34,475 nt of DNA. Origin: Halobaculum sp. CBA1158. GTDB taxonomy: Archaea > Halobacteriota > Halobacteria > Halobacteriales > Haloferacaceae. Numbering within the stretch: the stretch's first letter is position 1; each line of letters begins with the position of its first letter. The stretch covers positions 1 through 34,475 of the forward strand of contig NZ_CP090374.1 in the NCBI RefSeq assembly GCF_021431925.1, written 5' to 3'. This document shows, piece after piece, positions 1 through 34,475 of this stretch. The translations under genes were made by a program, and so were the position numbers. The notes below the pieces were generated by a model. It was given only the letters and a program-made list of their open reading frames with translations. It ran no database searches and was not told the origin of the DNA.

Positions 1-1656
1 ATGACGGACAACGACGACCGGATCGCGCTCGATAACGCCGGTGAAGTAACGCTCCCTACTGTCGAAGTGCTGACTGGACGGGGATTCATCACCGGCAAAT
101 CGGGGTCCGGTAAGTCGAACTCTGCGTCCGTCGTCGCGGAGGAACTCCTTGACCGCGGCTTCCCCATTCTCGTCGTCGACACGGACGGGGAATACTGGGG
201 TCTGAAAGAGGAGTATGAGGTTCTACACGTCGGCGCTGACGAGGAGTGCGACCTCCAGGTCGGCCCGGAACACGCGGGCAAACTCGCCGAGTTGGCGCTG
301 GAGCAGAACGTCCCTATAATCCTCGACGTCTCGGGGTTCCTCGACGAGGACGAAGGCGATGCACTCGTTCGGGAGACGGCCCGCGAACTCTTTCAGCGCG
401 AGAAGAAGCTCAAAAAGCCGTTCCTCATGCTCGTCGAGGAGATCCACGAGTACATCCCCGAGGGCGGCGGCCTCGACGAGACGGGGCGGATGCTTATTCG
501 TGTCGCCAAGCGCGGCCGGAAGCGCGGCCTCGGGCTCGCGGGAATGTCGCAGCGCCCGGCTGACGTCAAGAAGGACTTCATCACGCAGTGCGATTGGCTC
601 CTCTGGCACCGCCTCACCTGGGATAACGACACGAAGGTCGTCCGAAACGTCGTCTCTCGGGACGCAGCGGACGCCGTGCAGGACCTCGCCGACGGCGAGG
701 GTTTCCTCATGGCCGACTTCCTCGAAACGGACCTCCAGCGCGTTCAGGTCCGTCGGAAGCGGACATTCGACGCCGGGTCGACGCCCGACCTTGACGACTT
801 CGAGCGGCCGGACCTCAAGAGCGTTAGTGGCGACCTCGTCAGCGAACTTGAGGAGATCTCCGAGCAAGAGGAGCGCCGCCAGGATCGCATTGGGCAGCTG
901 GAGACTCGGGTCGAGGAACTCCAAGATGAGAAGGCGGAACTGGAAGAAGAACTCGAGAACGCGCGGGACATGCGCGACATGGCGAGCCAATTCGCCGAAG
1001 CCATGCAGTCGAGCGGTGGCAACGGAGACGTCGCGTCCGAGAAGGTAGACGAGCTGATCGACGAGCGGAACGAACTCCGGTCGAAGCTACAGGACCGAGA
1101 ACAGCGCGTCTCGGAGCTTGAGAAGCAGGTAACTGACCTCAAACGGGAACTTTCAGAGCGACCCAAGATCGGCGAGCGGGCCGTGGAAGCGGTTGAGGTG
1201 CTCGCCGAGGAGTTCGGCGTCGGAGGAGAGGACGCCGAGGCTCTGCGACGGAAGCTGAAGACTGCTCGCGAGCGGATAAATGAACTGGAGAACTCAGACC
1301 ACACGGTCACGGCCCCGGACGAGTACGACGAGTTCGTCGACGACGAGTACGTCCAAGACGCGATCGATGACGCAAAGGAAAACAGCGACGCCTCACCGCG
1401 TTACGTGAAGGGTGTCGTCGCCGGTATCCTCCAGCGTGGCGGTCCGGCGTCTCGCGCCGAGATCGCCGACGACCTCGGGATTGAGACGACCGACCACATC
1501 CGGACCGCCATGAAAGCCCTCGAGGACCGCGACGTCGTCTCGCGCTCGGGTAGTGGGGACGACGAGACGGCCGACTTCGCTTTCGATAGTGTTGAGAAGG
1601 TCCACGAGCAGCAGGCTCGGCAGCGGCGGACGGAAGAGGTGATGGATAGCCTATGA
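1..1656 (+). CDS. HerA/FtsK-type P-loop ATPase with coiled coil and C-terminal winged helix
   Basis: This is a HerA-superfamily DNA-pumping ATPase. Walker A is GKSGSGKS at residues 32-39. Walker B is FLMLVEEI at about 141-148, with the double acid typical of the family, followed by a GMSQRP sensor motif near 182. Residues about 278-395 are heptad-rich coiled coil, and about 465-540 look like a winged helix. Such proteins move or unwind DNA during repair, plasmid transfer or genome packaging; which of these applies here is not decided by the sequence. It overlaps the next gene by 4 bases. The frame is open at base 1 and the last 27 bases of the window feed into it in frame, so if the molecule is circular the true start is ATG at 34449 and the protein has 560 residues. 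Confidence 0.85.
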   Translation: MTDNDDRIALDNAGEVTLPTVEVLTGRGFITGKSGSGKSNSASVVAEELLDRGFPILVVDTDGEYWGLKEEYEVLHVGADEECDLQVGPEHAGKLAELALEQNVPIILDVSGFLDEDEGDALVRETARELFQREKKLKKPFLMLVEEIHEYIPEGGGLDETGRMLIRVAKRGRKRGLGLAGMSQRPADVKKDFITQCDWLLWHRLTWDNDTKVVRNVVSRDAADAVQDLADGEGFLMADFLETDLQRVQVRRKRTFDAGSTPDLDDFERPDLKSVSGDLVSELEEISEQEERRQDRIGQLETRVEELQDEKAELEEELENARDMRDMASQFAEAMQSSGGNGDVASEKVDELIDERNELRSKLQDREQRVSELEKQVTDLKRELSERPKIGERAVEAVEVLAEEFGVGGEDAEALRRKLKTARERINELENSDHTVTAPDEYDEFVDDEYVQDAIDDAKENSDASPRYVKGVVAGILQRGGPASRAEIADDLGIETTDHIRTAMKALEDRDVVSRSGSGDDETADFAFDSVEKVHEQQARQRRTEEVMDSL

Positions 1657-2684
1657 GCAGCGACGATCACAACGCGGCTGTCGGTCGGGACGATCTCTCC
1701 GAGTGCTGGTGCTGTAGCGGCCTCCACGACACGTTCGGAACGCTCTGTCCGAACTGCGACGACGCAGGATGCAACCGGTTCACCGACGAGTGCGAGTCCG
1801 ACCACAAGCCGGTCCTCGCCGACGGCGCTGGATCCGAATCTGTGATCCAGCGCCAGAACCAGTTCTGGGCCGGTGCCGCGTCCGGCAGCAGTCGGCAGAT
1901 GCTCGCGAAGGCCCAGAAATGGATGGACGGCGCCCGCCCGTCGCGCATCATGGTCAACTACCAGACCAAGATGAGCGACCGCGACAGCCGCTGGCGGGAC
2001 TACGACCTGTTCATCGACCCCGGAGCCTACTCGATGTTCGCGCCGATCGCGCAGGGGCTCGCCGAATACCCCGAGACGACGGAGACGTACCTGCACGACA
2101 TCGGCCGCGTCCAGCCGGACCGCTACGCGTGGCGGGACTACGTGTGCGAGGACGACGTGCTGGAACACCACGGCTGGACCACTGAACAACAGCAGCAGCG
2201 GACGCTGGAAGCGCATATCGAGTGCGCCGACCTCCACGACGACCTCGGGATTAGCGCGGAGCCGGTCGCGGTGGTCCAGGGGTCGGAACCGGCGGACTAC
2301 GTCGAGCACGCCGAACAACTCGCCGACCACGGGCTCGTCACCGAGCGCGTCGGGATCGGGACGATGTGCGGGCGGAACGACGTGGAGGTGTGCGAGGACA
2401 TCGTCTCGGCGGTCCGCTCGGTGCTGCCGGAGACGGAACTCCACGCGTTCGGGCTCGACCGGCGCTGCTACCAGAGCGAGTACATCATCGACGAGATCTC
2501 GTCGACGGACTCGCTGGCGTACTGCTACCAGTACCGCCGTCCGGAAGGGTGGAAGCGGTGGGAGTTCGTGCTCCAGAAGTACCTTCTACACCGGTCCGAC
2601 TGGGACCGGGCCGTCGGCGGCGCCGAGTACCAGTCGCGCGAGGAGGCATCGGCCGGACAGACCGACCTCGGGGGGTTCGCGTAA
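1653..2684 (+). CDS. DpdA-like DNA 7-deazaguanine transglycosylase (TGT superfamily)
   Basis: The 343-aa protein resembles the short phage-type DpdA / queuine tRNA-ribosyltransferase-like family, whose known members swap guanine in DNA for a 7-deazaguanine base. Visible landmarks are FIDPGAYS (120-127, with an Asp where TGT enzymes have their substrate-pocket DSGGF), the WRDYVCEDDVLE block (160-171), VVQG (207-210), GIGTMC (234-239), FGLDRR (266-271) and STDSLAY (284-290), which contains a candidate catalytic Asp286. An N-terminal cysteine cluster (C18, C20, C21, C32, C35, C40) could bind zinc and is not part of the core. Start ATG overlaps the ATPase stop (ATGA). No queC/D/E/F-like gene is visible in the window; haloarchaea make preQ0 for archaeosine, so the host could supply the base (inference). 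Confidence 0.66.
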   Translation: MSSDDHNAAVGRDDLSECWCCSGLHDTFGTLCPNCDDAGCNRFTDECESDHKPVLADGAGSESVIQRQNQFWAGAASGSSRQMLAKAQKWMDGARPSRIMVNYQTKMSDRDSRWRDYDLFIDPGAYSMFAPIAQGLAEYPETTETYLHDIGRVQPDRYAWRDYVCEDDVLEHHGWTTEQQQQRTLEAHIECADLHDDLGISAEPVAVVQGSEPADYVEHAEQLADHGLVTERVGIGTMCGRNDVEVCEDIVSAVRSVLPETELHAFGLDRRCYQSEYIIDEISSTDSLAYCYQYRRPEGWKRWEFVLQKYLLHRSDWDRAVGGAEYQSREEASAGQTDLGGFA

Positions 2685-3028
2685 TGGATAGATCCGACAC
2701 AGCAGTCGGTCGCTGTCTCGACGACGGCGGTGTCCGGATTGAAGATCCAGACAACGAGGACGCCTGGATCGAGACAGACTACCGCGAAGGCTGGGAGAAG
2801 CGCAAGCTGATGACCGGCGACGGGAGCGCGTACAGTCAGATGACAGCACCGTACTTTCTCAAGTGCCGTTCCTGCCATACCCATCACCCCCCGATCCGCT
2901 GGGGCAAAGGCTCCGAGTATTGCCCGAACTGCGAGCAGCAGTTCGCCTACGCCGTCCCACGAGCGTGGGCGGGCATCTTCGACAATGAGTGGGAAGATAT
3001 GGAGGGAGTCAGCATCAATGACGTCTGA
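2684..3028 (+). CDS. Small zinc-ribbon protein, function unknown
   Basis: The 114-aa acidic protein has two CxxC pairs (KCRSCHTHH and YCPNCEQQ) about 25 residues apart, the pattern of a structural zinc ribbon. ATG at 2684 is chosen because it overlaps the previous stop by one base (TAATG); an open frame continues further upstream but runs out of frame over the DpdA-like gene. Its place directly after the DpdA-like gene in the same operon suggests a co-transcribed accessory protein. I recognise no family. Confidence 0.7.
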   Translation: MDRSDTAVGRCLDDGGVRIEDPDNEDAWIETDYREGWEKRKLMTGDGSAYSQMTAPYFLKCRSCHTHHPPIRWGKGSEYCPNCEQQFAYAVPRAWAGIFDNEWEDMEGVSINDV

Positions 3029-3464
3029 AACAGCCGGTAAAGACGAAGGAGAAGCCTATCAGAAGGTGCTCGTGAATCGCAAGTTCGGCGGGTTCCGACT
3101 CTCGGACGCAGCTCTCGACCGTCTCGTGCGTGAGCACGGATTCACGACGACGGCCTACGATTCCGAGGGGGAGTACGAAGCTCCCGACGCCGACATCATC
3201 GACGATCACACCAAGTTCAGTCGACACTACGGCCTCACGGATCGTCGGTCGTACGATGCCCGCACCGACGACGCGATCATCCAGGTCGTCGAAGAACTTG
3301 GGAAGGAGGCGAGTGGCCGACGCTCAAAAATCGTCGTGGCAGAGGTTCCTGTCGACGTAGACTGGTACATCGACGACTACGACGGCGTCGAGACGATTCG
3401 AGAGAAGCATCGAACGTGGCCCGGCCGCGAGATCGCAGACGGGAGAGTGAATTCAGATGGATAG
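3018..3464 (+). CDS. Conserved-looking haloarchaeal element protein, function unknown
   Basis: The 148-aa acidic protein resembles hypothetical proteins common in haloarchaeal proviruses and plasmids, with a typical C-terminal stretch (VPVDVDWYIDDYDG followed by a HRTWPG block near residue 135). No catalytic motif is obvious. ATG at 3018 is preferred over the longer open frame because it gives a short 11-base overlap with the previous gene, as elsewhere in this operon. I recall the family by eye only. Confidence 0.7.
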   Translation: MTSETAGKDEGEAYQKVLVNRKFGGFRLSDAALDRLVREHGFTTTAYDSEGEYEAPDADIIDDHTKFSRHYGLTDRRSYDARTDDAIIQVVEELGKEASGRRSKIVVAEVPVDVDWYIDDYDGVETIREKHRTWPGREIADGRVNSDG

Positions 3465-3669
3465 CGACCAACACGAGGGGGAAGATCCTCACGTGCCGAC
3501 GAAGGACTGGTCGGGCTTCGTGAGTACGATGCTCGCGTTGGCAACGCTACTCGTTGTTGTCCTTGCTTACCTCGTGAGCATGGAAGTCGCCGGAGGCTTC
3601 GCAGCGCTGTTCTTGGTCGCCTGGGCACTGTACTTCGCACACCCGCGAATTGAGGTGACTGAGGCGTGA
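3457..3669 (+). CDS. Small two-helix membrane protein
   Basis: The 70-aa protein has a hydrophilic acidic N-terminus of about 18 residues, then two hydrophobic stretches (about 20-40 and 44-61) and a short acidic tail. It overlaps its neighbours by 8 and 4 bases. Together with the next gene it forms a pair of tiny membrane proteins in an otherwise cytosolic operon. Holin-like or membrane-anchoring roles are possible but nothing in the sequence proves one. Confidence 0.65.
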   Translation: MDSDQHEGEDPHVPTKDWSGFVSTMLALATLLVVVLAYLVSMEVAGGFAALFLVAWALYFAHPRIEVTEA

Positions 3670-3848
3670 CGGAGAGACGCAGCGGATCACTCGACACGCT
3701 CGCGGATGTCGGAATGACCCGTACCGAGTTCTTAGCCGTCGCTGTGTCGATCATCGGGATCTACATGGTCATGTACCACTTGGTAGGGTTCGAACTCACA
3801 GTAGTCGGGCAGCTAAGCGTACTTCTGATACTGGTGATCACCAAATGA
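3666..3848 (+). CDS. Small two-helix membrane protein
   Basis: The 60-aa protein starts at GTG 3666, overlapping the previous stop. Two hydrophobic segments (about 21-38 and 43-59) are separated by a very short turn, so it is probably a membrane hairpin. Stop and next ATG overlap (ATGA). No family recognised. Confidence 0.6.
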   Translation: MTERRSGSLDTLADVGMTRTEFLAVAVSIIGIYMVMYHLVGFELTVVGQLSVLLILVITK

Positions 3849-3901
3849 CGAAGACACACGACGGATCCGACGAACAGCAGGACCGAACTCGTCAGCGGTA
3901 A
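3845..3901 (+). CDS. Possible 18-aa micro-protein
   Basis: ATG at 3845 overlaps the previous stop (ATGA) and gives a hydrophilic 18-residue peptide. The overlap pattern is that of the rest of the operon, but the length is too short to show coding character. It may only keep ribosomes moving to the next gene. Confidence 0.25.
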   Translation: MTKTHDGSDEQQDRTRQR

Positions 3902-3932
3902 GCCTATTCTCTGCGCGTGTGTGCGCGATGGC

Positions 3933-4067
3933 GTGAGTGACGAATACGATCACCTTCCGGTCGACCCCGCCCTGATCGCTGACCTTCTCGACGAGATCCA
4001 CGAGGATACCGACGGCATCGAACTCGACGAGCCGCCGCTGTGGCGGAAGCGGTTCGAGCGGGAGTGA
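3933..4067 (+). CDS. Small acidic protein, 44 aa
   Basis: GTG at 3933 opens a 44-codon frame beginning VSDEYDHLPVDPALIADLLD. It is strongly acidic and helix-prone, as expected for a real haloarchaeal protein, and sits just before the AbrB-like and recombinase genes. An alternative in-frame GTG lies at 3921. No family is recognised. Confidence 0.45.
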   Translation: MSDEYDHLPVDPALIADLLDEIHEDTDGIELDEPPLWRKRFERE

Positions 4068-4096
4068 TGGCGTCCCAATAACCGGGGTTTTGGAAA

Positions 4097-4141
4097 CACA
4101 CACAATAGACCCAAGTGTGTGCCCATTGTTGTACCCATTGT
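4097..4141 (+). promoter_or_regulatory. Candidate operator before the AbrB-like/recombinase genes
   Basis: Two direct copies of CCCATTGT lie 12 bp apart (4122-4129 and 4134-4141), preceded by a CACACA...TGTGTG inverted repeat (4099-4121). They overlap the start of the AbrB-like gene, where an autoregulator would bind. Both sequence signals are visible; the regulatory role is inferred. Confidence 0.35.
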
Positions 4142-4298
4142 GCCAGAGACAGATACGACGACCGTGACCCAGGACAGCGACGGCTACTACCGCGTACGGA
4201 TCCCGAAGAGCCTCGGCGACGCGATGGACCTCGGCGGCGAGAAGGTAGAGTGGACCGTCGAGTCTGCTGGGGCGCTCCGAATGAGCAAACAAGAATGA
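4140..4298 (+). CDS. AbrB/SpoVT-type swapped-hairpin DNA-binding protein
   Basis: The 52-aa protein carries the small AbrB-like beta core (YYRVRIPKSLGDAMDLGGEK, about residues 17-36), the family used by antitoxins and transition-state regulators. GTG at 4140 is chosen; GTG at 4119 is an alternative that would add seven residues. Its stop overlaps the recombinase ATG (ATGA), so the two are probably translationally coupled and it may control recombinase output. Confidence 0.65.
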   Translation: MPETDTTTVTQDSDGYYRVRIPKSLGDAMDLGGEKVEWTVESAGALRMSKQE

Positions 4299-4972
4299 CG
4301 CGAGCACTCGCCTGGATACGGAAGTCGAAAGGCTCCGACGACGACATCGGGCTTGAGGAACAGCGCGAACTCGTCGGCGAGCTGGCGGACGAGATCGCCG
4401 ACGATGTGGATCAGCTTGATCTGGGCGTCCACACGGGCTTCTCGTCGATGACTCGCGACGACCCGGCCGGCCTACTCGATCAGAACGACCGTGTCACCCA
4501 GGCGGTCGACGGGATCGAGGCCGGGAGATATGACTACCTCGTTGCCTACGATGATCGCCGGGTGTGCCGGGATGAATACTTCTCGGTGATTCAGTACGCC
4601 GCCAACGCCGGCGACTGCGAGATCGTGTACGTCGGTGACGTTGAGGACGACGGCCTGACGTTCGACCTCAAACGACGGATCGAGCGCGACACCAAAGAGG
4701 AAGAGATCCGAAAAGCGAAGCGCGCCATCGAGCGGAAGAAGGAACGCGGCGACGACCTCGGTCGCCCCAAGTTCGGCATGGAGTACAACGAGGCTGGAGA
4801 GCAGGTACCGGGCGACGACTTCGACAAGGTCGAGTCGATTCTCGACCGTCGGCCGGATCACACGCTCCGGGAGATCGCGGACGACCTCGAAATGTCCGTG
4901 TCGACCGTCTCCCGAGTCGAGAAACGAGCCGATTGGTACCGAGAACGCGCGGAAATCTCAGAACCCGCGTGA
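4295..4972 (+). CDS. Small serine recombinase (resolvase/invertase family)
   Basis: The 225-aa protein has a serine-recombinase catalytic domain: Ser11 within IRKSKG, then the DDRRVCRD motif (86-93) in place of the classic DRLxRD. A long helix (about 128-150) is followed by the linker GRPKFGMEY (157-164) and a C-terminal helix-turn-helix (about 189-211, TLREIADDLEMSVSTVS). Length and order match resolvases or invertases rather than large serine integrases. Likely jobs are multimer resolution, inversion of a segment, or integration. It ends the rightward operon. No clear pair of crossover sites was seen. Confidence 0.8.
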   Translation: MTRALAWIRKSKGSDDDIGLEEQRELVGELADEIADDVDQLDLGVHTGFSSMTRDDPAGLLDQNDRVTQAVDGIEAGRYDYLVAYDDRRVCRDEYFSVIQYAANAGDCEIVYVGDVEDDGLTFDLKRRIERDTKEEEIRKAKRAIERKKERGDDLGRPKFGMEYNEAGEQVPGDDFDKVESILDRRPDHTLREIADDLEMSVSTVSRVEKRADWYRERAEISEPA

Positions 4973-4987
4973 GGAACCGTGTCCTTC

Positions 4988-5025
4988 GGGGTGCTACCCC
5001 AGGGGTTGACCCGCCGAGGATCGGC
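4988..5025. terminator. Two hairpins between convergent genes
   Basis: GGGGT-GCT-ACCCC (4988-5000) and GCCGA-GGA-TCGGC (5013-5025) are consecutive short hairpins in the 94-bp gap between the recombinase stop and the leftward gene ending at 5067. Bidirectional termination is plausible, but archaeal terminators mostly depend on T runs, which are lacking here. Confidence 0.3.
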
Positions 5026-5066
5026 CTCCAGAACACGCGACTGAGTGATTCCCGTGCGTCGCAGAA

Positions 5067-5297
5067 TCAGGGATTCTCCGGCACGCCAGTGAAGCGTGGC
5101 TCGTGATTAACGAACCGAAATATCAGGATGACGGCGGCGATCAGGCCAGGCCATCCTAATGGGTTGAAGACGAACGACTCGATCGTGCTCAGATAAATAC
5201 TGACCACGCTCGCCGTGGACGGGGGTGGCGTTGTTACCACGACAGCCACCTGCGAAGCGAGCAGCGTCAGAATCAGCGCGATGCTGCTGGATCTCAT
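5067..5297 (-). CDS. Small membrane protein, 76 aa
   Basis: A hydrophobic N-terminal segment (about 5-22) resembles a signal anchor, and a second hydrophobic stretch lies at about 45-63 before a short polar tail. ATG at 5297 overlaps the upstream stop (ATGA). It is the last gene of the leftward operon with the glycosyltransferase and methyltransferase. No family recognised. Confidence 0.6.
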   Translation of the reverse strand: MRSSSIALILTLLASQVAVVVTTPPPSTASVVSIYLSTIESFVFNPLGWPGLIAAVILIFRFVNHEPRFTGVPENP

Positions 5298-5686
5298 CAC
5301 TCCATCCTCCGTTCGATTCGTTCGAGGCGCTCGTCGACGGCGTCGATCTTCCGCTGGTTTTCCATGGTTTCTCGATAGTTCGGCGATCGGTTTTCGTGGC
5401 CGTTCTGATGCTGGTTGTAGATGATCTGGGCAGGATGCAACAGGACGCGGTCGATGGCGACTGCCGCCGGCACGATCACGCCGAGGATGAACGCGACCCA
5501 GTGCCAGACGGTCGGGAACACCGATTGAATCGCGCCGGAATCGTTGTAGAACAACACGGCGATCATCAGCGTGTTCGGGACGCCGAGAAAGAACTGCATA
5601 CGGGCAGCATACGTCCGGACAGCGCCGATAAGACGGAGTGTCGAATCGGGTAGCAACTCGTCGGCCTGATAGTCGACGATGCTCAT
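5297..5686 (-). CDS. Membrane protein with C-terminal coiled coil, 129 aa
   Basis: The order is a polar N-terminus (1-25), two hydrophobic segments (about 30-47 and 60-83), then a charged helical tail whose last 30 residues (about KIDAVDERLERIERRME) look like a coiled coil. It overlaps both neighbours by 1-4 bases. A scaffold or accessory membrane role is possible; function unknown. Confidence 0.65.
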   Translation of the reverse strand: MSIVDYQADELLPDSTLRLIGAVRTYAARMQFFLGVPNTLMIAVLFYNDSGAIQSVFPTVWHWVAFILGVIVPAAVAIDRVLLHPAQIIYNQHQNGHENRSPNYRETMENQRKIDAVDERLERIERRME

Positions 5687-6204
5687 CGTACCACCCGTCG
5701 GTAGCGAGCGATGATCTCACCCGACGAGCACCGCCGGACCGCCTCAGCCGGCCACCGCTCGGCGAACGCCTGGAGCGCTGGTGTCAGCGCCGAGAAAGGT
5801 GGGAAGAGCCACAGATTGGCGTTACGGTCGGTCATTACCAGCGGCGGATCGGCATCCCACGCCCGCCCGTGGCGCTCGGAGTGCTCACGACAGAACGTCG
5901 CCGGCGTCCGCCAGGTCCATTGTGTCTCGTGGTCGGGGTCCGCAACGCCGTCGACGCCTACAGGGACCGTGATCTCCAGCCACCCGTCATCCGACAGCGC
6001 GGCGGCCGCGCGATCGAAAAAGGTCGCTGGATCCGAGAGGTGCTCGACGACGTGAGATGCGACGATCCCGTCGACACTCGCCTCGGTGATCGGCCACTCC
6101 TCGTCAAGATCAAACTGCAGGTCGGCCTCCGCGTACAGGTCGACCGTCTCGGTGGCTCGCGGGTCCGGGTCGGTACCTGATCCGAGGTCGAGCACGCGCG
6201 TCAT
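5683..6204 (-). CDS. SAM-dependent class I methyltransferase
   Basis: The 173-aa protein opens with VLDLGSGTDPDPRA, a motif I S-adenosylmethionine site, then an acidic motif II (VDLYAEADLQFDLD), and SHVVEHLSDP, the usual type-11 methyltransferase signature. The short length means little room for a substrate domain. Coupled to the upstream glycosyltransferase by a 4-base overlap, it may methylate the sugar or lipid that enzyme handles (inference from context). Confidence 0.78.
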   Translation of the reverse strand: MTRVLDLGSGTDPDPRATETVDLYAEADLQFDLDEEWPITEASVDGIVASHVVEHLSDPATFFDRAAAALSDDGWLEITVPVGVDGVADPDHETQWTWRTPATFCREHSERHGRAWDADPPLVMTDRNANLWLFPPFSALTPALQAFAERWPAEAVRRCSSGEIIARYRRVVR

Positions 6205-7382
6205 CCGTCACCTCCGTCAGAGACGAGCGGCTGCGTCGCCTCGGGCTCTGGCTCCGGCTCTGGATCTGGTAGCGTCCAGTCCGGATCCACACGTGAGCGG
6301 CGCTGTGCCTCTCGGACGGCCGTGCGAATTTCACGACGGAAGCGGTCGACGGAGAAGTTCGCGTCCGCGAACTCGGCGAGCTGCTCGGCACTCCACCGTA
6401 CACCCTCGCGCTCGAATCGCTGCATGGCGGCCGGCAACTCTCCTCGTTCGAAGAGGATGCCGTTTTCTCCATCCTGCACCTGAAAGGTGGTGAAGCCCTC
6501 GTCAACGCCGATGACGGGCGTGCCGGCAGCCATCGCCTCCACGGGTGCCATGCCGAAGTCCTCGTTTTCAGCGGCGTAGACAAACGCCCGCGCGCCCGCG
6601 AGAAGGTCGGCCTTCCGCTCCTCGCTGACGTAGCCCGCGATCGTCACGTTCTCAGCGGCCAACTCTTCGAGGCGCTCGCGCTCGGGCCCGTCGCCGGCGA
6701 CGATGAGGTGGTCGTCGCGCCTGTTGAACGCGCGGACGATCTCGTCCATGTGCTTCATCGAGTCCAAGCGCGACAGCGCCACGTAGTAGTCCTGCGTAGG
6801 CGCGGCCGAAGGCGACAGTTCGTCGGTCTGAACCGGGGGGTAAACCGTCCGGATCTGGTGCTCCGGGATGTTCCAGTACCGGTTGATCCGACGGGCGACC
6901 AAATCGGAGTTGGCGACCCAGAGGTCCGGCCGCTTCACCGCCCCCTCGTACGCCCGGCGCTGAATCTGGTTGTACGTCCGGGCGGCGAAGCTGTCGATTT
7001 GCTCGAACCGGTCGTACATCCACCTGGGCGGCGAGTGGGTATAGGCGACGACAGTCTGGCGGTCGCTTGGCTGCCACCACAGCGGCTCGTTGCCGGAGGT
7101 TACCACGGTGTCGAACGCCTGCAGCTCGTCATGGGCATTGTCCCGCCAGTGGATCAAGTGGGCGATCGAGCGGACCACACCGTCGCGCTCCATCACGCGG
7201 TGCAGGAGACTGTCTGAGGAGATCTCGCGGACGTCGAGCTGGCCGCCAGGCTCGTTGTCCGGGTCGCCGTGCCCGACGAACAGGGGGCAACCGAACGTCC
7301 GGGCGAGTTCCTCGGCGAGGATCTCCCCGCCGCCCCTTACGTCGTAGTCTTTGTGAGCAACAGCGATTTGGGATGCATCCAT
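6201..7382 (-). CDS. GT-B glycosyltransferase, family 4-like
   Basis: The 393-aa protein has an N-terminal acceptor domain with a GGGE motif (17-20) and a C-terminal donor domain with YVALSRLDSMKHMD (200-213), VAGDGPER (228-235) and the E-x7-E donor-sugar signature at Glu274 and Glu282 (EDFGMAPVE). The tail ends in a proline/glutamate repeat. Enzymes of this family transfer sugar from a nucleotide donor to lipids, proteins or glycans on the inner membrane face. Near the surface-protein genes, decoration of virion or cell-surface glycoproteins is the simplest guess. It begins a new transcript with its own TATA-like box. Confidence 0.85.
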   Translation of the reverse strand: MDASQIAVAHKDYDVRGGGEILAEELARTFGCPLFVGHGDPDNEPGGQLDVREISSDSLLHRVMERDGVVRSIAHLIHWRDNAHDELQAFDTVVTSGNEPLWWQPSDRQTVVAYTHSPPRWMYDRFEQIDSFAARTYNQIQRRAYEGAVKRPDLWVANSDLVARRINRYWNIPEHQIRTVYPPVQTDELSPSAAPTQDYYVALSRLDSMKHMDEIVRAFNRRDDHLIVAGDGPERERLEELAAENVTIAGYVSEERKADLLAGARAFVYAAENEDFGMAPVEAMAAGTPVIGVDEGFTTFQVQDGENGILFERGELPAAMQRFEREGVRWSAEQLAEFADANFSVDRFRREIRTAVREAQRRSRVDPDWTLPDPEPEPEPEATQPLVSDGGDG

Positions 7383-7437
7383 GACTCAACTGGATACACA
7401 ACGCCACGTTTGAAGGCCGTTGTACGCACGAACGGCA

Positions 7438-7449
7438 ATTTATTTACAG
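7438..7449 (-). promoter_or_regulatory. TATA-like box for the glycosyltransferase operon
   Basis: Read on the minus strand, TGTAAATAAATT lies about 60 bases before the ATG at 7382, placing the start of transcription near 7417 with a leader of about 35 bases. It is the only AT-rich stretch in the gap. Confidence 0.4.
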
Positions 7450-7536
7450 AGAACAGTCCACGAATCACCCGTTAGATAGCTGCATCTTATTTCACGGTCG
7501 TACTTGTGTATCGGGCGCTAAGTGCATCTCAGCACG

Positions 7537-9141
7537 TCACGGCGTGATAGTATTTGACCCTGTGAGTTGCTGCCACGACGCACCATCCCACTCGTAAAGT
7601 CGGCTATCACCGTTATTACGGCGCACCTCTCCTTTTTCGTCACCAGGGTTTCCCGAGAGATTATCGAGGTCCATTTTGAGGTGGTCCACGTCAACCCCAA
7701 TCCCGTTAAAGGTCGTTGTCTGGTCCCAGGAGACGTAAAACGTGTTCACGTCCCGCCCAATATACTGTTGCAACTCGGCATCCGCATTGTTGTGTGCCAA
7801 TCCATACCAGTCGCCCGTCACGTCCCCCACCTCTCCGAATAACTGATTGCGGCCGTTTGGACTGTGCGCGATGCCTGTCCCTTTGGCCGATGCGACTCCA
7901 TTGATGTGGATCTCATTTGCGACTGGCATCACGCCGTCTCCTTGCTCAAGTTTTACTGCATACTCGCCGTGAGAGGTCGCTGTGCGGATCATCGACTGGA
8001 CGACCGACCGTCCCAAGATAGAGTGCTTGGTGAACCCCTCACAGTCCGCGTCAAGCAGCACGAGACCCTTGCTATTATCGTCATCCGACGTTGTTGTTTC
8101 GCTCCCATCAACGTAGGAGTCGATAAGGATATTCGTGCCCGTGTTGTCGTTGCCAGCGAAGTAATTAACCTGTGGCCTGATGAGTGTCAGGAAGTTAAGG
8201 AAACTGTCGGTGGCCGAGATTCGAATTCCGCCGTCGGGTTTGTCGCCTGTCCAGTCGCTCGGCAACTGGCAGAACACGTCTTGGACTATCGAGTTCGCGC
8301 CAGCGGTATCGTTGTCGCGCCCGTCGAAATTTTCGATATTAAGAACTCGTTTGGTTTCGGGGGCGTAACAATGCTTGATGCTCACGCCCTGTATATTGGT
8401 GAACGAGAGGAGGGTGTTGTCGCCGCCGTTGGGGCCTGTGACCCGTTCGACGTGAACGTCGTAGGCCCCGAGGACATCTTGCTCCCCAATGTCGATGGCG
8501 GCCCCTTCAGCACCGTCGCCGTAATTCTTTAGGTAAAACCCTTCGAGTGAAAGGCCACGGACTCGATTTCCCGTGAACAATTGACTGCCGTTGCAGTCGA
8601 TGATAGCCCCGCCTGCGGCGTCGAAGTATTCGAGTGGGTTCGCCGTTTCCTTCGAGGGTTTTCCGCCAGGGCCGTGGATCATCCCGCCAGCGTCGGATAT
8701 GTCGACAACGCTCTGGGTGAGGTTGTCGAAGGGCGTGAACGTCTTGGGGGCGAGCCAAATGGTCGTGAACCCGCCGCTGGCGAGGTCTTCGAGGGCGGTG
8801 GCGAGGTCAGCAGAATCGTGACAGATGTGATCGTAAACGTTCGATAGTTCGTCTGTATTTACCGAATCGAAGTGGCCATCAACAGCCCAGACGTCGGTGA
8901 AGGGCTTGTTCTCGGTACCGGCCGATCCGGCAGCGTTTGACGTGTTCGGATCTGCAGATGCACCTCCAGCAAGTGCACCAACACCGGCTGCCCCACCGAC
9001 AGCCGCGAGGAACCCTCGCCTGCTCATCCGCGAGAGGAGATCGTCGCTGTCCAGTTCTCCGTTTGCCTCGAGACGCCTGGCGACGCGCTCTGCCAGACTA
9101 TCCAGCTCGTCATCGCTCAACGCTTCGGTCGGGTCTGTCAT
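7537..9141 (-). CDS. Tat-exported probable beta-helix surface or spike protein
   Basis: The 534-aa protein has an acidic leader followed by a twin-arginine signal (MSRRGFLAAVGG, Arg41-Arg42) and a likely cleavage after ASA at about 63. The mature part has many short Gly/Asn/Asp-rich strands with repeated hydrophobic-turn rhythm, as in right-handed beta-helix tail-spike or polysaccharide-binding proteins, and ends in a small domain with SRLYEWDGASWQQL, resembling phage tail-fibre ends. No catalytic residues of known lyases were identified. Being last in the leftward assembly operon, it may be the receptor-binding or sugar-binding protein. The Tat route means it would be exported folded. Confidence 0.7.
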   Translation of the reverse strand: MTDPTEALSDDELDSLAERVARRLEANGELDSDDLLSRMSRRGFLAAVGGAAGVGALAGGASADPNTSNAAGSAGTENKPFTDVWAVDGHFDSVNTDELSNVYDHICHDSADLATALEDLASGGFTTIWLAPKTFTPFDNLTQSVVDISDAGGMIHGPGGKPSKETANPLEYFDAAGGAIIDCNGSQLFTGNRVRGLSLEGFYLKNYGDGAEGAAIDIGEQDVLGAYDVHVERVTGPNGGDNTLLSFTNIQGVSIKHCYAPETKRVLNIENFDGRDNDTAGANSIVQDVFCQLPSDWTGDKPDGGIRISATDSFLNFLTLIRPQVNYFAGNDNTGTNILIDSYVDGSETTTSDDDNSKGLVLLDADCEGFTKHSILGRSVVQSMIRTATSHGEYAVKLEQGDGVMPVANEIHINGVASAKGTGIAHSPNGRNQLFGEVGDVTGDWYGLAHNNADAELQQYIGRDVNTFYVSWDQTTTFNGIGVDVDHLKMDLDNLSGNPGDEKGEVRRNNGDSRLYEWDGASWQQLTGSNTITP

Positions 9142-9180
9142 GGTTCACACCAGACAGCCCACCTAAAAGTCCGTTGTACC

Positions 9181-9456
9181 CTAATCGCCAGCGACAGCCG
9201 CTGTATCGTCATCGTCCTGCAGATGCGCGGCTGCAAACATCGCCAGGAACGCGACCGTTCCGAGACCGAGCAAGGCAGTCGATGCAGCCTCCCCAGTCGC
9301 GAGCGCGCTGCAGACGTCGGGCTCGAGCGCCCCGCCGCAGCTGACGTGCGACTGGACGAGCGACCCCATCCACGCGATGCCCATCCCCGCGGTCGCGGCG
9401 CCGATCCCGACCGTCGCGCCGGCGTCTGCGACGTGGTCGACGACGTCAGAGGACAA
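9181..9456 (-). CDS. Small membrane protein, 91 aa
   Basis: Two hydrophobic segments (about 14-33 and 56-76) are joined by a loop with two cysteines (HVSCGGALEPDVCS) that may form a disulphide outside the cell. It overlaps the upstream 497-aa membrane protein by 11 bases. No family recognised. Confidence 0.62.
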   Translation of the reverse strand: MSSDVVDHVADAGATVGIGAATAGMGIAWMGSLVQSHVSCGGALEPDVCSALATGEAASTALLGLGTVAFLAMFAAAHLQDDDDTAAVAGD

Positions 9457-10939
9457 CGCCGATCACCACCCAGAAGCCGATTCCGACAGCGCCAGCGACC
9501 GCGCTGTACTTCATCAGGTCGCCGTCGGACCACTGCGGGTCGCCGGCGGCGAACTCCTTGGTCGCCTCCGACTCAGCCTTGTCGATGGCGTCGCCGGTCG
9601 CGGCATCCGCGAATCGGGCGAGCCAGTGGTCCGTGCGCACGTACGTGGCACCGTCGTCGATCCTGTCGTTGCGTGGGACGAATGAGTCGTGGCCGGCGTT
9701 GCTGATGCGGCTGGTGGTCGCGAACTCGTGCGGCACGACGCTCGCGCCGCCGTCCGTCATCGCGTTCGCCGGAAGGAGGTTGCCGAGTTCGACCGACGTG
9801 AGCCCAGCGTGTCCGAACGCACCCGGCGAAACCTCGGGCGAGAAACCGACCAAGGTCTTGCAGAACATCGTCGTCGGAACGGACTCGAGGCCAAGCTCGT
9901 CGGCTTCGACGAATCGGTACTGACCGTTCTCGGTCAAGTCGAGCACGGGATCATCGAACGCGGACAGCCCCCACCAGATGATCAGCTCGCCGAGTGAACC
10001 TCCACGGCCGATCGCGCCGGTTAGGGCGGTTAGGATGGGCATGATCGACGCCCCAACCCCCAGGGTAACACCGAAGATCACCAACGTCGCCGGGCCGGCG
10101 ACTACAGCAACCAGTGCGACGAGACCAAAGCCGATGAGCGCGGCGACAGCACCGCCGGCTTGCTTCCACGAGATTTCCTCAGCCGAGGTCGGCATGCTCA
10201 ACAGCAGCAGGCTCCCGACGGTGATCGGCGAGGAGCCACCGCTCGCACCACTGCCGGGCATGTTGCCCGGGCCGAGCACGTAGAAGCCCAGGGCGAACAT
10301 CACGCCGAAGATGATGAACGGCAGCGACAGCTTCAGCACGCCGACCTCGCGCTGGCGGTCGATGTACATCCGCCTCACGGCTTCCCACATGTAGTCGAAC
10401 CAGTCGGCCTTCTCGGAGCCGTCGACGATCGGCCGGATGGACTCGTCGAGATCCATCGACACGGCGGGCCGCTCGCCGAACTCGATCACCCCGCGCACGT
10501 AGTGGGCGATGCGCGTGGGCATGCCTTCGTCATCGAACGCCATGTCGGTGTAGACCATCTCGCCGTCATCTCGGTGGCGGTGTTCCTTTTCGCCGAACGC
10601 CACGTCGCGCAGGTCGAAGGTGACGCCGTACTCTTCGTCGACGAACGTGAACGGCGTCTTTCCGAACCGGTGGACGTTCTTCGCCGTCCGCGTGATCTTC
10701 TTCTCGACGTCGTCGACCGAGATCGTCTCCTGCTCGTACACGGCGTCGAAGGAGAGCTGCCGCAGCGACAGCTCGCCGTTCTTCCCGACGCCGATGGCCG
10801 GGCGCTGGAGCGCCCAGCTGGCGAAGTTGACGTACGCGTTCCCCACACTCGAGGCGACAGGAGTGTGCTTCGCCAGCATCGGGAACACTGCGAGGCCCGC
10901 GACGCCGAACGCCAACCCGAGGATCACCGTATTCAGCAC
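9446..10939 (-). CDS. Large multi-pass membrane protein of the assembly operon
   Basis: The 497-aa protein has an N-terminal membrane helix (about 3-22), a charged domain of about 170 residues, then a hydrophobic core (about 203-225 and several helices between 240 and 310), a second soluble part (about 320-475) and a C-terminal helix (last 20 residues). It starts at GTG 10939, overlapping the small upstream gene by 7 bases. It could be the membrane partner of the nearby P-loop ATPase in an assembly or export machine. I recognise no family. Confidence 0.68.
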   Translation of the reverse strand: MLNTVILGLAFGVAGLAVFPMLAKHTPVASSVGNAYVNFASWALQRPAIGVGKNGELSLRQLSFDAVYEQETISVDDVEKKITRTAKNVHRFGKTPFTFVDEEYGVTFDLRDVAFGEKEHRHRDDGEMVYTDMAFDDEGMPTRIAHYVRGVIEFGERPAVSMDLDESIRPIVDGSEKADWFDYMWEAVRRMYIDRQREVGVLKLSLPFIIFGVMFALGFYVLGPGNMPGSGASGGSSPITVGSLLLLSMPTSAEEISWKQAGGAVAALIGFGLVALVAVVAGPATLVIFGVTLGVGASIMPILTALTGAIGRGGSLGELIIWWGLSAFDDPVLDLTENGQYRFVEADELGLESVPTTMFCKTLVGFSPEVSPGAFGHAGLTSVELGNLLPANAMTDGGASVVPHEFATTSRISNAGHDSFVPRNDRIDDGATYVRTDHWLARFADAATGDAIDKAESEATKEFAAGDPQWSDGDLMKYSAVAGAVGIGFWVVIGVVL

Positions 10940-11103
10940 GAATACCCCACCTCTTTGACCGGCAGACTGCCGTTCTCGGTCCCGTGCGGGGGCATACGCC
11001 CATCATAGCACAACAGCGAACCTGCTCCCCGGGAAGGGTGACGCTGTTCTGATCTAGACCCTATTGAGTTGTTGTTGTCGGCTGTAGGTTGTCGTGTCGT
11101 CAT
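10933..11103 (-). CDS. Small protein, 56 aa
   Basis: ATG at 11103 overlaps the ATPase stop (ATGA) and the frame ends 7 bases inside the next gene, the spacing used throughout this operon. The peptide is polar with two cysteines (LLCYDG and the final GYSC). Composition is less acidic than its neighbours, so coding status is not certain. Confidence 0.4.
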   Translation of the reverse strand: MTTRQPTADNNNSIGSRSEQRHPSRGAGSLLCYDGRMPPHGTENGSLPVKEVGYSC

Positions 11104-11957
11104 GCGGTTTGCTTTCCTCCAGACTGTTCGTTTGACAAACGCTGCCTGTACCACTCGCCAGAGTAGGTGAGTTCGATGCCAGCGTACTCCTCTTCATTGT
11201 CGTTGACGACTGCTGGAAGGTTACGCCACGAACAATCGATGTCTTTGCTCTGGAAGTACGCTTGGCGCGCCCACCGGAGCTGTTCCTCATCGGGCAGTTC
11301 ACCGTCGCCATCGTCACCACCCTTCGTCTTGGCCTTCTGCTTCTTGCGCTCCATCACGACGTAATCCTCGTCATCCTCTGGAATCGCAGGCCAGTCGAGG
11401 AACTCCACGATGGGCGTGCGCATCCCATCACCAGCATCGGGATAGTCCTCTGTGAACACCTTATGGTGTTTCACCTCCGGGCCGCCGATCTGGCCGGGTG
11501 CCTTGGAGATCAGCAACCAGGCGTCAATCAGCGGGAAGAAGTCTGAGAACAGCATCCCGAGTCGTTGAACTACCACGACGACGGTTAGGTTCTTGTCTCG
11601 GTTCGCAAGCAGCGACCCGATCGCGTCCATCGTTGACTGCGACATGGCTCGCATCCGATTCATCCCAGAGCCGCCGCCAGGTGTCCCCTGCGTCTCGTCG
11701 ATGAGGACGGCCGCCTGGTCCGGCGCATCTGGGATCACCTCGTTTGCAAACTCGTCTGCCGAGAGCGTTGCCTGCGACTCTGCATCGAACCCGTCCTCGG
11801 ACCGGTCAAGCGATTTAGCCACACCAGTCCCGAGTGTGGTCTTCCCCGTGCCCGAAACCGGCGTTCGCGAGCTTGCAGAGATGCAGACGATGAAGTCGTT
11901 CGTCGGCGGGAGGACGACCTGCTCGTACCAGTTCCGGTAGAGAACACTCCGGTTCAC
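11100..11957 (-). CDS. P-loop ATPase of the assembly module
   Basis: The 285-aa protein has an N-terminal P-loop (TPVSGTGKTT, about 32-41) in which Pro replaces the usual first Gly of GxxxxGKT. Walker B is AAVLIDETQ (82-90), and a VVVVVQRL strand (126-133) follows at the sensor position. It resembles the NTPases of haloarchaeal pleomorphic viruses and Zot-like assembly ATPases in size and motif spacing, by eye only. It starts at GTG 11957, sharing one base with the upstream stop. It is probably the motor for assembly, packaging or extrusion at the membrane. Confidence 0.72.
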   Translation of the reverse strand: MNRSVLYRNWYEQVVLPPTNDFIVCISASSRTPVSGTGKTTLGTGVAKSLDRSEDGFDAESQATLSADEFANEVIPDAPDQAAVLIDETQGTPGGGSGMNRMRAMSQSTMDAIGSLLANRDKNLTVVVVVQRLGMLFSDFFPLIDAWLLISKAPGQIGGPEVKHHKVFTEDYPDAGDGMRTPIVEFLDWPAIPEDDEDYVVMERKKQKAKTKGGDDGDGELPDEEQLRWARQAYFQSKDIDCSWRNLPAVVNDNEEEYAGIELTYSGEWYRQRLSNEQSGGKQTA

Positions 11958-12718
11958 TACTGATCACCGATGAGTTGCTCAAACTGCTCGCGGCTGATCT
12001 CGCCCGCCTCGATGGCGTCTCGGATCTCGTGCGGCAGCACGGTGTCAGTCTCCCACGGCCAGGAACCGTCTCCAGTCCCGGCGTGGTTACGCGGCCTTCC
12101 TTCGCCGATATTGAGGCCCATCTGAGCGTCTTCGAGCGCCTCGGAAGCGACTTGGACAGCCGAGTCGAGAATGGCTCGCTGCAGTTCTGTTTCAACTGTC
12201 TGCGAGACTGGCCGATAGTCTTCCGAGCCCTCCATCACAACAACCGAGAACTGCCGCTGAATGGGTGACGGCAACTCTAAGATCTGCTTAAGTCCGACAA
12301 CCTCGATTGTTTTCGCTTTCGGAACCGCCGCACCGCTCGGGAGCCGGTCGATATTCGACTTGGCGAACTGGACAAGATCTCGGGGGGCATGGACGCTCAT
12401 TGTCCCTATCTCTACCTCGCTCGCGTACTCTTCCTCAAGCGAGAGCGCGTCGCTTTCCAACACCGGGAGCAGCTGCATAATAAGCGACTCGACAGCGCGG
12501 CGGTAGTAGCGCCGTCCTTGCTGCTCCGTGATAGCGCCGGTGATCAGTTGCTCGCCGACCCCGTCGCGAACGGTCACGGCGCGGTCGTGGGCGTTGTGAA
12601 TCGCCGTCAGCCGGCGCTTGTGGCTGTACTTCTCTTCGTCGATGACCTCCGACTCGGCGTGTTCTGCTTCAACTTCAATTTCCGAGCCAGACTGGCCATG
12701 GCCGTTCTGAATTGCCAT
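11957..12718 (-). CDS. Unknown 253-aa cytosolic protein, ATPase partner
   Basis: The protein is acidic and largely helical, with no membrane segment. The C-terminal SWPWETDTVLPHEIRDAIEA segment (about 222-241) with a helix-loop-helix look may be an interaction motif. Start ATG overlaps the previous stop, and its own stop overlaps the ATPase start, so the two are coupled. Function unknown. Confidence 0.68.
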   Translation of the reverse strand: MAIQNGHGQSGSEIEVEAEHAESEVIDEEKYSHKRRLTAIHNAHDRAVTVRDGVGEQLITGAITEQQGRRYYRRAVESLIMQLLPVLESDALSLEEEYASEVEIGTMSVHAPRDLVQFAKSNIDRLPSGAAVPKAKTIEVVGLKQILELPSPIQRQFSVVVMEGSEDYRPVSQTVETELQRAILDSAVQVASEALEDAQMGLNIGEGRPRNHAGTGDGSWPWETDTVLPHEIRDAIEAGEISREQFEQLIGDQ

Positions 12719-13260
12719 CAGCTACGGATCCTCGACAGCAGGCGGCCACCACTATCGGAGCCGCCAGCACGGTCTACGATACTGTGCCGGATCGAAGAGA
12801 GCACCGATCGGACAAGCGCGCCGTCCTTGCCCTTCATCACTCGAGCCTTGTAGGACTGCGTCAGCGTCTCGTACTGGGCGAGATCGCCGCGGTCTTGCGG
12901 CCGAAGGCCGGCGTTCGGGTCGTCGTGCGCCCACTCGCGAAGCACACCGGTCACGTCCTGTCCCGGATGCGGGTATCGTGCCTTCTTCTTCATGAGGGCG
13001 ACATCGCCATACGCGCGGAACTCCGAGATCTGCTCCTCGTCGAAGTTAGACGTAGGGATGTCCTTCGTGAGCAGATTTCGGAACGCCTGATCGTCGACCT
13101 CCTCGCGGAGATCTGACTCGGATAGCTCTTGGATCAGTTCTGTCTGATTCTCCTCTTCCTCAGGCAACTGCAGCCCGGTGAGACCTGCCTGCGTCTCCTC
13201 TTGGCGGCGCTGCTGTTCGTCGGGATCGGGTTGCGACGGACCCTTGTTACGGAGCACCAC
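12718..13260 (-). CDS. Unknown 180-aa cytosolic protein
   Basis: The polar, Gln/Glu-rich N-terminal 60 residues look disordered; the rest is helical with basic patches (for example ALMKKKARYP). The C-terminus has an Arg/Gly/Ser tail. It overlaps the upstream membrane protein by 14 bases and the downstream gene by 1. No family recognised. Confidence 0.65.
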   Translation of the reverse strand: MVLRNKGPSQPDPDEQQRRQEETQAGLTGLQLPEEEENQTELIQELSESDLREEVDDQAFRNLLTKDIPTSNFDEEQISEFRAYGDVALMKKKARYPHPGQDVTGVLREWAHDDPNAGLRPQDRGDLAQYETLTQSYKARVMKGKDGALVRSVLSSIRHSIVDRAGGSDSGGRLLSRIRS

Positions 13261-13648
13261 GGCGCTTCACCTCCAAGCTCGGCAGTCGACGCGAGAGCGC
13301 CGGTTCGAACCTCGGGATGACGAATCTCTCGACGCCCATCGCGAAGATGCAGCCGGCGAAGACACCAAGACCGGCGAAACTGTACTCCGCGCTCGTGACT
13401 GCCGAGAGGACGAACAGCGTCATCGACGCCGCGAACAGTAGGTTCGCGATGCGCCGGACGTGTTGGCGGACTGGCGTCATTCGCGGACCCTCAGAGAGGT
13501 ATCCCAACTCCGTCACGCCAGTCTCGATCGCCTCTCGGACTGCCTCGGACGTGTGCTGCATCTCGCGCGCGCGACGCAAATCATCGACCGCTTCGTCGAG
13601 ATCGTCCGAGACATCAGTCTTCAACTGGTTTCGTTCGCCTGTGGCCAT
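13247..13648 (-). CDS. First gene of the leftward operon: helical protein with membrane hairpin
   Basis: The 133-aa protein has a charged helical N-terminus (about 1-65) that could be coiled coil, then two hydrophobic segments (about 73-90 and 93-112), and a basic tail (LSRRLPSLEVKRRGAP). ATG at 13648 is chosen over the longer open frame because the latter crosses the control region and the divergent gene. The GGTAC array lies immediately upstream. Confidence 0.66.
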   Translation of the reverse strand: MATGERNQLKTDVSDDLDEAVDDLRRAREMQHTSEAVREAIETGVTELGYLSEGPRMTPVRQHVRRIANLLFAASMTLFVLSAVTSAEYSFAGLGVFAGCIFAMGVERFVIPRFEPALSRRLPSLEVKRRGAP

Positions 13649-13660
13649 GTGTAATCTGGT

Positions 13661-13705
13661 GGTACAGCGTGGTACGACGCGGTACAGATAGGTACGGCAC
13701 GGTAC
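13661..13705. promoter_or_regulatory. Five GGTAC boxes at exact 10-bp spacing in a divergent promoter
   Basis: GGTAC begins at 13661, 13671, 13681, 13691 and 13701, so five copies fall on one face of the helix. The array lies 13 bp before the leftward ATG (13648) and about 55 bp before the rightward ATG (13760), where it would overlap the leftward promoter. It is probably the binding site of a cooperative regulator controlling both assembly operons. The repeat is visible; the function is inferred. Confidence 0.72.
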
Positions 13706-13759
13706 AGGCCTTAACCGTTGTAGGCAGTTATGTAGGGGCGCATCTGTGGCTCGGGTGTA

Positions 13760-14215
13760 ATGTCGACCGCTGCCGCGACCCAGACGGATGCACCGACCCC
13801 GACGACCGAGTCTCCGAGCGGTATTGCCGAGCATCTCGGCGTCACCGCAAAGGAGGTCAGCGCCTACCGTGAGGCACTTAGCGAGAAGCGAGCCGAAGTA
13901 GCGGAGGCGCGCGAGATCGCCACCGAGATGTCCGAGGCAGGGTGCTCTCAGGAAACGATCGAGATGCACCTCAACCAGCGCCTCAACCTGCAGAACGCGG
14001 TCATCACCGTCGTCGTGGCCGGCGCGACGGCCTATGCCGGGATCAACGTCATGTCGTCCATCGGCTCGACGATGCAGCTGTCGGAGGGAGACATGTTCTA
14101 CAACAGTTCCCAGGCGCTCGAAGAGGGCGTGAACTCGTTCTTCACGAACATGCCGACTGTGTTCGTGGTCATCGCGCTCGTGCTGATCATCGGGTACCTC
14201 ACGCTGCTGCGGTAG
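13760..14215 (+). CDS. Membrane protein with two C-terminal helices, 151 aa
   Basis: The N-terminal half is polar and helical (coiled-coil-like about 30-70). Two membrane helices at about 78-97 and 131-150 enclose a 33-residue loop. The second helix (TNMPTVFVVIALV) is clearly similar to that of the 85-aa protein at 17396 (SNLPVVYVVIAVV), suggesting paralogues. It is the first gene of the rightward assembly operon. It could be a virion membrane protein; no family is recognised. Confidence 0.7.
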   Translation: MSTAAATQTDAPTPTTESPSGIAEHLGVTAKEVSAYREALSEKRAEVAEAREIATEMSEAGCSQETIEMHLNQRLNLQNAVITVVVAGATAYAGINVMSSIGSTMQLSEGDMFYNSSQALEEGVNSFFTNMPTVFVVIALVLIIGYLTLLR

Positions 14216-14259
14216 AACTGGGGACAACTACCACCTTCGACCCATGCGACGGAAACCAC

Positions 14260-14493
14260 ATGACGCGACTCATTCCAACTGCCGTCGCAGGGTTTGCGGT
14301 GCTGTTCATCGGCTTCCGCTCCTTGTCTACGGCGAGTGACGAGGCGAATACTGCAACGAGCAGCGCCGCACTAAATGCGACAGACGCCGGTGTCTCTGCG
14401 GTCGGGGTTGCCGCCGGCGTCACGATCCCCAGCTCGGCGCTCGTCGCAGCCATCTCGCTTATCCTGGCATTCGGATACGTGGTGGTTCGCTGA
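14260..14493 (+). CDS. Small two-helix hydrophobic protein, 77 aa, candidate particle protein
   Basis: Two hydrophobic segments (about 6-21 and 45-75) are joined by an Ala/Ser/Thr-rich loop. ATG at 14260 is chosen; the longer open frame runs antiparallel to sense and is a shadow of the 151-aa gene. Abundant coat proteins of spindle-shaped archaeal viruses also are tiny two-helix proteins, so this is a candidate coat protein, but the likeness is only in architecture. Confidence 0.6.
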   Translation: MTRLIPTAVAGFAVLFIGFRSLSTASDEANTATSSAALNATDAGVSAVGVAAGVTIPSSALVAAISLILAFGYVVVR

Positions 14494-14795
14494 TGCTGCT
14501 GAGCCTTATCCAGCTGCTCGCCGGGATTGGGATCGTCCTTCTGCTCGTTAGTTGGCTACTCGAGGTTGACGCAGTCGCGATGGCCACCGGGACGCTCGGG
14601 TTTGTCGCCTGGGCGTTGGTTGCGTACGGGCTGTTCAACATCGAGACCGTCGACTCGACCGGAAGCAGTAGCGAGCCCGCGCTAGCGCTGTTCGCTGTCG
14701 CTGCAGCCGTTGTGACGGTGATCCCAGCATTCGTTGAGCCCTTCGACATGATCGGCGAATCGACACGAACGAACGCACCACAGGACAAACTGTAA
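14493..14795 (+). CDS. Small multi-pass membrane protein, 100 aa
   Basis: Three hydrophobic segments (about 3-22, 29-48 and 62-80) and a polar C-terminus. Stop-start overlap with the upstream gene and direct abutment with the 867-aa gene indicate one transcript. No family recognised. Confidence 0.65.
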   Translation: MLLSLIQLLAGIGIVLLLVSWLLEVDAVAMATGTLGFVAWALVAYGLFNIETVDSTGSSSEPALALFAVAAAVVTVIPAFVEPFDMIGESTRTNAPQDKL

Positions 14796-17399
14796 ATGGT
14801 TAAGCTAGACCGCGGAACGGACGGTGCTGGCGGCAGTAGTACCGACGAGGAACAGCAGTCGGATAATGAGACTCAGCAGACGAGCGACTCACCAGTAGAC
14901 GACAGCGGCCCGACTGCTGTCGACTCCGGTGGATCGGATAGCGGCGGTGGGTCATCATCTGATACAACGGACACCACCACGAGAGACACGGACTCGACTG
15001 AACAGACCACCGACTCAATGACTGATGGGCCGACGGACGATACCGGGCCAACAGCCACACCAACGGAGGATACTGAATCGGGAACATCGACCGACGAACA
15101 GACAGAGTCGCAGACAACGTCCGAGTCGGAGAGTACAGACACGAGCGACCAGCGCGTTGAACCGTCGGATGTAGGCGGATCTTCCGGTGGCGGCGATACG
15201 ACGCAGCCGGATGGCTCGCAGACAACATCCAGCGACGATGGAGGCTCATCGTCAAACAGCGGCGGGAGCACCTCAAGCCCAGATCTCCGAGACAGTAGCG
15301 GTGAGAACCGCGGCACACCTGAGCAGACAACTGCCTCAGAAACGCCCGAAAGCGGCACAACTGAGGAAATAGAGACCCAAGAAAGTACCACCGGTGAGCA
15401 GATTGGTGGCCAGACTCGGGATACTGAGATCATTTCCTCGCAACAGCGAAGCGCGGCGATTGGGTCATTCATCGCCCAGAACCCCGACCTCGTTGATACA
15501 GGCGCAGCTGACCCGGATGGTGGTATCTTCGATAGCGACGAAATTGTCGTTCGTGGTGTCGAGGACGGCGAGATCATCGTCGGTCCGACTGAGGAGGCGA
15601 TCCAACGCGAACAGACGCAGCGGGCAAACCAGAGTGTCTCACTCGGAACGACGGGGACACCGGAACTGGCGACCGGGGCGGTCGAAACCACGCAGCGGAT
15701 CAACGCGGCGGAACCGGAGATGATCCGAAACGCCGCGGAAGCGACCGCGGAGGATCAGGCACGCGAGCGCGAGCTCGAGGCCATCGAAGAACGCGAGGGG
15801 CGGCTCGATGAGTTGCAGGGTGCAGCAGAGCGCTACGTCAATGATGCTCAGCAGGAACAGGAGATCGATGAGATCAACAATGGAACGGATTCCGAGAGTG
15901 AGATAGACGATATCAATTTCACCGCACTACAGGCGGGAGGCGTTAGTGGTGGTGATGTAACCGAGGCGGTGGCAGCAGCTGGTCTCGGCCTTAACATCGA
16001 TGTGTCTGCAGAGGGCGGTGACGACCCGGTGGAAAGAGGTATTAAGCTGGTCGGGAGAGACGCCGCCGATCTCGGGCGCTCGTTCGCGGAGGACAACCCA
16101 GTAATTGACAATCCCGATTCGACGGTGGACCGCGGCGTGAACATCGCGCAGCAATCCTTCGCCGCGCTCCCTGGTGAGACAATTGCCGGGACAACTGAAA
16201 CAGTTGAACTCGCCGCCTTTGTTGCTGAGCGTGCTCCCGAGGCCTTCGAACCTTCACCAGTGGCGCCTGGTGAGTTCGACGGTGAGCCGTCGGAGGACAC
16301 GCAACAGGCGAGGAATGAACTGGATACCCGAATCAGTAGGATCACGTCGGCCGCCGCTGAGTTTGGCGAGCAGGTGCAGGAGGACCCCGCCCAGGCCGGG
16401 AGAGCGGCCCCCGCGGTCGCGGGTGCGTTGCTCGGTGGGACGAGTCTCGCTCGTCAAGCAGCGAGCGCGGATGCGCCGGTCGGATCGGCAGCGCGTGGCG
16501 CAACGCGCCAGATCGGCGACGGTGTGAGGGACGCGCCCGGAGACATAACTGCAACCGTTCAACGAACAGCCGATACACTTCGAGACGAGTTCACATCACC
16601 GGGTAGAGACCGAGGCCAGGCTGGCCCGGGCTCACTTCTCGGCGACAGCGACACTCGGACGATCTCCGGCAGCGACATCGCTTCACGGAATGAGGTAGGC
16701 TCTCCTCGAGTCGGTACCGATCGTACATTCGAGGAAGGCCCGAGTGACACCTCTCCTGTAGACCGGCCAAGTAGAGGACAGACGCGGCGCGACCGTCAGC
16801 AACTCCGAGAGGCCACAGGAGAAGGCGCTGCACCGCCACGCGCCGCTGCGGCACGTGCGCGGGCAGAGAGAAGGCTCGGGCAGGATACCGAACCGCTCGA
16901 CGCCGCCACTCAGAGCGATTTCTTCGCTGATTCGCTCGGTCGTGGCGCGTCAGGCGCTGCGGTCGGGGTGGCCGCAGGTTCCGCTGGTGTCGGCGCTGAT
17001 GTAGATACCGTCCAGCAACTCGGGGATGGTCTGGGAATTGAAACTATGAGAGCCTCACAAGCGCGTACGCCCTCGGTTGCAGACCTCGGCCTCGGTGTCG
17101 GTACTCAAATCGAGACGGGGGGCGTTACTGGGGCCAGGACACGCGTAGAGACGGATGCGCTCGCAGATACCCAACTTAACAGTAGGACTGGCGTCGGACT
17201 AACATCGGAGACAACGAGCGGTGTGAACAACACGCCGCGGACGGGCGACCCTGGACCGTTCAAGGATCCGACGCCGAACAACCCACGTGACGGACCGAGT
17301 CTTGACATTGACATTAGTGGTGAGGAACTCGGCGGCGGTCAGGCGCGTGGCAACGAGGATGAACAGCGGTTCGACTACGGAGAGCGGGAGCTGCTATGA
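14796..17399 (+). CDS. 867-aa low-complexity acidic protein, candidate major virion or matrix protein
   Basis: Residues about 10-205 are almost entirely Ser, Thr, Gly, Asp, Glu and Gln, likely disordered and heavily acidic. Residues about 210-400 contain a structured helical part with a Glu/Arg coiled-coil region (ATAEDQARERELEAIEERE). After about 530 there are Ala-rich weakly hydrophobic stretches (APAVAGALLGGTSLA; SGAAVGVAAGSAGVG) and long polar linkers. There is no signal peptide and no clear membrane anchor. It abuts the upstream gene and overlaps the next by 4 bases, in the middle of membrane-protein genes, so it may sit beneath the particle membrane. Family unknown. Confidence 0.68.
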   Translation: MVKLDRGTDGAGGSSTDEEQQSDNETQQTSDSPVDDSGPTAVDSGGSDSGGGSSSDTTDTTTRDTDSTEQTTDSMTDGPTDDTGPTATPTEDTESGTSTDEQTESQTTSESESTDTSDQRVEPSDVGGSSGGGDTTQPDGSQTTSSDDGGSSSNSGGSTSSPDLRDSSGENRGTPEQTTASETPESGTTEEIETQESTTGEQIGGQTRDTEIISSQQRSAAIGSFIAQNPDLVDTGAADPDGGIFDSDEIVVRGVEDGEIIVGPTEEAIQREQTQRANQSVSLGTTGTPELATGAVETTQRINAAEPEMIRNAAEATAEDQARERELEAIEEREGRLDELQGAAERYVNDAQQEQEIDEINNGTDSESEIDDINFTALQAGGVSGGDVTEAVAAAGLGLNIDVSAEGGDDPVERGIKLVGRDAADLGRSFAEDNPVIDNPDSTVDRGVNIAQQSFAALPGETIAGTTETVELAAFVAERAPEAFEPSPVAPGEFDGEPSEDTQQARNELDTRISRITSAAAEFGEQVQEDPAQAGRAAPAVAGALLGGTSLARQAASADAPVGSAARGATRQIGDGVRDAPGDITATVQRTADTLRDEFTSPGRDRGQAGPGSLLGDSDTRTISGSDIASRNEVGSPRVGTDRTFEEGPSDTSPVDRPSRGQTRRDRQQLREATGEGAAPPRAAAARARAERRLGQDTEPLDAATQSDFFADSLGRGASGAAVGVAAGSAGVGADVDTVQQLGDGLGIETMRASQARTPSVADLGLGVGTQIETGGVTGARTRVETDALADTQLNSRTGVGLTSETTSGVNNTPRTGDPGPFKDPTPNNPRDGPSLDIDISGEELGGGQARGNEDEQRFDYGERELL

Positions 17400-17653
17400 G
17401 GCTGCGACTGCGCCAGTCTGTCGGGTTCGTTGACCTCGTCGCGTCGCTCGCGGGCGGTGCAGTCGTTGTCTGGGTAGTCTGGTGGTTAGCGGAGTCGCCG
17501 ATGCAGTACATTGGGGACAACGCACAACTCCCGGCTGTCCAGAGGTCTCATCAATGGACCGACGTACTGCTGTCGAATCTTCCGGTCGTGTACGTGGTGA
17601 TCGCTGTCGTCGGCTCGATCGCGTTCACCGTCTATCAGACGAGGTTCGCCTGA
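17396..17653 (+). CDS. Two-helix membrane protein, 85 aa
   Basis: A basic N-terminus (MRLRLR), helix one at about 12-33, a 29-residue loop and helix two at about 63-81 give a hairpin with both ends probably inside. The second helix resembles that of the 151-aa protein at 13760. It overlaps the 867-aa gene by 4 bases. Function unknown. Confidence 0.66.
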   Translation: MRLRLRQSVGFVDLVASLAGGAVVVWVVWWLAESPMQYIGDNAQLPAVQRSHQWTDVLLSNLPVVYVVIAVVGSIAFTVYQTRFA

Positions 17654-17654
17654 G

Positions 17655-17942
17655 ATGAGTCGTATCCGGACCTTCGCGGCAATTGGCGTGATCTTGCTCG
17701 TCACGCTGTATGCCCAGCAGTTACTCATCGATGTCATCGGGCCGACATCGAACCTCTACCAGATGGTTGAGGGTGTCACGTGGCCAGTCAACGGTGAAGA
17801 ATGGGCCGCGGAGATGTACGAAGCCATCACGGTATGGTTCATGTGGGTGATTCGCGTCGGCGTCATCGTCATCGGGCTGTACAATGAGTTCGTCCGCCAA
17901 AACGTCACCACGCAGCGGGCAGCTGCCGGAGGGCCGCCGTGA
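17655..17942 (+). CDS. Two-helix membrane protein, 95 aa
   Basis: Helix one about 5-25, a loop of about 35 residues with several aromatic residues (GVTWPVNGEEW), helix two about 60-81, then a polar tail. It follows the previous stop by one base and overlaps the next start. Same layout as the two neighbours that share a helix motif, though sequence likeness is weak. Confidence 0.64.
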   Translation: MSRIRTFAAIGVILLVTLYAQQLLIDVIGPTSNLYQMVEGVTWPVNGEEWAAEMYEAITVWFMWVIRVGVIVIGLYNEFVRQNVTTQRAAAGGPP

Positions 17943-19858
17943 AGATAGAGTTCGGACGCCGGACCGTACTGGCTATCGCTGTTGGTGTGGTGCTCTTGTC
18001 CGGTGCGTCTGTATTCGCAGCAACAGGCGTCTACACGTCCGGATCCACGTTTCAGACGGATAGCGGTCTGTCGGTGACTCTCGGGAGTCAGACCGACCTG
18101 TCCGGTAATCCCTTCGACGACTCACAAACACTCTCGGTTCCAGGCGGAACTGTTGAGCACACCGGATCGACGGACGATACGATCCGAGTCGATAGCTGGG
18201 ATACTGGATCTGGTGTCGCGCTCTCGAACGTATCGGCCGATTCAACAGTCCAGATAGAGCCGTCAAGTTACGATACCGTCGGCGTCCGCGGCGATGCAGA
18301 CAGCGTCACGTGGGGGACCATCAACACCGAGACGTCTGGTGAGGATATATCCACAAGTGGCGTCTCCGGAAGTGTCGACGTGACGTTCTACGGGCTCGAG
18401 TCAAACGAATTCTACCAGTTCGTGGATGGCTCAGGCGACCCGGTAGACGCCGCTGAATCTGACAACAGCGGCGAAGTCACCCTATCGGTTACTGAGAGCG
18501 GATCATACGATCTGCAACTCGTCGACAACGAGCTGCCGGAGATAACGAACACCGAGCCGCAAGGCGACGTTGTCTCTGGGACCGTCACGCTCGCCGCTGA
18601 CATCGATGATGACCAGCTCCCGGATCGCGACGTGAACCTCACGTGGCGCGTCGATGGGACGGTCGTCCACGAGGAGACTATCAGTTCTGCAGGTCGTTAC
18701 AACTACACGCTCGCGAGTAGTGAAGTCCCAGAGGCAGGCCAGTATTCGTGGTCGGTTACGGCCGAGGACCCGTTCGAAGCCGAATCGACTGAAGGTGGCT
18801 CCTTTGGGATTCCAGGCAACCTCACAGTTCGCAACGTCAGTAACACCTCAGAGTCGGTCGATGAGTTCACCGCAACCATCTACACCGAGTCTGGGTCGAT
18901 AACGAGATCCACGACCAATGGCTCCGTCTCGTTAAGCGGTGTGCCAGGTGGCGATCCAGTCATCATCGACATCCAGGCCGACGGATACCGCGAGCGCACA
19001 ACGGTTCTGCCGACAGTCCTGCAACAGCAGACGGCATACGTCTTAGGTGAGAACACGACGGCCGTCGAAACGCGGTTTAGTCTCGAAGACCCCAGCGGTG
19101 AGTTCCCACCAGAGACGGAGCTCTACATCGAGCGCGCAGTCGATGTGAACGGTACCGAGCAGTTCCAGGTCGTCGCTGGGGACCGCTTCGGAGTCGAAGG
19201 TGTCACCGTGAGACTCGAGGAGGGCCAGCGCTACCGGCTGCGCATCGTCGCGCCCGATGGCGATACAGCGGTGCTCGGGAAGTACGTCGCCGACCTTGCC
19301 GACGAGGTGCCGCTCCGGCCCCAGTCGCCCGCAGTCACGATCGGCAGCGGGGAGTCGTTCGCCTACAACGCCTCGGCCAGCGAGGATACGGTGTCGATTG
19401 GATACAACGACCCCGCCAACCAAACGGACGTGCTGACGGTCAGCATCGTCAACCGGTTCAACGACTCCGATTACCTGCTGGAACCCGTCACGTACTACGG
19501 GACAAACAGCCTCTCGCAGAGCGTTTCGATCAACGAGAGCCTGTCCGATGGCTATCTCGTCGTGTTCGAGGGGCAGCGCAACGGACAGCCGTTCCGCGCG
19601 ACCGTCGCGTTGGGCCCCGAACAGATTGACTTGGTCCCTGGCGGGCTGGACACCGTCTGGATCCAAATCGTCGGGTCCGGACTTGTCCTCGTGACTGGGG
19701 GCTTGTTCAGCCGGCTCAACATCGGTGTCGGCGTCGTCTCGACATCGCTGTTCTCCGGGATCCTCTGGTACATCGGGCTACTGGAGGGCGTCGCAACGAG
19801 CGCGACAATCGCCGTCGCGATCCTATTCAGCGTGGTGTACGCCATGGTGAGACAATGA
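17939..19858 (+). CDS. 639-aa surface protein with beta domains and C-terminal membrane helices
   Basis: GTG at 17939 overlaps the previous stop. An N-terminal hydrophobic segment (about 8-28) is a signal peptide or anchor. The large exterior is Ser/Thr/Asp-rich and beta-strand-like, with an Ig-like part near residues 200-290 and a carboxypeptidase-regulatory-like part near 295-370, and has many NxS/T sites that could be glycosylated. Three membrane helices fill about 575-637. This is the best candidate for the main spike or surface glycoprotein of the module. Specific family not recognised. Confidence 0.7.
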   Translation: MKIEFGRRTVLAIAVGVVLLSGASVFAATGVYTSGSTFQTDSGLSVTLGSQTDLSGNPFDDSQTLSVPGGTVEHTGSTDDTIRVDSWDTGSGVALSNVSADSTVQIEPSSYDTVGVRGDADSVTWGTINTETSGEDISTSGVSGSVDVTFYGLESNEFYQFVDGSGDPVDAAESDNSGEVTLSVTESGSYDLQLVDNELPEITNTEPQGDVVSGTVTLAADIDDDQLPDRDVNLTWRVDGTVVHEETISSAGRYNYTLASSEVPEAGQYSWSVTAEDPFEAESTEGGSFGIPGNLTVRNVSNTSESVDEFTATIYTESGSITRSTTNGSVSLSGVPGGDPVIIDIQADGYRERTTVLPTVLQQQTAYVLGENTTAVETRFSLEDPSGEFPPETELYIERAVDVNGTEQFQVVAGDRFGVEGVTVRLEEGQRYRLRIVAPDGDTAVLGKYVADLADEVPLRPQSPAVTIGSGESFAYNASASEDTVSIGYNDPANQTDVLTVSIVNRFNDSDYLLEPVTYYGTNSLSQSVSINESLSDGYLVVFEGQRNGQPFRATVALGPEQIDLVPGGLDTVWIQIVGSGLVLVTGGLFSRLNIGVGVVSTSLFSGILWYIGLLEGVATSATIAVAILFSVVYAMVRQ

Positions 19859-20214
19859 GAATCAGCACACAGCTCGCAGTCTTCTTCATCGCCTTCAACC
19901 TGTTTGGAGGCATGATGGTCGGGATGGGCGTTGCCGGAGATCTCGGCCTAAATCTTGAGACTGGGAGCCCCGATGAGATCGAACAGGCTACCGAGAAAGA
20001 CGATGTCGGGCTCGGAAACTCAGTCGGTGGGACGCTGTTCGGGATGTACAACACGCTGACTGATCAGGTCGGCATCATTGTGAACACGATCGCCCCAGGA
20101 TTCGCGATGCTCAAGCTGTTCCTTCCCAACGCCATCGTCGACCCATTCGCCGCGCTCGCGGGTGTGTTCGTCATCGTCGACCTGCTAAGCTACGCCCGGG
20201 GGACTGACCTATGA
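19855..20214 (+). CDS. Membrane protein, 119 aa
   Basis: A hydrophobic N-terminal helix (about 6-28), a polar section with acidic residues (about 33-60), then hydrophobic stretches at about 73-90 and 95-112. Overlaps both neighbours by 4 bases (ATGA). No family recognised. Confidence 0.66.
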   Translation: MRISTQLAVFFIAFNLFGGMMVGMGVAGDLGLNLETGSPDEIEQATEKDDVGLGNSVGGTLFGMYNTLTDQVGIIVNTIAPGFAMLKLFLPNAIVDPFAALAGVFVIVDLLSYARGTDL

Positions 20215-20543
20215 GTTGTTCCGGTGCAAGCGGGTACTCCGAGGCGTTGGCCGCGATGCAGCAGGCGCTTGCAGATCAGGCGTTCGTCGATGCGTTCACC
20301 TGTCTGTACGCGAATTCGATGGGTGGGCTCATCGTCGTCGGAACGCTGCTTTGGTTCACGATCTCGACGATGAGCTACGCTCGGACAGGCTCGTTCGCCA
20401 TGCCGGCAGTCTACACGCTGATCCTCGGCGGCGGGGCGCTTAGTCAGGTTGCGACGCCTGTCCTCGGCTTCGCGAGCATCTTACTCCTCGGAGCGTTCGG
20501 ACTGCTCGCGGTCCTCATCGCTCGGCGTATAGAGACGCCATGA
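20211..20543 (+). CDS. Membrane protein, 110 aa
   Basis: Three hydrophobic segments (about 38-55, 64-80 and 84-104) follow a polar N-terminus with two cysteines (C3 and C26) that may pair outside the membrane. Start and stop overlap the neighbours. No family recognised. Confidence 0.65.
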   Translation: MSCSGASGYSEALAAMQQALADQAFVDAFTCLYANSMGGLIVVGTLLWFTISTMSYARTGSFAMPAVYTLILGGGALSQVATPVLGFASILLLGAFGLLAVLIARRIETP

Positions 20544-20890
20544 GCCCGACCGTTTGGCTCATGGTGTCGGTTGCTGTTGGATTGGTCGTGGGATACCTAC
20601 TCCACGAGGTCGCTCACTACGCGCCGCTGAAGGCCGCTGGCTACGATGCTACAGTCTCGTGGTGGCCGCCGCAAGTGGAGTTCGAATCTGAGTTGCCAGC
20701 GCCGCCGATTGTCCGCGTAGCTGCCGTTGCACCGGCGGTCGTTGGGGCGACGTTGATCGGCGCGGGGGTCGTGTTCGTGAATCAGCTATCAGTATTCACG
20801 TTCGGCTTCCTGGTTGGTGTTTGCATCCGGCTTTGCTGGCTCTCTCAGGTTGACAGAGTAATCGCAGTTCGCGGGATGTTGACTAAATAA
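20540..20890 (+). CDS. Membrane-embedded HExxH protein, possible metalloprotease
   Basis: The 116-aa protein has HEVAHY at residues 22-27 at the end of its first hydrophobic helix, which is where site-2-type (M50) and related membrane metallopeptidases carry the zinc-binding HExxH. Two further hydrophobic segments lie at about 57-80 and 83-103. The third zinc ligand typical of M50 (NxxPxxxxDG) is not seen, so a protease is possible but unproven. It ends the rightward operon and overlaps the convergent small gene by 8 bases. Confidence 0.6.
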   Translation: MSPTVWLMVSVAVGLVVGYLLHEVAHYAPLKAAGYDATVSWWPPQVEFESELPAPPIVRVAAVAPAVVGATLIGAGVVFVNQLSVFTFGFLVGVCIRLCWLSQVDRVIAVRGMLTK

Positions 20891-21014
20891 GCCCCGCGGA
20901 GTAGAGAACCGATCCTAAAAATAACACGAATAACACGAAGAGGAGAGTCACGACATACTTTGGAACCAACCGATCAAGGAAGGCTCCAGTCGTCTGAATG
21001 AATCGTTGTAGCAT
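20883..21014 (-). CDS. Small single-helix membrane protein, 43 aa
   Basis: ATG at 21014 gives a short amphipathic start and a hydrophobic helix (VTLLFVLFVLFLGSVLYSAG). The longer upstream frame is not acidic and is rejected. It converges on the HExxH gene, overlapping by 8 bases at the 3' ends. Confidence 0.45.
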   Translation of the reverse strand: MLQRFIQTTGAFLDRLVPKYVVTLLFVLFVLFLGSVLYSAGLI

Positions 21015-21063
21015 AGCGTTGAAAGGACAGCGCTCTGTAAAATAAATACCGCCGAGGGCTACG

Positions 21064-21360
21064 TCAGTCCTTAGTGCTCGCGATCTGTTCCACGCCGTCA
21101 GCGATTGCGTGCAACGTCGCTGAAATATCGTCGACATCCTCCCGGCACGCCGCCTCCGTCGCAAGTTGATCGCTCAGGCGCATGGTCGCCATCCCGCGGA
21201 CCATGCTCTGCGGGCTCGTGCCCTCGGGAAACGTCGCCGCCAGGCGCACCAGCCAGGCGGCGTCGATCGTCTGCTCCCAACTGACCGACTGCTCGGGGCG
21301 GCCTTCGTCGACGCACCGTTGCGCGTATTCGACCAGCGTCTCGTCGCGTCGTTGCTCCAT
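21064..21360 (-). CDS. Small acidic helical protein, 98 aa
   Basis: ATG at 21360 gives a 98-aa protein that is acidic and helical, with no motif I recognise. An in-frame GTG at 21444 would add 28 basic residues and is less likely. A 20-bp palindrome lies 33 bp before the ATG, and the transposon begins 85 bp before it, probably separating the gene from its TATA box. Confidence 0.6.
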   Translation of the reverse strand: MEQRRDETLVEYAQRCVDEGRPEQSVSWEQTIDAAWLVRLAATFPEGTSPQSMVRGMATMRLSDQLATEAACREDVDDISATLHAIADGVEQIASTKD

Positions 21361-21392
21361 ACCGCGATTACGACCGCGAAACTGATGTATCC

Positions 21393-21412
21393 TGCTGTAG
21401 CCGGCTACAGCA
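21393..21412. promoter_or_regulatory. 20-bp perfect palindrome, candidate operator
   Basis: The core GCTGTAGCCGGCTACAGC is perfectly self-complementary, and one further base pair matches on each side. It lies in the leader of the 98-aa gene, where a dimeric repressor could bind; in RNA it could fold as a short hairpin. Confidence 0.5.
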
Positions 21413-21445
21413 TTACCTTCCCGTTTCGGCCTCCTGTAACCCACA

Positions 21446-21482
21446 CAGTCCTCGGTAATTGAGCCTCAATTCTCAAATTCAG
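21446..21482 (+). repeat. Left terminal inverted repeat of the transposon
   Basis: 31 of 37 positions match the right repeat. It includes the transposase stop codon at 21466-21468. Confidence 0.8.
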
Positions 21483-23352
21483 GATGACCTTCGAGAAGGA
21501 ACGGATAGCCGTCGCCGAACACCTCTCGAACGATGTTACTTCGAACTGATAGGTCGCGTACTTCGCCAACGTCGATGTCCTCCATGTCGAGCAGCATGGC
21601 GACCATGAACTGATTCGCTGTGAACGGGTATCGGCCCTGGTCGTCCTTCACCGGCCGGTCGTTCTCGACGGCGTACGTCACGTTCGACGCCATCCACATC
21701 GCGTTGTAGATGAACGCCATGTTGGCGATGAACTCCCGCTGACTCCGTAGCTCGCTCGCAGACTTCGCCGTGAAGTCGTGCTTCATCAGCCGATACGCCG
21801 TCTCTATCGTCCACCGCTGCCGGTACCGCCGCCCAATCTCCAGGCCGCCGAACTCCTCGGGATCGAGATTCGTGTAGTACACCTCCCAATTCCCCTTGTC
21901 CTCCGTGCCCGTCTCGGCCCGCTCGATCCGCTTCTTCGACGGCATCGTGATCAGCCACGACTCCGCCTCACTCTCGGGGACTACCTCACCGAGGCGGACA
22001 TCGTACCCCGCCGCGTTGTAGTCCAAGTCGTAGTGGATGGCGGCCTCCTTCAGGTTGTCAATGATGGCCGGCGGGCGGGCGCGCAGTCGGCTGATGAACT
22101 TGAGGTCGTGTTCTTCGAGGCAGTTCTGCATCCCGCGGCCGTAGAACCCGCCGTCCATGCAGACGACGTCCGGTTCGACGTAGTGCTTCGCGTACGTCAG
22201 CATCTCGTCTATCTGGTGCTCGATGTTCCCGCGCCGCTGGATGCTCTTCGCGGCCAGCGTGACGGGCATCTCGACGTTGGCGAGGCTGATGCTGGCGATC
22301 TGGAACGCGAAGGCGCTCCCGGCCTTCTGGTCCACACCCTCCACGCCGATAGGCTGGTCCTCGTGCGGGATGTCGTCGCGGTCGAGCCGCTTCCCGTCCT
22401 CGTCTTTCTCCGTCGAGTGCCGCCCGTACCACATCAGGTTGGTCAGGTCCATAGCGAGGTCGGACCGGTCCGGGAGATAGCCGTACTCGTCGAGAACCAT
22501 GATGATGCGCTCCAGGGCGGCGAGGTACATCTTCCGCAGTTCGAAGGTGTCGTACTCGCGGAGCTGGTTCCAGAGTGCTTTGAACCCGGGCGCGTCCCGG
22601 TAGTAGAAGTACGGCAGGAACCGCAGCGAGGCCTCGGCATCGTTCGGGTGAATGTTGCATAGTCCGGCGATTTCCATCAGCTTGAACAACTGCCATTTCG
22701 GGTACGTGACCCTGGACTCGTCGCGGTCCAACTGGATGAATTGGTACGCGAGCTTCCGCATTTCCCGGGAAATGAGCACCAGTTCGGGTTCCCCGCGCCC
22801 GTCCGCGGTCGCGGCGGGGAGCGTCACGATCTCGTCGTTGTCCTCCAGCTGCTCCACGATCTCTCGGAGGCGGTGGCTGACGTCCGGGCCGATCTGCGCC
22901 TCCACCTCTTCGCTGATCCGCTCGATGGTGTTCTCGGTGACGACGTCATTTAGACCGAGACGCTCGGCAGCGCCGTCTTTGAGTTCGTCCTCGATGGCGT
23001 AGTCTTTCGAGGAACTGAGCGACCGGTACAGGAACAGGCGAGCGGCGTCCTCTTCGTCGAGCTTGTACCAGTTCTTCTCCAGGCTCCAGAAGGGGACGTT
23101 TCCGGTGTAGAGGTCGAGTTTCCCGACGGCTTCCTCCGGCGAGAGGCCTTGATCGAGGTAGCGGAGGAGTTGCGTCTCCAGGTCGAGATTGCCTTCTATC
23201 TGCGTGATGAGCGACGGACCGGAACTGGATTCGGAGATGTCGAAGTCGTCGATAGAAGGCTCGTCAAGGTCGCTGTCGGAGTCCTCGGAGTCTTCGGGTG
23301 GCTCCAGAAAGCGGTCAGGCGTTCGTCCATCGATGTCCGGTTCCCGCGACAC
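21466..23352 (-). CDS. YREK-type DDE transposase, unusually long
   Basis: The 628-aa protein has the IS4-superfamily core: Asp302 (MDLTNLMWYG), Asp400 (CMDGGFYG) and the perfect Y-2-R-3-E-6-K signature at Y510, R513, E517 and K524. The core closely fits ISH3/IS4-like halophile transposases, but those are usually about 380-450 residues; here an acidic N-terminal extension of roughly 200 residues (with a disordered Asp/Glu/Ser start) is added. GTG at 23352 is the start: a TATA-like TTTTAAGTA lies about 30 bp upstream, giving a leaderless message of its own. Confidence 0.85.
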   Translation of the reverse strand: MSREPDIDGRTPDRFLEPPEDSEDSDSDLDEPSIDDFDISESSSGPSLITQIEGNLDLETQLLRYLDQGLSPEEAVGKLDLYTGNVPFWSLEKNWYKLDEEDAARLFLYRSLSSSKDYAIEDELKDGAAERLGLNDVVTENTIERISEEVEAQIGPDVSHRLREIVEQLEDNDEIVTLPAATADGRGEPELVLISREMRKLAYQFIQLDRDESRVTYPKWQLFKLMEIAGLCNIHPNDAEASLRFLPYFYYRDAPGFKALWNQLREYDTFELRKMYLAALERIIMVLDEYGYLPDRSDLAMDLTNLMWYGRHSTEKDEDGKRLDRDDIPHEDQPIGVEGVDQKAGSAFAFQIASISLANVEMPVTLAAKSIQRRGNIEHQIDEMLTYAKHYVEPDVVCMDGGFYGRGMQNCLEEHDLKFISRLRARPPAIIDNLKEAAIHYDLDYNAAGYDVRLGEVVPESEAESWLITMPSKKRIERAETGTEDKGNWEVYYTNLDPEEFGGLEIGRRYRQRWTIETAYRLMKHDFTAKSASELRSQREFIANMAFIYNAMWMASNVTYAVENDRPVKDDQGRYPFTANQFMVAMLLDMEDIDVGEVRDLSVRSNIVREVFGDGYPFLLEGHPEFEN

Positions 23353-23380
23353 GTTTCCCGGACAATACAGCAGTTCGGTA

Positions 23381-23388
23381 CTTAAAAC
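23381..23388 (-). promoter_or_regulatory. TATA-like box for the transposase
   Basis: TTTTAAGTA on the minus strand lies 25-35 bp before the GTG at 23352, the distance expected for a leaderless haloarchaeal message. It sits in the 42-bp gap after the last passenger gene. Confidence 0.45.
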
Positions 23389-23394
23389 GAACCG

Positions 23395-23832
23395 TCAGTA
23401 CACCGAATTCCGGGCCCATGCCGGGTACTCCGTGTAGACCGCGTCGAGTAGGTCCGTCAGGTCCTCGGTCGGGTACTCGTCGAACACGTCCCGAGCAGCT
23501 GCGCGGAGATCGTCGTGTTCGGCGTGCCCGAAGACGTCGTCGATGGCCGGACCGGCGCTGTAGTGGTATCGGATCCGGCCGTCGTCGTCCTTGATCTCCT
23601 CCTCGGTGACGTACTGGTTCTCGATGCAGTAGTCTACGACCGGGTAGAGGCCCTTGGCGAACGGGCCGTAGTCGCCCGCCTCGAAGACAAACCAGTTCTC
23701 TCCGACCTCCTGCTGGAACGCAAACATCAGCTTCTGGATGTACGTTCGCCCCTCCAGCTCGTGCGGGGCTTCATCGAAAAGGATGCACAGCGCCATCTCC
23801 TGGACGTGGCGCGGTGCTGGTTGCGGCTTCAT
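23395..23832 (-). CDS. Panacea/SocA-like protein, possible antitoxin-type partner
   Basis: The 145-aa protein has TYIQKLMFAFQ (about 30-40) followed by FVFEAGDYGPFAKGLYPVVDY (about 47-67) and a C-terminal YPAWARNSVY. The order Q-K-L..F followed by GP...LY resembles the Panacea (SocA/DUF4065) fold known as the neutralising half of diverse toxin-antitoxin pairs and as a proteolytic adaptor. The likeness is by eye and weak in places. It is the last passenger gene, just before the transposase, and overlaps the zinc-ribbon gene upstream by 4 bases. Confidence 0.5.
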   Translation of the reverse strand: MKPQPAPRHVQEMALCILFDEAPHELEGRTYIQKLMFAFQQEVGENWFVFEAGDYGPFAKGLYPVVDYCIENQYVTEEEIKDDDGRIRYHYSAGPAIDDVFGHAEHDDLRAAARDVFDEYPTEDLTDLLDAVYTEYPAWARNSVY

Positions 23833-24056
23833 ATCCCCACGACCTCGTCGAGTACGATCTCTTCTGAGACGAAGCCACCGGTGACGTTCGGGCGGTCTTT
23901 CCCGATGGTCAGGACGCCCTCAACGTTGCACTGGCGGCATTGGTATCGAACCATCCGTTGCCAAGCCCGGTCCGGGTTTTCTGCGTCCCACGTTGATTTA
24001 GGTGCCATCGAACCGCCGCAGTGAGTGCATCGTCGGTCGGGTTCATCTTCCTTCAT
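23829..24056 (-). CDS. Zinc-ribbon protein, 75 aa
   Basis: CTHC at about residues 10-13 and CRQC near 40-43 form a two-pair zinc ribbon, followed by an acidic tail. ATG at 24056 is 7 bases after the previous stop. Function unknown; protein or nucleic-acid binding are both possible. Confidence 0.6.
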   Translation of the reverse strand: MKEDEPDRRCTHCGGSMAPKSTWDAENPDRAWQRMVRYQCRQCNVEGVLTIGKDRPNVTGGFVSEEIVLDEVVGI

Positions 24057-24063
24057 CGAGGTG

Positions 24064-24282
24064 TTACCCCCACGGATCCGGGCCGTAGCTACAGCCCCGG
24101 ATCGGCTCCCAATCGCTCCAGTCCGTGTCCATCGCCTCTTTCAGCGGCATCGCGTCGTAACTGATCGGAAGCATCAGTCGGCAGTTCTCACAGACGACGC
24201 CGAGTACGGCTCGTTCGTAGCCGATTTGCGTAGTCGTCGAGTCGCATCGAGGACAGTCACCGCCGTCTTCTCCGGGACTCAT
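24064..24282 (-). CDS. Zinc-ribbon protein, 72 aa
   Basis: CPRC (about 10-13) and CENC (about 30-33) form the ribbon; a Trp-rich acidic tail (DTDWSDWEPIRG) follows. ATG at 24282 is chosen because it overlaps the upstream peptidase stop (ATGA). Confidence 0.6.
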   Translation of the reverse strand: MSPGEDGGDCPRCDSTTTQIGYERAVLGVVCENCRLMLPISYDAMPLKEAMDTDWSDWEPIRGCSYGPDPWG

Positions 24283-24818
24283 ATTCCGAGCCACTCCTTG
24301 CACTGCTGGATGTAGTTACGGTTGTTTTCCCGGTACTCCAGCGCCCTCTGGCAGATGTTCGGCCACTCTTCACGAGGTACCGACGGCTCACCGAGATACG
24401 GAACGCGGTCCTCGTCGATCACATCGGGTGGCATCCGCGCGACCGAGTAGATCGAGCAAAACTCTTCGCTGGTCTTGGCGACGTCCTCGCCGTTCTCATG
24501 GCGAACGCGGATGGCGACGTGGCCGAGTTCGTGCCAGAGCGTGACGTTCGTCGTGTGCTCCTCGGGCGGCAGGCAGATGAGCCGGTTGTAACCGAACGCT
24601 TGCGCCTGTGCGTCCGCGTTCTCGTAGAGAACACCGACGTTGATGGTCTCGTGAGCCAGCGCCGGGAAGTCTTTCAGTGCGATGGGGAGTCGCTTCTTGA
24701 TGCTCTCCAGTACGTCCTCGTCGGCCTGACCGCCGAAGTGTTCGAGGACACGCCAAGCGGCGAGACCGCGAACCTCTCGACCGTCGCGTTCGTAGTTGAT
24801 TGAAACACGCTGGCTCAT
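24279..24818 (-). CDS. ImmA/IrrE-like zinc metallopeptidase
   Basis: The 179-aa protein has TLWHELGHVAI with the zinc site His96-Glu97-x-x-His100, followed by SEEFCSIYSVARMP (117-130), which matches the E...FA..LMP pattern of ImmA/IrrE peptidases and supplies the third ligand (Glu118 or Glu119). Characterised members cleave phage or stress repressors. Here the likely substrate would be a regulator of this transposon or its host replicon (inference). ATG at 24818 overlaps the stop of the 41-aa zinc ribbon upstream. Confidence 0.68.
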   Translation of the reverse strand: MSQRVSINYERDGREVRGLAAWRVLEHFGGQADEDVLESIKKRLPIALKDFPALAHETINVGVLYENADAQAQAFGYNRLICLPPEEHTTNVTLWHELGHVAIRVRHENGEDVAKTSEEFCSIYSVARMPPDVIDEDRVPYLGEPSVPREEWPNICQRALEYRENNRNYIQQCKEWLGI

Positions 24819-24940
24819 GCTGCCTCCTCCGTCGGATCCCACCCGACGTTGTACCGCTCGCAGTCGGGGTTCGTGCAGGTCACTCGATCCATCCCGTCGA
24901 GCGGGTAGACGTCGGAGCCGCAGTTTGGACAGCCGTTCAT
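24815..24940 (-). CDS. Tiny zinc-ribbon protein, 41 aa
   Basis: MNGCPNCGSD starts a 41-residue protein with CPNC (4-7) and a second pair (CTNPDC, 22-27). Both ends overlap neighbours by 4 bases (ATGA), which strongly supports it despite its size. It is likely a free-standing zinc ribbon. Confidence 0.6.
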   Translation of the reverse strand: MNGCPNCGSDVYPLDGMDRVTCTNPDCERYNVGWDPTEEAA

Positions 24941-25191
24941 AGCTCTTCGAGCCTCCACCGAAGCTGGATGCACAAGGCGGCGAGATCGTCCAATTCGGCT
25001 GCGATTCGTGCAGCGTCACCGTCCTCGTGCTCTGCCTCCAGGTACGCCTGTGCGAGTTCTCCCTGTTCTTCCTGCATTGCCAGAAGGAGCGTGTCGATCT
25101 CTTGGAGACCCCACTCTTCGACGTTCTCTTCGGCCCTCTCTCGCCAGTACGCCAGTTCCATCTTTGCCGAGGTCTGGTTTACGTCAGTCAC
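24937..25191 (-). CDS. MazG-like all-alpha NTP pyrophosphohydrolase-type protein
   Basis: The 84-aa helical protein has QEEQGELAQA (about 40-49) and a later ELDDLAALC (about 65-73), the EExxE then ExxD spacing of MazG/dUTPase-type all-alpha nucleotide pyrophosphohydrolases. These remove unusual or excess nucleotides and are common in phages. The protein is at the short end of the family, so activity is uncertain. Overlaps at both ends place it in the operon. Confidence 0.6.
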   Translation of the reverse strand: MTDVNQTSAKMELAYWRERAEENVEEWGLQEIDTLLLAMQEEQGELAQAYLEAEHEDGDAARIAAELDDLAALCIQLRWRLEEL

Positions 25192-25514
25192 GCCGACCCC
25201 TCCATCAGCGTGTACTGCTCGTGCTGGCCGGGCTCGATGTCGTCCTCATCAAGAATCTGGAGACAACCACGGCAGTACGTTCCGATGATCTCCTCCTCGT
25301 CTTCATCGGGGATAGTCAACGTCTGCCCCTCCGCTCGCTGGTGGCCGCACCCATCGCACCGAGTGGCGTTGTCGGGGTGTGGGTCCGAGTACGGGTAGAT
25401 GTCCGCGCAGTATGGACACCCACCGTCAAGGGTTGGCTCGTCCTGCGGCATCCCGCAGTGGTGGCATCGGGATTGTTCAGTCGCGGTCGCATCACCCCGT
25501 CGCACCCCGGACAC
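25188..25514 (-). CDS. Zinc-ribbon protein with several CxxC pairs, 108 aa
   Basis: Four CxxC pairs (CHHC, CPYC, CDGC, CRGC) suggest two zinc ribbons. GTG at 25514 is the only plausible start in frame, and it overlaps the next gene upstream by about 200 bases in another frame. The two may be one gene split by a missing base: the span 25188-25648 is one base short of a multiple of three and the upstream frame ends with another complete CxxC pair. Confidence 0.5.
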   Translation of the reverse strand: MSGVRRGDATATEQSRCHHCGMPQDEPTLDGGCPYCADIYPYSDPHPDNATRCDGCGHQRAEGQTLTIPDEDEEEIIGTYCRGCLQILDEDDIEPGQHEQYTLMEGSA

Positions 25515-25648
25515 CGGAGCACGTCACCAGTCTTGTAGAGTGAGTCCCCGGCCCACGTCGATCCGCAGTGCTGGCACATGACGGGGTTCTCGTCGCCGTG
25601 TGCCCACTTCCGTGGTTGATTGAATTCAGAAATCTCAGGTTCGGGCAA
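25316..25648 (-). CDS. N-terminal zinc-ribbon part, probably frame-shifted against the next gene
   Basis: The 110-aa frame begins MPEPEISEFNQPRKWAHGDE and has a clean zinc ribbon (CQHC and CPGC). After about residue 60 it turns basic and repetitive (Thr/Arg-rich), unlike haloarchaeal protein, while the other frame there is acidic with good CxxC pairs. I read the true N-terminus as joining the 25188-25514 frame through a one-base shift between about 25480 and 25515. Confidence 0.5.
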   Translation of the reverse strand: MPEPEISEFNQPRKWAHGDENPVMCQHCGSTWAGDSLYKTGDVLRCPGCDGVMRPRLNNPDATTAGCRRTSQPLTVGVHTARTSTRTRTHTPTTPLGAMGAATSERRGRR

Positions 25649-25856
25649 GGGTCGGCACCTCCTTCACATCGCTAATCTCTTGACGGGTGAGCTTGCCGAA
25701 CATCGGTTTGTCGTACCAGTTCTGCACCAGACCGACAGCGACCACGTCACCGTTGTGACAGTCGTCGCAGATCGGTCTGTGCTTCTCGTCTACGTAGACG
25801 AGCCGGACACTGCCGAACGGTTCGCCACACCCCTCACACTGAAGTAACTCGCTCAT
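25635..25856 (-). CDS. Zinc-ribbon protein, 73 aa
   Basis: CEGC (7-10) and CDDC (about 30-33) form a ribbon with a small beta insert; the tail is polar. Overlaps neighbours by 14 and 4 bases. Function unknown. Confidence 0.6.
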   Translation of the reverse strand: MSELLQCEGCGEPFGSVRLVYVDEKHRPICDDCHNGDVVAVGLVQNWYDKPMFGKLTRQEISDVKEVPTLART

Positions 25857-26095
25857 GCGTGGAATGTTACCTCAACGCCGTTGTATTCGAGCACGCGGTC
25901 GCCGCACTCCGGGCACTCGGTCGGGATGTGGTCCGCGAATTGAATTCGGTCGTAGCCATCTACTTTGACGTCCGACGGGTCGATCTCGACGCTGGTCAGC
26001 CACCCGTCGCAGAGGTCGGGCTCGTACTCGTGAATCATGCAGCGGATAGCGAGGTTGTTCTTCCGCAGCTCGTCGGGGACGCGGTCGAAGCTCAT
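25853..26095 (-). CDS. Small protein with C-terminal CxxC, 80 aa
   Basis: The N-terminal half is polar with isolated cysteines (C19, C29); the C-terminal half has TECPECGD and a strand-rich end. Overlaps both neighbours (ATGA). No family recognised. Confidence 0.58.
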   Translation of the reverse strand: MSFDRVPDELRKNNLAIRCMIHEYEPDLCDGWLTSVEIDPSDVKVDGYDRIQFADHIPTECPECGDRVLEYNGVEVTFHA

Positions 26096-26382
26096 GCCTC
26101 AACCTCCACGCCGTCGTAGAACTCTTCGAATCCATCGGGGAGGGTCTCACGAGCCCACTTGAAGGCATCCTCGTGATTCATCCACTCCGGGAGTTCGGCG
26201 AGTGCCTCGCGTTTGTAGCAGACGCCAATTACTTCCCTTCCGTCTTCGGTCTTGACGATGACGCGCGGCATCCACGTCTTCGGCTTCTTGCCGGCAATTA
26301 CCGTTCGCTCGCCGTCTTCGTCCTCCCAAGCGGAGTTCCCTCCTTGACACCGCATCAACGATACGTATTTTACAGTCGTCAT
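26092..26382 (-). CDS. Unknown 96-aa protein
   Basis: ATG at 26382 starts MTTVKYVSLMRCQGG; the sequence is acidic with alternating beta and helix and a conserved-looking MPRVIVKTEDGREVIG stretch near 40-55. The longer frame upstream (to 26919) is rejected because it crosses the structured non-coding stretch and loses acidic composition. No TATA box is visible right before it. Confidence 0.55.
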   Translation of the reverse strand: MTTVKYVSLMRCQGGNSAWEDEDGERTVIAGKKPKTWMPRVIVKTEDGREVIGVCYKREALAELPEWMNHEDAFKWARETLPDGFEEFYDGVEVEA

Positions 26383-26410
26383 GTTCTCACGGCGTAGGTC
26401 GCCACCCGAG

Positions 26411-26437
26411 TGGGCCAATCGAGATTTGAACTCGATT
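26411..26437 (-). other. tRNA-like T arm with acceptor-like 3' strand
   Basis: The minus strand has a 7-bp stem around the T loop TTCAAAT, followed directly by TTGGCCC and A, the layout of a tRNA 3' end. No matching 5' GGGCCAA with D and anticodon arms was found upstream. Confidence 0.3.
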
Positions 26438-26597
26438 CGTGGCTTCTCTTCACCGCGGGGCAGTCCCTTTACCTCGCGGATGCACCGGTCCGGGTGCCGC
26501 ACAGCGGCGCTCCCGGGCGGCGTGCCGGGGCGTCCCCCGGTTACGGGACATCCCGCGACTCGGTTCATTCCACCACGCACGTCCATGTGGCCCAAGT

Positions 26598-26622
26598 GCC
26601 CGCCCGGGGAGTCGAACCCCGA
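26598..26622 (-). other. tRNA-like T arm with acceptor-like 3' strand
   Basis: CGGGG-TTCGACT-CCCCG is a canonical T arm followed by GGCGGGC and A. The expected 5' partner GCCCGCC is not found at a normal distance. Candidate tRNA 3' fragment or RNA motif. Confidence 0.35.
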
Positions 26623-26920
26623 CGCACGCGACCGTCTCCCCATCGCCCCGTTCCGGTGTGCCGTGGTAGGCGTGAGGGGCTGCGCCGGTTGCTGCGTGAG
26701 CAGCGGCCCGTCACGGGCCATCGCCGACGGTGTCGGGTACGCTTGGTCGCGCTCCACCGCGGTGCGGGCTCGCAGGAGATAAGCGGCCAGAGCCCCGAGC
26801 GTGCTTGTAGAGCGCGGGTAAATGGTTAGTGGATCCAGGGTCAGCGCCGCGGCTTCTTCTCTCGCTCGCGGGCTGCCTGAACGCGCTCGACTCGGGTGCA
26901 TCTGATCGCTCACCTCCAAG

Positions 26921-26959
26921 GCCCCGGCGCGGAGTCGAACCGCGCTGCTCCAACGGGGC
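26921..26959 (-). other. Minimal tRNA-like fold (acceptor plus T arm only)
   Basis: On the minus strand GCCCCG, an 8-nt linker TTGGAGCA, a 6-bp T arm (GCGCGG-TTCGACT-CCGCGC) and CGGGGC fold into an acceptor/T-arm minihelix of 39 nt lacking D and anticodon arms. It begins exactly at the stop codon of the 42-aa gene, so it would be in the message. The same layout occurs at 33297-33337. Confidence 0.45.
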
Positions 26960-27087
26960 TACGCCGCCTCAATCGTCTTCAGTACGTCCACGATGGCCCC
27001 GCACTCGGGGCACACCGGGTAGTGGTCGTCGCGCTGGCAGTCGTCACCAGCCCACTCGCAGCGAGTGCAGCGGAAGTCAGGCGTCAT
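26959..27087 (-). CDS. Tiny zinc-ribbon protein, 42 aa
   Basis: MTPDFRCTRCEW begins a 42-aa protein with CTRC, a middle Cys, and CPEC. ATG at 27087 is one base after the previous stop. Its stop codon touches the tRNA-like fold. Confidence 0.58.
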   Translation of the reverse strand: MTPDFRCTRCEWAGDDCQRDDHYPVCPECGAIVDVLKTIEAA

Positions 27088-27088
27088 T

Positions 27089-27484
27089 TCAGGCCCTCTC
27101 CACATCTTCGCTGGAGACGGCGACCATTCCGGGGTCGGCGAAGAACGCCGCCTTGGCGATGCTGATGTTGTCGAGCGTGTCCGCGTCGGTCACGATGCTG
27201 TCGCCTTCGCAGGTCATGACGACTACACCGCTGCGGTGCATCCAGATCGAGACGCCGACTCCCGCGTGGTTCCAGTGCTTGGAATGCAGGTCACCGGGTG
27301 CGCTGAGAATCGAGTCGTCTTCCTCGATAGCCGCCCGAACTCCCTTCTTCAGTTCAATTAGTTGGCGGGCCGTCAGGGCGTCCTCGGGCGCGTCGCCGGG
27401 GTGGACCCAATTGAGGAGTTCCGCCTTCTTCTGGCTGGTCTCGTCTTCTTCCTCGGTCGGTCGCTGAGCCACTTCTGCGCTCAT
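27089..27484 (-). CDS. First gene of the passenger operon, 131 aa, unknown
   Basis: ATG at 27484 gives an acidic mixed alpha/beta protein with no cysteine motifs. A Trp/His-containing strand region (HWNHAGVGVSIWMHRSG) is the most distinctive part. A TATA-like element centred near 27510 and the operator at 27517 place transcription start at the ATG, so the message is probably leaderless. The longer frame upstream is rejected. Confidence 0.6.
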   Translation of the reverse strand: MSAEVAQRPTEEEDETSQKKAELLNWVHPGDAPEDALTARQLIELKKGVRAAIEEDDSILSAPGDLHSKHWNHAGVGVSIWMHRSGVVVMTCEGDSIVTDADTLDNISIAKAAFFADPGMVAVSSEDVERA

Positions 27485-27516
27485 ATCAACCCATTCAATC
27501 CCGATGTACTTAGTAG

Positions 27517-27533
27517 TTGTGCATACTGCACAA
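27517..27533. promoter_or_regulatory. Operator in the divergent passenger promoter
   Basis: TTGTGCA-TAC-TGCACAA is a perfect 7-bp inverted repeat. It lies between the shared TATA-like element (GTACTTAGTAG, about 27505-27515) and the rightward ATG at 27539, where the winged-helix protein encoded there would repress itself and, from the other side, the passenger operon. Confidence 0.6.
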
Positions 27534-27538
27534 GTAGT

Positions 27539-27868
27539 ATGGATGGGCAGACCCCAAAGGCAAAGTGCGTAGGACTGGTTACTTTGCACATGGCCCGCGC
27601 ACAGCCAATGCACACACCGATGGATGAGGACGATCTCCGCCCCGCAGATGAGGCTATCCTCGACGTTCTACAGCAGGGGCGCGCGACCAAGGGCATGCTC
27701 GTAGACGAGTCCGGCTACTCACGGAACACGATCTACAACCGACTGGAGGTTCTGGAGGCCGCGGGCCACGTCCGCGTCGTTCACGAATCGACCCGCCTCT
27801 TCGAGCTGGTCAGCGACCCGCGCGACGGTAGTCAGAAATCAGATACATCGGCCGAAAACGGCGACTGA
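27539..27868 (+). CDS. Winged-helix transcriptional regulator of the transposon
   Basis: From ATG 27539 the protein has 109 residues. The core DEAILDVLQQGRATKGMLVDES followed by GYSRNTIYNRLEVLEAAGHV (about 37-75) is the winged-helix type common to haloarchaeal virus and plasmid repressors; a near twin is the regulator at 32495. A TATA-like box about 30 bp upstream makes this a leaderless start; ATG 27590, 27608 or 27620 are alternatives. It diverges from the passenger operon across a palindromic operator. Confidence 0.72.
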   Translation: MDGQTPKAKCVGLVTLHMARAQPMHTPMDEDDLRPADEAILDVLQQGRATKGMLVDESGYSRNTIYNRLEVLEAAGHVRVVHESTRLFELVSDPRDGSQKSDTSAENGD

Positions 27869-27912
27869 ATTACTCGGGGACAACGTACGAAATGAAGGAC
27901 CAACTCACGAAT

Positions 27913-27949
27913 CTGAATTTGAGAATTTACGACCAATTACCGAGGACTG
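27913..27949 (-). repeat. Right terminal inverted repeat of the transposon
   Basis: Exact complement of the left end in 31 of 37 positions. A degenerate relative of its outer part (AATTACTCGGGGAC) also lies at about 27868-27881. Confidence 0.8.
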
Positions 27950-27955
27950 CACACG

Positions 27956-27968
27956 AAAATATATAATA
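27956..27968 (-). promoter_or_regulatory. AT-rich TATA-like element beside the transposon
   Basis: AAAATATATAATA lies 7 bp outside the right end. If the transposon is removed, this element is about 95 bp before the ATG at 21360 and properly oriented for that gene on the minus strand. It could also serve rightward transcription. The 27950-28137 gap holds no supported gene. Confidence 0.35.
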
Positions 27969-28137
27969 CCAATCTGGGAATATGTTGGCGGAATCGAGTT
28001 TCACTTTCACCGCGCGCGGCTCGGCTTAAAGGCGGAGTGGACTCGATCCAAACGAGGTGACAACAATGGATGCGCGTGGGACCGAGAACTGCGGTCGTGG
28101 TGGTGTTACAGGCGCGAGCGAACGCTTAGCAACTCAG

Positions 28138-28563
28138 TCAAGAGTATTGCGACCAAGTGTACTGCAACTCAATCTGGTCCTCGAACACAACTCGATCATC
28201 TGCGTTGATACCGACGATAGTCAGGCGCGGTTGGTCCGCATCATCCGGACTCGCGACAACCCCGATGTCGCGAATATCGCTCTCTTCCCACGAAAAAGAC
28301 GCCAGATCATCGCCCGGTTCAACATTCAAAAAGGCGATGACTCGACCATCGTTCTTCAGACCAATACGCGAAATATCGGTTCCATCACCGATTGTTTGTG
28401 TGAACCAAAGCGTAATACGAAGGGTTCCGTGAATGTGGGCTCGGCTTGTCCGTTGCCACTCAGCTTCGGCGCTGTCGAGTGCATCCGAGGCGTCCAAGAC
28501 AGTCTTGGCCGTGGCATCGATTCGCGGTCCAAAGTAGTAGCGGTAGAGCGCCGTCAGTCCCAT
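28138..28563 (-). CDS. Unknown 141-aa protein
   Basis: The acidic protein is rich in beta strands after a helical N-terminus (ALYRYYFGPRIDATAKTVLD), with no recognised motif. It is separated by 52 bp from the small gene upstream, so may have its own promoter. A long opposite-strand frame here is basic and rejected. Confidence 0.62.
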   Translation of the reverse strand: MGLTALYRYYFGPRIDATAKTVLDASDALDSAEAEWQRTSRAHIHGTLRITLWFTQTIGDGTDISRIGLKNDGRVIAFLNVEPGDDLASFSWEESDIRDIGVVASPDDADQPRLTIVGINADDRVVFEDQIELQYTWSQYS

Positions 28564-28615
28564 TTGAGCAATGGCCGTAGGCAGTTACCAAAAAACTCCG
28601 GACGCCAAATGAGAA

Positions 28616-28867
28616 TCAGACGCGCGCGACGGCGATCGTCGCCGTGCCGCCCTGTTGGCTGCTGTCGGAGAGGGCAGCGTCGCGCCGCGCGAGCACGTCG
28701 AGCACGGACGGCAGGACGACCGTGTCGTCGATCGCGATCTCGATCGTCAGCGACGCGCGCAGGCCGGCGTCCGGCTCGACGAGATCAGTATCGAGCACGC
28801 TGGGGAGTGACTCCAGCTGGCGCGCGGTCGGGATCGCCTCGGGGCGGCAGGTCTGATGTAGGCTCAT
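28616..28867 (-). CDS. Small acidic protein, 83 aa
   Basis: ATG at 28867 overlaps the stop of the 35-aa zinc ribbon (ATGA). The protein has a beta-rich middle (ASLTIEIAIDDTVVLPSVLD) and no cysteine pairs. Function unknown. Confidence 0.58.
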   Translation of the reverse strand: MSLHQTCRPEAIPTARQLESLPSVLDTDLVEPDAGLRASLTIEIAIDDTVVLPSVLDVLARRDAALSDSSQQGGTATIAVARV

Positions 28868-28971
28868 GCGACAGCCTCGTGAGCGGCGTCGCAGTCGTCG
28901 CACAGCCCGACGGGGCCGTTGGAGGTCGTGGCGATCGGATCGCCACAGCACGGGCACGTGAGCCGCCTCAT
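28864..28971 (-). CDS. Tiny zinc-ribbon protein, 35 aa
   Basis: MRRLTCPCCGDP and a later CDDC give a minimal two-pair zinc ribbon. Both ends overlap neighbours by 4 bases (ATGA), supporting it strongly for such a short gene. Confidence 0.55.
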   Translation of the reverse strand: MRRLTCPCCGDPIATTSNGPVGLCDDCDAAHEAVA

Positions 28972-29111
28972 TGGCTCGCGTACGGTGCCGCCTCGGCGAT
29001 GCGCTTTCGGCGGCGTGCTCGGCGGTCGCCGGCGTCCGCGAGCGGTTCGTCGTCGGTACGCTTATCGGTCGTGTCGCCCTCAGTAACAGGCGACGGGCTT
29101 TCGGTCGACAT
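28968..29111 (-). CDS. Small charged protein, 47 aa
   Basis: ATG at 29111 starts an acidic N-terminal half and a basic stretch (DRRARRRKRIAEA) near the end, a possible nucleic-acid-binding helix. It is the first gene after the structured leader and overlaps the zinc ribbon by 4 bases. Confidence 0.5.
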   Translation of the reverse strand: MSTESPSPVTEGDTTDKRTDDEPLADAGDRRARRRKRIAEAAPYASQ

Positions 29112-29126
29112 AGCTGGAACCGAGCC

Positions 29127-29193
29127 CACCCGTCGCCCGCCTGCTGTAACAGGCGGGCAGTTTCACCGTGAAACTGCTATAGAGCGACGGGTG
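29127..29193 (-). promoter_or_regulatory. Three-way-junction RNA leader (or ssDNA origin) before the 47-aa gene
   Basis: A perfect 10-bp outer stem (29127-29136 with 29184-29193) encloses two hairpins: stem 29135-29143 with 29150-29158 (9 bp, loop CTGTAA) and 29157-29166 with 29168-29177 (stem up to 10 bp). Bases at the junction are shared and can migrate. A TATA-like TTTTATGG (about 29222-29229) would start transcription near 29197, so the leader would be little more than this fold, ending 15 bases before the ATG. Confidence 0.55.
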
Positions 29194-29260
29194 AACTCAA
29201 TAACTTCTAACGTACGAACCACCATAAAACCTTTCCAACGTCGGAGAAACATCCGAGTGT

Positions 29261-29533
29261 ATGAGCACTCGACGGGGGCCGAAAATGAGTGATCCGAGCC
29301 ACGATCAAGTCTTACAGTTCGTTCGTCAGCAGGATTGTCCGTTTGTGACGACTCGCGAGGTTGCGGAGCGATTCGATACAGTCACACGCCGGACGATCAA
29401 CAAGCGCCTAAACGACCTTCATGACGACTCGGACCTGCAAAAGCGAGAAATCGGCGCGCGGTCTGTCGTTTGGTACCTGCCCAGTCAGTCAGAGCCAGAC
29501 AACACCGCTTTGCCCTCGTCGGAAAGCCAGTAG
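29261..29533 (+). CDS. Winged-helix DNA-binding protein, 90 aa
   Basis: The core TTREVAERFDTVTRRTINKR (about 26-45) followed by LQKREIGARSVVWYL is a helix-turn-helix with wing. ATG at 29261 is near leaderless relative to the TATA-like CCATAAAACC at about 29223-29232; ATG 29285 is an alternative. It overlaps the convergent regulator by 49 bases at the 3' end. Confidence 0.68.
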   Translation: MSTRRGPKMSDPSHDQVLQFVRQQDCPFVTTREVAERFDTVTRRTINKRLNDLHDDSDLQKREIGARSVVWYLPSQSEPDNTALPSSESQ

Positions 29534-29724
29534 ACCTTCGTGGTCCCCACGAGCTTGACATTCAGCAGACCGTCGTCGACAAGCTGATTCATGCGATTTC
29601 TCGTCTGTTTGTAGCCAACATCCATATCCGGCTCAATGTCTCGCGCTGTCGCGAATGGCTCCGGGCGCAGGCGGATATACCGGAGGATGTCAACATCGTC
29701 ATCTGAGACTTCTGGCCCGGGCAC
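29485..29724 (-). CDS. Winged-helix regulator, 79 aa, divergent from the 29.8-32 kb operon
   Basis: GTG at 29724 starts VPGPEVSDDDVDILRYIRLR and a winged helix (FATARDIEPDMDVGYKQTRN, about 24-43) ending in WLSDEGKAVL, as in haloarchaeal PadR/MarR-like small regulators. A TATA-like TATATACGATA about 28-32 bp upstream makes it leaderless. It probably represses the divergent rightward operon. Confidence 0.68.
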   Translation of the reverse strand: MPGPEVSDDDVDILRYIRLRPEPFATARDIEPDMDVGYKQTRNRMNQLVDDGLLNVKLVGTTKVYWLSDEGKAVLSGSD

Positions 29725-29833
29725 TATTACCTCACATTCGGTTGTATCTATCGTATATATTCAAAGGCAATATTTCCGGCGTCGGTGTTGTTCTGGCGTT
29801 GGAATTAATAGGGAGTAGTGTTACGCTACGGGC

Positions 29834-29938
29834 ATGCGACGCTACGAGGCGGATTCGGTTGTCGTGAAAACGACGCCGAACGGGTTCACGCCCCGTCCGA
29901 CGCCATCGGGTATCGCACAACCCGTATGCACGAGTTAG
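29834..29938 (+). CDS. Possible 34-aa leader protein
   Basis: A TATA-like TTAATA at 29804-29809 predicts a leaderless start exactly at ATG 29834, and the frame ends 12 bases inside the next gene. The peptide (MRRYEADSVVVKTTPNGFTP at its start) is not strongly acidic, so coding is uncertain. Confidence 0.3.
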   Translation: MRRYEADSVVVKTTPNGFTPRPTPSGIAQPVCTS

Positions 29939-30270
29939 ACCCGAACCCCCGTAAATCCGGGGGTACGACAACGGTTGGAGGCGCATCGGATAAGAGTAGC
30001 CACATCCTACGCGTCGGCCGCGTGACGCAGGAGGCCCACGCCGCCGTCTGTCGGAGTTACGAGGGCGAGGCCGCCCGCGCTCGCGAGCGCATCGAGATCG
30101 CGCTGGAGACGTGGAACCGCGACGACGCCGTCCGCGAGCAGCTCGTCGCCGCGCGCCAGCACTACCTCGTCGGCGAGGTGTGTCGCCAGCATCTCCGCGA
30201 GGCCGCGCAGTTGCTCGTCGCCGAGGGCGATCCCGAGGCCGACTTCAAGCGCGGGGGTGCGTTCGCGTGA
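29926..30270 (+). CDS. Helical acidic protein, 114 aa
   Basis: ATG at 29926 (MHELDPNPRK) is chosen. The body from about residue 30 is long helices rich in Glu, Arg and Ala (SYEGEAARARERIEIALETW). A 7-bp hairpin (ACCCCCG...CGGGGGT, 29945-29964) lies just inside the gene and could affect translation. Its stop overlaps the next GTG. Confidence 0.55.
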   Translation: MHELDPNPRKSGGTTTVGGASDKSSHILRVGRVTQEAHAAVCRSYEGEAARARERIEIALETWNRDDAVREQLVAARQHYLVGEVCRQHLREAAQLLVAEGDPEADFKRGGAFA

Positions 30271-30419
30271 CCGATCCCGCGCAGAATTACCTCCGGAAAG
30301 CGCGTCGCGCGGCCGAGCGCGACGACCGGATGCAGGTCGCCTGGCACCTCACGCAAGCCCAAAAGCACGGCGCGGACGACGACGCCGTCGACGCGATCAA
30401 AGCCGAGGTGACCGCATGA
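30267..30419 (+). CDS. Small helical protein, 50 aa
   Basis: GTG at 30267 overlaps the previous stop and starts VTDPAQNYLRKARRAAERDD. Two helices with alternating charge; related in style to the previous protein (both TPR-like in rhythm). Function unknown. Confidence 0.52.
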   Translation: MTDPAQNYLRKARRAAERDDRMQVAWHLTQAQKHGADDDAVDAIKAEVTA

Positions 30420-30760
30420 GTCGCTCGCACCAATCGCGATTCGGCTCCGACGGCGCGCTCCAGCGCGAGGAGAAGTACCCGAATATTGACGGTGCCGAGT
30501 CGTTGCAGCGGCCGCCGACCGACGCCGAAGTTCGGTGGGGAATCACCGGTCCGGAACTCGAGCGCCGTGTCCAGGCCGATGCCGAACCGACTTCGAGAAT
30601 CGAGCGTCGGTGTTCGGAATGCGGGAAACAGGTGACAGAAACGCCCGCTGGCGTTGAGGTCGGGCACGCGAAAGAGCGTGACGACGGCCGGCGTTGTCCA
30701 GCTCGTGATGGCTTAGTTCAGATCGAAACGTTAGACGACTTCGTGGAGGTCGAGCAATGA
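30416..30760 (+). CDS. Zinc-binding protein, 114 aa
   Basis: CSECGKQ in the middle (about 70) is paired with a later RRCPARDG (about 93) to suggest a zinc ribbon; the N-terminal half is polar. ATG at 30416 overlaps the previous stop. No family recognised. Confidence 0.55.
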   Translation: MSRSHQSRFGSDGALQREEKYPNIDGAESLQRPPTDAEVRWGITGPELERRVQADAEPTSRIERRCSECGKQVTETPAGVEVGHAKERDDGRRCPARDGLVQIETLDDFVEVEQ

Positions 30761-30984
30761 GACTGGATCCATCACGTTCGCGGGGCTTTATGTCCCCGTG
30801 CACTCTGGTGGGGAGTAAGACACACCCGACGCTGACGGACGTGAGAAAGTGGCCCCAGCAAACTGAGGGAGCCAACCTGAACACCTGTCTCCTCTCGCTG
30901 GTGCCTCTTAGTCGTACCGGGAGCGGAGCGTGTGTCGCCAACCAGCCATGTCAGCACACACCACACACAGAGGTGGCAGGATGA
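30757..30984 (+). CDS. Doubtful 75-aa frame between two zinc-ribbon genes
   Basis: ATGA overlaps at both ends favour a gene, but the peptide is neutral to basic and Ser/Thr/Pro-rich with several Cys, unlike its neighbours. A 5-bp hairpin (CGGGG...CCCCG) sits near its start. It may be an untranslated spacer or foreign fragment. Confidence 0.3.
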   Translation: MRLDPSRSRGFMSPCTLVGSKTHPTLTDVRKWPQQTEGANLNTCLLSLVPLSRTGSGACVANQPCQHTPHTEVAG

Positions 30985-31355
30985 GTGCGCAGACAGCACC
31001 CGGCGAGGCCGACACCGACTCGGAGACTTACCGGATTTACGACCACCGGACCGACCCGTTCGTCGGCGACACAGTCGTTCTCTCGACGGCCGACGATCGC
31101 ATCGGCGGCACCGTCGAGCGCGCGGTCGTGCACGCTGAGGACGACGCGCCGCTCGTCGAGATCGCGCGTCCGGACGGCGAGACCGCAAGGGTCCCCTGGG
31201 ACATCGTCGAGACGGTCAACAGTCGCGTGTCGGTCGCGACGTACGGCTGTCCTGCCTGCGGCGCGATCAGCGAGGACTGCTACCGCTGCTCTCAGTGCGG
31301 CCGTGATCTCGCCGGCGAGCAGGCGACGGTCGGTCGGCACGGAGGTGAGATGTGA
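30981..31355 (+). CDS. Protein with beta domain and C-terminal zinc ribbon, 124 aa
   Basis: Residues about 18-80 look like a small beta barrel (DPFVGDTVVLSTADDRIGGT...VVHAEDDAPLVEIAR), followed by CPACGAISEDC and CSQCG, a rubredoxin-like zinc ribbon. ATG at 30981 overlaps the preceding stop. Possibly binds nucleic acid or protein. Confidence 0.6.
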   Translation: MSAQTAPGEADTDSETYRIYDHRTDPFVGDTVVLSTADDRIGGTVERAVVHAEDDAPLVEIARPDGETARVPWDIVETVNSRVSVATYGCPACGAISEDCYRCSQCGRDLAGEQATVGRHGGEM

Positions 31356-31477
31356 TGGCCGCGAGTGACGAGCCCGTCGAGCCGTTGGTGCAAGCGCTCA
31401 ACCGCAAGGTCAACCACCAAGCCGATCGTATCGACGACCTCGAGGAGCGCCTGGCGGCGCTGGAGGAGGGCGAATGA
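31355..31477 (+). CDS. Small coiled-coil protein, 40 aa
   Basis: ATG at 31355 shares a base with the previous stop. The last 20 residues (RIDDLEERLAALEEGE) are a perfect leucine-heptad coil. Its stop overlaps the next ATG. It may dimerise or pair with the longer coiled coil encoded next. Confidence 0.5.
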   Translation: MAASDEPVEPLVQALNRKVNHQADRIDDLEERLAALEEGE

Positions 31478-32139
31478 GCGTGGAATCGATCACCGAATCC
31501 GACGCTGACGCCGAGCCGACGAAAGGCGAGATGCTCGAGACGATGCGCGGGATGCAAGCGCGCATTGAGCAACTTGAGGACGAGAAGGACGAGCTTCAAC
31601 AGCAAGTTGACGATCTCGAGCACAACCAGAAGAACACGAAAGTCAGCAAAGACGAGATCAACCTGATTCTCGGCTCCCTCGTTGGGATGGACCACATCGA
31701 CATGACCGCCGACGTGGTCGAGAATCGCGATGTGGTCGCTGACATCCGCGAGCGTATCGAGTCGCTGGAGTCGCAAACTGCGCAGTTTGAGGAGCTGGAA
31801 GAACGGCTAAGCGATGGCGGCACCGAAGGCGTCTCCGAGGCCTGGGAGGCGATCGTCGACCAAGCGATGAACAAACGTAACAGCAGCACGCACGCGCTCC
31901 CGAACAACCGTGTGAAGCTACACCGCGGCGACATCGTCGGTGCGACCGGCAAGAGCGAGGATATGTGCGGAACGTATATCGAGTGGTTCGCCGCCGATCC
32001 TGACAGCGAGGACGACGACAAGGGTAAGTACAAGAAACGGGGGACGGAGTACCGGCCGTACAAGCCGCCGTCGGACGGCGTCGCCCAGCGCCGGAAGTCG
32101 ATCGTTATCGATCTCGACGTGTGGGGTGAGGACGCATGA
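31474..32139 (+). CDS. Coiled-coil protein, 221 aa, possible replication-linked factor
   Basis: Residues about 20-55 form a coiled coil (MQARIEQLEDEKDELQQQVD); residues 130-221 form a mixed domain with VKLHRGDIVGATGKSEDMCG. The type is common in haloarchaeal plasmids and proviruses but function is not known to me. Its position beside the 23-bp repeats makes an origin-binding role possible (inference only). Confidence 0.6.
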   Translation: MSVESITESDADAEPTKGEMLETMRGMQARIEQLEDEKDELQQQVDDLEHNQKNTKVSKDEINLILGSLVGMDHIDMTADVVENRDVVADIRERIESLESQTAQFEELEERLSDGGTEGVSEAWEAIVDQAMNKRNSSTHALPNNRVKLHRGDIVGATGKSEDMCGTYIEWFAADPDSEDDDKGKYKKRGTEYRPYKPPSDGVAQRRKSIVIDLDVWGEDA

Positions 32140-32147
32140 GCCGTTCC

Positions 32148-32436
32148 GGGTCGAACGTTCTTCCCACCCGGTCGGTTCCTGAGGGGTGGGTCGAACGTTC
32201 TTCCCACCCGATTGGTGGAATGGGGGGTCGAACATGACCCCGAGACGCGGCGGGAAGCCGCCTCCGACACGCTCCACGTCTCACTTACGTTACGACGTGT
32301 CGCGTAACTTACTCGCTTTCGCGGTTCGTTAGAGCGTGGTGCGGTAGTTGCTGCGGTGTTGCTGCGGTGGTGGTAGGGGTGGGTGGGGACCGAGAATCGG
32401 GTGGGAAGAACGTTCGACCCGATTTCCGTTCGACCC
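32148..32436. repeat. Iteron-like repeats, candidate replication origin
   Basis: Three exact 23-bp copies start with GGGTCGAACGTTC: 32148-32170 and 32188-32210 (direct, 40 bp apart) and 32398-32420 (inverted). Shorter GGGTCGAAC copies lie at 32225-32233 (direct) and 32428-32436 (inverted). They flank a stretch with a GTTACG...CGTAAC inverted repeat and a purine-rich run. There is no supported gene from 32140 to 32494. Replication origin, partition site or regulator site are the options. Confidence 0.55.
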
Positions 32437-32494
32437 GGTCTCTCCGGGACGTTCTGCCGAGCCGCTGACACACCGTGAGAAATAGTCCGCGCGT

Positions 32495-32986
32495 CTACCG
32501 CGGCGACCAGTACACCGCCGTCTGATTCCTGTTCACGCCATCCGATGCGTCGACGGCGGCGTTCACCGCCTTACGCCATGACTCACCGCCGACGCCGACG
32601 CCTAGCTCGTCGGCGCTGTCTTTGATCTCGGCGGACGTGTACCGTGCGCCGCGTCGGATCCGCGTGAGCAAGAGCGCGCACGCCTGCACGCGGTCGTCGG
32701 TCTTGCTGATGTCCTCCCACTCGACACGCTCGACCAACTCGACGAGATCGGCGTCGGCCTCGCGTACCTCATGCGGGGCGACAGCCTCGCCGGTCTCGTG
32801 GGTCAGCTCGTACAGACCCTTGTGGACGCGTTCAACGTCGCCCGTCAGCCGCAGGTCCCGCAGCTTGTTATTGATAAGTTGGCCGCTCTCGCCGGTACGT
32901 GACGCCAGATACCCGGGCGTTGCGCGACCGTCCTCGAGTAACTCGAGTATCTCGTGGTGCAGGTCGTCGAGTTCATCGCTACTCAT
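32495..32986 (-). CDS. Winged-helix repressor, 163 aa
   Basis: ATG at 32986 starts MSSDELDDLHHEILELLEDG and a winged helix (RATPGYLASRTGESGQLINN, about 21-40) ending GLYELT, the pattern of haloarchaeal virus repressors. A second acidic domain (about 65-163) may dimerise or sense a signal. GTG at 33010 is an alternative start. TATA-like AATATA near 33020 lies upstream. It diverges from the operon at 33.4 kb, which it probably controls. Confidence 0.7.
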   Translation of the reverse strand: MSSDELDDLHHEILELLEDGRATPGYLASRTGESGQLINNKLRDLRLTGDVERVHKGLYELTHETGEAVAPHEVREADADLVELVERVEWEDISKTDDRVQACALLLTRIRRGARYTSAEIKDSADELGVGVGGESWRKAVNAAVDASDGVNRNQTAVYWSPR

Positions 32987-33119
32987 GTGGGGTACGAGTT
33001 GTGTGCTCACGTGGATCGTATATTGGTTGGCATTTTGTAAGTGATTTTCGGCGGTCTAATGGCTGTGTGTTGGTACTACAAACGGTGTGTGGTGTGCAAA
33101 TTGCGACGCAAACACTAAG

Positions 33120-33136
33120 TGGTAACGGACTAATAT
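33120..33136 (+). promoter_or_regulatory. TATA-like element of the right-end operon
   Basis: ACTAATATGTATGTAG lies opposite the repressor promoter. Transcription would begin near 33155 and give a leader of about 210 nt before the ATG at 33368. The 32987-33367 gap holds promoters and the structured leader but no acidic frame; the basic 78-aa frame there is treated as non-coding. Confidence 0.4.
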
Positions 33137-33245
33137 GTATGTAGACACCATGCGACGCACGCGTCGGAACAGTCCATCGGCCAAGCGCGCAGTCGCCTCT
33201 GAGTGCCACTCATTCGCTGTCAGCATGGGCGCGTCGCCTGGTGTC

Positions 33246-33367
33246 GTCTCTCTCCCGGGCGTTCGTTGGACGGACGTTCGGCCTGGGAGAGGCAGCGCCC
33301 CTACTGGTGCTCGCCGGTTCGATCCCGGCTGGGGGCATACCCGGCACGCGCCGGGGGAGAGACCACA
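33246..33367 (+). promoter_or_regulatory. Structured leader with mutually exclusive stems around a tRNA-like fold
   Basis: The segment 33250-33260 pairs with 33281-33291 (11 bp, one G-U), with a 5-bp inner stem. The overlapping segment 33246-33258 can instead pair with 33351-33363 (13 bp, one G-U), which contains the purine-rich GGGGGAGAG just 5-13 bases before the ATG at 33368. A third hairpin (33340-33355) competes. The pairings are directly visible; a switch that hides or exposes the ribosome site is inferred. Confidence 0.45.
33297..33337 (+). other. 41-nt minimal tRNA-like fold
   Basis: GCCCCTA and TGGGGGC form a 7-bp acceptor (one G-U), a 9-nt linker CTGGTGCTC replaces D and anticodon arms, then a T arm GCCGG-TTCGATC-CCGGC joins the acceptor directly, with discriminator A. 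The linker core TGGnGC is shared with the fold at 26921-26959. It is not a normal tRNA gene. Confidence 0.5.
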
Positions 33368-33661
33368 ATGAGCAACGAGACAACGGCGGACGATGGATCC
33401 GCGTCGAATCTTCGGCACCACGCGATCTGTCCGGACTGTGTGTCGGTAAGCTCCAAAGACCACGAGCCAGACGCGCAGGCAGTCGTCCGCGACCACAACG
33501 AGGCCCGCCACGACGGCGACGATGTCGCCAGGGTCGTGGGACCGCACCCCGAAGACCTTAACGAGTTCCACGAGCAGATCAAGGAAGAGTTCGACTGGGA
33601 AACGGTCGACGAAGTAACCCGACTCATCGTCAACGCCGACCCGTGGGGTGTTCTCTCGTGA
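33368..33661 (+). CDS. Unknown 97-aa protein with CxxC
   Basis: ATG at 33368 follows the structured leader. The protein has HAICPDCVSV (about 18-27) but no obvious second pair, a His/Asp-rich middle and an acidic helical C-terminus. Stop overlaps the next GTG. It is the first gene of the operon that runs on to the HerA-type ATPase if the molecule is circular. Confidence 0.6.
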   Translation: MSNETTADDGSASNLRHHAICPDCVSVSSKDHEPDAQAVVRDHNEARHDGDDVARVVGPHPEDLNEFHEQIKEEFDWETVDEVTRLIVNADPWGVLS

Positions 33662-33891
33662 GCGACCAACAGGGGCAGGGGATTCAGCGCCCCGCCGTCT
33701 GTGTCGACACTCTTGACTACGACGGCCAGGAGACGCACCAGGACAGCATCGAGGGCGAGGTGACGCGCGACTACTACGACTGTCCCAACTGCGGGCACCC
33801 GATCTCGACGTGGATGGACTGCCCGGAGTGCCTGTGGTACGACGAGGACGTGTGGTCGCGGACGCTCTCGGACGGGGGTGTTGGCGCGTGA
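33658..33891 (+). CDS. Zinc-ribbon protein, 77 aa
   Basis: GTG at 33658 overlaps the previous stop. CPNCG and CPEC with 10 residues between form a tight zinc ribbon (about 47-62). Polar N-terminus, acidic tail. Confidence 0.58.
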   Translation: MSDQQGQGIQRPAVCVDTLDYDGQETHQDSIEGEVTRDYYDCPNCGHPISTWMDCPECLWYDEDVWSRTLSDGGVGA

Positions 33892-34001
33892 CGCTCGCAG
33901 CGTGCACCGGCTGCGGTCAGGCCCAGCTGCCCTCGGGATGCGAACGGCAACAGTGCCCGGACTGCGACGGGTGGGAATGGAGGGCCGCCAATGTCGCGTG
34001 A
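33888..34001 (+). CDS. Tiny zinc-ribbon protein, 37 aa
   Basis: GTG at 33888 overlaps the previous stop. CTGC (6-9) and CPDC (about 23-26) give a minimal ribbon. Its stop overlaps the next gene by 11 bases. Confidence 0.52.
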   Translation: MTLAACTGCGQAQLPSGCERQQCPDCDGWEWRAANVA

Positions 34002-34185
34002 CGAAGATGAGCTGGTAGTTCAGCACGTTCGCGATCGGATCGAGGAGATCGAGGACGATCCGCGGATGGACTACGACGACGCGAACGTCCGAATCAACGC
34101 ACCTCTCGCGCTTCACCAGTGCGAGCAAAAGGGGCGTCTTGCGGAACTTCGCGGGGTTCTGGAGGTGCTCGAAGATGGCGCGTGA
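33991..34185 (+). CDS. Small helical protein, 64 aa
   Basis: ATG at 33991 starts MSRDEDELVVQHVRDRIEEI; the whole protein is acidic and helical. Overlaps both neighbours by 11 bases. No family recognised. Confidence 0.52.
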   Translation: MSRDEDELVVQHVRDRIEEIEDDPRMDYDDANVRINAPLALHQCEQKGRLAELRGVLEVLEDGA

Positions 34186-34459
34186 GGATCCGTACAGCAC
34201 GCCCTTCAGGTACGAGACTGGCGACAGGTTCCGCACCAGCTTGGAAACGTGGAAGTGGGAGGTTTGCAAGCGCCTCACGGCTGAGGATGGCGAGCCGTAC
34301 TACTACCTCGACGGTGTCGGCGACGACAACCTCGGGAAGTCGAAGCTCATCGCCGAGGAGAGTCTGAATGCTCACTTCGAGCATATGGCAGTAGTCACCG
34401 ACGGCGGTGTCGATAGATCCGAGAGCGAGATCCAACGGAGGAAAGACCATGTCAACTGA
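34175..34459 (+). CDS. Unknown 94-aa protein
   Basis: ATG at 34175 gives MAREDPYSTPFRYETGDRFR; aromatic-rich, with KSKLIAEESLNAHFEH near 60-75. The longer frame upstream is basic and rejected. Its stop lies 11 bases inside the frame that runs off the window end. Confidence 0.55.
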   Translation: MAREDPYSTPFRYETGDRFRTSLETWKWEVCKRLTAEDGEPYYYLDGVGDDNLGKSKLIAEESLNAHFEHMAVVTDGGVDRSESEIQRRKDHVN

Positions 34460-34475
34460 TACGCAACAGACGACC
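34449..34475 (+). CDS. Start of the HerA-type ATPase gene if the molecule is circular
   Basis: ATG at 34449 opens nine codons (MSTDTQQTT) to the window end with 27 bases, so the reading frame enters base 1 in phase with the ATPase. The overlap with the preceding stop follows the operon style. Confidence 0.5.

Follow-up and report, generated by a model that had tools for sequence, protein, structure and literature searches.

The DNA analysed was the forward strand of contig NZ_CP090374.1 of Halobaculum sp. CBA1158, positions 1-34,475. This window of 34,475 bp is the complete contig C4 of a four-contig haloarchaeal genome. The following features were assigned to the gene run that contains dpdA:

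1..1656, + strand: HerA/DUF87-type ATPase with a long coiled coil and a C-terminal HTH-like region (DUF87, 38.4 bits; HerA profiles; possible start at 34449)
1653..2684, + strand: dpdA-like gene for a product of 343 aa; the TGT-fold core spans residues ~63-330, with D122, D162, Q209-G210, G236 and D286 aligned with the active site
1653..1856, + strand: N-terminal extension of DpdA with the cysteine cluster CWCC-x10-CPNC-x4-C-x6-C (translation, alignment)
2684..3028, + strand: protein of 114 aa, zinc-ribbon-like by its CRSC...CPNC motif (sequence; Zn_ribbon sub-threshold at 13.7 bits)
3018..3464, + strand: 148-aa phage-type protein, next gene of the run (phrog_16527, 6.9e-25)

The dpdA gene overlaps the ATPase gene upstream (ATGA) and the ORF 2684-3028 downstream (TAATG), and the ORF 3018-3464 overlaps that of the 114-aa protein by a few bases. 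Because of these short overlaps, the four genes are predicted to be expressed together, probably as a single transcript. Within the phage collection, the 148-aa protein was related solely to proteins of three bacterial phages, which infect Paenibacillus, Vibrio and Rhodobacteraceae; this links archaea and bacteria.

The contig is probably a circular plasmid. The frame of the ATPase runs open through the contig ends, which is consistent with a circular molecule; an ATG preceded by GGAGG is located at 34449, although the annotated start of an ATPase relative from Halopiger coincides with position 1. Among the larger ORFs, no capsid, portal or tail matches were obtained beyond coiled-coil hits, and many ORFs had no match. 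The ATPase scored 62 bits against phrog_2666, 'terminase large subunit', but is nonetheless a protein of the HerA type. Neither Rfam matches nor ARAGORN tRNA calls were obtained in the window, and the 867-aa protein encoded by the element had no plasmid relative. At 32147-32421, next to a winged-helix-like gene (32495-33010, - strand), CGGGTCGAACGTTCTTCCCACCCG occurs three times in nearly identical form, twice in direct and once in inverted orientation; these repeats are possibly the plasmid origin. A further region (21446-27949) is bounded by 37-nt inverted repeats, 89% complementary and ~6.4 kb apart, around a DDE transposase gene (21466-23352), and is a possible transposon with cargo.

The original prediction had described the product of 1653-2684 as a short, phage-type DpdA with the landmarks of the TGT superfamily, and had proposed a profile search against DpdA and TGT families as a check. 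This search upheld the assignment: the protein scored 49.9 bits against the Pfam DpdA family PF23859 (curated cut-off 27), matched phrog_1279 of the PHROG profiles with an E-value of 1.9e-20, and gave no match to the tRNA TGT family PF01702 at E 0.01. Against the PADLOC DpdA profile, 27.4 bits were obtained. The score against NF041059, the NCBIfam equivalog for the long bacterial type of DpdA, was 29.6 bits and thus below the cut-off of 200. Together with the placement in the tree described below, the profile matches identify the gene product by sequence as a short, phage-type DpdA of the TGT superfamily. It is the only PF23859 gene in the Halobaculum genome.

The structure of DpdA was modelled with AlphaFold (AF2) using an input alignment of 13 archaeal sequences, resulting in pLDDT values mostly above 85 across residues ~120-290. 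Among solved structures, the model came closest to the archaeosine TGT 1iq8 (Z 20.8), to TGTs from bacteria and to 7ui4, the DpdA that inserts preQ0 into DNA (Z 19.7 over 236 residues; Foldseek E 9.6e-8). HMM-HMM alignment of the DpdA profile with a TGT profile built from 30 mostly archaeal sequences gave P 92.7% and E 4.4e-7, and placed D122, D162, Q209 and D286 on D95, D130, Q169 and D249 of 1iq8 from Pyrococcus. In TGTs, these positions are well established as the acid/base, the base-binding residues and the nucleophile. In the alignment of the 13 archaeal relatives, D122, D162, Q209, G210, G236, H264, F266-G267 and D286 were invariant; the two aspartates named in the original prediction, Asp122 and Asp286, thus fall on the catalytic positions. 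The CxCx2C zinc motif C-terminal to the active site, which is found in archaeal TgtA, is absent from the DpdA translation. A DNA substrate cannot be told from an RNA substrate by fold and catalytic residues.

The nearest relatives of DpdA were four chromosomal genes of Halosimplex aquaticum and one gene in another genome (G184), with 72-74% identity in the core. Other short archaeal DpdAs, 26-43% identical, were found on plasmids of haloarchaea and Thermococcus, on viral contigs and in genomes. In the tree, DpdA was sister to the five Halosimplex-type genes (support 100/100), and the short phage-type group was separated from tRNA TGTs and long DpdAs (support 96/90). Many haloarchaeal genomes encode long proteins (~730-1030 aa) in which one region weakly resembles DpdA (L037-L052); the tree keeps DpdA apart from them. 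The dN/dS ratio was 0.22-0.27 between DpdA and its closest relatives, which argues for a gene under selection and not a chance ORF. With values of 0.03-0.13 among the copies, purifying selection on this dpdA family is indicated. Ten congeners in the sample were without a close copy (E 0.001), and dpdA is therefore probably mobile. A single-protein scan of the viral contigs with DpdA gave no match; with an alignment as query, eight loci were matched.

The predicted extra cysteine cluster at the N-terminus was present in the translation, with seven cysteines within residues 18-47 (C18, C20, C21, C32, C35, C40 and C47). The closest relatives lack it, as their sequences align only from about residue 57 of DpdA onwards. 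An alternative GTG start at 1842 is possible; the long form from 1653 is favoured because of the ATGA overlap at this position and the coding-like composition of 1653-1856 (GC of 0.61/0.51/0.81 at the three codon positions). The cysteine region had no confident fold in the AF2 model (pLDDT <50) and probably binds a metal, likely zinc. In other haloarchaeal members, CxxC pairs of a different kind are located N-terminally (L015, L016, L024, L030) or C-terminally (L004, L031, L032, L033). Since these members sit in at least three places of the tree, such metal-binding additions appear to have arisen repeatedly.

The four H. aquaticum genes (L009-L012) encode 289 aa each and are located on the chromosome. 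They are part of four diverged copies of a ~3.3-kb unit, at ~9528-12850 in each locus, which consists of a ~78-aa ORF, dpdA and a DUF7845 gene; in L012, the DUF7845 copy is seemingly interrupted by a ~1.06-kb insertion. Intact tRNA genes for Ala, Ile and Val precede three of the four copies by ~150-200 bp. The fourth lies downstream of a tRNA 3' end, which possibly belongs to an intron-containing tRNA gene that was not called by ARAGORN. This arrangement suggests integration of the units at tRNA genes. In a search for att-site duplication, the 3' ends of the tRNA genes beside two copies occurred only once in that genome, and no repeats of tRNA ends were found within the loci, so that excision sites are at most putative.

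The substrate was predicted to come from the archaeosine pathway of a haloarchaeal host, and the genes in question were detected on the host chromosome. QueC scored 164 bits and thus over the equivalog cut-off of TIGR00364, TgtA (507 aa) and ArcS scored 614 and 827 bits, and a PTPS/QueD-like gene scored 87 bits; the QueC and PTPS matches were confined to contig C1. With QueC, a QueD-like gene, the archaeosine TGT and ArcS on the chromosome, a supply of preQ0 is to be expected. The element itself has none of these four genes, and dpdA, as the sole PF23859 gene of the genome, is a lone transglycosylase there, as had been proposed. Searches of the two flanking ORFs with PADLOC and of the larger ORFs with Pfam matched no Dpd partner genes.

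From the family, fold and active-site residues of DpdA and the pathway genes of the host, a lone DpdA using host preQ0 is the best explanation, and it is considered likely that the enzyme inserts this base into DNA, probably that of the element itself. The host would supply preQ0, made for archaeosine in tRNA, to the plasmid-borne enzyme, which would perform a base exchange of the TGT type with D286 as the nucleophile, D122 as the acid/base, and D162 and Q209 in base recognition. A part of the guanines would thereby be replaced by 7-cyano-7-deazaguanine, with the DNA of the element itself as the most likely target, and restriction enzymes would cut the modified DNA less well. Zinc is probably bound by the cysteine-rich N-terminus, which may aid DNA binding. 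From these comparisons we infer that the enzyme acts on DNA, that preQ0 is the inserted base, that the benefit is protection and that zinc is bound.

Points that weigh against this explanation are the missed cut-off of NF041059, the low levels published for DpdA alone, and a fold and active site that would suit an RNA substrate as well. A phage DpdA expressed alone in preQ0-making E. coli resulted in dPreQ0 at 0.03-0.3% of G in plasmid DNA and no EcoRI resistance; together with gat-queC, dG+ reached 9-18% of G with partial EcoRI resistance (PMC6884629). In Salmonella phage 7-11, which has a lone DpdA, only 0.02% dADG was found (PMC6884629). In view of the low dPreQ0 levels, a lone DpdA may modify DNA lightly. 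Conversion of dPreQ0 in DNA to dG+ by ArcS was judged unlikely by the same authors because of its PUA domain (PMC6884629).

Alternatively, DpdA may act on any DNA, including the chromosome or incoming DNA, and serve in marking or in conflict between elements instead of self-protection. Phage DpdA modified the plasmids tested in E. coli and not viral DNA alone (PMC6884629), the nearest relative is present in four chromosomal copies in H. aquaticum, and the larger ORFs of the 34,475-bp element included no recognisable restriction nuclease, all of which agree with a general activity. A rare gene on mobile DNA is better explained by self-protection, however, and a partner nuclease was not found either, so that a general activity appears rather unlikely.

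The genes of the HerA-type ATPase and the zinc-ribbon protein had been described as co-transcribed with dpdA, and the overlapping start and stop codons of the three genes would suit one functional system, with the ATPase moving or opening DNA so that bases can be exchanged. A functional partnership was not substantiated by comparative data. The ATPase family occurs on ~20 haloarchaeal plasmids, and dpdA was not found beside any of the four ATPase relatives inspected. Elsewhere, dpdA relatives have other neighbours, and none was detected in common with the element beyond dpdA itself; a relative of the zinc-ribbon ORF was found next to neither ATPase nor dpdA relatives. A common system of the three proteins is therefore very improbable. 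The least probable reading is a tRNA transglycosylase of the archaeosine or queuosine type raising tRNA modification, which shares fold and active-site residues with archaeosine TGT but is contradicted by the lack of the CxCx2C motif and of a C-terminal domain like that of host TgtA, by the TgtA and ArcS already present in the host, by the match to the DpdA profile and not to PF01702, and by the position in the tree apart from TGTs.

If insertion of host preQ0 by the lone DpdA is true, a resident archaeal plasmid would hypermodify DNA with a single gene and a precursor of host tRNA modification, and the reach of 7-deazaguanine in DNA outside viruses would be shown. The case is easily testable, since the chromosome would provide preQ0 and one gene would do the rest.

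Compared with known systems, DpdA shares the TIM-barrel core and the catalytic residues with the archaeosine tRNA TGT (TgtA, 1iq8; Z 20.8) and differs in the absence of the CxCx2C zinc motif and of C-terminal tRNA-binding domains. The Dpd-island DpdA of bacteria is a longer protein which acts with DpdB and further Dpd proteins. It has the TGT fold in common with the element protein (7ui4, Z 19.7), whereas the NCBIfam cut-off for this type is not reached. The short phage DpdAs of phrog_1279 (mycobacteriophages, phiLM21, vir519) belong to the same profile family and length class, with 24-31% identity, and most of the matches begin downstream of the cysteine cluster; vir519 has an archaeal host assigned, and Mycobacterium is without preQ0 genes (PMC6884629). 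The H. aquaticum copies, 72-74% identical in the core, differ in their length of 289 aa, the lack of the cysteine cluster and their chromosomal position by tRNA and DUF7845 genes. For virus HVTV-1, the possibility was raised that a DpdA homolog encoded by its host, H. vallismortis, modifies the viral DNA (PMC6884629). The haloarchaeal tailed virus HRTV-29 has a lone DpdA without preQ0 genes, for which hijacking of host preQ0 was proposed (PMC8651126). It likewise represents a lone DpdA on a haloarchaeal mobile element, but a virus and not a plasmid; the likeness is drawn from the published description, as HRTV-29 was not located in the phage collection with protein queries. The idea of the lone DpdA is thus already published for HRTV-29 (PMC8651126), and new are the plasmid as carrier, the N-terminal cysteine cluster and the four tRNA-adjacent copies in Halosimplex aquaticum. 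As a tentative extension, which we hold to be somewhat doubtful, plasmids and tRNA-linked chromosomal units beyond viruses might carry lone DpdAs, some with terminal zinc ribbons, that use host preQ0 to mark non-viral DNA.

Follow-up and report, generated by a model that had tools for sequence, protein, structure and literature searches.

An ISH3-related haloarchaeal element, very probably one copy of a unit-transposon family with exchangeable cargo

Relation to described transposon families

Elements of the ISH3 family are 1.2-1.5 kb long and as a rule encode only a transposase; they have CRGT termini, a 4-5 bp target duplication, and an incomplete YREK motif with the spacing Y-(2)-R-(3)-E-(3)-R, and the target duplication in the IS4 family is 7-13 bp (PMC2266710). 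Passenger-carrying transposons of the bacterial kind have been described as undetected in archaea (PMC6563490), and one case with a single passenger gene has been suggested in haloarchaea (PMC10544981). The window that we analyzed, a stretch of 34,475 nucleotides from Halobaculum sp. CBA1158, is an entire 34.5-kb contig of its host. It very probably contains one complete copy of a haloarchaeal unit-transposon family of the transporter-IS type with exchangeable cargo (Table 1), and we found no description of this family among the open papers searched. Like bacterial transporter IS, the element combines IS-type ends and a transposase with passengers that have no evident part in transposition, but its family lives in haloarchaea and swaps its cargo wholesale between close copies.

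The transposase gene is intact and reaches within 20 bp of one element end. The presumed catalytic residues D302, D400, and E517 and the motif Y510-(2)-R513-(3)-E517-(6)-K524 are present and kept in the relatives, as judged from an alignment of 15 family members, in line with the YREK transposase that an earlier note on this DNA had placed at one end. That note had also called the element IS4-type, which holds in part: membership in the DDE_Tnp_1 fold family and the complete YREK motif agree with IS4, but the duplication is 4 bp instead of 7-13 bp, the ends are not of the CAT type, and the score against the NCBIfam IS4 model (43.3 bits) is below the cutoff of 115. ISH3 (NF033541) is the top NCBIfam match, albeit with 46.1 bits against a cutoff of 225, which the relatives tested, reaching 119 bits, do not attain either. 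The CAGT ends and the 4-bp duplication are ISH3-like, whereas the length of 6504 bp, the 628-residue transposase, and the multi-gene cargo are not; the motif is ambiguous, as the E-(3)-R spacing of ISH3 occurs together with the complete YREK of IS4. On sequence comparison, the transposase is ISH3-related, with IS4 sensu stricto as the less close of the two families, and we file it as neither, because the ends and the duplication fit ISH3, the YREK motif fits IS4, and the 6.5-kb size as a rule fits neither. In the transposase tree, the window protein and its close copies form a fully supported clade, which is then joined by two more distant relatives (G212 and L046); the deeper branches are long and unsure. 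No relatives of this transposase were found on viral contigs.

Table 1. Features of the element and its flanks in window coordinates
Feature	Coordinates	Strand	Basis or remark
Target-site duplication, copy 1	21442..21445		CACA
Complete unit transposon	21446..27949		6504 bp; inverted ends, CACA duplication, independent same-ended copies
Terminal inverted repeat, transposase side	21446..21482	+	
ISH3-related DDE transposase, 628 aa	21466..23352	-	DDE_Tnp_1 E=2e-9; NCBIfam ISH3 46 bits, IS4_1 43 bits; motifs conserved
SocA/DUF4065 (Panacea)-like protein, 145 aa	23395..23832	-	tblastn relatives annotated SocA/DUF4065, haloarchaeal plasmids; weak DarG-type matches
Zinc-ribbon small protein	23829..24056	-	CxxC pairs; sub-threshold zinc-ribbon matches
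Zinc-ribbon small protein	24064..24282	-	CxxC pairs; sub-threshold matches
ImmA/IrrE-like HExxH protein, 179 aa	24279..24818	-	HELGH motif; relatives on Halorussus vallis plasmid and in HJTV-4
Zinc-ribbon small protein, 41 aa	24815..24940	-	sequence
Possible MazG-like protein, 84 aa	24937..25191	-	EExxE...ExxD-like motif only
Multi-CxxC small protein, 108 aa	25188..25514	-	sequence; sub-threshold matches
Zinc-ribbon small protein	25460..25648	-	sequence
Zinc-ribbon small protein, 73 aa	25635..25856	-	sequence
Small protein, 80 aa	25853..26095	-	38% relative in L041
Small protein, 96 aa	26092..26382	-	ORF; no family match
Non-coding stretch, three tRNA-like T-arm/acceptor 3' halves	26412..26944	-	partly conserved on Halorussus vallis plasmid
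Zinc-ribbon small protein	26959..27099	-	sequence
Small protein, 131 aa	27089..27484	-	36-45% relatives on Natrialbaceae plasmids
Operator-like palindrome	27511..27539		13-nt arms
TrmB-type winged-helix regulator	27620..27868	+	TrmB E=2e-6; phrog_38164 E=5e-11; 3' end overlaps conserved subterminal DNA
Conserved subterminal region, cargo-side end, about 125 bp	27824..27949		DNA common to Natrarchaeobius, Haloparvum, Halolamina, and others; interior differs
Terminal inverted repeat, cargo side	27913..27949	-	
Target-site duplication, copy 2	27950..27953		CACA

Element ends, independent copies, and movement

The 37-nt inverted arms are complementary at 33 of 37 positions (89%) and form the top inverted repeat within positions 20000-29500, where we estimate the chance of a random pair of this quality to be on the order of 1e-8. 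The matches comprise the outer 16, the inner 15, and two of the six central positions, in agreement with the identical outer and inner blocks given in the earlier note. CACA directly abuts both outer ends, as had also been pointed out; the chance of such a duplication, taken alone, is 1/256. When up to two mismatches were permitted, the outer 16-mer had only two sites in the 3.32-Mb genome, namely both ends of this element, and no further copy was found in the whole genome.

A scan of 84,980 species' genomes revealed at least six relatives of the transposase, and more distant ones were detected as well in 391 haloarchaeal genomes; the genomes were sampled one per species, and the counts are lower bounds. 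Relatives from at least seven further genera have kept this transposase and these ends around gene sets that differ. Complete close copies are found in Natrarchaeobius (6379 bp, flanked by TATT on both sides) and on plasmids of Halobellus (7576 bp, TAAA on both sides) and Halorientalis (7580 bp), and the relative G212, at 38% identity, is 4775 bp long with an ATAG duplication. The copies of Natronosalvus and Halorubrum Hd13 are split over contigs, with agreeing outer flanks (CTAT and ACTA, respectively). The perfect duplications TATT, TAAA, and ATAG, together with the agreeing flanks of the two split copies, support the unit-transposon assignment, and the transposase and passengers unrelated to it lie within a single pair of ends. 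The flanks of the Halorientalis copy, TAGT and TAGC, differ from each other, which counts against the assignment. CAGT terminates both ends in nearly all copies, and each full copy has one end of either type.

Comparative evidence indicates that the whole unit, including its cargo, moves between genomes, because shared elements occupy different sites with matches that stop at the ends. Between Natrarchaeobius and Natronosalvus, the elements agree at 98.5-99.2% of positions, and their match ends exactly at both element ends, at different insertion sites. The Halobellus and Halorientalis plasmids are 90% identical over the element plus two bases, with no other match in the stretches compared. 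Whole-unit mobility is thus indicated by comparison for two pairs of genera, neither of which includes the window copy. In a plausible mechanism, the transposase would bind the asymmetric ends, would mobilize everything between them, and would insert the element with a 4-bp stagger, mostly at AT-rich sites; the operon of small genes and its divergent regulator would probably have been captured from a halovirus or plasmid early region.

The other copies with these ends and transposase bear out the proposal of a passenger-carrying transposon. The proposed search for an empty site of the window insertion gave no result, as its flanks were not found in plasmids and 129 genomes of the family. Counting against the unit-transposon reading, the window copy had neither an empty site among these sequences nor a second copy in its own genome, and its own movement is thus presumptive. 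For G212, likewise no empty site was found, with one genome in the genus and a flank that ends in a 124-bp repeat with tens of copies, and the flank of the Halorubrum copy is mostly repeat and therefore uninformative.

Cargo exchange and origin of the window cargo

The DNA common to the window element and its relatives comprises the transposase gene, the end next to it, and roughly 40 to 125 bp of the opposite end; the interior fails to align. By tblastn, the minus-strand passengers of the window had no counterpart inside other copies. Instead of the small zinc ribbons, the ImmA/IrrE-like protein, the SocA/Panacea-like protein, and the other passengers of the window, the copies of Natrarchaeobius and Natronosalvus carry a GAF/PAS/BAT/HTH_10 sensor-regulator and a DUF7344 protein, and those of Halobellus and Halorientalis carry a PAS/GAF sensor, a response regulator, CapC, and a Mur ligase of the poly-gamma-glutamate type, part of which also occurs at Salinigranum. 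NeuB and a NeuA-like protein are encoded in the Haloparvum copy, which has an IS inside the transposase and has lost one end. In Halolamina, an asparagine-synthase-like gene adjoins a decayed transposase; G212 carries a GNAT acetyltransferase, and the relative G323 an alpha/beta hydrolase. One border of the exchanged module is located immediately upstream of the transposase, and the other about 125 bp inward from the opposite end. The window regulator gene seems to have been captured up to the end sequence, as it runs with its 3' end into the conserved subterminal DNA in the way expected from such a capture. The comparison of copies that the earlier note proposed thus revealed exchanged interiors with kept ends and transposase. 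The idea of a mobile gene block stands insofar as passengers move with the transposon, but this set of passengers is not the family's own, as the other copies differ wholly.

Between the ends, we counted about 14 passenger ORFs, close to the about thirteen genes given earlier. They form a minus-strand operon with a divergent winged-helix gene at its far end and the palindrome between, in agreement with the postulated self-contained regulator and operator. Among the passengers scanned against Pfam, only this HTH protein exceeded the cutoff. The HELGH motif supports the ImmA/IrrE-like assignment. The designation as Panacea-like agrees with the tblastn relatives, but depends on the annotation of these relatives and is weak, and the many zinc ribbons are recognizable by CxxC pairs in several small ORFs, with sub-threshold profile matches. 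The MazG-like label is likewise weak and unproven, as the ORF shows the motif alone and matched no family at E<=1. A tRNA search without introns gave nothing in the window, one weak call appeared when introns were allowed, and Rfam gave nothing within 21000-28200.

With 94% identity, the ImmA-like protein matches a protein of a Halorussus vallis plasmid that is encoded in a stretch with a tyrosine integrase, parts of the tRNA-like non-coding stretch, and no annotated transposase. It is also 51% identical to gp16 of the haloarchaeal virus HJTV-4, which adjoins the terminase, and the window regulator matches a virus protein family (phrog_38164). The best-supported origin of the cargo would be a cassette captured from a halovirus or plasmid early region, a reading for which we consider the case evenly balanced. 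The cargo may act in replicon control or in virus/plasmid competition, a role that is unproven. The earlier note had suggested a defence or persistence package, for which the virus/plasmid cassette is the better-supported alternative: Panacea and an ImmA-like protease would form a toxin-antitoxin-like set that is spread for the benefit of the transposon. The SocA/DUF4065-like and HExxH ImmA-like proteins do share one operon, and distant relatives of the element contain HRAMP-like modules, which are presumed to act in defence. However, no recognized defence system or toxin was revealed among those window proteins that were scanned with PADLOC or Pfam, relatives of the passengers sit in virus early regions, and the cargo of other close copies consists of surface and sensory genes, so that we regard a dedicated package as rather unlikely.

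Two further explanations would deny that the stretch is a single transposon. As typical ISH3 elements are short and encode the transposase only (PMC2266710), and as the cargo is wholly different between copies, one could imagine a composite region, in which a short ISH3-like IS of about 1.95 kb lies beside an unrelated operon and the far repeat is a remnant. The transposase would then be expected to have a closer partner end, but neither near position 23390 nor in any other copy was a second inverted repeat or end-like sequence found upstream of it. In addition, the full copies all have ends of distinct types, and the occurrence of whole 6.4-kb or 7.6-kb units at different sites, with matches that stop at the ends, strongly disfavors this explanation, which we consider very improbable. 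It is also very improbable that a provirus or integrative plasmid decayed to give the whole stretch, with inverted ends that are incidental. The virus- or plasmid-like cargo, the tRNA-like sequences, and the location on a separate 34.5-kb contig would suit such an origin, but no replication or integrase gene was recognized between the ends, metabolic and sensory genes occupy the interior of relatives that share these ends, and the architecture of transposase and ends recurs with unrelated cargo.

As a unit transposon, the family would give haloarchaea a vehicle for exchanging whole operons across genera and families while the ends and the transposase stay the same; the operons comprise genes for surface polymers, sensing, and sugars as well as virus-like and CRISPR-derived ones. 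The spread of such islands on haloarchaeal plasmids and chromosomes could be explained in this way.

A remote branch with HRAMP-like modules

Several remote transposase relatives (22-31% identity) belong to large elements with CAGT ends and mostly 4-bp duplications. Five of them share a module of three adjacent genes, two of which have Csm3/Cas7 and Cmr3/Cas5 as top matches (Csm3 E=2e-4, Cmr3 E=9e-8, TIGR03986 E=1e-3). HRAMP is an array-less CRISPR derivative of haloarchaea with diverged Cas5 and Cas7 homologues, and the three-gene module, a candidate HRAMP relative, fits its published description (PMC8730458). Homologues of the Cas7-like protein were found in at least 94 of 381 haloarchaeal genomes, and we divided the loci that we inspected by Cas7 identity into group A (31 loci, 77-100%) and group B (10 loci, 57-62%).

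Of the 31 group-A loci, 30 have a transposon end at a distance of 40-101 bp beyond the point where the match to the last Cas5-like gene stops, as against none of the 10 group-B loci. Group-A ends scored 20-30 of 30 positions and group-B sequences 13-15, while shuffled controls had a mean of 15.4 and a maximum of 21 in 820, which makes the three group-A loci with scores of 20-21 weak. As the end consensus was built partly from these loci, full scores arise there by construction, and the test lies in the contrast to group B and the shuffled sequences. In a scan of HRAMP-like loci, 13 had the two ends together with a perfect 4-bp duplication, and several of these have a deleted or decayed transposase. 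For one element of 5969 bp (L130), the insertion site is cleanly empty in three sister genomes, with TTAA present once. Judged by its genomic context, the HRAMP-like module is transposon-borne in group A, because of the ends at 30 of 31 loci, the paired ends with duplications, and the L130 empty sites. The movement of such modules thereby becomes directly testable.

The simpler reading is that the module is defence cargo and not part of the transposon's own functions. We consider it improbable that in one branch the HRAMP-like proteins belong to the machinery of the element, for target choice or transposition control, which would make such elements the archaeal equivalent, without arrays, of CRISPR-associated transposons. 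If this were true, haloarchaea would have a broad ISH3-related class of cargo transposons, one branch of which uses CRISPR-derived proteins itself. The remote branch resembles HRAMP and CRISPR-associated transposons in carrying a Cas5/Cas7-like module between transposon ends, but no Tn7 proteins were seen in it, there is no evidence that its module guides insertion, and the module is absent from the window copy. One HRAMP-like element without a transposase (L119) has the same first 16 end bases as G212, near the window clade.

HRAMP-like modules within transposon ends

HRAMP-like modules, of the array-less, CRISPR-derived Cas7/Cas5 kind, were enclosed by elements with CAGT inverted ends at the haloarchaeal loci L119, L120, L124, L127-L131, L135, and L151-L154, and further at L049, L050, L056, L078, and L086. 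Most of these elements have perfect 4-bp duplications (NTAN), and an intact transposase was often absent from them. For the HRAMP-like-bearing element of L130, empty sites were found in three sister genomes.

Probable small and reduced relatives and an insertion site

Two small elements with a MarR-like gene, which are 90-92% alike, are likely non-autonomous relatives in two genera.

Coordinates of small elements and tRNA-like sequences
Feature	Position	Strand	Size	Remarks
Small element	L043:7635-8492		858 bp	TAGA duplication; window-type ends; MarR-like gene
Small element	L074:5342-6492		about 1.15 kb	window-type ends; MarR-like gene
Three consecutive tRNA-like T-arm/acceptor 3' halves	window 26412-26944	(-)		non-coding part of cargo

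On a Salinigranum plasmid, a copy of the CapC/Mur-ligase type (L042:4787-6092) seems to survive just in pieces. Of its transposase side no more than the final 92 bp are left, and these adjoin a gene annotated as ISH3 family transposase. The element of G212, a more distant relative of the window transposon, immediately borders a near-palindromic repeat of 124 bp (L044:4272-4395), of which the same genome carries tens of copies.

The window replicon and its tRNA-like sequences

The window (1-34475) is the entire 34.5-kb contig, and a gene for a HerA-like ATPase begins at its base 1. Recognisable proteins are few, and those window parts used as queries had no relatives in the plasmid collection. 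The contig is a little-known plasmid or virus-like replicon.

A plasmid of Halorussus vallis (L041:5838-6217) shares parts of the tRNA-like non-coding stretch of the window cargo. At L049:4550-4644, a similar tRNA-like 3' half adjoins the Cas7-like gene of that locus.
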